Assembly (NCBI RefSeq): GCF_963675165.1
Contig: NC_087389.1
Span: forward strand, 344,001 to 408,000
Reading direction: 5' to 3'
From: Halichondria panicea
Lineage: Eukaryota > Porifera > Demospongiae > Suberitida > Halichondriidae
DNA: 64,000 nt
In this document: positions 1 through 64,000 of the stretch, in pieces
How the letters are laid out: each line of letters begins with the position of its first letter
Position numbering within the stretch: the stretch's first letter is position 1
Notes under the pieces: model-generated
Seen by the model: the letters and a program-made list of their open reading frames with translations, nothing else
What the model was told of the DNA's origin: nothing
The model's database searches: none
Made by a program: the position numbers and the translations under genes

Positions 1-107
1 AATGGAGCTGAGAAGCAAAATTGGTTATTATTATAGGCTCAGGATAATTAAATGTGTGTAATTAGTACGAAATTAGCTACAGTGTTGTTTTGCACTCCAT
101 TTGTTGG

Positions 108-800
108 TACCATGGATTATAGCCCATGGTCCGAGGCCTGAAAATGACAAATTAGGCCGCGACGAAATTTTGGATTGAAACACATCATTTGAAACGAATT
201 TTTCTAAGCTTTCAGAAAATCCTAAAGTTTTTGACATTGGATCAACTGTACTCAAGTTATGGCTGTTGAAAGACACCCCCCCTCCCCCTCCGTTTAATCA
301 CTGATTTTAGGAATCTTTCAGCTGTCATAACTTGAGTTCTGTGGATCGAAAATCAAAAATTTAGGTTTTTCTGAAAGCTTAGAAAGAGACCTTTCAAATG
401 GTACCATCAAAGTTGATATTCGAGAGATAAAAGTATTTTCTAATTAAGCCGTACCATGGATTATAGCCCATGGTCCGAGGCCGGAAATGACAAATTAGGC
501 CGCGATGAAATTTTGGATTGAAACACATCATTTGAAACGAATTTTTCTAAGCTTTCAGAAAATCCTAAAGTTTTTGACATTGGATCAACTGTACTCAAGT
601 TATGGCTGTTGAAAGAAACCCCCCCCCCCCCCTCCGTTTAATCACTGATTTTAGGAATCTTTCAGCTGTCATAACTTGAGTTCTGTGTATCGAAAATCAA
701 AAATTTTAGGTTTTTCTGAAAGCTTAGAAAGCGACCTTTCAAATGGTACCATCAAAGTTGATATTAGAGAGATAAAAGTATTTTCTAATTAAGCCGTACC
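108..800. repeat. Tandem pair of 344-bp foldback repeat units
   Basis: Two near-identical units start at 108 and 452, each opening with a taccatgg...ccatggtcc palindrome. Inside each unit, tttctaagctttcagaa is followed further along by its reverse complement ttctgaaagcttagaaa, and gttatggctgttgaaaga is mirrored by tctttcagctgtcataac, so each unit is an imperfect inverted repeat. The pair lies in the third muskelin intron. A diverged pair lies at 11085-11735. It looks like a non-autonomous foldback element; no coding sequence was seen. Confidence 0.85.
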
Positions 801-805
801 CTCAC

Positions 806-1486
806 CAATTTTGATGTACTGACAGGGGAAGACGTCTTGTTTCTGTTGGAAGTGAAGGCTGAAAGTTTCAGGTACAGGGTCGTTGCTGAGGCCGCTGCAA
901 TACAAGAGCAGCCTAGTCATATATAGTGTACCAATCAACTAGAGGCCATCTCTCAACCCAAACAAACACGAAAAAACTGATTGTGTAAATAAAGGCACGG
1001 TTTTTCATAATATTGAGTGCACTCACTCCTCTAGGAGCAGGTGGAGGCGGTCAGGATTCATGCCTCCATAGACACGGAACTTTCGCAGGTTGCACGGATG
1101 GCTCTTGTCATACTTGCCAAACTGAATGCTGCTCACTATGGACGGTTGATGCAGCTTGAGGATGACAAACTGGGGGAGCTAGGATATTAAATGCAATTTT
1201 TGAGACGTTTCATTAAATTACCTGAGGCAATCTGTTGTCACAGGAGAGCCAACGCGACTTTGGATCCGAGGGATTGTCAGTTAAAATCTTCCTGCATCGG
1301 TATAAACAGTGTCATGTATGAGCCATGATTATGACTATATTAACATTAATAACATATATTCATATGCCATAATTATTATGGCATGTGAATGTATCCCAAA
1401 ACTCACTCTGGAGTGAAATCTCCTGAGAAGCTAGAGCAGCTGTGTATGGAGTAGTCCAATGCATCACCATCACTTGAGTTGGCCAT
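806..1486 (-). CDS. MKLN1: Muskelin, N-terminal part (gene continues beyond the left edge)
   Basis: Muskelin is a kelch-repeat substrate-side subunit of the CTLH/GID E3 ubiquitin ligase and binds thrombospondin and GABA-A receptors in vertebrates. Four exons are seen: 1407-1486, 1222-1291, 1027-1169 and 806-894, giving about 127 residues with consistent phases. The product runs from the start Met through YSIHSCSSFSGDF, ILTDNPSDPKSRW, QFVILKLHQPSIVSSIQFGK and PCNLRKFRVYGGMNPDRL to VFPCQYIKI, the start of the muskelin discoidin (F5/8-type) domain. LisH, CTLH and kelch parts must lie to the left. The third intron opens into the foldback repeat pair. The start is the first ATG of the exon and gives the family N-terminal length. 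Identification rests on remembered family sequence. Confidence 0.9.
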
Positions 1487-1752
1487 TACATGCTGTCTGA
1501 TTGCACACAACTAAAATTATGTATACAAAGCTGCTCAGCTTTATCAGTGTAGGTAAAGATCGACCCAAAAGAAATTTGATATTACTAATCACAATGTGTC
1601 TCAATGGTTGATGACCACTAGATACCTTGTACACATTTTACACAACCAAATTTAATTACACATCAACTAAATACACAGACAGCAAAAAAAAACACCAGTA
1701 TACACCTACACATAAATAACTAGAATGGTCTAGCAGTATCTAACAGTTCAAT

Positions 1753-3239
1753 CTAAACAGCTGCGGCCCCGGAGATAATCTCAATGAGCTCCCTAGTGAT
1801 GACTGCCTGCCTGGTCCTGTTGTAAGTGAGTGTCAGCTTTGAGATCATGTCACCTGGGAAGGAGAAGTGAAAACCAGTTTCAATAAATGCCTTTAATCAT
1901 GATAAAAAAATAAAAACGAAAGGGGGTGGAGACAAAAAGCTTACAGCACATGCACAACTGGAAATAGCTAGTGTACCTGCATTCTTGCTGGCTCCGTCCA
2001 TGGCTGTCATCCTAGAGCTCTGCTCACTGCAGGCTCCCTCTTTCAAGGTGTGGAATATGAGGTTGGCCAGGGTCATCTCGTGGTAGCAGAGCAGCACATC
2101 CTCGTCAACGTCATCATACACCAGCATCTTCTCTGTAAGGGGGAGGGGTGGGGTGTGTGTGTGGTTACACTAGCATTATAAGCTATGGCTGTTTAGATTA
2201 CCTGACTGAGCCAGCTTGTCGAAAGGTATCAAGAACTTGTTGAGAGTGTCATACGAGATAACATTCCTACAGGAAAACAAGCAAACCACTCGCCTACATT
2301 GTATTGACATCTGCACTTACTTAAACCTGTTGTAGACAATCTCAGCACTGTCATACTCGAATCCAGAGTCCAAGATGTTCTGCGCTACAAACATAGCTTC
2401 CTCAAACACTGGCGGCTTCTTCCCCACATCTGTGAAGTGTAAGAGCAGGTTCTCTCTAAAGAATCGCTGTATGATGGAACGTGTTTTGTCCCCCACACAC
2501 ACCACCATGGTGTTGCTGCGGTCCTGAGTGGCCAACAAAGTGGCACGGATGTTACGAGCCACGTTGGAGTGAATGCCTCCGCATAAACCACGATCAGACG
2601 TCACTGCGATAATCAAGTGTTTGGGCTTCCTCTCCTCGTCTATTACCTCCGCTTTGTCATATAGAGCTATGGAACAACGTAATTATCAGCACTGTTGTAT
2701 AATTAGAAGTGTGTGCATACAAACGCTAGCACTAACAAGTTACCCTGTGCCCCCTCTCCATACGCCCTTGCAGGTTTCAACTGTCTCTCTGCCATCTGAT
2801 ACTTGGCAGCCGAGACCATCTTCATGGACTTGGTGATCTTCTCAATGTTCGTGACAGACTTGATACGAATTGACACTAAAAGTATACAACAACATTTGAT
2901 AGAGTGTATGTAATATGTGTATTATTATCTATGTGCTTTAATTAGAGTTGTGAGGCTTTGTGCAGTCTTGTTGGTGGGTACACTTACACTCCTTGAGAGT
3001 AGCCATCCCCCTGGTGCTCTGGTACTGGTGCCTGTGAGCAAGAGAGTACATTAATCATCAGTGTTGACTGAGTATTTATTAATGGACGAATACCAGGCTT
3101 TCTTTCGAGTAGCTGCTACTTACATCATGGCTACACAGGTTCCAATTGGCCATATACCACAGGAAGCTAACAAGCAGACTCACCATATCGGTCTAACAGA
3201 TGATTGCAAGCCTCTCAAAACAGCACCAGCCGACGCCAT
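1753..3239 (-). CDS. ATP5F1C: Mitochondrial ATP synthase gamma subunit
   Basis: This is the central rotor shaft of F1-ATPase in the mitochondrial matrix. Seven exons: 3184-3239, 2998-3031, 2744-2875, 2321-2666, 2202-2266, 1977-2132 and 1753-1853, all phases consistent. The N-terminus ([19 protein letters not shown]) is Arg-containing with no acidic residue, as expected of a mitochondrial presequence. Diagnostic stretches are [53 protein letters not shown] and the C-terminal signature [20 protein letters not shown]. Length is close to family norm. The start codon is 90 bp from that of TMA7 on the opposite strand, so the two probably share a promoter. Confidence 0.96.
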
Positions 3240-3328
3240 TTTGTATAATGAACTTTGACCTTCAGTTGCATCGGAAGGTGTGCTCTTTTCGGAAACCACT
3301 CTAATGTGCATTATTTGGAAAAGCAAGC
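3240..3328. promoter_or_regulatory. Probable bidirectional promoter, ATP5F1C / TMA7
   Basis: Only 89 bp separate the start codons of two divergently transcribed housekeeping genes, so both 5' UTRs and core promoters must fit here or extend into each other. No clear TATA box is visible. Shared regulation of a mitochondrial and a ribosome-associated gene is inferred from geometry alone. Confidence 0.55.
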
Positions 3329-3759
3329 ATGTCTGGAAGACAAGGTAAGTGGTTAGTTAATGTACTGCTGTGTCCGTGTTGTTCATAACACTGGTACTCT
3401 TTTGTAGGTGGTAAGAAGAAGCCTCTTAAGCAACCTAAGAAGCAACAAGGAGAAGTGGACGATGTAAGTGGTCTCTTTACAACTTGAATATACCGTCTGA
3501 ACGTACCTATAATTATTATATTTCTCGTTAGGATGATCTGGCTCTCAAGCAAAAATTGCGTGAGGACAAAAAGAAGCTAGATGAAGCAAAGGCACGAGCT
3601 TCACAGAAGGGACCTATGGGTAAGTAATTGTAATAATAATGTCTGATCTAATATGAGTATGTATTGAGCACGCAAAGAGCTTCCATTGATAAACTTGTCT
3701 GCAAACTCATTACCTCTGTAGGTGGTACTGGAATAAAGAAGAGTGGTGGAAAGAAATGA
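3329..3759 (+). CDS. TMA7: Translation machinery-associated protein 7
   Basis: A small basic protein that associates with ribosomes in yeast and animals. Four exons: 3329-3344, 3418-3463, 3532-3619 and 3722-3759. The product is about 62 residues: MSGRQGGKKKPLKQPKKQ, then an acidic DD patch, a Lys-rich helix with KQKLREDKKKLDEAKARA, and the family ending KGPMGGTGIKKSGGKK. Length and both ends match the family. ATTAAA at about 3837 could serve as poly(A) signal. No domain with known enzymatic activity. Confidence 0.95.
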
Positions 3760-4013
3760 ACTTAATTTTTATATTCAACTCATTGTTTGTGATTGTTAAC
3801 CTTTTCAATTATTGATCTCTGGACACATGACATGTATTAAAATAATAACTGAACACAAAGTTAATGAATATGAATATTTTTGCAACTAGATATGTAGAGT
3901 ATATTCATGCTGTTGTGCTTTGATGCTGTGTGTGGCCCCAAGCACCACCCCTCCCCCCAAACCAGCTAGGTACTAGGTAGTGTAGCATGCAATAGTTAAC
4001 TGCCAGCCCAGCC

Positions 4014-7000
4014 ATGGATAGAGTAGATGTTAATCTGCAAGACATACTCATTGCTCTGGGAGGGCCTCTGGAGGAGAGGGCACTCTGGGCCCTGCTCTAC
4101 AAAGCATGCTCACTCCTGGAGCAAGAACTGAAACGTTAGTTGAAGCCGTTGCTATTAAAAATACTTCGAGCTCTATCGGCTAGTATATTGTGCAGCTTTA
4201 GTTTTGTGCAGCTCTTGTGTATTATTGTATCTGTATCTAGCTTAAAAGCCATGCAAAAGTTGGATTTATAGCTATCTTGTTGAGAAAGGGGGTGGGGCTG
4301 GTTAAGTCCTAGATTGATTAGTGACAGACCCACACACTCTTCCCCCCTCACTCATAGATCATAATGGCAAGAATGTGAACCTGTTAGTGACTCTGGAGAC
4401 AGTCACACTCCATCATGGTGGAGCCGTGAAGTTCCCTAGAGGTGTCATAGGTGAGGGAAGAGAATAGCAATTAGTCTAATAATTATATCATTGCATTCTC
4501 TAGACTCCAACTCTGATTACCAAGCACCGGAGGTGAAACTACAACAGCTGCACACACTAACTCAAAAGCAACAGGAGAAGGTACATGTATTTGCAAACTG
4601 TGCTTACTGTGACCCTCCCCCCTCCCCCCTCATAGAGCTATGTGTACTCGCTGGGAATGACCCTCTTCACTGCAATGCAGTACGGCCTGGACAGCAGTCA
4701 GGTGAGACCACTCTCTGGTGTTACCATGGTACTCTATATACTCCTCCATGCAGATACCTCAAGTGAGTGAGGGCATGAACAGAGTGTTGGTTGGTATGGT
4801 GGAGGAGGATGAAGGAGAGAGGATCTTGTTGGCAGACATCTTGACTCTCTGTCGGGACTACACTGATAAGGATGATGCTAGTAGAGAGGTTGATCGTCTT
4901 GTCAGCTATATCATGGGCCCAGAGGAAGACTTGGAGGTTAGCTCGGGAATAAATATAGTGAAAACATTTTTACCGTTCATTTCATTTACAGTTGTCATTG
5001 TCTGAGCAAGGAGATGTTGAAGAGTTAGCAGATGATGCCAACTTGGAAACTGAGGTATGTGAAGTAATAGTACTGCATGTACACTAGTATCACTCTTCAG
5101 CAAGCATAATTTTAAAGGGTGACCTAGTTTACACAGGTACATGTTTGAGGTATTGAGGTACCGCCATTATATCCCTACCCCTCCCCCTTGCAGATCAATG
5201 AGGTGATGAACCTTCGTCCGACTGGCAGTGTAGAACAGCTGTACTCTCCATCGTACGGCAATCGAGGGAGCTCTCTAAGTATAAACAGTGCTGCCGGTCG
5301 ACTCAACTCCAGCTTCAAGAGCCACGACTCTGGCGGTGCAGACTTGCAACTACACTACTCCTCTATGCCGATGGTGTACTCCTCCTCGCAGGATAGACTG
5401 AACAGGCATCCTCGTCGTGGTTCAAGTTCCGACAATGATTCTTGGTCTTCGTTTGATCGTTTGACTCCTCATTTACAGCCCCACGAGATTGAGATATTGG
5501 CAAGCAAGGCACAAGAGTCCCGCCCACCACACTCACACACACGGTACATACCACACTTCTATACACCGACGAGAGTAAGAAAAGGTGGCTACAAGGACGT
5601 CAATCGATCAGCATCATTCGAGCATGGATCGTTGGGAATGTATCGAACTTCTTCTGATGGTACAAGACGACGTCGCAACAAGACAATCGTAAATGAAACT
5701 CTAGAAATGAAAGGGAGGCAAGAAAGAAAGAGAGAAGTACCAATGTATTCGACGCCAGAGAAGAAGTCACGTGATCAGCCTGGCATAAATTCGTTCCCTA
5801 TAGATGATATGCCTCCATTGCCACCTACTACAGTGATTGCTGACATCAGCATGGACTCCCCCATGAAGAAAGAAGCTGGAGCTAACACATCCCCTGAAGT
5901 GCAGTCCACAGTAGACACAATTGACTCTATCCTTCAATCTATTGAGAGAGGCAAGACGGACGACGGTACAAATGGCCTACCCCCTCCTCCCATACCCCCC
6001 AGCGAGCCTCCAATGTTCACACCAGTTAAGCAGGGAGTACAACCACGATCCTTCTCCCCCAATTCATCACTGACGAATACTTCCTTCAACTATAGTGACC
6101 TAGACTCCCCTCTACACACTCCACACTCTATGACCAACGGAGATGATTTCAATTTTTCCTCACCCCCTCCCATTCCCGGCTCTAGCCTCCCACCGGAGGA
6201 CCTGGATAATGATACAGAGATGCCTGCCATGATACAGCCATTACTGACCACTGGCCCAGTAGAGCAGGGCTGGAAGGATAAAGACGAGACTAGCATTGAT
6301 CGCACTATTACACCTCGGCGTGCCTTGGACGAAGCTTTCAAACAGCTGGACAAGATCGGGGAATCTCAATTGGACGATTCGCGATCGGAAGACGCCCCTC
6401 CTTCAAATACTGAAAAAGTCACAGATGAGGGTACGATCATACAAGTTGCTGATCATATGTATGCTAAAGTGGATATGAACAAAAAAAGGCGTAACGATAT
6501 GGAGGACGCAAAGGAAGAATCAGATGATGACGAAGGACCACCTATTACTCCCTACAGAGAACCACCAGAGCGTAAAGAGGACAGGCCACACGAGAGTAGC
6601 ATTCAACAGAGTAATCCAGACCCAGCCTATGAAGACATCGAATTTGGGGACACAGATGTTCCGACAAAACTACCCATTATTATTAAAGACCCCGGTTACG
6701 AAGAGGTGGAGTTTAGAAACAGTAACGATGCAAAACCCAAACAAAATCTGCTCATTTATGAAGAGCCTGGATATGCTCGCATTGGTGATGTTCTAAAGCG
6801 TCCAATCAGTGAAGACTTCTCAAAGACACATGGAGAGAATGTGCACAAGGCGTCGTCTGAAGCTAACGTGAGGGATATCGATACTGCAAAGGTGTATCCC
6901 CCCCAGCGAGCCAGCATGCCCCCCACAGTGCTACTGGAGAGCAACTCACCACCCCCCAGGGAGGTGGAGAAATCATCACATGATAATGAGTGAGTTTAGC

Positions 7001-10000
7001 ATAAAAGCAATCAAAATGTTACACACTCGAAATTGCTAGCTTACTTTGAGTGGCTCATAATTTGAATTAGGATTGTGCATTTTCACAATAACAAGATTCC
7101 TTTTGTAGCCCTTATTACGATGTTTATCAGCGATTGCATTTAGACAAATAGTTACATGTGTATATGCTCATGCACACACACAGACTCATAAATATAACCG
7201 CTGACGATGCTACAAGGAAGAAAGCATCACTACAAAAACTACAGACAGTGTTTGGACCAGAGTTCACTAAACTAAGTGGAGGAGCAAAGGTCAGCAAAGA
7301 GAGGACTTTCTTTAGCCTCCACCTCTCACGTGTGCTCAAAGTCCTAGTTGACATGCAACCATTATACACACACACACACACAGCTCAACCGTGCTCAATC
7401 CCTGATCCAAGTAGCTGAGGGTCGAAGGCTTGTGAAGGTCACTCTACTTACTGGGAAGTCGGTGCACTTTGTTGTCGATGTGAGCTAAACTGATATCATG
7501 TGTTAGTAACGAACATCTTTATACCCTCTCAGAAAGACTCCAAGTGCCAGGAACTGTTTCAACAAGTGGTCGCCCATCAGAGCTTGCAGGAGAAGAGGAT
7601 ATTTGGACTAGCCGTCCTCAGAGGTAAGAAAGTATAAAGTGCCTACAGCTACGTACGTGTATGCTTGTATACAGATGGTGATGAGCTCTTCTTGGATTTG
7701 GATCGTAAGCTGCTGAAGTATGCACCTGATGGATGGCATAGCACTGTAAGTATACAAGATACACACATACAGGAGTTCCTTTGAGCTATGGAGTGTTCAT
7801 CACGTACCTCCAAATAACATAGACGCTTATGGCCTCTTACATGTAGATTGAGTTGTGTACCACTGACCATGCCTGCCCCCCCCCCTCCGTAGCCTGTCCC
7901 CTCCCCTGGCTCCACCTCCACTAAACCACCAGTGTTCAGTGTCTTCTTCAGAGTGCAGTACTACGTTGAGAATGCACTCACCGATCTCAAACTGAAGGAG
8001 ACACGACACCAACTTTATCTACAACTGCGCAAGGACACTGTTGGTAAGTTACATTACTAATATACGTACTTTTCAGGAAAACATTTACTGATTTTTGTGA
8101 GCTGCGAGCCCAAGAGTTATTTTATTGTTGTTGCCTTACACAGAGGGTAAGATGTACTGCCACGAAGAATCTGCTCTGAAACTGGCAGCCTACGCATTGC
8201 AAGCCGAGAAAGGAGACTATCAGCCAACTTACAAGAACCAGTCTTACTTTAGACAGGAGGACTATGTCCCTGAAAAGGTGATCAGTATACGAAATATCAG
8301 AACTAAGTTAAAGACAGGAAAAAAAACACTTTATTTAAGTACCAGGGTGTCATACAGGGGGGGGGGGAAAGGGGGGATATCCCCCCCCTATCTCCAATTT
8401 CCCCCCCCTTTTTTGCTGACTGAGGGTCCATAGCTGGCAATTTTACATACTATAAGGGTATTGAAATAACAGTTGACCTTTTTTTTAGCAACATTTTCTG
8501 GTTACTTTTCTTATTTCCCCCCTCTACTTCAAAATCCTGTATGACACCCTGAGTACCCTATGCTTTTTCAGAAAATGTATACAATTATGATTTCCTTCAT
8601 CTCGTCCCTGCAGACGTCCTTTAAACTGGGAGCGGCTCAGACCAAGAGGGCCCTACAGGCAATTCACGCTGAGCAGAGGGGCAAAAGTCGTGAGGAGGCG
8701 GAGCTTTCATTCCTGCGAGAGGCACAGACATTGCCAGAGTATGGGATGGTGTTCTATCAGGTGTCTCGGAGCAAGCGCGGACCTCATGGGGAGGTGTGGC
8801 TTGGGTTCAGTATCCGTGGCATTGTGGTGTTCAATGTGCATAAGGACGTGAGGACACCTGTCCTGCGTTCTTCCTGGAGCACTACAGAGAACATCTCTTT
8901 TGCTGTGAGTGGGTGTGCATGCAGCTTAACATTCAGTCAACATAATAATTATTCTTCTCTTATGATAATTTTGCAGAACCGCAAGTTCAGTATAGAGTCC
9001 AAAGGCTCTCAGCCACAGAGCTTCTACACCTTGTCATACAAGCGGTGAGTGTGTTAAACTTATTCATAGTGTTAGTATTGTCATGGTGTGTGTTAGCATC
9101 TTTGAACAGTTATAACTCGTGTTGTGTTACAATGATTATGTGTGTACTGTACACAAGTCTCGTTATATTACTTTTATTTGTTGTACAGGGCACGCTACTT
9201 GCTGCATTTGAGCATCAGCTACCATCGGTTCCAATTCGTGTCCCGACCTCCTCTTGAGCCAGGTACTGTAGGTACAATTAAACAGGTTCCAGTATTATAT
9301 TCCTCATTCCGTTCCACAGATCCCATTCCACAATCACACAATCACATAATACCTAATCTGCTGAAGCCTCCGAATCCTGGCTACGATACACTAGTGAAGT
9401 GCTCGGCACAAATCATCGACGCTCTCAGCCAACAGCCCAAGGCCATTGCCACCTCCCTCTCCAACGCCCACCTCATCTCCCGCGACCTGTTGTCGAGGGT
9501 TGCCTCAGGCAAAGCGGCTGCAAGGGACAGGGAATCTGCTGAGAAACTACAGCTGGCTGTTTCTCAGACTGTTGAAAGCAATCCCGACAAATTCACAAAC
9601 TTTGTGTCTGTATTGAGGGATGACTTGACACTATATGGAGAACTACTGACCGTCCTAAATGAGGATTACAAAGGTATCGCAACTAACTCAAATTAGCACA
9701 TTTTTTTAAGTGTAGCTATTATGTATATCTCATTGCAGCTGCTAACGAAGGAGAGGGGTTACCAGGTTACAATGACGAGGTCTACGACGTCAAGATTTTG
9801 AAAGAGAAGGGCAAGGGGTTGGGTATACGCATCACTAGTCAGCCGATACTGGATGGACAGAGGAGCAGTGTGGTCATTGAGAGTGTAGATAGAGATGGAC
9901 CTGCCTACATGGACGGGAGGCTCAAGAAAGGTATTTTTTTAACAGCTTCACCGAATTGTTGAAATGGAACAAAATAATTATTTCCGAATGTTTCACTTTG

Positions 10001-13000
10001 AAAAGAAATACCAGTGAGTAGTGAATACATAACATGCAGTTAGGAGCGTCCAATCAAAACGTAATGTCTCATTCAGTATATCATAGCACTCTGGAAGCCC
10101 TAGCATGGTTAGATATTTGTGGAATGAGGCAGACCGATTCTATTCAAAACCAAGTCTATAATAATGCGTGTGTGTGTGTGTGCAGGTGATGTCCTTGTGT
10201 CTGCCGAGGGTCAGTCGCTGGAGGGGCTGGACCACAAGGAGGTGGGAGAGATACTCAAGAGACCCAACAATCTTGTCAGGCTCTCCGTGAAGCGTTCACA
10301 GTCAGAGGGTAAGCTATGATTATTGCATTCAAAGATTAAGAAAATATGCTCGATGAAAGCATAATGATAACTTGCTGAACTGGGCAATGCTAACATTGTG
10401 TGTGGCCCCTCCCCCTATATGCAGTGTCTCCACCTCTCTCCACTTCCGTCGCTACCACCGAGAGCGTTGTCGTGGAAATAGAGGAGGCTCCACCCCCCAT
10501 AGAATCACACAGGGGGCTCAAGAGAGCTACCACTCTAGAGATATTCTCAACAGATGCTGCCCCCCCAGCTGCTGATACCAGTGTGACCACACCCCCAGAT
10601 GCCCCCGCTTCTAAGGTGAGCTATTGACGATCGTTTAGCGGGTATATATATATTAGGCAAATTTTTACTTTTGGCGACCCTCGCCTTACTTTTCCTAAAC
10701 GCCAAATAATTATAACCCGCTATATACGGTATTATAATTATAGTGTGCTGCTGTTAATTATTACGTGATCCTCTTTGTACAGGAGCTCATGAACATCACT
10801 GTGGATCGTGGAGACAATAAGAGCTTTGGATTTGCAATTGCCGTAAGTCGATATCTACCGACTTAAATTATCACAATGATGTAATCTTCTTGCGCACGCA
10901 CGCACGCACAGTCTGGAGACTTTGAGGGCATCATTGTCTACAAGGTGACTGCTGATGGCCCAGCGGACAGGGCTGGTCTAAAGCAAGGGGACACTCTGCT
11001 CACGGTCAACGACTCCAGTACAGAGACACAGACCTACAATCAGGTCAGCCTCATATCTCTCTCTACATACCACCACCAACTGTACCCCTCCGTTTAATCA
11101 ATGGTTTGGAGACTCTTTCAGTTAAATTCTGTGGCTCCAATTGCAATGATTTTTTGATTTTCCGAAAGCTTAAAAGATACTTTTCAAATGGTGTCATCAA
11201 AGTTCATATTCGAGCGATAAAACTATTTGTCAATTTGGCCATACCATGGTCCAAGGCCGAAAAATGACAAATTAGGGTCCCGACAAAATGTTGAATTGAA
11301 ACCCACTATTTGAAAGGTCTCTTTCTAAGCTTTCAGAAAATCAGGAAATTTTTGAAATCGGATCATTAGAACAAAAGTTATGGCTGCTGAAAGATGTTCA
11401 ACTACAATCAATGGTTTGGAGACTCTTTCAGCTGGAATAACTTGACTTCTATAGATCCAATTGCAATGATTTGTTAATTTTCCGAAACCTTAAAAAGAGA
11501 CCTTTCAAATGGTGTCATCAAAGTTCATATTTGAGCGATAAAAGTATTTGCCAATTTGGCCATACCATGGATAGCCCATGGTCCAAAGCCGAAAAATGAC
11601 AAATTAGGGCCCTAACGAAAGTTTGGATTGAAACACACCATTTGAAAGGTCTCTTTCTAAGCTTTCAGAAAATCATAACATTTTTTAAATTGGATCACCA
11701 GAACAAAAGTTATAGCTGCTGAAAGATGTTCAAACATGTATGATGTGTCTAGGTTGTGCCTAGCCTCGATCCCAGGCCGCACTTCATCACTTCTAGATCT
11801 CTTCAGGGGAGGCCAGTGAAGGAGGCTAGGTTGTGCCTAGCTTAATTACTTTCAGGTTGTATGTTCGAAAATCAAATATAATTTTTTGACTCGATTTTGG
11901 CAAAATACCATGGAGCCTATAGCCTTACTATACAATAATTATAGGGAGGTTGGTTTGATCGTTCTAAAACGCCCACTCACTGCATGCATACCAAAATTGC
12001 ATGCAGTTGGGAGGTACCCTACAAGCAGTTGTACAATGTGTGGGTGTTTGCAGTACATTTACAGCTAGTGTACAATGTACGTATAATTATATATATTATG
12101 TGTGTGTGTAGGTGCTGAGTGGCATACAGCAATCTGGTGAGACCCTGAGCCTGAGTATCTCCCGTCCGACCATCGCCTGGTCACATGACAACTTGCCCCC
12201 ACCAGGCGTCAGCTTCAAAGTGGAGCTCAAGAAACAGAGAGGCTCTCTCGGACTGAGACTGGCTGGAGGGAAGGACAAGCAGAATGGACTGGGCTTCATC
12301 TATGTCAGGTTTGTGGTGGAAGGATCTGCAGCTGACAATGAGAAGATAGAAGTCAATGATATCCTTATGACAGTGAGTGATTATGGGCTGGGGGATTAGT
12401 CCAATTACTCTAATTCAAGGGAATTCCTATAAGACATGCAATCAATACCGTATTATTATTCTTGTAGAAATGGGGGGCTAGTAAATTTCCCCAATTACAA
12501 GGGCATTCCTAAGAACAAACGATTGTACCAGTTACACAGTACAAGTGTTTTGAAATTGTACATTTATTTCCCCATGCAATTTCCCACAAAAGTTATTCTG
12601 ATCACAAAAATAATTATTTGTGTGTGTGCAGGTGAATGATGAACAGATGGTTGGCAGCACGCACAGAGACGCGGCTACAGCTATTGCACACTCTGGAATG
12701 AAGGTCGTCCTACGTCTGCACCGGCCGTACGATAGCTCGTGGGTGGAGCCTTCTCGTGAAGCATACCTCAAAACAAATCGCCAGGGCATCGTTCGTGAGG
12801 AATCCTCGACTGCCATTTTCCTGGACAACAGACCCTTGTCTCAAGTTGGAGCTCCTGTAGATCTCTCGTCCATTCAAGAAGACGGAGAGTCACTATCACT
12901 GCTTAGTTCAGTACAGACAGATCCTCAACGTACAGACATACCACCTGTCGAAGAATCACTCATCAGTTTAGACCTAATGGAGCCAGCAGTTGAAGCTACC

Positions 13001-14422
13001 CCTCCAGACTTGCCCGAGGAAGGGCCACCATTGGACGATAGTTTTGATTTCCCCTCTCAGAGAGGCTCGCTACTACTGAGCACTCCACCTCAAGATGAAC
13101 TGTTGACCTCCATCTCAGAGCTACATCACTCCCCTGGTACCCAGGAGGGGGGTGGTCTCACGGAAGATACGTCTGAGCTGCTCCTGACGAGGGAACGGGA
13201 GAAGAGGCTAGTAGTTGCATTGATGAAAGGATTCAAGGGTCTCGGCTTTGGATTGAGCAAAGAGTTGTCTGGGCAACAAGGTTAGCACGAAAGCTATTTG
13301 ACAAAGTACTCTTGTGATTATTTAAACGGACACACATTTTTATCAGCTCGTAAATCTAATGTCACACGGCACATAAATAATGTTTCAATGTTTATAGGAC
13401 GCGGAGTATTTGTGAGAGCAGTAGTCGGCAACCCAGCCAAAAGTGATGGAAGAATTCAACCAGGAGATGAAATTATTCAAGTAAGAATGCAATTTGATAC
13501 AACAACAATCACAACATGTCCACACTTCCTGCAGGTTAATGATGAGAGTCTGATAGACCTCCCTCATAATGAAGTGTTGAGCATCCTTCGATCAGCACAA
13601 GGTACAGTCACACTGGTGATACGAAGAGACTTGGTCAAAGAAGACGAACCACCATTACCTCCCGAGAGTCCTCTACCCCTCGAGTACTCTGCACGACTGG
13701 AGCAAACTCGCACTGAGCGTCATAGCCCACCTCTTGAGAGATCACATGAGACAAGCCAAGAAACAACAGTACCCTCATCTACCCTTCCTCCTCAAGAAAG
13801 CACAACGTCTTTAGGGACTGATATTCCGCCACCTGTACCGTCAGCAAGTCTACTGCCTCAGGAGAGTTCCACCTCTCTGGAATTCGTGCCTCCAATACCT
13901 CCTCTTAGTCCCCTACCCATAGACAACACTAGATCTGTTGAACCTCCGGCTATGCCATTGTTGATGTTTCAAGAAAGCGTCACATCTCTGGAAACTGAAC
14001 TACCACCACCACCGCCTCCGTCAACAAGTCTACTGCCTCAGGAAAGTTCGACCTCTCTTAAAATTGAACCACCACTCAGCCCTTCATCTGTTGAACCTAC
14101 AAATAATATACACCCACAAGAAAATACATCGTCTTTAGAAACTGAACTACCACCAGCAGTTCCATCATCAAGGCTATTACAGCAAGAAAGCTCCACTTCT
14201 CTGGAGATGGGGCCACCAGTTCCCCCTCTTAGTCTGTTACCATCAGAGAGCATGACATCACTGGACCGCCTCGAACAAGAGGACACGAGCGAACCCATCC
14301 CTGACTCTTCGGATGATGGAGAGTCGGATTTGGACGACCTCTCTATGCCGCCCCTCCCCCCCTCTGATGATGAGGCCCCACCCCCTGGACCATACTCGCC
14401 ACTCCCACAGGACAATGACTAG
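4014..14422 (+). CDS. KIND-FERM-PDZ scaffold protein (FRMPD2/PTPN13-like, no phosphatase)
   Basis: Submembrane scaffold predicted at cell junctions or cortex. Twenty-six exons sum to 6,414 nt (2,137 aa) with consistent phases. Domain order: KIND domain about residues 1-195 (VKFPRGVIDSNSDYQAPE, SYVYSLGMTLFTAMQYGLD); long low-complexity exon 5194-6989 with Pro-rich and YEEVEF/YEDIEF-like Tyr motifs; FERM about 836-1160 (LVKVTLLTGKSVHFVVD, AAYALQAEKGDY, GIVVFNVHKD, YLLHLSISYHRFQF); PDZ1 about 1290-1380 (GLGI loop), PDZ2 about 1448-1530 (SFGFAI), PDZ3 about 1540-1635 (GSLGLRL), PDZ4 about 1795-1875 (GLGFGL); Pro/Ser tail. KIND+FERM+PDZ occurs in PTPN13 and FRMPD2; the stop codon follows the tail with no PTP domain. 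An in-frame TAG lies 21 nt upstream of the chosen ATG. AATAAA at 14541. Confidence 0.93.
8343..8551. mobile_element. MITE-like element with 5-bp target-site duplication
   Basis: The element begins CAGGGTGTCATACAGG and ends with its exact reverse complement. It is flanked on both sides by AGTAC (8338-8342 and 8552-8556), a clean target-site duplication. The interior is homopolymeric (runs of G then C) and non-coding. It sits in an intron inside the FERM-coding part of the scaffold gene. Confidence 0.85.
10633..10732. repeat. Short inverted-repeat element, 'tagcgggtat' family (degenerate copy)
   Basis: Left end reads tttagcgggtatata and right end taacccgctatatacggta, forming terminal inverted repeats. 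The same ends occur at 45906-46087 and 54633-54800. Located in the intron before the PDZ2 exons. Non-coding. Confidence 0.6.
11085..11735. repeat. Diverged tandem pair of the foldback repeat
   Basis: Copies of the 344-bp unit seen at the left end of the window recur here within the 1.07-kb intron (11044-12111) that splits PDZ2. Shared words include cataccatgg, tagcccatggtcc, gacaaattaggg, and ctaagctttcagaaaatc with its mirrored complement. Divergence is clearly higher than between the two copies at 108-800. Confidence 0.8.
11749..11841. repeat. Short hairpin element flanked by a 16-bp direct repeat
   Basis: CTAGGTTGTGCCTAGC occurs at 11749-11764 and again at 11826-11841, bracketing about 61 bp that contain CGATCCCAGGCC. 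A related GCCTCGAT...CAGGCC hairpin is at 34184-34226, also bracketed by a direct repeat. Consistent with insertion of a short mobile sequence with target-site duplication. Confidence 0.6.
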
Positions 14423-14725
14423 AGCAATACTACATACTCTTTTATCCACCGTAATTGCATGCTTTATGTTCATTCCATAATATAATTATAATTTTCATTA
14501 CCTATTAGTATTCCTCCAATATCCTTTAAATTAACATTAAAATAAAATGATTAATAATAATATTATTATTAATTGCACATGTGATAATAATATATACAGC
14601 ATGGTTAAAAATGATAATATATAATGAGAATACAAAATGCACATGAAATGAAATGAAAAGACATACTTGACACAGTACAATTATATTGGTGATCAGGTTA
14701 TGGGGTTCAATATTATTAGTCACAG

Positions 14726-17700
14726 CTATGTAGCCTCCCTCTCCACTGAGAGCTTGTAGGACACAGACTCAGAGTTGGGCTCCACATCGCAGATAGCACT
14801 CCTCAGGACACCGCTCTCCTTGACACCCATCGAGTAACCTAGCGATGCCACTTGGAAAGTGTTCAACATCTCAGTAGATGTCTTTGGTTCTTGAGAGTTA
14901 TTGTCAAGCAACTCGGCCGACTTACGAGACTTCTTTTTGAGTCGTCTTCGTTTTCCTCCATTGCTGCAGCTCTTAGAGCGTTGCAATCTCCAGCTTTTCT
15001 GTGTGGTGTCGTCTTGGCTCACATTTTCTTGTCCCAGCATGCATTGATCGTACTCTGGTGACAGGGGGCACACGTTCTCAGGATTCTCAGATTTTGCCCG
15101 GAACAGAGTCCTCATGGCTTTGTTGCGTTTTTTATCGGTCTTGCTAATAGGTGATTCAACATGGACTGCATCGCTGCCGTAATCGCTGGTGTGGTCAGAG
15201 TCGTAACACGTCATGCTATTAACATTCAAAGAGGAGGTGGGGGAATCCATATCTCCCTCTTCTTCTTCTTGGTCGTCGGAGAAAACAGAATCGAGGCTTT
15301 GCAAACTGGTGGAGAGTTTGGTCAGTTCGTTTAGTGTTCTGTCCAACACATCTTTCAAGGCAGGGTCCTCCTCGGTGTACGTGTTGAGTAGAGTTTCGTA
15401 GCTCTTGCTATGTTGTTCAAGACTAACGTAGATTTGGCTCAGTTCCAGTTGTGACTTCCTCACGTCGGAGTCTTTAGGAGTGTCCATGCAGAGCGTGGTG
15501 TGAGTGGAGCTCTTACGAAGAGAAGGAGATGGTCGGAACTCTATAGCTGAGTGGTGTCCAGAGTCGGTGGTGTGGCTACCATTGTCGTCGTGACCATCCA
15601 CCTCATCATCGTCATCGCTGAGACCCACAGAGGGAGGTGGGGAGAGACAGCTGCTGTCCGAGCTGAGAGACTTTGAGTGGTTGTCACTGTCAGAGGAGTC
15701 CTTTTTGGTAAGTACTGATTTGTAGCTGGTGTGAATGGGGCTGGTTGGTGCAGACACACTGAGATCGACTTTTAGACTGATCGTGAGATTATTTGAGGGT
15801 GTGGTTATGGGGCTGGAGGTGGTGTCTAGCGATGATGATCGAAGGTTTTGAGGGTTGAAGGAGGTCTTGAGGGATGAGAGAGGAGTACTCGCTTGCTTAT
15901 CCTCTCTAGCCTGGTTGTAGGAGTCGGTCTGAACAACCTGAGCGGGGGACAATACATGTTACAGCGTGTAGCTCCAAAACAACTATTTACATTGCATAAA
16001 CATCTCTTGTTATTCTGTGTAAAGATGTAATACTACACAATAACAGTTTTGTGTTTATGAAACAAGTGTGTACATTAATTGTGTGAGTGAGTGAGTGAGG
16101 GTGGCCAGTTGCACAAACAGAGGAGCACACTAACACACTAGTAAACTGACCCACACAGAGTGTGTGTATAGGGAACTAACAATCACCAGACTGTGTGACC
16201 AAGTAGACTAGGCTCTGTCCTATAGTGTATATGCACTGTGTACAACGGTAGGCATTCTGTCTACAATGCAAACTTTGCTAACCCACGATTATGAATATTC
16301 TAACAGAACATTAACCACACTCCTCCACAAGCTGTGTTTAGATACACAGGATTCCTGCCCAATGCAAAGTGTGTACAGTAGCCTATACAGTATTATGTAT
16401 TCAGATTTGCACTCTGCCCTCTGCTCTATTAACAAGTACAACCCCTCCACAGCAAAGCTACACCTCTCCTGCCCCACCCACCTGAGTGAGGAATTGGCCG
16501 AGGAAGGGAATGACGGGAGACCCAGAGGAGAGCTGGTCATCGAGATCACGTCGATACAGCTGCCAGTTCTCACACTCGGACATGAGGGCACACAAACGAT
16601 CGAAACGTCTGTAGAGACAACACATATACAATAGTCAAGTATGGGCAGTCAGGGCAAACAAACATCATTAATCCAATTTAAGATAAAATTTCATGCAACT
16701 CTGATCTCATATATTTGGAACGCTAATGCAACGCAATAGGCAGTACAAATAAATATCCAGTATCGTGTCTGCATGCAATCATCATCTTGGCCCGTAAGAT
16801 ACCAACAATGGTTTGGAATGCGACTATTAATCATGGAATCTAGTTACACTGTGTAAGACTAGAGCTCTGTATGTTTGGTGTCCGTTACATAAGAATGAAA
16901 GGCTAGCCGTGAAGTCGGCCAAAGTTAGTGATCAGTCAATATAAACAAAGGCCTGTATGTATAATTAATTGAGCCAATTAATAAAAGTAGCCAAATAAAA
17001 AAAACACGATTTACTTACTTTCTCTTGTTTGAGGTCACCTCCTTCCAGGTCTTGTTGAGCCTGTATATAGGTGTGGACTGTAGGCCAGCCAGCACTGCCT
17101 TGAGGGAGTTGTAGTTGTGGCTAGTGTACAGCTTGGATGCAATCTGTAAGAAAAGGGGAGCAAGATATAGTGTATTAGGTCCTCTACAAGAGTTGCCGTG
17201 GTGACAATGTACCCACAGTGTTGACCACATGTAGACAATCAGTAAGATAAGATTAGAGGACAACAAACATACAATTAATATAAATAAGCAAAAGGTGAAC
17301 TTTCTATGCCAATCGATATCCTAAAGGGGAGGTGAATAATTGTTAGCTGGTCACGGATCATTACACACACTCCCCTGAGGCCAGTTTGCCAAGTTCTAAA
17401 CACTAGCTAGGTGAGGTCAAGTTATAAAGCAGGTATGCGTTACATGTAGCTAGCTAGTTATTTAATCAATGGCCAGTAGTTATCACCTGACCATAACAAG
17501 ACCTGTGGGTAGCTCAATGGACACCGCAAAATAAATAGAGCACTTATAAAAGGAAAGGCCATGACCCGATCGATCATACACCCACACAAACCCTTAACTA
17601 CAAAGTGGTACATGTACATGTATGATCCCACACACACAGACAACACTATATCACCTCGTAGCAACAAGTAATATACGTTGAAGGACATATACATGTAGTT

Positions 17701-20700
17701 AAGTTAAGGCTAGTGGCTACAAAACTGCTCTGGAAGGATAATTCTTAGAATGGCTATTTTGGGGCTGATGTTAATTATGTAATTCCCAGAATCACTACAA
17801 GTCATGACACTTCAATGGGGAGATTCAACCAACATCAACAATTGTTAATATCTAGTTATTCTTTAAATTCCACACATGATGCGGGTATGTTCACACCCAA
17901 ACAAAAATTGTTTAAAAACAATGTCCTATAACGAGCAGCCATTACACTCCGTCAACGATGCTGTTAGTGCAAGCTCTAACCCAAATAAACATGAAAGGTC
18001 ATACGGGGCTCGTTTCGAAACAGACACAGCACATGACTATTGTAATGTAAGGGACACCCACTCACCTGAATGTAAGTTGTAATAACCTTGGCTCTGCCTT
18101 GTGGAGTCTTTTCCTCCAGGATCTCGCTTGGAATGAGTAGAGCTAGCTGGTTGAAGGATCGTACCATGGCCATTACGTTGGGGGCCAGCTTGTCCTGTGT
18201 GTGTGTGTGTGTGTGTGGGTGGATATGATCAGGGGGTGTGCAGGACGTAAACACTGGCTTCTCTAACTATCAACTGCCTTGAGGTCATATCTTTTAAGTT
18301 AGGAGTTAACCACAAGTTAAGAGGCTTCCATGCAACACTGCACTGTGACAGGAAGTGCCAAGGATTGTTTCTGCAGTTTCCTTAGAAACATCACACTTCA
18401 GCACGCTGCACGTCTCCTAGCACTAGCAATTGGAAGCCATTCTCTAAGAAATGAAGCCTTGTAACTACATCTAAACCTAACTAATGAAAATTAGGTAAAC
18501 TTAAATACAGACTTAAGTTAGTTCCGATTAGAAGAGATTAAAATGGTGCCCCACTCACCTTAGAATCTTTCTTCATCCAGGCCCCATTTTGCAGCTCTTC
18601 TGGTCCAATCTTTCGCAGGAGCTGTGCGTCCATGAGTGAGAGCTCCTCTGCCACCTCCTTTGGGGGGAACTGGTGCAGTTTCCTGGGCTCACCCGAGGGG
18701 CCAGAGGGACTGTGGTCATCACTGTCCAGGTTAAGGGGTACCTGTCAATACAGTGAGAGTGTTAGTAACTAAGTGCTTGGAAGGAGGATTGTAACATAAT
18801 GACTAATGGAAGGAAGGGTGAGAGCAAAGGGACTGCCAAACTTAATTTAGCACTGGCGTCTCGTCTGTGTGGCAGGATACTATACTTGTTGGAGCCTGTC
18901 TTATTGACTGACAAGAGTTAGGGGCTATTATACGCCCACACTATACACCGAGACACACTGACTGGCTGACCTTGATGGAGGAGGAGGACTGCCAGCGTCT
19001 GTGGAACAGTCTGAGCAGCTTAGGAGACTTGCTGGGTATCTTGCTCGGGGAGCCATGGCCTGCTGGGTACAGTACAGACACCATTATGACAGTAAATACA
19101 TGTAGTAACACAGCAACTACAGTGCTAAAACACTACTATTATTTAAGTCATGTGACAAAGTTGGTTATCACACGTTACACTAGTGTTAGTTAACACATTC
19201 TACTGACAGAGTTGTAACTAAAACAAGAGAATTGTCACAGTTTTTATAGTAAAGCCACACGTGAATGTGAGCAATTAACAGAGTAAATTGCTAACTAGTC
19301 AAATGCAAATTCATCAGTTTATTTCAGTGAGAAAAGCATTGTTAACCTCCCACTAACTATCTATTGACCTTACTCGTCAAATCGTGGCTAACAGACAGAC
19401 CAACAACAGAGAGCAATTGAGCCTGGTATGCAACCCACATAGCAGGCAATGAGGTGTAGAAAGGTCCTATAGCCTAACAACCATTCAGTGATCACCATAT
19501 AGCTGCGGTGTTAGGCACCCGGCACCACAAATTGACCATAACTGGTTGGAATGATCTATTTAAAAACTTAATTACACTCTAGGGCTGCATCTTAAAGTAC
19601 TTTTGAAAAACTCTATTAAAATACTATTACTTGAGAGGAAATGAAAGCCAAGAGCACAATTACAACAGTACAAGGGTACACCCTCAACAAGAATCTACAC
19701 AATGGGGTGTGTAATTGTGTTAAAAGGGGCCACATTGCATGCCCAATCAATTTCGTGGTCATGGCGACTTACTTGACTCGCTGGCGAGCCTGTCCTTCTT
19801 GCCCTTCTTGGTCCTGGGAAGTGTGCCACTGGACCCTCTGGTGAAGGAGGGGCCTCCCATCTCACTGCAAGAGTGCACACACACACACACTGTTAGCATT
19901 CCAGTATATAGGCCTGGGAATAACTGTGAGCTATAGTGCAGCATGAATAAACTTAGATTAGAGCTATGAATTTATCTACGATTCTTGGATACAAAACTGA
20001 AGCTATTATAGGAAACTGGACCTGGTGAATGACAAACCCAAGGTGTGCCACATGCAACCCTCTATATACATGTACATGTATAACATGCCGTCACATCTGT
20101 TGGCTTAATTATCCCACCCACACACCACTCACCTTGCCTCAGCCGAGGGAGAGGCTATGACCAGTGAAGTACTCAGTCCTGGGAGAGGGGTAGAGTTGGC
20201 AGACCGACTGTAGTAACTTCTTTCCCTCACATCCTCCAAGATTGGGTTAGTGGACGATTGAGAAGAGCTGCTCCTGTTAATGCCACCACGAGGAGAATAG
20301 ATCCGTTTCTTGTTTCGTACTTGAACGTGTCTGAGACGACCTTCAAAGGGATTGCTGTCCTCTGCAAAGGGTGAGGGTGTTCGGGATGTGGAGGGTGGGA
20401 GGGGTGTGGTTTCTTCATCAACCGCACTGGATCGTTTGTCAAGGTCACAAGATGAGGAGTTTTTTCGAGAAAAACGGTGCTTGGCTGAGCCTCGGTCTTG
20501 GAAGGAGCGTGCCTTGATTAAGCCACTGGGCATCTGAACAATACGAGAGTGTTCATTCTGAGGGTGTGTGTATGTCTCAATGAGAGGAGATCCCTGAGAG
20601 GGCAGGGGGAGTGGCCTCTGCACGGGGTGAGAGGGGGAGGAGTAGTCGTGAGTGTTGAGAGACTCTTCAGTGTGTTGGTAACTAGTAGACTGGCCAGCTG

Positions 20701-21172
20701 TACTAGTGCTGTCTCTCTCAGGTACGGGTACGGCTGGGCAAGGCTCCTTGTTTGTGGACTTCTTGCTCTTCTTGCCGAGCTTACAATGAGATATCTTGAG
20801 CAGCCATTCTCCAATGGTACACTTGGTGTTCCCACATATCTGGTAGGAGTACCTCAATATGGTGTCTGGAATAATGGCCGTGAAGGAGTTTGTCGTGAAA
20901 CTATGCATAGTGAATTCAGTTTGACTGAGTTTGTGTCTTCTCAAGAAGGAACGTCTATTACACTTGTCAGTTGGTTGCTTTAGCACTATAATTTCACAGT
21001 CTGTAGTCAATACCAATTGAACTCTGTGTATGAAGGATCCAGATTCTGTTCTTATCTCTGAGAACTGAGCAGTCAATAATACTTTGGAGCTTGCAAACAA
21101 TCTGTCTTCTTCCAATTCTCTGCTTGAGTACTGGAGTTGAGACCCAAGCGTTTTATCACAGTCTATCGTCAT
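14726..21172 (-). CDS. Ras-family guanine nucleotide exchange factor (CDC25/RasGEF domain)
   Basis: Predicted activator of a Ras/Rap/Ral-type GTPase. Eight exons: 20133-21172, 19773-19864, 18971-19059, 18559-18741, 18066-18194, 17019-17143, 16482-16608, 14726-15937; 2,997 nt, 998 aa, phases consistent. Residues about 20-140 look like a PH-type beta-rich region (LLTAQFSEIRTESGSF, CEIIVLKQPT); a Ser/Pro-rich linker follows. The RasGEF core spans about 415-595: PPKEVAEELSLMDAQLLRKI, DKLAPNVMAMVRSFNQL, ARAKVITTYIQ-type segment, NYNSLKAVLAGLQSTPIYRL, KTWKEV, and IPFLGQFLTQ. The usual C-terminal helices after PFLG are not recognisable. The 400-residue tail is Ser/Asp-rich with a predicted helical segment (LKDVLDRTLNELTKLSTSL). 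Subfamily not resolved. Confidence 0.85.
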
Positions 21173-21495
21173 GGTAGCTTTGGCGTCTTAGCGTCTGTAG
21201 CGTCACTGTGCCTCCAATGGAATGATAGAATAGTACAGTATAGTACACACACTGTATAGCTAGCTATAGAACATCTACTTGTAAATTTAATACTTATAAA
21301 CAACTGTGAACTGCATTGCATTTGCACGCCGCATTGTACCATTACACATTCCTGTGGTTGAATTATCACACATCAAAGAAAAGCAGCACTTTAGTGTGAC
21401 ACACCCACTCTATTAGCTAATTTTAGTATTAATTTTAGTGGGTGTGTCACTAATCTATACTGCCTTGGTACTTGTTCCACTACTACTTTAACTTG
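21173..21495. promoter_or_regulatory. Divergent intergenic region, RasGEF / ethanolamine kinase
   Basis: 323 bp between two start codons facing away from each other. It contains a palindromic gtgtgacacaccca / tgggtgtgtcac pair at about 21395-21450 around a TA-rich core (ttagctaattttagtattaatttta), which may be a small inverted-repeat insertion or a regulatory site. No TATA box at a clear position. Confidence 0.4.
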
Positions 21496-23193
21496 ATGGC
21501 AGACCCTGTGGTGCCGATGGAGGTGAAGCATGGGTCCATCTCCTGGAAGTATCTTCCAAGTGTACAGCTCACACTAGGCAAGCCCATACAAGACTTTCAG
21601 CGATACCTCCTCCCAATGGTCGGTGACGAGTGGGCAACCAGACAACTGGCCAGTAAATCATTTGATGCAGGGATCACTAATGCCCTGTATGCTGTGTTTG
21701 ATGCTGAGAAGGGTCTGAAAGGATCGCGAGATGATGTCATCTTGTTGAGAATCAACGGAAATGGAACAGACATATTGATTAGTCGTACTGATGAAGCAAT
21801 TTCCCTCGCTACACTGTATAAGAACGGCCTCTCTCCTCCTCTCTACGCTCAGTATAGCAATGGCCTCTGCTATGGATTTAATCCTGGGCGTCATCTCTCA
21901 CCAATAGAATTCACCGATCCCAAGTTTATGCGTCTCAATGCTCGAGTATTGGCGAAGCTACACTCAGTTGAAGTACCGACTAGTTTCCAAGGACGACCTC
22001 CACTGGTGTGGCACAAGTGTGACCAATGGATTGAGATGGCTCCACAAAAGTTCGATGATCCAGTCAAGCAAAAATAGTCAGTGATGAGATGAAGTTGGAA
22101 ACGCATGCATTCCACAGTTTTAATTATTAACAACATGTTATTTCCCCCCGCTCATAGTTTTGAAGAGGGTGTTGCATCCATTGCAATTCTCCGGAAGGAG
22201 CTAGTTGAGATGAAGGGGATACTCTCAGAATGTGTGTCTCCCATCGTCTTCTGCCACAACGACCTCCTCTGTGGGAACTTCATCTATGATGAGGACAAAG
22301 GTATGAAAAAACCCGTTGTGTTAGTCTAGGCCTCTAGCATCTGATTTTATTTTGTCTATAGAGCTTGTTAATACACAGTACATGTACAAGCATTTGCATT
22401 ATGCTATTTAAGGATTGTTAGAATATTAACAACATCAGTTAATTTAGCCTTTGTGTATACATATATGCATGTTGCCTTTGTGCCTTCCCATAGTAGAGGA
22501 GGAAGCTGGAAATTTGATACCATCATTAATTAATGTTCAGACAATATGAACGTGATAGACTTTGAGTATGCTGGACCCAACTACATGGCCTATGACATTG
22601 CCAACCACTTCTGTGAATTTGCCGGCATCGATAGTGTTGACTACACCCTCTACCCGAGCGAGGCCGTGCAGAGGGAGTGGCTAACTTGCTACCTGCAGGA
22701 GACAGCCATCATCAAAGGTGTCTGGATTGTGTATGACTAGTATACAGATCAGTGAAATCATCATTCATAATTGCTGTGCCATTGTTGTGATTAAGGATTA
22801 AGTCAATTCCATTAAACCACTGACCCCCCAGGTCAGTATCCTGCCTCTGTTGCCACTGAGGATGCTGTCACCTCTCTCTACCGTGAGGTCAACAAGTTTG
22901 CACTAGTAAGGCAGGAAATATATAGAAGCAACTGTAGACTATATTATAGTGATGATTTAACCACACACACGTATTCCCTGCCTGCAGAGTGCTCACCTGT
23001 TCTGGACTGTGTGGGCGTTGATACAAGCCGTACACTCAGCCATTGACTTCAACTATGCTGAGTAAGTCACCCACACTAGCAATAACTCATTCTCTATACA
23101 AGCTCATGACCTCCACCCTTTGCCACATGCAGGTACTCTGGTATCAGATTTGCAGAGTACAAGAGAAGAAAACAAGAGTTTCTTTCATTGTAA
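21496..23193 (+). CDS. ETNK: Ethanolamine kinase
   Basis: Catalyses ATP-dependent phosphorylation of ethanolamine, first step of the CDP-ethanolamine (Kennedy) route to phosphatidylethanolamine in the cytosol. Six exons: 21496-22076, 22158-22300, 22541-22717, 22832-22905, 22988-23061, 23133-23193; 369 aa, all phases consistent. The choline/ethanolamine kinase fold is shown by FDAGITNALYAVF (nucleotide loop), the catalytic Brenner-type motif FCHNDLLCGNFIYDE, and the metal-binding VIDFEYAGPNYMAYDIANHF followed by NHFCEFAGIDSVDYTLYP. The PEFAG-type segment favours ethanolamine kinase over choline kinase. The ATG at 21496 was chosen over an upstream in-frame TTG. Length matches the family. Confidence 0.95.
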
Positions 23194-23337
23194 CTATAAT
23201 TAAATAACTGTATAATTATCAAATTAGGTGTCAATTTGTTATTTACAATTTGTTATTCTGAACATAATTATTTCCATGTACAAACTGAGACAAACAAACA
23301 AGAATGGTGCAGTTAAATTAGGGAGTTCGCAACGAGA

Positions 23338-26300
23338 TCACCAGACCAGCTGAGGAGTGGGAGTAGTTTTAAGTGCTCCTGAGTTTAAGTCTCTGTCTCG
23401 AGGCCTGCAGGGGAGGAGGGTGCACACAATACACTACATAATAATTATTTTGCTCGTGGTAAGAATCGTTTAGGAATAAGGCTCAAAATAGAGCAAGAAA
23501 AAATGGCTCACTAAATCACGATCTTTACCTACTGCATCCCCACCCACACACCATACCTGTGACTGAGTAGCTTTGATGTTTTTGGCTTGCCATTAGATTC
23601 ACTCACTTTCCCTTTGTTCTCTTTGCTCACTGCTGGCCTGTGTAATAATTTAGAATGGTAAGACAGTACATGTATAGAACCAGGTATGACATACCTTCCA
23701 ATTCTCTTTGAGGTAGCTGCTTTTGTTAGTTGCAAGTAGTTTGGCATTTTCTGACCCGTCGGTATTCCAGTTGGCTGTCTTCTAGAGATACCAGTACTAG
23801 TGGGTCCCCCATTGACTGTCTCTTGCCTCCCAGTGTGGGCCTTCTCAACTGAAGAGGGAATAGCACACACCATGATCACATACACATTCATCTACATACA
23901 GTGCATATGTACATAAATATACATGACTGTACACAGTACACAGTACACTCCATACACTCCATACACATACCTCCTGCTCGGTGCTTCTCTCCCGTGGAAA
24001 TCGCATGATGTCCATTTTGGTGTTGTAACCGATTTCCAATATTGAAGAGACCACGTTTCTTAGAGAGTCCATTTCTCTTCTCCTTGTAGGCCCCCTTTGT
24101 GACACCACTATTGATAATATAGGTAGTATTGAGGGCGTCAGCATCGCCCTCAGACAGAGATACACCAATCGGATTGGACATGTCTGCACCACCCCCCACA
24201 TTGACAGGGCTTGGGGGCTTCTGACTCACATCTGTGAGAGATGCCGATTCACCGTTTCGACGAATTCCAAACAACTTTTTCGCTCTAGCAAACTTTCCAG
24301 GAGAAGCAATCTTCTTTATGGGCACAGGATGGCTAACAGCAGCTTCTTCCCTGTCCCTTATGTCCCTTACAGACAGATTCTCAGTCGACTTGACCCTCCG
24401 GCTAGGGCTGATTTTGTAGGCCTTGAGTGGTGAGGGGGATTTGACTCTCCGTGGCTGCTTGAACATTATTGTGCTGGTGGGTATCGAGGAGCCGGCACTG
24501 CCAACAGAGTGCACGACAGCTGCCACTGGTGAGGAGACAGCTGTCCTCGTGGTGGAGGACGTGCCACTAAGGTTGGAGGTGAGGACAGAGGAGGGCTGGT
24601 CCTGAGAAAGAGATTGTGAGCTGTGGAGGAGAGAGAAGAGAAAAGATAAGTATGGACTCCAATTTTGCATTTTGCTAAAACTGTAAGGCTGCTAAGATAC
24701 CACACAAAATACGCAACAAGGCTGTGCCATTAGTGCATAAAAGTACATGCACAAAATGGCAAGTACTTACATGTAAGAAGTGCATGTGCATGTGCATGTG
24801 CATGTACATGTGCATGTGCATGTACATGTGCATAATGTAGCCACAACACTCACCTTAGAGAGCTAGAGGGTGGTGAGGGGGAGTGGCTGGGGGAGGTTGG
24901 ATACTGCAACACCTGAGCTACGTTGGGGGTCCCTCTGCCTTCTGTTAGAGTGCTCATTGTCGTAGCAGCCATAGTTTTGACACGAATGGAATGGGAATGA
25001 TGAGGAGGTGACACAAAGTTGTCCTCAAATGCATTGCAACTTGTAGTTCTCGACACAGGAGCATGTTGTACATGTATTGGAGTATTGGTACCAGTCTTTG
25101 AAGGTGTTACGGTATTGGTTTCAGTTCGGAGCGGTGTGTTGATTCCATTTCTCAGGTGTGTATGTATACCAGACAGTAACGGTGTATTGGTACTTGTTCG
25201 TACTGGTGTAATGGTACGAAATTCTGACGCTCTTTGATGAGGTCGTGGTAAAAGATACGGCTCAGGTCGTCTTGCCTTGTTGCCTACGTGACAGCTACTA
25301 CTGCCAGAGCTCGAGTCAGTCTGAAAGGATAGCCCTCTCCTAAGAGCATTCCTTCTCTCTGGATCGTAATAGCCTTTTCTATTGTGTACAGAGTTAAGCT
25401 TGGCAGTGTAAGTGGAGGATTGACTGGAGCTCCATGATCCGTCGTCGATTGGTGTGGGGGCTCGAGGTTTGGCCACGGCAGCTAGCGTGGTGTAGGGGAG
25501 GAACGCAGGCTTGGGCAGGGACCGGACATTACTGTCCACAACAAGAGGCCTTGGAGAATGGTAGGGAGGAGCTTGCACGGTGGGTTTTCCCAGGGAAGGG
25601 TTAAACTCAACACTGGGACTAGCGAATCCATTTCTTCGCGGCGTTTCGTTCAATTTTGAGGTCATGTTCTCGGGTCTTTTAGAGAAGAGGGGAGTGAAGT
25701 TGAAACTGTTTTGGTGGGAGCGGTTTTCACTAAGAGGGTGGAACTTGAGATAGTTACGAGGAGTGAACGCAGTTCTGGGTGTGGTAGTAAAGAGAGGTGT
25801 GCCCGGTTTTGGGGAGGAGACGCCATTTATGTGTGGGGGGGAGGGCTTCTTGTCAGCCAATTTCTCCGTGGATACTACTGGACTAGAGATCGTTCTCTTG
25901 TCAGGTGATCCCCTGGGGCAGCGTGGCATGTGAGTCTTGTGTTGGACAGAGTTGGTGAGGATTCCAATAGTAGAGGGGGATGGTGATTGGTCACGATCTG
26001 TCTTCATTCCGGCTTGTATCTCTTTCAGATTTCTGACCGGTGAAGCGTGGGAGACAAAGTTATCAAACAGAGCCATCTGTGTGTTTGTAAACGTTGAAGT
26101 ACTGACGTCCATCAGGCTATTGTCAACGCTCTGCTGACTCAGGTTTTGGTCGGCCCAGGCCACGCCCTTTTCCCCTTCGGCCATTCGAACAATAATGTGG
26201 TACATGTCTTGTAGTGATGGTGTGAGGGCATTAGAGGCTCGGAGCATGGCGTGTTGCCGTCTCACCAGCGCCAGACACTCCCTGAGCATGCTGGAGGGCG

Positions 26301-29300
26301 GGGGGAGAAATAGAGTATTTCATTATTAATTTCGATGCACATACAATGTCATTTGTAATTACGGCAACAATGGTTTAGTACATGTACATGGTGATTCCTT
26401 GGTCAACCCTTCCTATTGATGTACAATTATTAGTATTTGCTGCAATGCTTAGTACAAGTTAATACCAAGTACACTGCAACAAACGTCTCCTTACTTTTCA
26501 GATTTGTTGATTTCTTTCTGCTGATTCTTAATGTACTTGAGAAGGTGTTTTGAGTACTTCCATAAATGGGCGTTCTCCGTCTCCAGTTTACGAGCCTCCG
26601 AGGCGGCCTCCAGCACCATCCGCAATGCAGGGGAGGCTGTGGGGAGTAGTAAAGATGGCACTAGACTGCTGGCAGGAAATTATAGCTTATTGCTATAGAG
26701 ATACATGTATGGTAATCAGGGAAGCTGTACATTTGAAATTACTATAAGGCAGGTACTATACATTGTACATACATGTATGATACCCCCAGGGGCTATATAT
26801 AACCCTGCTTTTTCTTAACATTTTGATCCAAAACATTATATTTTATCGATCTAAACACATCATTAGATACATGTAGGGGCTATAAAATGCATAAATGCGT
26901 TTGTAATTATTTTGTGCATTTTCACGTTCAGCACAATCCTAACTCAGTTTATGAGCACTCAAAGTTACAGTGTACACCATGCACCCACCTGCTGTCTTCT
27001 CACACTCTCTGTTGATCTCGGCCTGAACCCTCCCCACCGACTCATTGTTAGAGTACAGGTACTCATTGACCGTCTGCTTCTCTCTCTGTACCTCCGTGCG
27101 ATGGGACTGAAGGCTCTCTATCCGAGCCTTGATCTTAGCCCTCTTGGAGTCGTCTCCGGAGATGGTGTTGATTCTGTCGAGGTCACGCTCCTGCAACAGA
27201 GTGGGTACAAGCAGTAACTAAAGGCCACACGAGCATATTTCATTAATCTGTCACCTTTCTCGTTATTTTGAGCAGTGTCTCTCGCTCTGAAGCGTCGAGC
27301 TCGGCCATTTTTTTCCTCAGTCTCGACCTCTCACCGTACACACTCTTGAGTAGATCTTGCAGCCTGCGATGTTCGACAATTAATCCCATAATTATGTTAC
27401 CAAGCGACAGGGCACAGAGAGAGCAGCTGCATTATGGAGGATGGGTATACTCACCTCTTGGCCTCACTGGAGTCAAATGTATCTCTGGGACACTCCTTGG
27501 CAAACTTGGCTTTCAACTCTGCATTCTATATTAGAGCAGAAAACAATTGCTAAATAAAGACAAAGAATTAATTCCATGGATCTATCTGGTGGAGACAAGC
27601 TCTCACCTCACTCTGTAGCTCCTCCACGATGGTCCTATATCTGCTCACGTGGTAGTCCACGTTGAGCACGTTGGGCACCAGTTTCGTCTTGATCTGCTTT
27701 GCCCTGTCTGCGTATCTGCAATGTAGCAGGATAACACATAGTTATAATAATATACAGTGTAGTAGATTTAATACTACATACAGTACCAGATGAGTGTACA
27801 TGTCTTAATGCAACGCAGCAATCTCGTTTTTTGAGAGGCCATAACCAGCCTAACACTGTCCACCACACACACTGTCCACCACACACACTGTCCACCACAC
27901 ACACTGTCCACCGTACACACTGTCCACCATTCATGCTCCGTACGTGTCACGGCTCTTTGAAGTTAATTACCCGCTGATGACAAGATAGGAAGCAAGTTTC
28001 AAGTACATACCTCAGAGTGTTGTATGTGTCTTCTCGGTGCATTCCAGAAGGACTGATGTTGGCTATCATGACAGTACGACAGTTGCCCCCCAGCGAGTCC
28101 TTTATCAGTCGAGTGAGCTTGCTGTCTCGATACGGTACGTGCACAGACTTGCCCTGCAGGGAAATTATACTGTGCTACATGTCCACGGTGTACGTGTACA
28201 GAACACGGCCAACAGACAGAACATGTGTAACTATAGAACAATTACATAATACAGGCAGGCAGTAGCTAAACATGAAAAAATCCTTGTACCTTTGAAGGTA
28301 GCCATATATTGCATGCATTCATACAGTGCAGTAGCCATGGACAATGGAGATCACTGAGGAAGGAATTTGTTTATGCCTAGCACCACTTAAATTCTCACAA
28401 GCACATCAGACAAATTAGTACAAGTTGAACAAGTTTGTGGTCCGCCCTCCGAACACGTTTCTATAGGAACTCCCCCTCTATATAAGCACCTCTACATGGG
28501 GTGGTAAGTAACCGTATTATCCCATGAAAAACTAGGTGAATGATTGCATTACATGGACTTGAATGCTCGATACCCTAAAGCTGCCAAACGGGCAATTATA
28601 GAGGCATTTGAAGGCTCATCTCCTAGACACTGTGTACTACGTATAGTCAGTACATGTACTATCTCTGTGCCAAAGGCTATCAGCTACGACAGATGTGATT
28701 TCACTACGATACTAATTCTACAATTAATGACACAACCTCCCCCAGCCCCCCAGCCCCCAGCCTCCAGCCCCCAGCCCCCAGCCTCCCAGCCTCCCCCCTC
28801 CCCCCAGCCTCCCCAGCCTCCCCCCAGCCCCCAGCGTACAATGTCAATGATGATTATACTCGTCTCACCTTGTTGCCAGCAAGTGAGTTGATACAATTGC
28901 CGAGGGCTAACAGTGATCGATTGATGTTGGCTCCCTCGGTCATTCTCTCTCCTCTGTTCTTAGTCACCGTGGCTCTCTCTGATCCTGCCAGGTCAATCAG
29001 TGACATCTTAGCTTGCATGACAGTTGCACTCAGTCCTGTGGCACGAGGCTTCTGATTCACAAATACCTGTGACAATAGAGAGAGAGAGAGTGAACATGTT
29101 AGTGCACGCACACAGATCGCGATGGTGATGGGCACAGCTGCAGTGATGGTGACCGAGCACAATCACATTAGACTTGTACAGTAGACTGGATACACACATG
29201 TAGAATGTATTGCAGAGCAACTACAATGCTGTGAGCATAAAGCTACAATAGTTAAACAACTTCAAGTTGACAATTGCACCAGACTAAAATATGTTACAGA

Positions 29301-31757
29301 ACAGAACCAGAACAGAATCAGACACTACAGTTGTACCAAGAGTTCGTGAACTCTTGGTTGTACCTATAACACTCTATAACAGTTCTACCTCAACAGAATG
29401 GGCCTATATAAAATGATCTAAATATAGAATTCACAGTACTACATGTGACTCTAGAGCTAAAACAGCTGTTGGAAATTCTTCCCAATAATTATAGGAAGAA
29501 TATGAAACGTCATGCAATCCTATCCCTGTGTGCAGACGGTAACAGTATCTATAGCAACCCGGATGCTAGGGCTTGGTGTCATCATGCAGTCTGAGGATTG
29601 GCTGTGTTTGGCAGGGCCCAGTGCGAGGTGGGACTGACCATTCAACGCCTAAGCCATTGCCAAGGGCTAGCTCTGATGTGTAGAGTAACAGTTAGCCCAT
29701 CAATGGATAACCATATCAGGTGACAGTAGCTACTCACAAAGCATTGTGCTTGTAACTCCTACACATACACAAGTTGGTATAATTATAACGAGTGTTATTT
29801 CACCATATATATTGTATGTACACTGTATACATACATATGTAAGTAATTGATCCAGAATGAGCAAATACGTAACATCAAAACATAGCGGACAACACCAATA
29901 TAGACATTCTTACAACAACATGTAGCGTACAGTGTATATATACAACAGTGAACCCACTGTCTATATTTTTACAGCTAGCCAATTGTGATTTTACGACACT
30001 TAAAGTATGTGTGCATTACATACGTGTACAAATCCAAGCCACTTGTTCACACTTAGAAGGAGCCATTGGAAGCATTTCAACACTCATGTTTACAAGTACA
30101 GACATGATAATGTGATCGTGTGTCACGGTTGAAAGCTCTTGCCTACAAGTGATAATGTACTGGAACAGGTTTAAGCCAGCTGGAATATTCACTTCACCAA
30201 TTATTCATGCTCACTCAATAATGAGATAATGAGCTTCTTTTGCATAGGTATGCCTAGCACACAGGACACTTGTCTCTTGTTGATTGTACAGTTACCAGCA
30301 ATGAAAACAACCCTTAGAATCAAATTACACCAGCAGCTATGGAATTGCCACTGTGTGTATTATTATTATACCTGAAATACAGCATGTGATCTTGAAGACG
30401 TGGCATTGGCATCGGTCGGGTGTTGGGTTCGATTCTGATTCCCCGATTCCAACATACTGAGGACATCGGCGGCAGAAGAGGGGACATGACGAGAGAGCCC
30501 GGTCACGACCAACCCTTTATGAGCATCCTCCCTCAGGTGCAGGTCACCTGACGGTTCGAGGAGGTCGCGAATAGCCTCATTGTATACCTGAGGAGGAATT
30601 AATAGTTGAGGAAATTTAATTAGCATCAAAGGCATTCATGCTCATATTGGTTGTAGGCATTTGAAATGTATTCAGATCACATCTCCCATTTTTGGCTGTT
30701 GGACACAACTTTAACAAGAGAAAAAGACTGTACCCCAATCAACTGACACCCTCCCCCAGAGGTGTGTTGTATCAAGGAGGGACAACCCTAGCACTCCCAC
30801 TGCTCTAGTACATACAAGGAACACAATTATCGTTGGACAAATTATAATCAAATTCAAATTCACTTTAATAATAAATGTAGTAGAAGTCTATTATAGGTAC
30901 AGACATAATTATACTGTACTGCGTGAAGGTAGTGACAATCCCATAAGCAATTTTACATGCAGCTTTGGTTTAGCTTCTCAGGCTCAAGAAAATGGGCAAT
31001 ACACCAGTAGATACGATCTATAATTGTAATGAGCCCCAGCTGGCAGTACTGATTGTAACCGTGACTCACCTCACAGTAAGAGACAGCCACGTCACAAGTC
31101 TTCTCCTCTTTGACCTCGTTGATCCTCTTATAGAGCTCCATCATGGTTAGGAACATGACGCCAGGGTTCTCCACTGTCCCCAGCATAGTGTAGGTCTTAC
31201 CAGCACCTACAGAGATGGATCAAACTATAAATGCTGCTAACTACATGCATAATACAAAACCTGTTTAAGCAGCCATGTAACATTGTTGGGGCTTCTAAGG
31301 TTACAGAATAAGGCATTCATACGATGCCACGTTAATTATGAGTGTGTGTGGTAGAAGGTCTGATTTAATTACCTGTGGCTCCGTACGCAAACACAGAGCA
31401 GTTGATACCCTCCAGAACACCGTCCACAACAGACTTGGTAGTGTGCTCAAATATATCCATTTGGCTGGCTGTCTCGTCAAACACCTTGTCGAAGGCAAAC
31501 CTCAGATCTTTGTGTTTTCTACCCAGTACAGGCATTCTCTTCATAGGCATCACATTGAAGCTTGGGCTGTTGTCTGGTGAGGGATCAAATACCAACACGT
31601 GTTCATCAAGGACCTTTGCCACGGCCATATTGTTGCTTCGTATCTCTTCTTCATTCTCAGGGCGTAGACGAACCACGACCTTCATTGTACTGTTTCCAGC
31701 GTCAGTAATCTCATAGTTAGGAGGATCCATTGTCGGCCTTGCAAGAAAGGCTGCCAT
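23338..31757 (-). CDS. KIF18: Kinesin-8 family motor (KIF18/KIF19-like)
   Basis: Predicted plus-end-directed, microtubule-length-regulating motor for spindle or cilium. Fifteen exons sum to 4,101 nt (1,366 aa) with consistent phases; the motor is encoded by 31373-31757, 31070-31206, 30372-30587, 28869-29066, 28011-28153 and 27607-27715. N-terminus [14 protein letters not shown]-loop [14 protein letters not shown]; switch [13 protein letters not shown]; switch [13 protein letters not shown]; neck region [20 protein letters not shown]. Kinesin-8 hallmarks include [16 protein letters not shown] and [20 protein letters not shown]. Coiled-coil segments follow (27455-26495), then a long Ser/Pro/Thr-rich, basic tail (exon 24854-26290 and later) like the microtubule-binding tails of KIF18A. 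KIF18 versus KIF19 is not settled. Start is 222 bp from the next gene's start. Confidence 0.93.
24778..24835. repeat. Hexamer tandem repeat (gtgcat/gtacat)n
   Basis: Nine tandem hexamers alternating GTGCAT and GTACAT in a kinesin-8 intron, immediately beyond the exon ending at 24854. Purine-pyrimidine alternating, so it could adopt non-B DNA. Non-coding. Confidence 0.85.
27856..27931. repeat. 18-bp tandem repeat ([22 protein letters not shown])
   Basis: About four copies of an 18-bp unit beginning actgtccaccacacac, in the kinesin-8 intron between 27716 and 28010. Minisatellite; no other feature is seen in that intron. Confidence 0.8.
28154..28868. other. Kinesin-8 intron with a C-rich block
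   Basis: A 715-bp intron. At 28737-28836 the plus strand is an almost pure C/A/G tract built from cccagcc and ccccagcctcc units; on the transcribed minus-strand RNA this becomes many runs of three or more G, a G-quadruplex-prone sequence. Nothing else recognised in the rest. Confidence 0.7.
29067..30371. other. Large kinesin-8 intron, no recognised feature
   Basis: At 1,305 bp this is the longest intron of the kinesin-8 gene. I see no convincing ORF, RNA gene or repeat in it beyond AT-rich and (ag)n-like patches near 29072-29092. Confidence 0.6.
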
Positions 31758-31979
31758 TACTCTTGTGCTTCTTTACGACTAGCTAGTACACTTTTCTTGC
31801 CAATAAAATTGTAACTTGTATCTAGCTTGTAATAATGGCTACAAGCCAAGCTTGTAAAAAGCTGTACTTGATGATTGGTTGCGGTACATGAATTTCGGTT
31901 CAAAATTTCAAATAAAGTGAATTGATTGGTGAATTAGATATGACATAATGTGAGATCGGAATGTGATTACAGGATTTCC
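31758..31979. promoter_or_regulatory. Divergent promoter region, kinesin-8 / 361-aa gene
   Basis: 222 bp between the start codons of kinesin-8 (minus) and the 361-aa gene (plus). A putative acceptor (tgtgattacag, ending at 31972) lies 8 bp before the plus-strand ATG, suggesting that the plus gene has a 5' UTR intron here. Contains inverted ttgtaa/ttacaa-like words around 31805-31860 but no clear TATA box. Confidence 0.45.
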
Positions 31980-34083
31980 ATGACAACCAACCTAAACGCT
32001 GCAGGGGATCTTGTCCTTGCAACAAGAGCAGCTTGTACTTGCCTTGTACTTGTACAAGCTGAGCTGAGCAAGATGGAGAGAATGTCTACAGTGACCACTA
32101 CTGAGACTCGAAATGACTTGCATCTGACATCAACTGGAGTCAGTCATGCAATCAGAGACACAGTGCAGTCACCGCAATTCAATGTAACTACTCGTTATAA
32201 ATAATAATATTATTAATGCCATCTGTAATAATAATTATTCTTTATTAATTCTAGGCCACTCGGACCAACCCTTTACCTCCGAGTTTGGCAGCTCCGAGAG
32301 TGGACCCTCGTCTCACGGACACCTACCAGACGACCACAGGCACTGTCCATTGCTACCAGCCCTCAGGCACTATTCTGAGCCACCCCACTCACAAGAAAGC
32401 AGCTGGTAACTGGAGAGTCGATTACACCTTAGACACAATCAATAAGGTACAACCATGAAGGTCAAATTCCATAATGAGTTCGGTGTAATGACCCTCGTAA
32501 TGTTCCTGTGAATGTTACTTTTATGTAGCTCAGCGTGAAGCCATGGCGACGGCCTTTGGTGATGGGGAACCAGTGCAGTGAGATGAAGGGATCCTATAAG
32601 GCAAAACCTGAGACAATTTCCAGCATCATAAGCCATTCTGGCAACCCACAACCTCCCATGTTGGCAGACCATTTCTGTGAAGGGCCTACTAAGGTGAGCA
32701 CTCCTTTCGTGGAGGAGATAGCGTAACACTGTAATGTACAGTCGAGTATGTCTATGTTAAAGCTACAATTAAATCAATGCTGTGTGTGATGTAAATGTCA
32801 ACTGCTGTGCAGTAGGTGCAGTAATAATGTGAGCAACATTTCCATATTAGGGTTTGCATTCGTCGACAGTAAACAAAGCACTGCAGGGAAGGTCTTTCAT
32901 CCCCCAGAACCAGGCCGTGCTCGACAGACTAGAGCCATATATGACCACTAACCACTGGTACCACAGGACATTCAGTGGGGGAGAGCTCAAAAAGTACCCC
33001 AAGAAAGATGTCGCCACCTACTGGCAGTGTGAAAATTACCCAAAGGTGAGTGCGGCTGTGTAACTAACAGGAAATTATAATTTCAGACAATCATTGTAAG
33101 TAAGAAACTGTGAGGCTCTAGAAGAAATTGTTCTTGTACAGGCATGGGGCCATGGTATGAAGGAGAACCCTCTTCCTCGTAAACTTTCAAGAACAGATCC
33201 TGGACCAATGAGAGACCGTACACTGTTCAGAACAGGCACCATCATACCACGACTACCCGGCTCTCCTCAGCCCATAGCTAGGTACGTAAGCCATAGAGCT
33301 TGCAAAATAGTGGGCATGCATATGCGTGGTGGTGTACGTGTTTTATTTGGTATGCTAACATGCAGTGTATCCATGATATTCAGTTGTATTTCTGGAAATG
33401 TTAATACCACAAAACACGGATATTAGACATGTGTATACCAGGAATACATCGAGGATATCTATAGACTGTGCCAATGCAGACAATTCATCAAAGTCAATGC
33501 TCTCAAGTGTACATGGTACAAGATGTGGGAGGAAATGCATTACATGCTGCTGCATAGTCAGTGTGCGTGCATTGAACCACACAGAGAACTTTGACGTACT
33601 TGGTGCCACAAAATATTCTAAATACTGGATCCGGAGTTTGCAGAATCTTTGCAACACATCATGATGAGCACTGTGCGGTCTCTTATAATTATGGGAAATA
33701 ATATTATGCTTCTAGTAAAACAGACCACAGTGTGTACACAAAATCCATATAAGGAAAGCGCTTTTTTACTGGTGTGATTCTGCAAACTCCAATAGCAAAC
33801 TCTAATAAATTATGATTCTGTGTTTGTGTTTTGCAGTGGTCTCATGAGTTTGTACTCGGACATGTACAAGATACCGTCAGAGAAACAAAGGCAACAGATT
33901 TTTCACTGCTCAGTGAAACCATTCACACAAGTTGACGGTAAGTGTCTGTACGTATGACTGTGCGTGTAACCATCACATGCACCTCTTCACTCAGCTCCTG
34001 ACAAGACGATGCTCCAGGCAGTCCCCGGCATGTACAAGACTGTCAACATGACCTATGGCACTGGACCCCCCCAAATAGCATAA
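31980..34083 (+). CDS. Unrecognised 361-aa protein, possibly a ciliary/sperm microtubule-associated type
   Basis: Seven exons: 31980-32183, 32255-32446, 32529-32693, 32851-33045, 33142-33281, 33837-33937, 33995-34083; 1,086 nt, all phases consistent, so this is a real gene. I do not recognise the family with certainty. The chain has no signal peptide, membrane segment or long coiled coil; it is rich in Pro, Tyr, Trp and Lys in short motifs (NWRVDYTLDTINK, KPWRRPLVMGNQCSEMKGSY, YMTTNHWYHRTFSGGELK, YGTGPPQIA at the C-terminus), a style typical of axonemal microtubule inner proteins. This assignment is a guess from composition and from the shared promoter with a kinesin-8. Residues 1-68 are less patterned and may contain a wrong start. 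Confidence 0.75.
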
Positions 34084-34171
34084 AAAGCATGGCTAGCTAG
34101 TTTACTACTTACTGAGTGGTGTATGGTGTATATCTACATGATTTTTTATTGTACTTATGTACATTAGCATT

Positions 34172-34238
34172 AGCATGCTCATAGCCTCGATCCCAGGCCT
34201 CTTTGAGAGCGGCCTGAAATCGAGGCCAGCATGCTCAC
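34172..34238. repeat. Short hairpin element with flanking 10-bp direct repeat
   Basis: GCCTCGATCCCAGGCC (34184-34199) and GGCCTGAAATCGAGGC (34211-34226) are inverted repeats matching at 14 of 16 positions. The direct repeat AGCATGCTCA brackets them (34172-34181, 34229-34238). The same GCCTCGATCCCAGGCC core occurs at 11763-11778. Lies between the 361-aa gene and the phosphatase gene. Confidence 0.65.
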
Positions 34239-34474
34239 ACAAGCTTAGATTAAGGAGGCGTGGCTTGTACCTACAAAAGCAGTTTGTTCCTATAATGATT
34301 CTTACCTCAAGTTGACGTAAATGTGTGCATGTGATCTAGCTTTTTGTTTACAGACTATACTACGGTAGACGTCTGTAGCTAGCCCAGCCAGCTGTACACT
34401 TAGTAGTCAGTGTGTAGATAGAGCTATTGAGCTAAGAGAAAGGCTACCTTTGAACTCTTGACCAGCTCTGAACC

Positions 34475-36108
34475 ATGGCCTTTGAGAGCAGCATCAATGA
34501 GTACCTCTCACACTATGAGAGTATGAATGAGGAGCTGTATCATAAGGAGTTCATTGTGAGTATGCCTAGTATTAGTACAAGACATGCAATGGGGTCGCAC
34601 ACTTGGGGGTTTTCTGTAGCCTTAGCTAGCTACGAACGAAGTGGTGATGTCTAAACGATCCACTCACTACCTTCCAGGAAGTTATAAGCAGTTACACATG
34701 ATCGGTTCCGTACAGTGTACTATTCAATAGCATCTAGGTCAGCTAGAGGGAAGCGTGTACCATATAGAGTACCGTCTTTAGCAAGTGCGACCCATTAACT
34801 AATTAGTATGTCTACCAAGTCATAATAATTAGTTAAATCACCACATATTGCCCAACTCATCAGACTACATACTTATGTTTTGTAAAACCATTATAATGCA
34901 TTCGAGATTATCAAGTTCTCATATTTTACGATATACTCTCCCTCTCTCCTCTCAGTCGCTGAAGCTGCAGTCTCAGAAGAACAAGGAGGGGAACGTGTAC
35001 CCGGCCGAGGCTGGCCAGCTGCCCGTTAACAAGAAGAAGAACAGGTTCAAGGACATCTTACCATGTAAGGATTTGTGCCTAAGGGTATGTATGATTAGTA
35101 TGCGTGTCCATTGTTTATGGTGTAATGTGACCTTTGCTAGGTGGATGTTAAGATGATATCTGTCCATACAACCTTCTCTGGTATCCCACTGAGATTACAT
35201 AATATAAATATAAAAACCAAAAAATTGATCTTATATGGTAATGTTATCCTTTTAGTAGGCATGAAAGTTACTATCCAGTTATTTTTCCCTGTGCTAACAC
35301 AACTCTTCAGTGGTACATGAGTATGCCTCTCTGATTGAAATGTAGGACGTGCATTTAAAGCTTTAAGAGGGTATGAGTACTGCTTTTAATTTAACTCCTT
35401 TCTTGTCTCCTCCAGTTGAGTATACTCGAGTGTCACTCCATCCTACTGAGGGAGTGGAGGGATCAGACTACATCAATGCCAACTATATCACGGTAAGTTT
35501 GGTGAACTGTCACAGTTGATGTACTTAGATCACTTCCTGATTTTACAAGCAGTCATGCATTGTGTCCAAATCTGAGATGAAGGGTTTCTAGGTGTGTGTG
35601 AGTGTCCTGTGTTTATGCTAGACAGCTGGTGAGATATTGTGTATGTTAGCACAACTCCTATTAAAGGAGGGTGACCATGGTGACCCCAGTGTTGTCTGCA
35701 TGACTGGGCAGTTAGGATATACCTGTTGGGACAATAATGTCAACTATTTATTGGGTGTTGTGTGCCAGTGACTCAATGTGTCATAAATTTGATTGGCAGT
35801 AACTGCCGAGATCTCTCATTTTTGCTTTGATTTCCTAATTAAGTAGTTGTCATTCCTCGCGGGTCATGTATTCTCCTGACTATTCCCCCAGGGCGTTGGA
35901 GACGATGTGACGTACATAGCAGCACAGGGCCCCCTACCCAACACTGTGTGTGACTTTTGGAGAATGTTGTGGTACCACAGCATAGAGGTAGGTTGTGGTT
36001 GACAATCAACGATAATCTGTCAGAGTATATCGTCAATCGAATGTTATTCAACAAAAATTTAAACTTTCAAGTTCACACATGCTATTGCCCCCCCACACAC
36101 ACACACAC

Positions 36109-36188
<80 letters not shown>

Positions 36189-39100
36189 CACACACACACA
36201 CACACAGATAGTGGTAATGGCTTGTCGAGAAATAGAGAATGCGAAGCCCAAGTGCGAGTGCTACTGGCCAGACAAGAATTCCACTAGAGACTTTGCTGGC
36301 ATTTCTGTCACTACTGTAAGCTCATCATGCAATCTCTATAGGGGAAGACTTTACACATCGTACTTGTGTTTTAATGTTAATTTCCTACTTGTTTCCTTAA
36401 TGCCCACTTAGTCACTGATCCATTATCATATTATAGTTGTGTATAGGAGATAAATTATTGCTGTTGTTTGCTGTTGACCCCCCTCCCCTCCACACACAGA
36501 TTGCCGAGGAGAACAAATCCAATGATTTCGTAGTGAGGGACTTCCTTGTCAAGTGCGGAGGGGTGAGTCTGTAGCAGCTGGTGGCAGGAATCGTTAGTGG
36601 AACTACAGCGTGTGCAAAACCATAACAACAGCTAGTAGACATGCTCTGTGATTGTATACAATATACTGACCACTCCCCCACCCCCTCAGGAGGAGCAGAG
36701 TATACGTCAGTACCACTACACAGCATGGCCGGATCACGGGAAACCCTCCTCCTCTGAGCCTGTCATCAAGATGCTCGAGATGGTTCATGATCATCGCCGT
36801 ACCAACGACATACCACTGCTCTTCCACTGCAGGTCAGACAGGCCACCAATGTGTAGTTAGTACAGTACTTACCACTGTACACACATGAGCAGGATGTGGC
36901 AGCTGGTTTAGAGTTACTCATAGCTGTGCTAGTTAAGGTGTAAGGTCATATATTATGTCATATATAGTTTCTGTTTCACTCTACCATCATTCTGTCTATG
37001 TTGTGTCACTATATCAGTATTATTCATACCCCCTGCAGTGCTGGGTGTGGTCGAACAGGAACAATGATAGCCATAGACATAGCCAGGACCATGTTCATTG
37101 GCAAGGTAACACTAGAGCCACTTGAAATTTGTCCTGTTGGTAATATTGTTGACTCAAGACTTCTCTGCCTTACCTCCCCCAGTCCTTGTCGGAGAGCTTC
37201 AGTATCCACAATCTGGTGGAGAGGATGCGCACTCAGCGACCCTCCATGGTCCAAGCCAAGGATCAGTATCATTTCGTTCACGATGTAGTGGCCGAGTTAG
37301 CGAGGAGAGCTCTCGGCTTCAACCCAACACTTCCGGCCAAGCCACAGCCTTCAAACATGGTGAATAATGTATCAAATCTTGATTGTGATTGAACTTGATT
37401 GAACTAGAGCTGCTATTGCATACAGACATCATTTGCTACTTGTTCTGTTGCTGTTGTTTACCACATTCTCATGTCTCCAGGTAGTCAGTGAGACCTCTGA
37501 CGGAGTATACGAGAATGCCTCCTCGTACAACTCCCTCCCCTCGTCCACGTCCCCAGAAACCCCCTCCAGTGAACCAGAGGACTCTACAAAGGCCGATACC
37601 CCCACCCCCCACAAACTGGGCGTTTCCCCAGCACCGTCACCACACACCCGGAGACCAGTTGCCAGACAGAGGAGCAATCCGATCAAATCATCAAAAGATC
37701 CACATGATCCGAAATATGAGAATGTGCCGTCAGCATCGGAGCCACCTGTACCACCGATCAAACCATCGTCAATTGCACCTGTACCCAGCCCAAAGCCAAG
37801 AACTAGAGGATTGAAATCAAAGGACCCCCCTCCGGCAAGAAGCCCCAAACCAGTGAGAGCAGAACACTCACCACCTGCTAAGAAACAACCACCACCACCA
37901 CCGCCTCATAAACCACAGAAATCACCCCCCACTCCACCTCGAACATCGACTCCTGTCAAGCCGAAGGAGGAAATTCGTCCCTTGTCCTCTCACGGTAACG
38001 ATGGTGCCTACAGTGTCGTGGATATGTCTCAGATCACTGACACAGGGCCAAGCATTGAGGTGGTTAACGAGAGAAATGGGCGAAGGACCCCACTGGCCAC
38101 GATTGAAGATCAAATGGAAAAGACGGGGCAAATGGACGTGAGCAAGTCGAGCAGCATCATGGACACGGTGAGTGAACTGGAATTTCTTGTTTGTGGGCTA
38201 GCTGAAGCTACAGTGTTTTTTACAATTCTGTCTGCGTGTCATTTGCTTCATATGCAAATATTATTCTCAACTGTACTCGCTGTCTTTCATATCTACCCCC
38301 CCCCCCACACACACACGCACACACTGTTTAGCTGCTCTCTCTGGTGGGTGATGAAGTCATTACTGAGGTAGAGGTCCGAGAACAAGAAGATACTCCGCCA
38401 AGCCCCCCTCCCGTCATTGGTCGACGGACCATGAGCATGATGAGTGATGCAGAGCCTCCTCCGGATATTCCCGTACGAACTGAGGCCAGTTACCAACTTG
38501 TTGTGGGGGCAATACCAGAGTTGGCTGAGGGCTACGACACAATCGGAGCCCATGATGATGATGGGTTTGGGGGTAACATGGATTATGAGCTTGTCCCAGC
38601 ACCTACTAAAGTTGTCAAAGATGTACCAGTGTCTGTGTACGAGGCTCCCACTCCATGTAAGCTATTCACACAATATATAGTACAGACGTTTCACTACACT
38701 CCCTCTTGTAGTATCCAAGAGGGTGAGTAACTCCCCACCCCCCTTGCCGGCTGACAGACCACGCAAGTCCCCCTCCATGGAGCTACTGGGTGTGTCTAAC
38801 TCAACGACCCTCCCCTCCGCTGGACCCAAGTCTCCTCGGGGTACTTCAACACGCAGCAAACTCGGCAAATTGTTCAAGAGTACACTTATTAGGGTGAGTA
38901 CCACCATACCATTTATGTTAATGTTTGGTCTCTCCCAATATTATACATACACAACCTTATTACTTTGCATAAAGTCCTTTCATTAGAAGGGTGTGTAAGT
39001 ATGTGTAGTCTAGTCTACATTGCATCGTCAGTAAGCACGGTTTTCAGTTGAATATTAGTTAGAGATGTTCAAACGCTATCGTGTCCCAAAGCATCTCCAC

Positions 39101-39699
39101 ATTATCTCACAGACTGAAAAGAAGAAAGTGTCTACCACTGACATCACTGGTCCAGTGGGAGCAGTGGGGGCAGTCAAGACATCTGGATTGGGTCAGTCAA
39201 ACATTTCAGCTAGGCAGTTGTTAGTTAATATTTTGTACTGTGCATAATTATTGTACATGTTGTTATGCCTCGGGGCGTATACTGTATAGCTGGCTGTGTG
39301 TCTATTTACAGACAGCTGTAAAATCTTAGTCATGTACATTCTCTCATTGCAATCCCACTGTGATTCATGTGCCTCCCTCCCTCTCTCCCTACAGCTCGCT
39401 CCCCCAGTGACCACGGGTCCAGTAGCTCCTCATCACGCCCCTCACCCTCTCACTCCACCTCCTCCTTCTTAGCCAACGCCAGATACAACTTCCCAGGAGA
39501 GCTAGGTGCGTCACATGACATGTACATGTAGTTATACCTATCAACATTGTAGCCTAATTATGACTTGGTTAATTCATCCTATAAAGTATTTCCTTTCTTC
39601 CCTCTCTTAGGTTATGGCATTCGCATCTGTAAGCCAGCTGGCCCTAGGCAAGAACCCAATGGTTGGAAAGTTCGAACACTAACAAACAGTGTAGCATAG
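34475..39699 (+). CDS. PTPN12: PTP-PEST family protein tyrosine phosphatase (PTPN12/18/22-like)
   Basis: Cytosolic tyrosine phosphatase acting on adhesion and cytoskeletal signalling proteins. Fifteen exons, 2,394 nt, 797 aa, phases consistent. Catalytic domain about residues 25-305: KKKNRFKDILPFEYTRVSL, GSDYINANYITG, AAQGPLPNTVCDFWRML, VMACREIENAKPKCECYWP; WPD loop YHYTAWPDHGKP; P-loop HCSAGCGRTG with catalytic Cys and Arg (split between exons 36690-36832 and 37039-37105); Q-loop TQRPSMVQAKDQYHF. The CSAGCGRTG P-loop and MRTQRxSxVQ are typical of the PEST group. The C-terminal 490 residues are Pro/Ser-rich with many PxxP stretches, KKQPPPPPPHKPQ-type SH3 ligands, YxNV/YEN motifs, and NSPPPLPADRPRKSPS resembling the C-terminal homology motif. 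Two overlapping AATAAA at 39988-39997. Exact orthology within the trio is uncertain. Confidence 0.94.
36088..36206. repeat. (CA)n microsatellite with CCC interruptions at a 3' splice site
   Basis: Three blocks of (AC)n separated by 'accccac', running straight into the acceptor cacacag of the phosphatase exon at 36208. CA-rich tracts upstream of acceptors can bind hnRNP L, so variation here may influence splicing. Confidence 0.9.
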
Positions 39700-40019
39700 C
39701 AACACAACTCTTGCACAGAATTACGATAGATAATTATAGTCGTTTGTTATGTTCTGTGTTCTGTGACAGTTTTAGATTGTGTGTACTTTTACACTTCTTT
39801 GTACGGATTTTCTGACTTTATGTACAGTATGTAGCAGAGTGTTTATTACATCATGTCAGTTCAATTACAATAGAAAATATTTATTATCAGTACAATTGTA
39901 CATGAAGGTGAAGTGACAAAGTCATCATGAGTACACTGACACAGTGCGCTTGAGGTGTACTCAATCATGTGAGACTTCTTACACAGAAATAAATAAACTT
40001 ATAGACCTTGTGAACATTG

Positions 40020-40094
40020 AGAGTGTACAATAACAGCTTCCAGCACACACCCACTGAAACAGCTTGAGGTGTGAGCTATCATGAATTGTACTCT
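40020..40094 (-). promoter_or_regulatory. Candidate SECIS element in the 3' UTR of the 72-aa gene
   Basis: Read on the minus strand. Basal helix: AGAGTACAAT (40094-40085) pairs with ATTGTACACTCT (40031-40020) with a two-base bulge. Quartet: ATGA at 40082-40079 faces GGAA at 40041-40038, supplying the tandem GA pairs. Upper helix: AGC-U-CACACC (40077-40068) pairs with GGUGUG-U-GCU (40051-40042), one U/U mismatch. Apical part: unpaired AA at 40065-40064 followed by a CUG/CAG mini-stem, as in form 2 SECIS elements. The spacer from ATGA to AA is 13 nt. It begins 68 nt downstream of the gene's stop. Folded by hand only. Confidence 0.75.
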
Positions 40095-40161
40095 ATGTTG
40101 AGTTAAAATATATTATATGGTATGAGTGTTTCTGGGCCAACACACAGCTGACCCTCTAGCG

Positions 40162-40483
40162 TCATCCATACGAGTCACGCTGTTGGAGCGCCTCATACGC
40201 CCTGTCCTCTTGCTCCCTCCGCTTTCGTTCATCCTTTGTTTCCTCGTACCCTCCGGCGTCAATCCCATTGGTCGTCTTCATAGCCTCGTCGTCACCCTCC
40301 CCCTTGCCAGTGCACTTGTAGAAACACTTGGCAATTTGTTTGCCCACGTACTCGCAGGCTGGAGGTGAAATATTGATAGGAAAATTAATGCAAATGTTTA
40401 TAATTATAGCTTGTTGTATATAGATTATCAGCCAAACAAAAATTAATACTAGAACACTCACCTCCAATTATTACTCAGCACAT
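40162..40483 (-). CDS. Candidate small selenoprotein, starts Met-Cys-Sec (TGA at 40477-40475)
   Basis: Two exons, 40462-40483 and 40162-40358 (donor GGAG|gtgagt, acceptor cacctccag), 72 codons if the in-frame TGA at codon 3 is read as selenocysteine. The product runs M-C-U-VIIGACEYVGKQIAKCFYKC, then TGKGEGDDEAMKTTNGIDAG, and a charged tail with KDERKRREQEDRAYEALQ ending DSYG. With TGA as stop there is no alternative ATG in exon 1 between the TGA and the donor, and an upstream in-frame TGA closes the frame 5'. The Cys-Sec pair plus CEY and CFYKC could be a redox site or, for the cysteines, palmitoylation. A SECIS-like hairpin follows in the 3' UTR. I do not recognise the family. Alternative: a different unseen first exon. 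Confidence 0.7.
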
Positions 40484-40662
40484 CTTATATGAGTCTAAGA
40501 ACGGAGTTAATAGTCAGCAATAATAGCAGAGAAGAGAGTAGAAATAGTTAATTGGCCTTACGTACTTGTGTGATCACTATCTGGTACTGAATCATCATGT
40601 GATTGTAAACAAACATTGATATCTGCGCATGACAATTAATATAATTTATGTTGACGTTGTGG

Positions 40663-40735
40663 GTTCGGGTGGCCCAGCGGTTAAAGCGTTGAGGTTAAGA
40701 TCGAAGGTTGCGAGTTCGAATCCGATCAACAGCAG
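40663..40735 (+). repeat. tRNA-derived sequence (SINE head or tRNA pseudogene)
   Basis: A perfect RNA polymerase III A box (TGGCCCAGCGG, 40670-40680) and B box (AGTTCGAATCC, 40713-40723) at class II tRNA spacing. However the acceptor stem (GTTCGGG against the sequence after the T arm) and the T stem (GCGAG against CCGAT) do not pair, and the anticodon stem is poor. This favours a tRNA-derived SINE or pseudogene over a working tRNA-Leu/Ser. Confidence 0.6.
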
Positions 40736-40921
40736 AGTTTTCGGTTTACGATATCATCACACTCAAACAATTATTACAAGCGTCACTAACTACTAAAAGT
40801 AAGCCTTACTTTGTAAGGTAAAGGTAAGTAAGGTTTGATAGAAGAAGGTAATGACACGCAGCAATTAATCGTAAATCGCAAATTAATCGTAAATTGGAAT
40901 AATGAAAAAAGAAGTATTCGT
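40736..40921. other. Intergenic stretch between tRNA-like element and PQBP1, nothing recognised
   Basis: Low-complexity words only (taaggtaaaggtaagtaagg; two copies of aattaatcgtaaat). It may be the body of the same tRNA-derived element, since it directly follows the polymerase III boxes. Confidence 0.4.
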
Positions 40922-42547
40922 TCAATTTTGTGCTTTTTGATTAGCTCTTAAAATGTCTCCAGGACTAGGATAGGGTCTCTGTTGATACAGCGGCCCACTT
41001 GCAGTGCTGTCAACTCCTGTTTTTGCATCACCAGATACCTCTAGCCCAGACTTCCACGATCCTCTGTGTGTATGGGGGTAGCCATGATTATTAAATAGTA
41101 CTATCAAATAGGAGCTAAAAATCACAATAGCAGAAGTAAATAATAGTTAGACACTGTTTTGGAGGTGTCTATGGGATTTAGAAGTCCAAAGGCACTGATT
41201 TAGTATCCCGAGCGTAGCGAGGGTACTAAAGTGGCTGAAGGCTTCTAAATCACATGGACACCGACAAAACAGTGTCTAACTCATTTAGATACTAGTGTGG
41301 ATGCACAAACTGCTTGACTACAATACAATTACTTGACAACGGAATACTAGGTATACTAAGTAAATTTGCAGGTATACTAAGTCCCATAGTATACCTGCTC
41401 TGAGGCACTTTCCCCATGTACTTCCCATGTAGATCTTATCAACTAGTGTCTAATGTTCGTTAGAACGCACTAACATTACCTGGTACAAGTCATATATCTC
41501 AGTTACAGCTTTTTATAATTATAGGCTGTTTAATTAAAATAATAAATAGCTCAGCTTTAATTAAAGATTAATGTAACTATTTTCTAGCATATACTCACCT
41601 TGGTATTTCTGAGTACGATGCAGGGTCCATTGGGTCGAGATCCCCATCATCATTATCACGACCTTTGTACCCTAAATATGCAGCATTCATATCACTCAAT
41701 CACATCACAAAACACACTCACTTTTACTCCTCTCGGGCTTGCTATACGGTGCTGGCCTCTTCTTGTCTTTTGCTGCCTTTGCGATCAAGTTATCTTCCAG
41801 TGGTGACTGGATCTCCTCAACAGGCTAAGGGTGTGGGAGGAAGTTAATATATTGGTAATCAAACATACGTAACAATATTCGCTCACTGGAGGTCTTTCGT
41901 TGTTTTCTGGGCTCTCATTATTTTCAGGTGCATTCAGAAATTGTGCTGCATAACAAAGTTCACAGTACAAAGGTCACAGTACACATCTACTCCAATGGTA
42001 CAATTACAATGTGATGACAACTTACTTCCATTGGGTGGATACCATGTTACTTCATTCGACTTGGTGTTCCAAAAATAGCTATGTATAATCCCTATAAATA
42101 CAAAACACAGCTATAATACATTTTTACCTTTTGTCATCTTTTACTTTCTTCCAGTTGGCGGGTAAGATGATGTTCACTCTTGCAGAGCTCAACTGTGTAA
42201 ACTTAATCACATGATACACGCACGCGCACACACATGTGAGATACAAACCTCAATGCCGTGTTTGTCCACACAGAATTGTGAGCATTGATGGTACAGATTG
42301 TCTTGATTGGGGCATACGGGTTTGGACGGCTGCTTGTTCTCATCAGTAGGCTCTGCTGATGCTGCATGAGATCATAATTATTCTGACGGTATGTACAATG
42401 TATCACACCACTGCACTGTACTACAAAATGATGTGCATCTATTCAGTATGGAAACACTGAGCTCACAAGGTAATACTCACGGGCACTGGGTCCTTTGATC
42501 AGCCCTTTCTTTGCTAGTCTAGCCTGAAGGGCGGCTGTGAGAGGCAT
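40922..42547 (-). CDS. PQBP1: Polyglutamine-binding protein 1 (WW-domain splicing factor)
   Basis: Nuclear protein linking transcription and pre-mRNA splicing; its C-terminus binds the U5 snRNP 15-kDa protein. Eight exons: 42481-42547, 42249-42361, 42128-42192, 42026-42078, 41887-41945, 41722-41824, 41599-41671, 40922-41063; 224 aa, phases consistent. The N-terminus [19 protein letters not shown] matches the family. The WW domain is [20 protein letters not shown] followed by TWYPPN. A basic mid-region ([15 protein letters not shown]) stands in for the polar repeat of vertebrates and is much shorter. The conserved C-terminal block [20 protein letters not shown] ... [20 protein letters not shown] is intact, including the YxxxRPYPSPG U5-binding motif. 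Divergent start with the 221-aa gene 150 bp away. Confidence 0.95.
41146..41280. mobile_element. MITE-like element with about 39-bp terminal inverted repeats
   Basis: Begins GTTAGACACTGTTTTGGAGG and ends with the near reverse complement (last bases ...ACAAAACAGTGTCTAAC); about 39 bp of each arm pair with few mismatches. The centre contains a second palindromic part (tatcccgagcg / cgagggtacta). Located in the last PQBP1 intron (41064-41598). Confidence 0.8.
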
Positions 42548-42697
42548 GACTCTTCTTCATGAATTCTGTGAGAGTTGCTAGTTCCAAGAGAAGTGCACCA
42601 CACTGGCCCAAGGCCAAAGGGGAGGGGCTGAGCAGGTGCCTAGCACTTGCAACTCAACTTGCACAGCATTTTCACTAGCACTGTCGCTGTACTGGTG
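42548..42697. promoter_or_regulatory. Divergent promoter, PQBP1 / 221-aa gene
   Basis: 150 bp between opposite start codons. Contains a GC-richer patch (ggcccaaggccaaaggggaggggc, about 42605-42628) that could hold Sp1/KLF-type GC/GT boxes, and no TATA box in a standard place. Confidence 0.45.
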
Positions 42698-43467
42698 ATG
42701 GCGTCCAGGCTTGACGATACAGACTGCCATACTGTACTGTTCATGAAAAGAGGGTCAGAATTTGTTCCCTATCACAGGCCAAAGAAATTTCCACTCTCTC
42801 TAGAAAGGTCTGTTTTAGCATAGAATTTTAGTATCCAATTTCATATGCTCCCTTTCAGGCATAGATTGCTGAAGGAGAATGCCTACAGTTACCGTCAGAG
42901 CAGTTGCGATGTGATAACCCAACGTCTGGAGCCATCTCTGATAGAGCCGTGGCTGGACTATGAGGCAACCCTGTACGACCTCCCCAGACCAGGAAAACCC
43001 TCACAGAGGCAGCCAAGGAGAGAGGACAACAAACCAGGTGGGTACAAACATTTTATTTAATAACAAATGTTCCATTTTTTCCTCTCACAGACATGTCAAT
43101 GGCCTTTCCTGAGGATCTAAATATGTCATTTCACAGTGGGCTACTGGATAGTACTATGGACGTAACAAGAACTGCCGTCATGAATTCACAAGCTGTTGAA
43201 AGAAGTCAAGTGGTTGTCCCAGACCGTGATGACATGAGGGGGGAGTACAGTGAACACACGGAGTCGCTGTATCCAAGTAATGATCCGACAGACAAGAGCA
43301 GTAACCTTGTTGATAGAGGCCATAGCAACCAGATGAGGAGTGATGATGGTTTGCTACCAACACGGGTTGACCCAACAAAACAAGAACTGCCACTTCTATT
43401 CTACCCTCGTACCACCAAACAAACTCATAAATTGCCAAAGTTCTCAAAAAGACGTCGTCATGCATAA
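42698..43467 (+). CDS. Unrecognised 221-aa protein
   Basis: Three exons, 42698-42807, 42859-43037 and 43091-43467; 666 nt with consistent phases. No signal peptide, membrane segment or known enzymatic motif. The first 100 residues look most ordered: FMKRGSEFVPYHRPKKFPLS, KENAYSYRQSSCDVITQRLE, EPWLDYEATLYDLPRPGK. The middle is acidic and Ser-rich; the C-terminus LPLLFYPRTTKQTHKL ends in a basic PKFSKRRRHA that could be a nuclear localisation signal. It pairs head-to-head with PQBP1 and converges on CRAMP1. I cannot name the family; a nuclear role is inferred from the basic tail only. Confidence 0.8.
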
Positions 43468-43656
43468 ATAGTCAATTCTGTGATTAGTTCTATTCATTCA
43501 GTACATTTGCCTCCATGTATAATCGAATCAATTGTATTCTGAGGGTAAATGAGAGAATGATCTGAATGAAATGAAACACGGCAGAGGGATAAATAGAACA
43601 CAAAATAACTCAAAGCCAGGTTAATATGACAAGATGTGAATGTTGGAGAGAGTTCA

Positions 43657-46600
43657 TCAGCTACTAGAGGATTGACCTTCCATGGTGGAGGCTAACTCTT
43701 TGAACTTCTGTATAAAGTCCACACTGGTCTCCTCCAGGAACGATCTGCAAGCTGGCTCCACCTGTGTGCAGGGGCAAGCAAGTAAACAATTAACAAAAAT
43801 GCTATAATTATGACACTGAGCTACCTACTAAACACAGTACATTAATTAATTCTTAATGTACTCCTGATACTACACAAAACTTTATATGTGTTGTAAGTCT
43901 TTCAACTGGAATGATTGCCTGCTCATGCAATACCTAGGTGAAGCTAAGAGTCACTGGGAGGGTACCAGTAGAAGAACTAGACTAAGCAACTCACAGGGGC
44001 ATTGTAGGGAGGTGTCCTCCTCCTCTCTGACTGACAGTTCACATAATCCAATAGATTGCCAATTGATGACTGACTGTCCTACAACGCACAACACAATCAA
44101 GTATTAATTAGAGAAATGCTATTAATAATTACTAATCAAGACACGAACTCTACACAGAATTGAAAAATCACTCACTTCTCCTTTGTCCATATTCTTTGAT
44201 TTTTCCGGGGTCATCACGTCCTTGAGTTGAGTGAACATATCAGTGAAGTCAATGTGCTCAAACACGTCTCCATTGTCAGCCACCTGCTTGAAATTTGAAT
44301 CAGTGAGTGTACCCAGAATGTCTGTGAAGGAGGTGCTGGACATATCGTTGAGGAACGGCAGCTGGCTGTCCTCTGGGGAGGAGTTGGGCACCACGTCTCT
44401 AGTACCTGGTGAATAAAATACCAAATTAAAACTTACTACACGTACATGTATATACAACGAAACACATGGGCCATTAAAATTGTAGTAAAACCCAGTAAAA
44501 TGTTCAAACTACACACATGTATAAGCTGGTAATAAATGTGTACATGCATCACATGCAGTCATGTGATGTAGTGGGAGCTGGTTACAGTTTTTAATACACT
44601 CATAGAGTCAACAAAGTAGCACTAAAACACATTCCAACACACACCAGCCTGGTCATCTTTATGCTCTGTGCCATCTCCTTCATTATCCCCAGGGTGCTCA
44701 TTAGGTGGTGACTCCTGGCTGGGACCAGCTGATGTGAGGAAAGAGTTGCCCAGTGCTTTAGCAAAGGTTGGCAGGACATCAGCTGTTTCCTCGGAGAGCT
44801 TCTGAATAGACTCACTAGGTTTGACTGAGCTGAGACCTTGGAGCAGCTTATTGACTGTGTCTGATGAAGTATAGAACATGTTTGAAACGCCAGTTGATTT
44901 GTCACCGCCCTCCGTTAGGAAGTTATCCAGTACAGAGGTGTGTAGGTCTCTCTCATCCATCTCTTTGTTCTGATGGCTACTGCTGCTGGCTTGAGTGGTT
45001 ATCGCTGGCTGTTTAGCTGTAGTAGTTTGAGATGTTGGTAGTTGATGGTTTGATGCTTGTTGTGCAAGCTGCACCCTCTGCTGCTGTAGCATGTAAGACT
45101 GGAGAAGTTGCAACATGATCTGTTGGTTTTGAATGAGCGTGGCTGTTGTTTTCCTGGGGGAGGAGTGTTGTGTTGCTATGGTGAGTGGAGACGTGAGGGG
45201 GGAGGAGGTCACTGGAGTGGACACCTGCACACACACAAACACAATATAATTGTACGTAGCAGTACCATAATTATAAGTAGAAGAAAAACAACTGTGTATC
45301 ACATGATCACATATAGAGGCTTTAAAGAATGTTAGTACGTACAAAAAGATGTTCTGACCTGTGTTGACGTGGTTGCAGGGGAAGTAGTGGATGGTCCATT
45401 CAGAGACTTCCCATTTCGCAGGAAGGGGAGTGGTCTCGGTACAAGCTGGTGCTGCAGATATCATAATTTATTGTATACCAACAGACAATACAACTAACAG
45501 TAACCATGGCTACAACACATTCATTTTTGAGCGGCCATACACGGATGCACTCACAGGCTGTCCAGACTTGGTTGCTGATTTCCTAATCCTCTTAGGTTTT
45601 TTAAATGGTTTGAGTGCAGACATTATGGAGACCACTGGCTGTGACTCTCTCCTGTGGGAAATACATGTAGTCAGTGTACACATGCAATAAATACGATAGT
45701 AATAACCTCTTACCCATCTGATTGTGCCGCCTTGGGAACAAGAGGCACGTTGGGTAGCGTGACAAACGGTGATGCTGTGACAGGAGTGGAGGGGGCAACT
45801 CGAGGTTGTATCCTGTGAACACCAGGTGGGAGAGAAGTGGCTGCAATCAGAGGCACAGCTGGAGAGCTCAGAACACACCCACTGGACACGGCATCTCCTG
45901 CAGTATACCGTATAGCAGGTAATTTTTGTTAGTATAAATTTTCGTACAAACTACCCATTAAATATTCGTACAGCTCAGGATAGTGACGTTGCAGTAGAAT
46001 AATATAATTTGTTTTCATAATTATGATGCTCTTCAATACAAAATATACAAAAATTTCCACAATACGAAAATAACTCGCTATACAGTATACCAAACTGGAT
46101 TCATAAGGGAACAGTTTTTACTCTAGCTATAGTACCTGTGGGTGGAGTCAAGCAAGGAGTGGTTGATGGAGAGGGAACAGGTGATGGTTTGGGTAGGAGG
46201 GACTGGAGCTTGAAGTTAGCAAAGGAACCGATAGACTGAGGAGAGGAGAGCTGGACCACCTGAGTTGTGGACGTCTTGTTCCCAACCTTTAAAGTCAACA
46301 CTTTAGGAGACGAAGTACTACAGGATGAAGTGGCTGTGGCTGGAGCTGTGTGAGTGGTGGTGTGAAAACGATGATGAATTGTAAACTCAATCAAACAGAG
46401 CTACTCAACACAGCTTCTTGTTGAAATACATATGTGGTGTTCTAAAATAGATAGCCCCATCAACTACTCACAGTTGGCAGTAGTGTCTGTGGTATCAAAT
46501 GAGAGGTGGACACGCTTGATTACTCGACTGGGCGTGGTCTGCTTGAAAGGAGATTTTGTTTTGAGATGCCGATACTTTGAGAGGGGGGACTTGTGAGGGG

Positions 46601-49600
46601 ACTGTCTGAGGCTTTGGATGTACTCCATGACCTTCGGACTCCGGTGTATGGCAAGGGGGGGCAGCCTCTTGACAGGAGTAAGTTGGCATGAAGACTGTCA
46701 GGGAAAGGTCAGCATAATTATGCAGTACATAATAGTTTCAATGGGGAAGAAGGAATGTGTGTGTGTGATCTAGTGCTGACCTCTGGTGACTTTTTGAGGA
46801 AGAACTGGACCAGTTTTAAAGCAGCACACAATCGGTCGGGACTCTCCGCGGTCTGTAAAGGATGTACATAATGCTATGTAAATATCACTCTTAGGATGCT
46901 TAGAATTCTATGAATACTGAACGTACGTTTAATGAATGGTACGTAGCTAGTGTAACAGTACCTTTTGTATCTCATAGCTGAGCTGAATAGGCTTTGAGTT
47001 GCCCTGTATGAGAGGGACAGTCGTGAAATGGTTCATATACAGTAAAAACTCACCTCAACAGTCAACTCCTTCCAAGTTGAAGCCAGCTTCACCGTAGAGC
47101 CTATCACACCACTCCTCACACCACTGCTCTCCTCTGTGCCCAACTGCTTACGGTCATCCACTGAGCACACTTGTCCCTTGTCTCTACATGGATCTACTTC
47201 GGTGATGGCTTTTGATCTCTCTGGTTTCAACGTTGCATCGGCATTTTCCAATTTGTTGACCTCTGAACTTAGCAGTGACCCTGAGGCTTTGACATTTGAT
47301 CCGGCGGTGACCTCCGAACCTTGTGTAGCTGGTAGACAGTCTCTGTGATCATCAACTTGTGGTGTGGGTGGTAGACTAGCTGTGACGTTCAATGTGTGTG
47401 AATCATGTGATAGTTGTGAGGAGATGGTTCGATAATTTGACGTAAGTGATGAATCGAGGGTTTGGGTATTGTAAAAATTGAGAGAGTTTTTGTCGAGGCT
47501 CCACCTCAGAGTGAGATAGTCCCTCAGTGAGAGCAGAGTATCAGAGCCTTTCAGATGGAGCCTAAATATATCATAATTATAGTTTAAACACAAATAATTA
47601 CCGGATTGCTTCATTACTGTACAGTATACGTACAACACAATAACATAGCATCACTACCTTATTCTAGGGTTATGCGATAGAGCCTGCACATGGAGCCATG
47701 TTGAGGAGGTCAAAGGTCGTAGTTCAACCACACACAGTCTGTTATCAACCGGTATGGGCCCAGTACTTGTCAATGCACTGCTACAGCACAAGAAATACAC
47801 AAATTACGGTAGGCCGTCTTCCAAGAAAAAAATACACTTTGCTGTAGGCCTTACCTTTCAGGGGGGGTGTTGCTAATGGTAACAGTGGGTGTGGTCTCCC
47901 CCTCCCCCGGCTGATCTTCACTGACAGGTTTGCGAGGAGGACCACGAAATGCACCACAGTTTGGGGTACGTATTCTAGGAGGCAATGTACAATTTTGACA
48001 AAAGTTTTGAGAAACTTCTTGTAAGTCTTGAAATGCCATAATGAGCAAACACAAAAACACATACACATAATTATGTATATACAATTATGCAGCCTCTAAA
48101 GATTCTTACTGAGCTTTTCTTTTCCCTTTGACTCTACCAGGCACACTTGTCACACTGCAAGTGAGAGATATGTGTACTGATTATAAGTAGGCCAGTAGGA
48201 GGAGACACACTAGGGACACACTACAGACATAACTCAAAATGGACAAATATAATTATTTAAGTGAGGTCCAAATGAGTAATGAACTTCCAACCAACGTGTT
48301 TACTCACCCATGAAAGACGAGCTCTGAGAGCCTCTTGCTGATGCCGTGGTCTCCAAGATTCTTCTTCCTGAGCTTGTTGTAACAGACCAGAGCCACCAGA
48401 TCCAGACTCTGCTTGGTCCCGTTCACCATCACAGTGTCCTTCACCTTCCCCTCACTCTACATGCCAGGGAGGGGGGGGGGTACATGTAGTTACTGTACAC
48501 ACAATCAACGATAGCTAGCTCACCTTGTCAGTTTGCAGTGAGGTGGGGCTGGCCTGCACTTGATCTTTGACTGATACTTTCTCTTCAGGGGACGGACAAC
48601 TCTTCACTGTATTTAGGGAGGACGATGACATCACTACAAATATCAAACAACACATGGTCACACCTTCTTGCTCTTGATTGCCTCCACTGCCATTGAAAAC
48701 AGGTGATGCTGGATCCATCTCTTCCATAGACGAGTCTAAATATCCCTCTGCGACCTCTGCACTCTCAGTGTCACCTTTGCATTCTTCAGTGTCACCTTTA
48801 ACTTCTGTACCCTCCGTGCTGTGAGGGTCGTCCAGTACCGAGTCCTCGTTGAAGTCACTCAGGGGAGTTTGAGGGGTGGAGCTTATTCCCTTGGCACCAC
48901 TGCCAGCTTTCTTGGGCTCTGAATGTGAGACGTTTACACAAATAGAGATAGGGGAGGTGGCCTTACCTGAGGACTGGGGATGGATGAGGAGTGGCTCTAC
49001 TTTGTGCCAGTTACGATAATAGAAGAACCGCACCTGCCATAACAAAAAGAATTGTTGTAACTATTATCATCATTAAAATACCAGTCCATAAGATATTAAC
49101 CACAGAGCCTGTGAAGGGGAGTCTGACCTGATTTTTGGTAAGGTTGGCCATGGTAGGGTCGTTGAGTTTCTTTTGTTTGCTCTGCATGTATTTGAGGATC
49201 TTCACAAAGTCCTTGCCATGCTGGGGGAGTGGAGGGGTGGGTGTGGTTAACAGAGGGTAGGGTTGGTTAGGGCGCGGCGGTGATTACCTGCAGGAGGCCC
49301 TCATAAAATGCATCAATGGCGGCTGTAGTCCAGGCCTGCCTCTTGCCTTTACTAGGACCTGAAGACACTGCTGTTGCTGCATGAACAAAGATGTGGAGTA
49401 ATAAACGAGTGGGTGTATCAAACAATGCTGCTAAAGTAAAGTAGAACAGTATAATGAGCAGGTACAATTAACAGATGTAGTGATGGATACTTAGCATATA
49501 TACGTGTCCACACCACGCGTCTACACACTGACATACATACTCTTCTGTGAGTCCGAGGGATCAATCATTCTCCTCTTCTTGGGAGCAGGCTTCGGAGGCC

Positions 49601-49770
49601 TCACCGACTTCTGCAACACAAAGTATGTATGGTGTATTCTTATAAATCAAACACATCTGAAGTATCAATAATTAGCAAATGCAAGTAATCACCTTCTCCT
49701 TCTCTTTAGAGTCCTTGCTGCTCTCTCCATCTCCTTCTGCTGCCAGAGCTCTCTTCCTGGTCACAGACAT
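43657..49770 (-). CDS. CRAMP1: Cramped-like chromatin protein
   Basis: SANT-domain nuclear protein of the cramped family; in flies a Polycomb-related factor and in vertebrates an activator of linker histone H1 genes. Twenty-three exons, 3,621 nt, 1,206 aa, all phases consistent. Basic N-terminus (RPPKPAPKKRRMIDPSDSQK), then the SANT-like block: KRQAWTTAAIDAFYEGLLQH, GKDFVKILKYMQSKQKKL, NQVRFFYYRNWHKVEPLL. A second conserved block follows: SLDLVALVCYNKLRKKNLGD, RIRTPN-type strand (QIRTPNCGAFR), and ELRPLTSSTWLHVQALSHNP ahead of PRIRL. The middle is Ser/Thr/Pro- and Gln-rich (exon 44645-45224). The C-terminus (CRSFLEETSVDFIQKFKELA) matches the conserved end of the family (NSIDYISRFNDLA in vertebrates). 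Divergent start with ANKRD16, 248 bp apart. Confidence 0.92.
45906..46087. mobile_element. MITE-like element, 'tagcgggtat' family
   Basis: Left end taccgtatagcaggtaattt; right end ...aaaataactcgctatacagta, near reverse complement. Same family as 54633-54800. It lies in a CRAMP1 intron (45898-46135), taking up almost all of it. Confidence 0.7.
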
Positions 49771-50018
49771 GACAAGGCTTGCTAAATAGCCTGTAAGCAG
49801 TGGCCGAAGGCTGCCTTGTTCATGATAGATTTAGAAAAGGCAAGCGCAAAGCAATGATTGGTGCTGGCAACGCCCATTATTAACTTTGTTGCGTAAGGGA
49901 AAGGTCGTCGTTAGAGAAAGTGTCAACGTTTTGCTATTGAAAGAGTAGGGGAACAATCGTCATAGGAAAAAACTGTTGAAAAGCTACCATTGTGCACTAA
50001 TTAGAATTTCACAGTTTA
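49771..50018. promoter_or_regulatory. Divergent promoter, CRAMP1 / ANKRD16
   Basis: 248 bp between opposite starts. The word aaaggtcgtcgtta occurs at about 49901-49914 and again at 51440-51453, just 3' of the ANKRD16 stop codon, so the same 14-bp word flanks the gene on both sides. No TATA box seen. Confidence 0.45.
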
Positions 50019-51424
50019 ATGGCTGAAACAGGCACTCTGTCTCTTGAAGCAATCAACAGCTTTTTGAAAGATATTCAGCATGGAGATCTACCAGATATGG
50101 ATAAGCTTGTGTACAAGTGTGGTCTGAAATCATCTCAGAACTTTAAAGATGTGCTGATGTGCTCGAATCGACATGGTGATACTCCGTTGTTACTGGCAGC
50201 TCGTCATGGTCATACAGAGATGTTGAGAACTATTCATGAGGAGTATGACGTTTCTCTAGATCACTGTAATAAAGATGGGAAGAGAGCGCTACACGAAGCA
50301 GCCCAGAATGGCCAAACTGAATGTGTACGATATCTCATAGAAGCTGGTTCCACTCTAGACTGTCTGAAGAAAGCAGACTGGTGGGCATATGTTCACATAC
50401 TAAAGCCTTTCCTTAATTCCACATCATGATAATATAGCCTTGACTCTAACTAACCACAGGACTCCTCTGATGCTGGCTTGTACCAAAGACAGCCTGGACA
50501 TTGTGCAGACGCTAGTGAGCTATGGAGCATCTCTGTTACTAAGAAACAAGGACGGCTGGAACCCATTTCACATAGCCTGTCGGGAGGGCCATATTGCCGT
50601 GGTGAGCTTACTGCTGAGCAGCCATCCTGGGTCAGAGCATTGGGACACTGTTAGTAATAATGGGAGGACTCCTCTCCACACAGCTTCACTACACGGGAGG
50701 GTAGATATCATGAAGTTATTGAGAGAAAGGTGAGCAGTTTGTGACGTCCTTTAAATGATACTTTCTAGATCTTAATTGTGCCGTATTTGAAGCAATACAA
50801 TGTACATGCTCTATCTATCTGTGCGCTCTTGTACCAACCGCATGTATGTATGTATATACATATATGTATTGACAGATTGAGTTATTTTGCTGCAGATGTA
50901 GCTATGACGCCAATAGACAGGACAGCTGTGGAATCACTCCACTACTGGACTCTGCCAGAGGCAATAACTCAGATGCTACAAGCTTCTTACTGGAGTGTTG
51001 TGGTGCTCGGATAGACATGGTAGACAGCCTGGGGAGGCAAGCCATCCATCACGCTGCTCAAGCTGGGGCTATCAACTCTTTGCAATGTCTCATAGACCAT
51101 GGTGCTGATGTGAACAAGACTGCTAGCATTAATGCTATAACACCTTTGCACTATGCATCCAAGGTAAGAATTGATAGTCAACAATTGTAATAATGATGGT
51201 TTCCCTTGTGCAGGAAGGTCAGTCAGAGGCAGTGTCTCTGTTGCTACAGTGTGGGGCTGACCCTTCCCTCCGAGACAAGAGAGGAAGAACAGGTGATCGG
51301 GTCATGTGCTCATGTTAGGGAATTATGGTTGATGTTTCATTCTACAGCACTGGATTTGGCAAGAAATGCAAGAGAAGGCACACAAACTGTTGCATTACTA
51401 GAAACTGAACTAGTACAGAATTAA
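50019..51424 (+). CDS. ANKRD16: Ankyrin repeat protein, ANKRD16-like
   Basis: Vertebrate ANKRD16 binds alanyl-tRNA synthetase and captures misactivated serine; role here is by homology. Five exons, 50019-50380, 50460-50729, 50896-51163, 51214-51292, 51348-51424; 1,056 nt, 351 aa, close to the 361 aa of the human protein. About eight ankyrin repeats fill the chain: GDTPLLLAARHGHTEMLRTI, GKRALHEAAQNGQTECVRYL, TPLMLACTKDSLDIVQTLVS, GWNPFHIACREGHIAVVSLL, GRTPLHTASLHGRVDIMKLL, GITPLLDSARGNNSDATSFL, GRQAIHHAAQAGAINSLQCL, ITPLHYASKEGQSEAVSLLL. Repeat count and length favour ANKRD16, but ankyrin proteins are easily confused. AATAAA at 51499-51504. Confidence 0.85.
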
Positions 51425-51586
51425 GAAAGCGTTTTGGGAAAAGGTCGTCGTTACGACTAACTCTGTTTACACAAACTCTCTTGGTATGTGGTTCAACAAA
51501 TAAAAATTTTTTTTCAACAATAATTATATCAACAGTACAAACAACGTGGGTGAAATAAACACACTAATATCCTGTGCTATAAAAGA

Positions 51587-52047
51587 CTATGAAGTTCTAA
51601 GTACTGTGAGATGGCCAGGGGCATCAGCAAACATGAACTTTAGTTTGTAAGCCTCAGCTAGTAAGAGTTCTATTTCACTGTCTCTCCATTTTGTAGTGGG
51701 TAGGTTCTGTAAAAATACCATTATATCCTGCAAAGGAGATAAAAGGACAAATCATTAGATAGCAAGTTTAACTAAAGAGCAAAGATTAACAGTTTGCAAA
51801 AGATCACCAAACTACTATAATTAAGGATGTGTACCTGAAATTCTTTCTGTGCTTTTATTTTCGTTGAGAAGTGAGCCAACAGAGCAGCACACACGTACAC
51901 ATGGAAGTTGGCAAACCCATCTCTCTCAGACTGAAAGTGAAAACAATAATTATTGTCCTAAACACATTACGTTGAGTAGCACACTCAGTTAAGTATAATT
52001 ATTGTGAATGAATGTTATTATAAAGCTATAGGGATTGCCATGACGTA

Positions 52048-52087
<40 letters not shown>

Positions 52088-55000
52088 GTGTGTGTGTGGG
52101 TGGGTGTGGGTGTGTGTGGGTGTGTGACTGTACTAGATAAGAGTCCCATAGTCGGATGACACATCGTAGGGGGAATTCCCTCAAGAGGAGGTTGTTCATC
52201 CATCGAAACGCAAACTGGATGTATTCGACTGAGTTCCGAGTGAGGTGAACAGACAGTGACTCTGAGGGAGAACAATATCAGAGTAGCTATGGTCAACCGA
52301 ACAGTAACGACTGTATTGAAACACTGCTAAGGGTGCCTTGAGTAAGCATTCCTTGATGCGCTGTAGCTGCACCACAACAACATATAAGGCAACTGATTTA
52401 TAGCCAATTACTCAAACGTTTGTCAGGAACAACAATTACCAAGTTTGAGCATCTGTTTTGACAGCCCTTAAAATTAATGGTTTTAGTGGTAAACAACAAT
52501 CACAACAATAGCACGTCATACGTCAGCCACACAACAGTGACAAGCTCACACTGTTATATAAGCACAGTGTGTACTCACCATCCAGTCTCTTCATGAGGTC
52601 CTTGAGTGCCAGAAGCTTGGTCTGAATGCCCGGCTGAGCAAGGGTGTAGTTGTCTTGTATGCCCTCGAGCATCTTCTGCATACACCAGAAGCTGTCTGCC
52701 TCAATGCACTTGAGTGTGCCCTCGGGCAGCTTGGTGAGGTCATACGTCTCAGGATTCTTATCACCAGCTGTTTAAAGGGGGACAAAGAAACCTGCTCATA
52801 TCAACCACACAGACAATGGTCTCAATATAGGGCTTATTATTCCTAGACTAGACAGAGGCAATAGTACACTAGACACAGGCGTCAAATTGATGCAATTACA
52901 GCGGCAGAAATTTTTTTTTTGTAAGACTAAGTACAGAATGGTGCCGGCTATAATGATGGGCGAATATTCAATTAGAGTGGTGTTGTAATTACATCAGTTA
53001 ACTACGCTACTCACAGATGTAGTAAGAGAGGAAGACAACAAAGAAAGGAGTGATGAGGTCGTTGATGCCCTGGACATAGCCGCTAGCAGGATGTCTCATG
53101 GACCAGATGAATAGCACTCTCTGGAAACACTCCTGAACTATCTTCTGTTGGAAGAGGGGGATCTCAGGGTTCATCCGAGGCACGTCTATTGATATCTGCA
53201 CACACAGGGGAGAGAAACATACCACATTCAAGTTCAAGATTGTATTGACAATGTCACATTAGATGGGACAGAAAGGGGGAGAGACATCAGAGTAAAGCCA
53301 TCCCTATAATACTCTAGCACAATAATACAATAGGTCTGCATACTTGTGCTCTAGGACTATGGAGACTCATGCACTCACCTGTCTGAAGGTGTCAATGTGT
53401 TGGGGGTCCGATCTGTTGCCATAGTACTGGTCGATGAAGTTGTAGTATTCTTGTCTCTTCCTCTGCAGTGTCTCCTCACGCCTATCAATGTTGGCCGGTA
53501 CATAACCCTAGACACAAGAAAACACGTGCAAGCTAACAAACAAGACTTTGTTAAGCAGATACTACAATAGACGAATGTCATGTTATAAACACGCTGCTAT
53601 TCTAAGAGGTCAGAGGGTTGAGCTATTCAGCCTGTCAATGCACTAGAACACAAAGGCACAAAGTAGCAGAGCTACAGTTGCTCATGCCAACACAGTGACT
53701 CACACAAAGCAGCTGCCAGGTAGTAGCACGTACTGGAGATGGAATACCTGACCAGCTGAGCTTACGTAACTCATCTGCAGACAATGCACTAATGCACACA
53801 TTGTACACTGATTAGGACACAGTTTACCTAAGTCTGTATTTGGTCCTGCTAAAAGCTTTCCAAATTTTTGTAGCCTCATAGTTTCTCTGTCAGGAGGGTC
53901 AAAGAAGTCAGTGGGACTGTCTGATCTCTCCCTACCTGCAGGGAATGAATCAGTGGTATTATGTGAGCATCATGTGAGCATGAATGCAGGGACAAAGGTT
54001 AGACACAGGTATTCACAAATATTATAGTATGCACATAAATGCCGAATATAAGCAATGGATTTGTTCCATTACAGACAGTTGAATAGCAATGACTCACTTC
54101 CCGGCTGATCTGCGAAGGCCTTCCGCGGTTTATCCGACTGTGAGCGTGGTCTGGAACGAGGGGAGCCTCTGTTCTTCACCACGTCCACAAAGAATGCCTT
54201 TAGTTCAGCTAATTGCACATAAACGAAGAAATTATTCGGTCACACGCTATCAACAAGGACAGTGACACATGATCTAGCGCCACAGCTTATGAATTTTCTA
54301 TTATCTCTACACTCTACAATTAATTGTAACACCTGCTGTAACTCTATCAGGTACAGGGGGCAATGATGATCTCACTAGAGGATAAAATCACTGGTATTTC
54401 GCTGAACCCTTGGTGTGAGGGTGTCTAGGGAGGATTCACCTTTCTAATTGAACAATGCACTCAACCATACCTGCCTGATTTCCCATAGTGCAAGCAAACA
54501 CAAGATTAAAAATCCATTCTCAACACCTAATCAAAGATAGCATATCATATTCTCAGAGACAAATCCCTCGCCAAAACTCAGCTGTAATTATTTTACCTAT
54601 GCCCAAACAAACCATCCCTCTCAGCAACTAGCTACTGTATAGCGGGTATATTTTGAGGGTACAAACTCTCACAGAATGACGGTGAGAAAGGTTTTCACGG
54701 ATTTAATTTTCATATGCATGCGATATTAAATTTGCGGTATATGCTTAATCAGCGAAAACCGCAAACATTTATACCCTCAAAATATACCCGCTATACGGTA
54801 CCTCTGTGCTCACCTGATTTGCCCTTTCCCTTGGAGTCAGCCCGTGGTCTACCCCGGGCCCTTCTCTTGTCAACCTCCAGGGACGCCATTTCTGTTGATA
54901 GGTCCGAGAAAGCTTCTTCTTTATCGTCCCAAATATCGTCGGTCTCTTTAGAATATTCTTCAAATGTTTTGCTCCTTGGTCTGGCCACTCCTCCAGGGGC

Positions 55001-55500
55001 ACCCGCCATCGCACTGGGATAGGATAATAACAAGATGGTGAATAACTAGTATAGTACTGGAATGGACTTCTGAGATCATGCATGGAATCAAGATACTGGA
55101 ATGGACTTCTGAGATCATGCATGGAATCAAACAAACTACACACTATGTAAAATGTAGTTTGTAAAGGTAATATAATAGTTTAGGATATACGATACACTAA
55201 ACAACTTATAATCAAGGGAGAATAGGGTGTGGCTATATGATTCTACCAGTCCGTCTCTACCCACCCACACACTAGTCAGGTCATGTGATAACTCACCCAC
55301 CTTGGTGTTTGGGTCATTGTGTGCAGTTCAGTATCCAAACTGTGTGTGTGTACTTGTTGAGGTCTGTGTGGATAGGGGGCTTTATATAGAACCAGTGTTC
55401 ACCAATATAAAAGCTAAGGCACTCACCTTCCTGGTAACTTTGTGTTGCTTCTCTCTCCTTTCTTCCAGAATGATTGTCTGGGGGAATCACTGCTTGCCAT
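51587..55500 (-). CDS. TBC1D22: TBC domain Rab GTPase-activating protein, TBC1D22-like
   Basis: RabGAP of the Golgi (binds ACBD3 in vertebrates). Eleven exons sum to 1,428 nt, 475 aa, phases consistent. N-terminus MASSDSPRQSFWKKGEKQHK has the family's FWK motif; a Ser/Arg-rich linker follows. The TBC domain starts at LRKLSWSGIPSPVRATTWQL and GYVPANIDRREETLQRKRQE; the catalytic Arg finger is in ISIDVPRMNPEIPLFQQ and the Gln finger in SGYVQGINDLITPFFVVFL. Then ADSFWCMQKMLEGIQDNYTL, EYIQFAFRWMNNLLLREFPL, RLWDSYL, DGFANFHVYVCAALLAHF and EAYKLKFMFADAPGHL close the domain. Both catalytic fingers are present. Exons run 55427-55500 down to 51587-51727. Divergent start with polymerase nu. Confidence 0.94.
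52049..52128. repeat. (GT)n/(TG)n microsatellite in TBC1D22 intron
   Basis: Interrupted TG repeat (tgggtgggtg interruptions) ending 6 bp from the donor of the exon at 52134-52261; on the transcribed minus strand it reads (CA)n just downstream of that donor. Confidence 0.9.
54633..54800. mobile_element. MITE-like element with about 33-bp inverted ends, 'tagcgggtat' family
   Basis: Left end tactgtatagcgggtatatt continuing ttgagggtacaaa; right end is its reverse complement with one or two changes (tttataccctcaaaat...cgctatacggta). Nearly perfect arms make this the youngest-looking of the three copies seen. It lies in the TBC1D22 intron 54209-54813, 13 bp from the exon. Confidence 0.85.
55051..55132. 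repeat. 39-bp tandem duplication
   Basis: The unit atactggaatggacttctga... ending gcatggaatcaa is present twice in direct succession within the first intron of TBC1D22. Non-coding. Confidence 0.85.
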
Positions 55501-55754
55501 AGCACGAACAGTACATGGTTGTCCACCTTCTCAGCTAGCTAACAATCATCAAAACCATACACGTACACAGAGCCTAGCCACACTTACCAGCTCAGCATAA
55601 TAATAATAATTACAGTGTTGTCATCATTCTGAAAAATAGGGGGAGGGGCTCAAACCTGCAAACGCCGTTGTATTAGAATCAAGTTGCGTCTATTAACTGA
55701 AGCCAAGTGGAGCAGTCCTACTCTTCTCTTCTCCTTCCATAGTTACCAGGTTAC
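55501..55754. promoter_or_regulatory. Divergent promoter, TBC1D22 / polymerase nu
   Basis: 254 bp between the two start codons. Contains a purine/pyrimidine run (ctactcttctcttctccttcc, about 55719-55739) just upstream of the polymerase start, a possible initiator or TOP-like pyrimidine tract. No TATA box seen. Confidence 0.4.

Positions 55755-64000
<8,246 letters not shown>

Follow-up and report, generated by a model that had tools for sequence, protein, structure and literature searches.

A small two-exon gene on the minus strand of the window (the whole stretch of 64,000 nucleotides of Halichondria panicea DNA analysed here) very probably encodes a selenoprotein. In the reading that we prefer, and to which we assign a probability of roughly 60%, its sequence suggests that translation would start at the AUG at 40483 and that the UGA at codon 3 would be decoded as selenocysteine (Sec); placement of Sec at this first UGA, whether in the two-exon form or in a longer one, is quite likely. 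A genuine SECIS element in the 3' untranslated region (UTR) of a genuine, conserved small gene is well supported. The selenoprotein reading put forward in the original prediction is backed by this SECIS, by the conservation of exon 2, by the exon 1 donor, which is the best available, and by the limit that the upstream PQBP1-like gene sets, while its placement of Sec at codon 3 is likely rather than proven, because a second in-frame UGA is present (Table 1).

Recomputed coordinates bear out the predicted two-exon minus-strand structure with a GT-AG intron and place its start at ATG 40483-40481, TGC 40480-40478 and TGA 40477-40475; with the first TGA read as a residue, the product has the expected length of 72, with 69 residues after M, C and U. 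Its sequence, MCUVIIGACEYVGKQIAKCFYKC...DSYG, ends at the second UGA: the next in-frame stop after the first is the TGA at 40164-40162, itself a UGA, so that the frame contains two in-frame UGAs, a point absent from the original prediction. The exon 1 donor (GT at 40461) has the top score between 40921 and 40359, 7.6 bits with a runner-up at 3.7, on a simple matrix built from donor frequencies that are typical of animals, and its phase fits the join to exon 2. Traced back through this donor, the frame of exon 2 reads GGA ATT ATA GTA TGA TGC ATG, and the ATGs in frame with exon 2 are those at 40630, with several stops between, and at 40483, with the TGA at codon 3 only. In the 560 nt preceding exon 2, no ATG could be joined to it without interruption through any donor above 2 bits. 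Conservation is seen for exon 2, with exon 1 in frame through the best donor. From reading frame, splice signals, exon 2 conservation, SECIS match, tRNA-Sec and further selenoprotein-type genes, all computed in this analysis, we infer that the locus would be transcribed and spliced and would insert Sec.

Table 1 Features of the candidate selenoprotein gene and its surroundings (positions in the window).
Feature	Position	Strand	Detail
Exon 1, 22 nt: ATG TGC TGA GTA ATA ATT GGA G, donor GAG/GTGAGT at its end	40462..40483	-	
First UGA (codon 3), preferred Sec codon	40475..40477	-	exon junction 13 nt on
Intron, 103 nt, GTGAGT...CACCTCCAG	40359..40461	-	
Exon 2 coding part, from 40358 through the second UGA: CEYVGKQIAKCFYKCTGK...ERKRREQEDRAYEALQQRDSYG	40162..40358	-	homologs P0002-P0005
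Second UGA (40164-40162), CGC, TAG (40158-40156)	40156..40164	-	normal stop or C-terminal Sec codon (GUR-stop)
SECIS element (Rfam SECIS_1), assigned to form 2 from the apical mini-stem	40026..40090	-	28.8 bits
Poly(A) signals past the SECIS: AATAAA at 39885 and at 39847 (first letters)	39842..39885	-	
Exon A (40598-40562, ATGATG..., donor TAC/GTAAGG) and acceptor TTCTTAG ending at 40495, together a possible alternative 5' part	40495..40598	-	by eye
PQBP1-like gene, same strand	40922..~43000 (5' limit approximate)	-	stop 40924-40922 bounds the candidate gene on its 5' side

Among ~5.8 billion proteins, the window protein has, besides its own entry (P0001), four homologs, with identities of 86% (P0002), 52% (P0003), 57% (P0004) and 53% (P0005). 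Apart from PP(A), which the acceptor encodes, likeness among them starts at the exon 2 splice boundary, and the 12 residues CEYVGKQIAKCF, part of the exon 2 product CEYVGKQIAKCFYKCTGKGEGDDEAMKTTNGIDAGGYEETKDERKRREQEDRAYEALQQRDSYG, are identical in P0002 and P0003, the two homologs that show the start of exon 2; this is the pattern expected of a conserved coding exon and a genuine acceptor at 40359. P0001, the database entry for the locus, is an open-frame call that starts inside the intron, and P0002 and P0003 look like calls of the same kind. P0004 and P0005 start at the Val/Met of CEY[V]GKQ, which would fit a nearby upstream stop but is non-discriminating, as their contigs may be genomic or cDNA. 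The homologs are known as proteins alone, and their DNA was not found in genome-contig or viral-contig databases. In Pfam-A, the window protein, P0002, P0004 and P0005 had no match at E <= 10, and P0003 had two matches to unrelated families, far below cut-offs; PDB sequence searches returned nothing with E < 1. Consistently with the claim that the protein matches no known selenoprotein family, Pfam-A thus held no meaningful match, and membership in SelS (PF06936), SelK (PF10961), Rdx (PF10262), Sep15/SelM (PF08806) or any other Pfam-A family was rejected on the lack of a profile match.

The ATGA of the SECIS lies 289 nt from the first in-frame UGA in the spliced mRNA and 79 nt from the second. 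At its distance from the exon junction, the first UGA falls under the 50-nt rule, so that the message would be spared nonsense-mediated decay; UGA 1 of SELENOP lies 26 nt from its junction (PMC5133445). The rival that survives best, though we judge it unlikely, puts Sec at the second UGA, in a C-terminal ...DSYG-U-R-stop, with the first UGA bypassed by another first exon or with both recoded. Proximity to the SECIS favours it, as do the Gly runs before the stop in two of the four homologs (YGG-stop, YGGGG-stop), SelK and SelS having Gly-rich Sec tails; the CGC TAG directly after this UGA fits too, but a stop within two codons has a chance of ~9% under equal codon use, and the TAG is therefore weak evidence. 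Past the place of the second UGA, however, three homologs extend with G, GGG and V, with no Cys, and P0002 stops at that same place, while the bypass, which by eye could be achieved by splicing exon A straight to exon 2, would have to use a weak donor (0.6 bits vs 7.6).

A small selenoprotein with two such UGAs is Euplotes crassus SelW, in which UGAs at positions 9 (N-terminal) and 85 both take Sec, more efficiently at 85 (PMC3737529); the higher efficiency of the downstream codon speaks for Sec at the second UGA here, and the use of both makes double use possible in principle. SelW comes, in contrast, from another organism and another family, and the sponge protein has no Rdx match. Recoding of both UGAs in the candidate and its family (~72-74 residues), with Sec at residue 3 (beside Cys 2) and sometimes also at residue 73, so that forms ending in DSYG and DSYGUR would share one SECIS, is quite improbable. 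To our knowledge, Sec at residue 3, as in the reading that we prefer, has no eukaryotic precedent.

The hairpin parts listed in the original prediction were all found in place (ATGA at 40082, 13 nt, AA, GGAA at 40041, apical mini-stem, and an upper helix with one U/U mismatch); the basal helix as then drawn starts 68 nt past the stop, and the SECIS_1 match 71 nt past it, at 40090. From its first to its last position, the SECIS_1 model is covered by 40090-40026 (minus strand), with 28.8 bits and E = 0.0022 (4227 Rfam families, 901 nt; E = 0.16 in 64 kb), and no other SECIS match reached E <= 10 in the 64 kb. The element is thus a full-length 3' SECIS match on the sense strand, in the right place after the gene's stop, with a score under the gathering score of 35; because 28.8 bits falls under that value, the default Rfam search of the window, run at gathering scores, lists nothing.

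A score of this size and an unremarkable folding energy (z -1.48, a stability reached by 14 of 200 shuffles) would also suit an ordinary small protein gene followed by a SECIS-like hairpin of chance origin, whose true first exon lies elsewhere and in which the first UGA is never in frame; by sequence, an open alternative first exon (exon A) exists. We hold this to be very improbable. Dividing E by the family count gives 3.8e-5 for SECIS_1 in the window, and only ~0.08 matches of equal quality are expected by chance per 131 Mb genome, both strands (1.5e-7 per 500 nt on one strand); a second extrapolation, from the genome-wide SECIS_1 search, also gives 0.08, both values depending on the Infernal E-value calibration. 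Moreover, the match stands on the sense strand just past the stop of a gene that, in its simplest splice model, needs UGA recoding.

Elsewhere in the window, several microRNA families were matched below gathering scores at 24767-24845 and 62885-62949, stretches that probably consist of long GT/TG dinucleotide repeats, of which one is visible in the open frames at 62500-63059. The minus strand at 56528-57376 carries a 282-codon open frame whose C-terminal half contains a Thr-rich repeat of the TETVSTAEN type and by eye resembles a mucin.

Selenoprotein genes of the same genome served to calibrate the score. The genome has a tRNA-Sec gene (73.4 bits) together with GPX, AhpC-like and SelO-type genes that combine in-frame TGA and SECIS_1 matches. 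These three places were the ones found at E <= 10 by a genome-wide SECIS_1 search in which 133 of 1782 first-look candidates were scored, a search that is not exhaustive, since it missed the present hairpin and that of L007. A match of 33.6 bits adjoins a glutathione peroxidase (GPX) with SK-TGA-GLAQ, and one of 31.4 bits adjoins an AhpC-like gene (L003) with LS-TGA-GPC. The third (21.6 bits) is on the strand of a SelO match, 3.6 kb past its last exon and shortly past an open frame whose final codons, T-TGA-TCT-TCG-TAA, would read U-S-S-stop after the T; SelO proteins end in U-S-S. In addition, 31.2 bits were obtained ~450 nt past an Rdx match (20.9 bits, under the cut-off of 22.6) that looks by eye like SelT. 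All four of these other SECIS_1 matches are thus on selenoprotein-type genes, none of them reaches 35 bits, and the candidate is within their range. By the terms of the original prediction, the lack of a SECIS score above threshold would refute it; by the letter this is what Rfam gives (28.8 vs 35), but the Rfam threshold is too strict here, because the four selenoprotein-type loci (33.6, 31.4, 31.2 and 21.6 bits) would fall with it.

Control searches covered other genomes and other loci. Among 14 prokaryotic control genomes, SECIS_1 matches at E <= 10 occurred in 4, none above the cut-off. No SECIS_1 match at E <= 1 was seen at 18 further loci of the sponge genome, 10 of which had been chosen for Rdx, SelK or Sep15/SelM matches that were weak or partial and 8 for tRNA matches, with some overlap, an origin that makes them a thin control, testing misses as much as false matches. 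In a set of eight loci, three (L002, L003 and L007) had SECIS_1 at E <= 1, and it was absent at that level from L005 (SelS match), L006 (Rdx), L009 (SelK match) and L017 and L018 (Sep15/SelM matches); in a set of nine, L004 and L032 had it at E <= 10 (L032 and L003 share one location), and it was absent from L029, L030, L031, L033, L035, L036 and L039, with in-frame TGAs in L030 and L031. These searches covered ~3 kb of DNA per locus, so that a missing SECIS either lies outside the searched DNA or was overlooked by SECIS_1. As to tRNA genes, a cluster of near-identical ones, spaced ~150-350 nt apart, was noted at G000:C8:5704687-5706891 (L022-L025, L028); they also match the tRNA-Sec model, with lower scores.

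A last rival keeps Sec at the first UGA but lengthens the N-terminus. If the acceptor at 40495, which is plausible though absent from the original prediction, were used, exon 1 would become an internal 33-nt exon (exon B, 40494-40462) between exon A (40598-40562), with a 67-nt intron, and exon 2, and the protein would begin MMIQYQIVITQVHSYKMCUVIIGACEY..., with Sec as residue 19, or further along should translation begin at a preceding ATG in that open frame. The phases fit by eye at both junctions and this acceptor has the highest pyrimidine content among those listed, whereas the exon A donor is weak (0.6 bits) and one additional exon is required; we consider this form highly improbable. The room for other exons is limited by the upstream neighbour, whose C-terminus is matched by polyglutamine-binding protein 1 chains in the PDB (best E 7.1e-13) and which has a weak WW match (12.8 bits vs a cut-off of 26.9): its end at 40922 leaves ~440 nt, on the assumption that the genes do not overlap, and on that same assumption coding exons beyond it were rejected. 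Initiation at the internal Met of exon 2 was also discarded, as the most conserved stretch would be lost and P0005, one of the four homologs, has no Met there, and so was a duplicate or processed copy of the gene elsewhere in the genome, where just the locus itself, a 44-base match at 91% and one protein match were found.

Between the PQBP1-like gene and the candidate, a tRNA-like stretch is visible by eye at ~40661-40735 of the window (plus-strand sense, TTCGAATCC-type box). It is possibly a remnant of a tRNA-derived SINE; neither ARAGORN nor Rfam at gathering scores calls anything there.

With Sec at codon 3, the locus would work as follows. A sponge mRNA with a eukaryotic SECIS in its 3' UTR would be initiated by the ribosome at the AUG at 40483, and the UGA at codon 3 would be decoded as selenocysteine by SECIS-binding protein, eEFSec and tRNA-Sec, as is normal in eukaryotes. 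Cys or Sec occupies residues 2, 3, 9, 19 and 23, and across residues 1-28 the hydrophobic moment of 18-residue helical windows is 0.37-0.50 when Sec is replaced by Cys. The N-terminal third may form an amphipathic, cysteine-rich and probably membrane-associating helix that carries the Cys-Sec pair, and the C-terminal third a charged helix that would bind a partner. Cys2-Sec3, or Sec3 and a nearby Cys, could form a selenenylsulfide, and the protein might serve at a membrane surface as a reductant or a small redox switch; helices, membrane association and the redox role of the pair are all predictions.

The candidate shares with eukaryotic selenoproteins the in-frame UGA, the 3' UTR SECIS with its AUGA/AA/GA core and a genome that also holds tRNA-Sec and other selenoprotein-type genes, and differs from them in having Sec at residue 3 of 72 residues and no recognised fold or family. 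SelK and SelS are likewise small, and Sec would likewise stand beside the last residue if the second UGA were the Sec codon, but neither PF10961 nor PF06936 is matched by the candidate or its homologs, and a separate SelS match is on another contig of the genome. SelK (PF10961) itself yielded eight partial matches over the cut-off (L009-L016; G000:C3:7726940-8050926 and C6:1629778-1712349), repeated copies on two contigs, each with an in-frame TAA or TAG and none with a SECIS_1 match at E <= 1. The AphC-like selenoproteins are reported from sponges only, in a study that includes no family like the present one in its Amphimedon selenoprotein list (Jiang et al. 2012, PMC3473315). The genome has such an AphC-like gene (L003, TGA-GPC with its own SECIS_1 match), which points to a sponge host, whereas these proteins have a thioredoxin-like fold and the candidate shows no sequence likeness to them. 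Two further AhpC-like genes each carry a pair of in-frame TGAs at a distance of three codons, giving a UxxU motif in place of the UxxC of L003: FG-TGA-SP-TGA-NRH in L030 (G000:C9:5963054-5963386, minus) and YV-TGA-RP-TGA-TNH in L031 (G000:C16:5266032-5266349, minus). No protein like the candidate was found in the literature searched, which includes few papers from subscription journals.

If confirmed, the gene represents a new selenoprotein family, with Sec unusually close to the start; new animal selenoprotein families are rare. A Sec at codon 3 would put to the test how early after initiation the eukaryotic machinery can recode UGA, and the second in-frame UGA at the end would make position-dependent recoding testable within one short mRNA. 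It would also show that gene calling with UGA as a stop misses small genes of this kind, as in the P0001 call, which runs into the intron.
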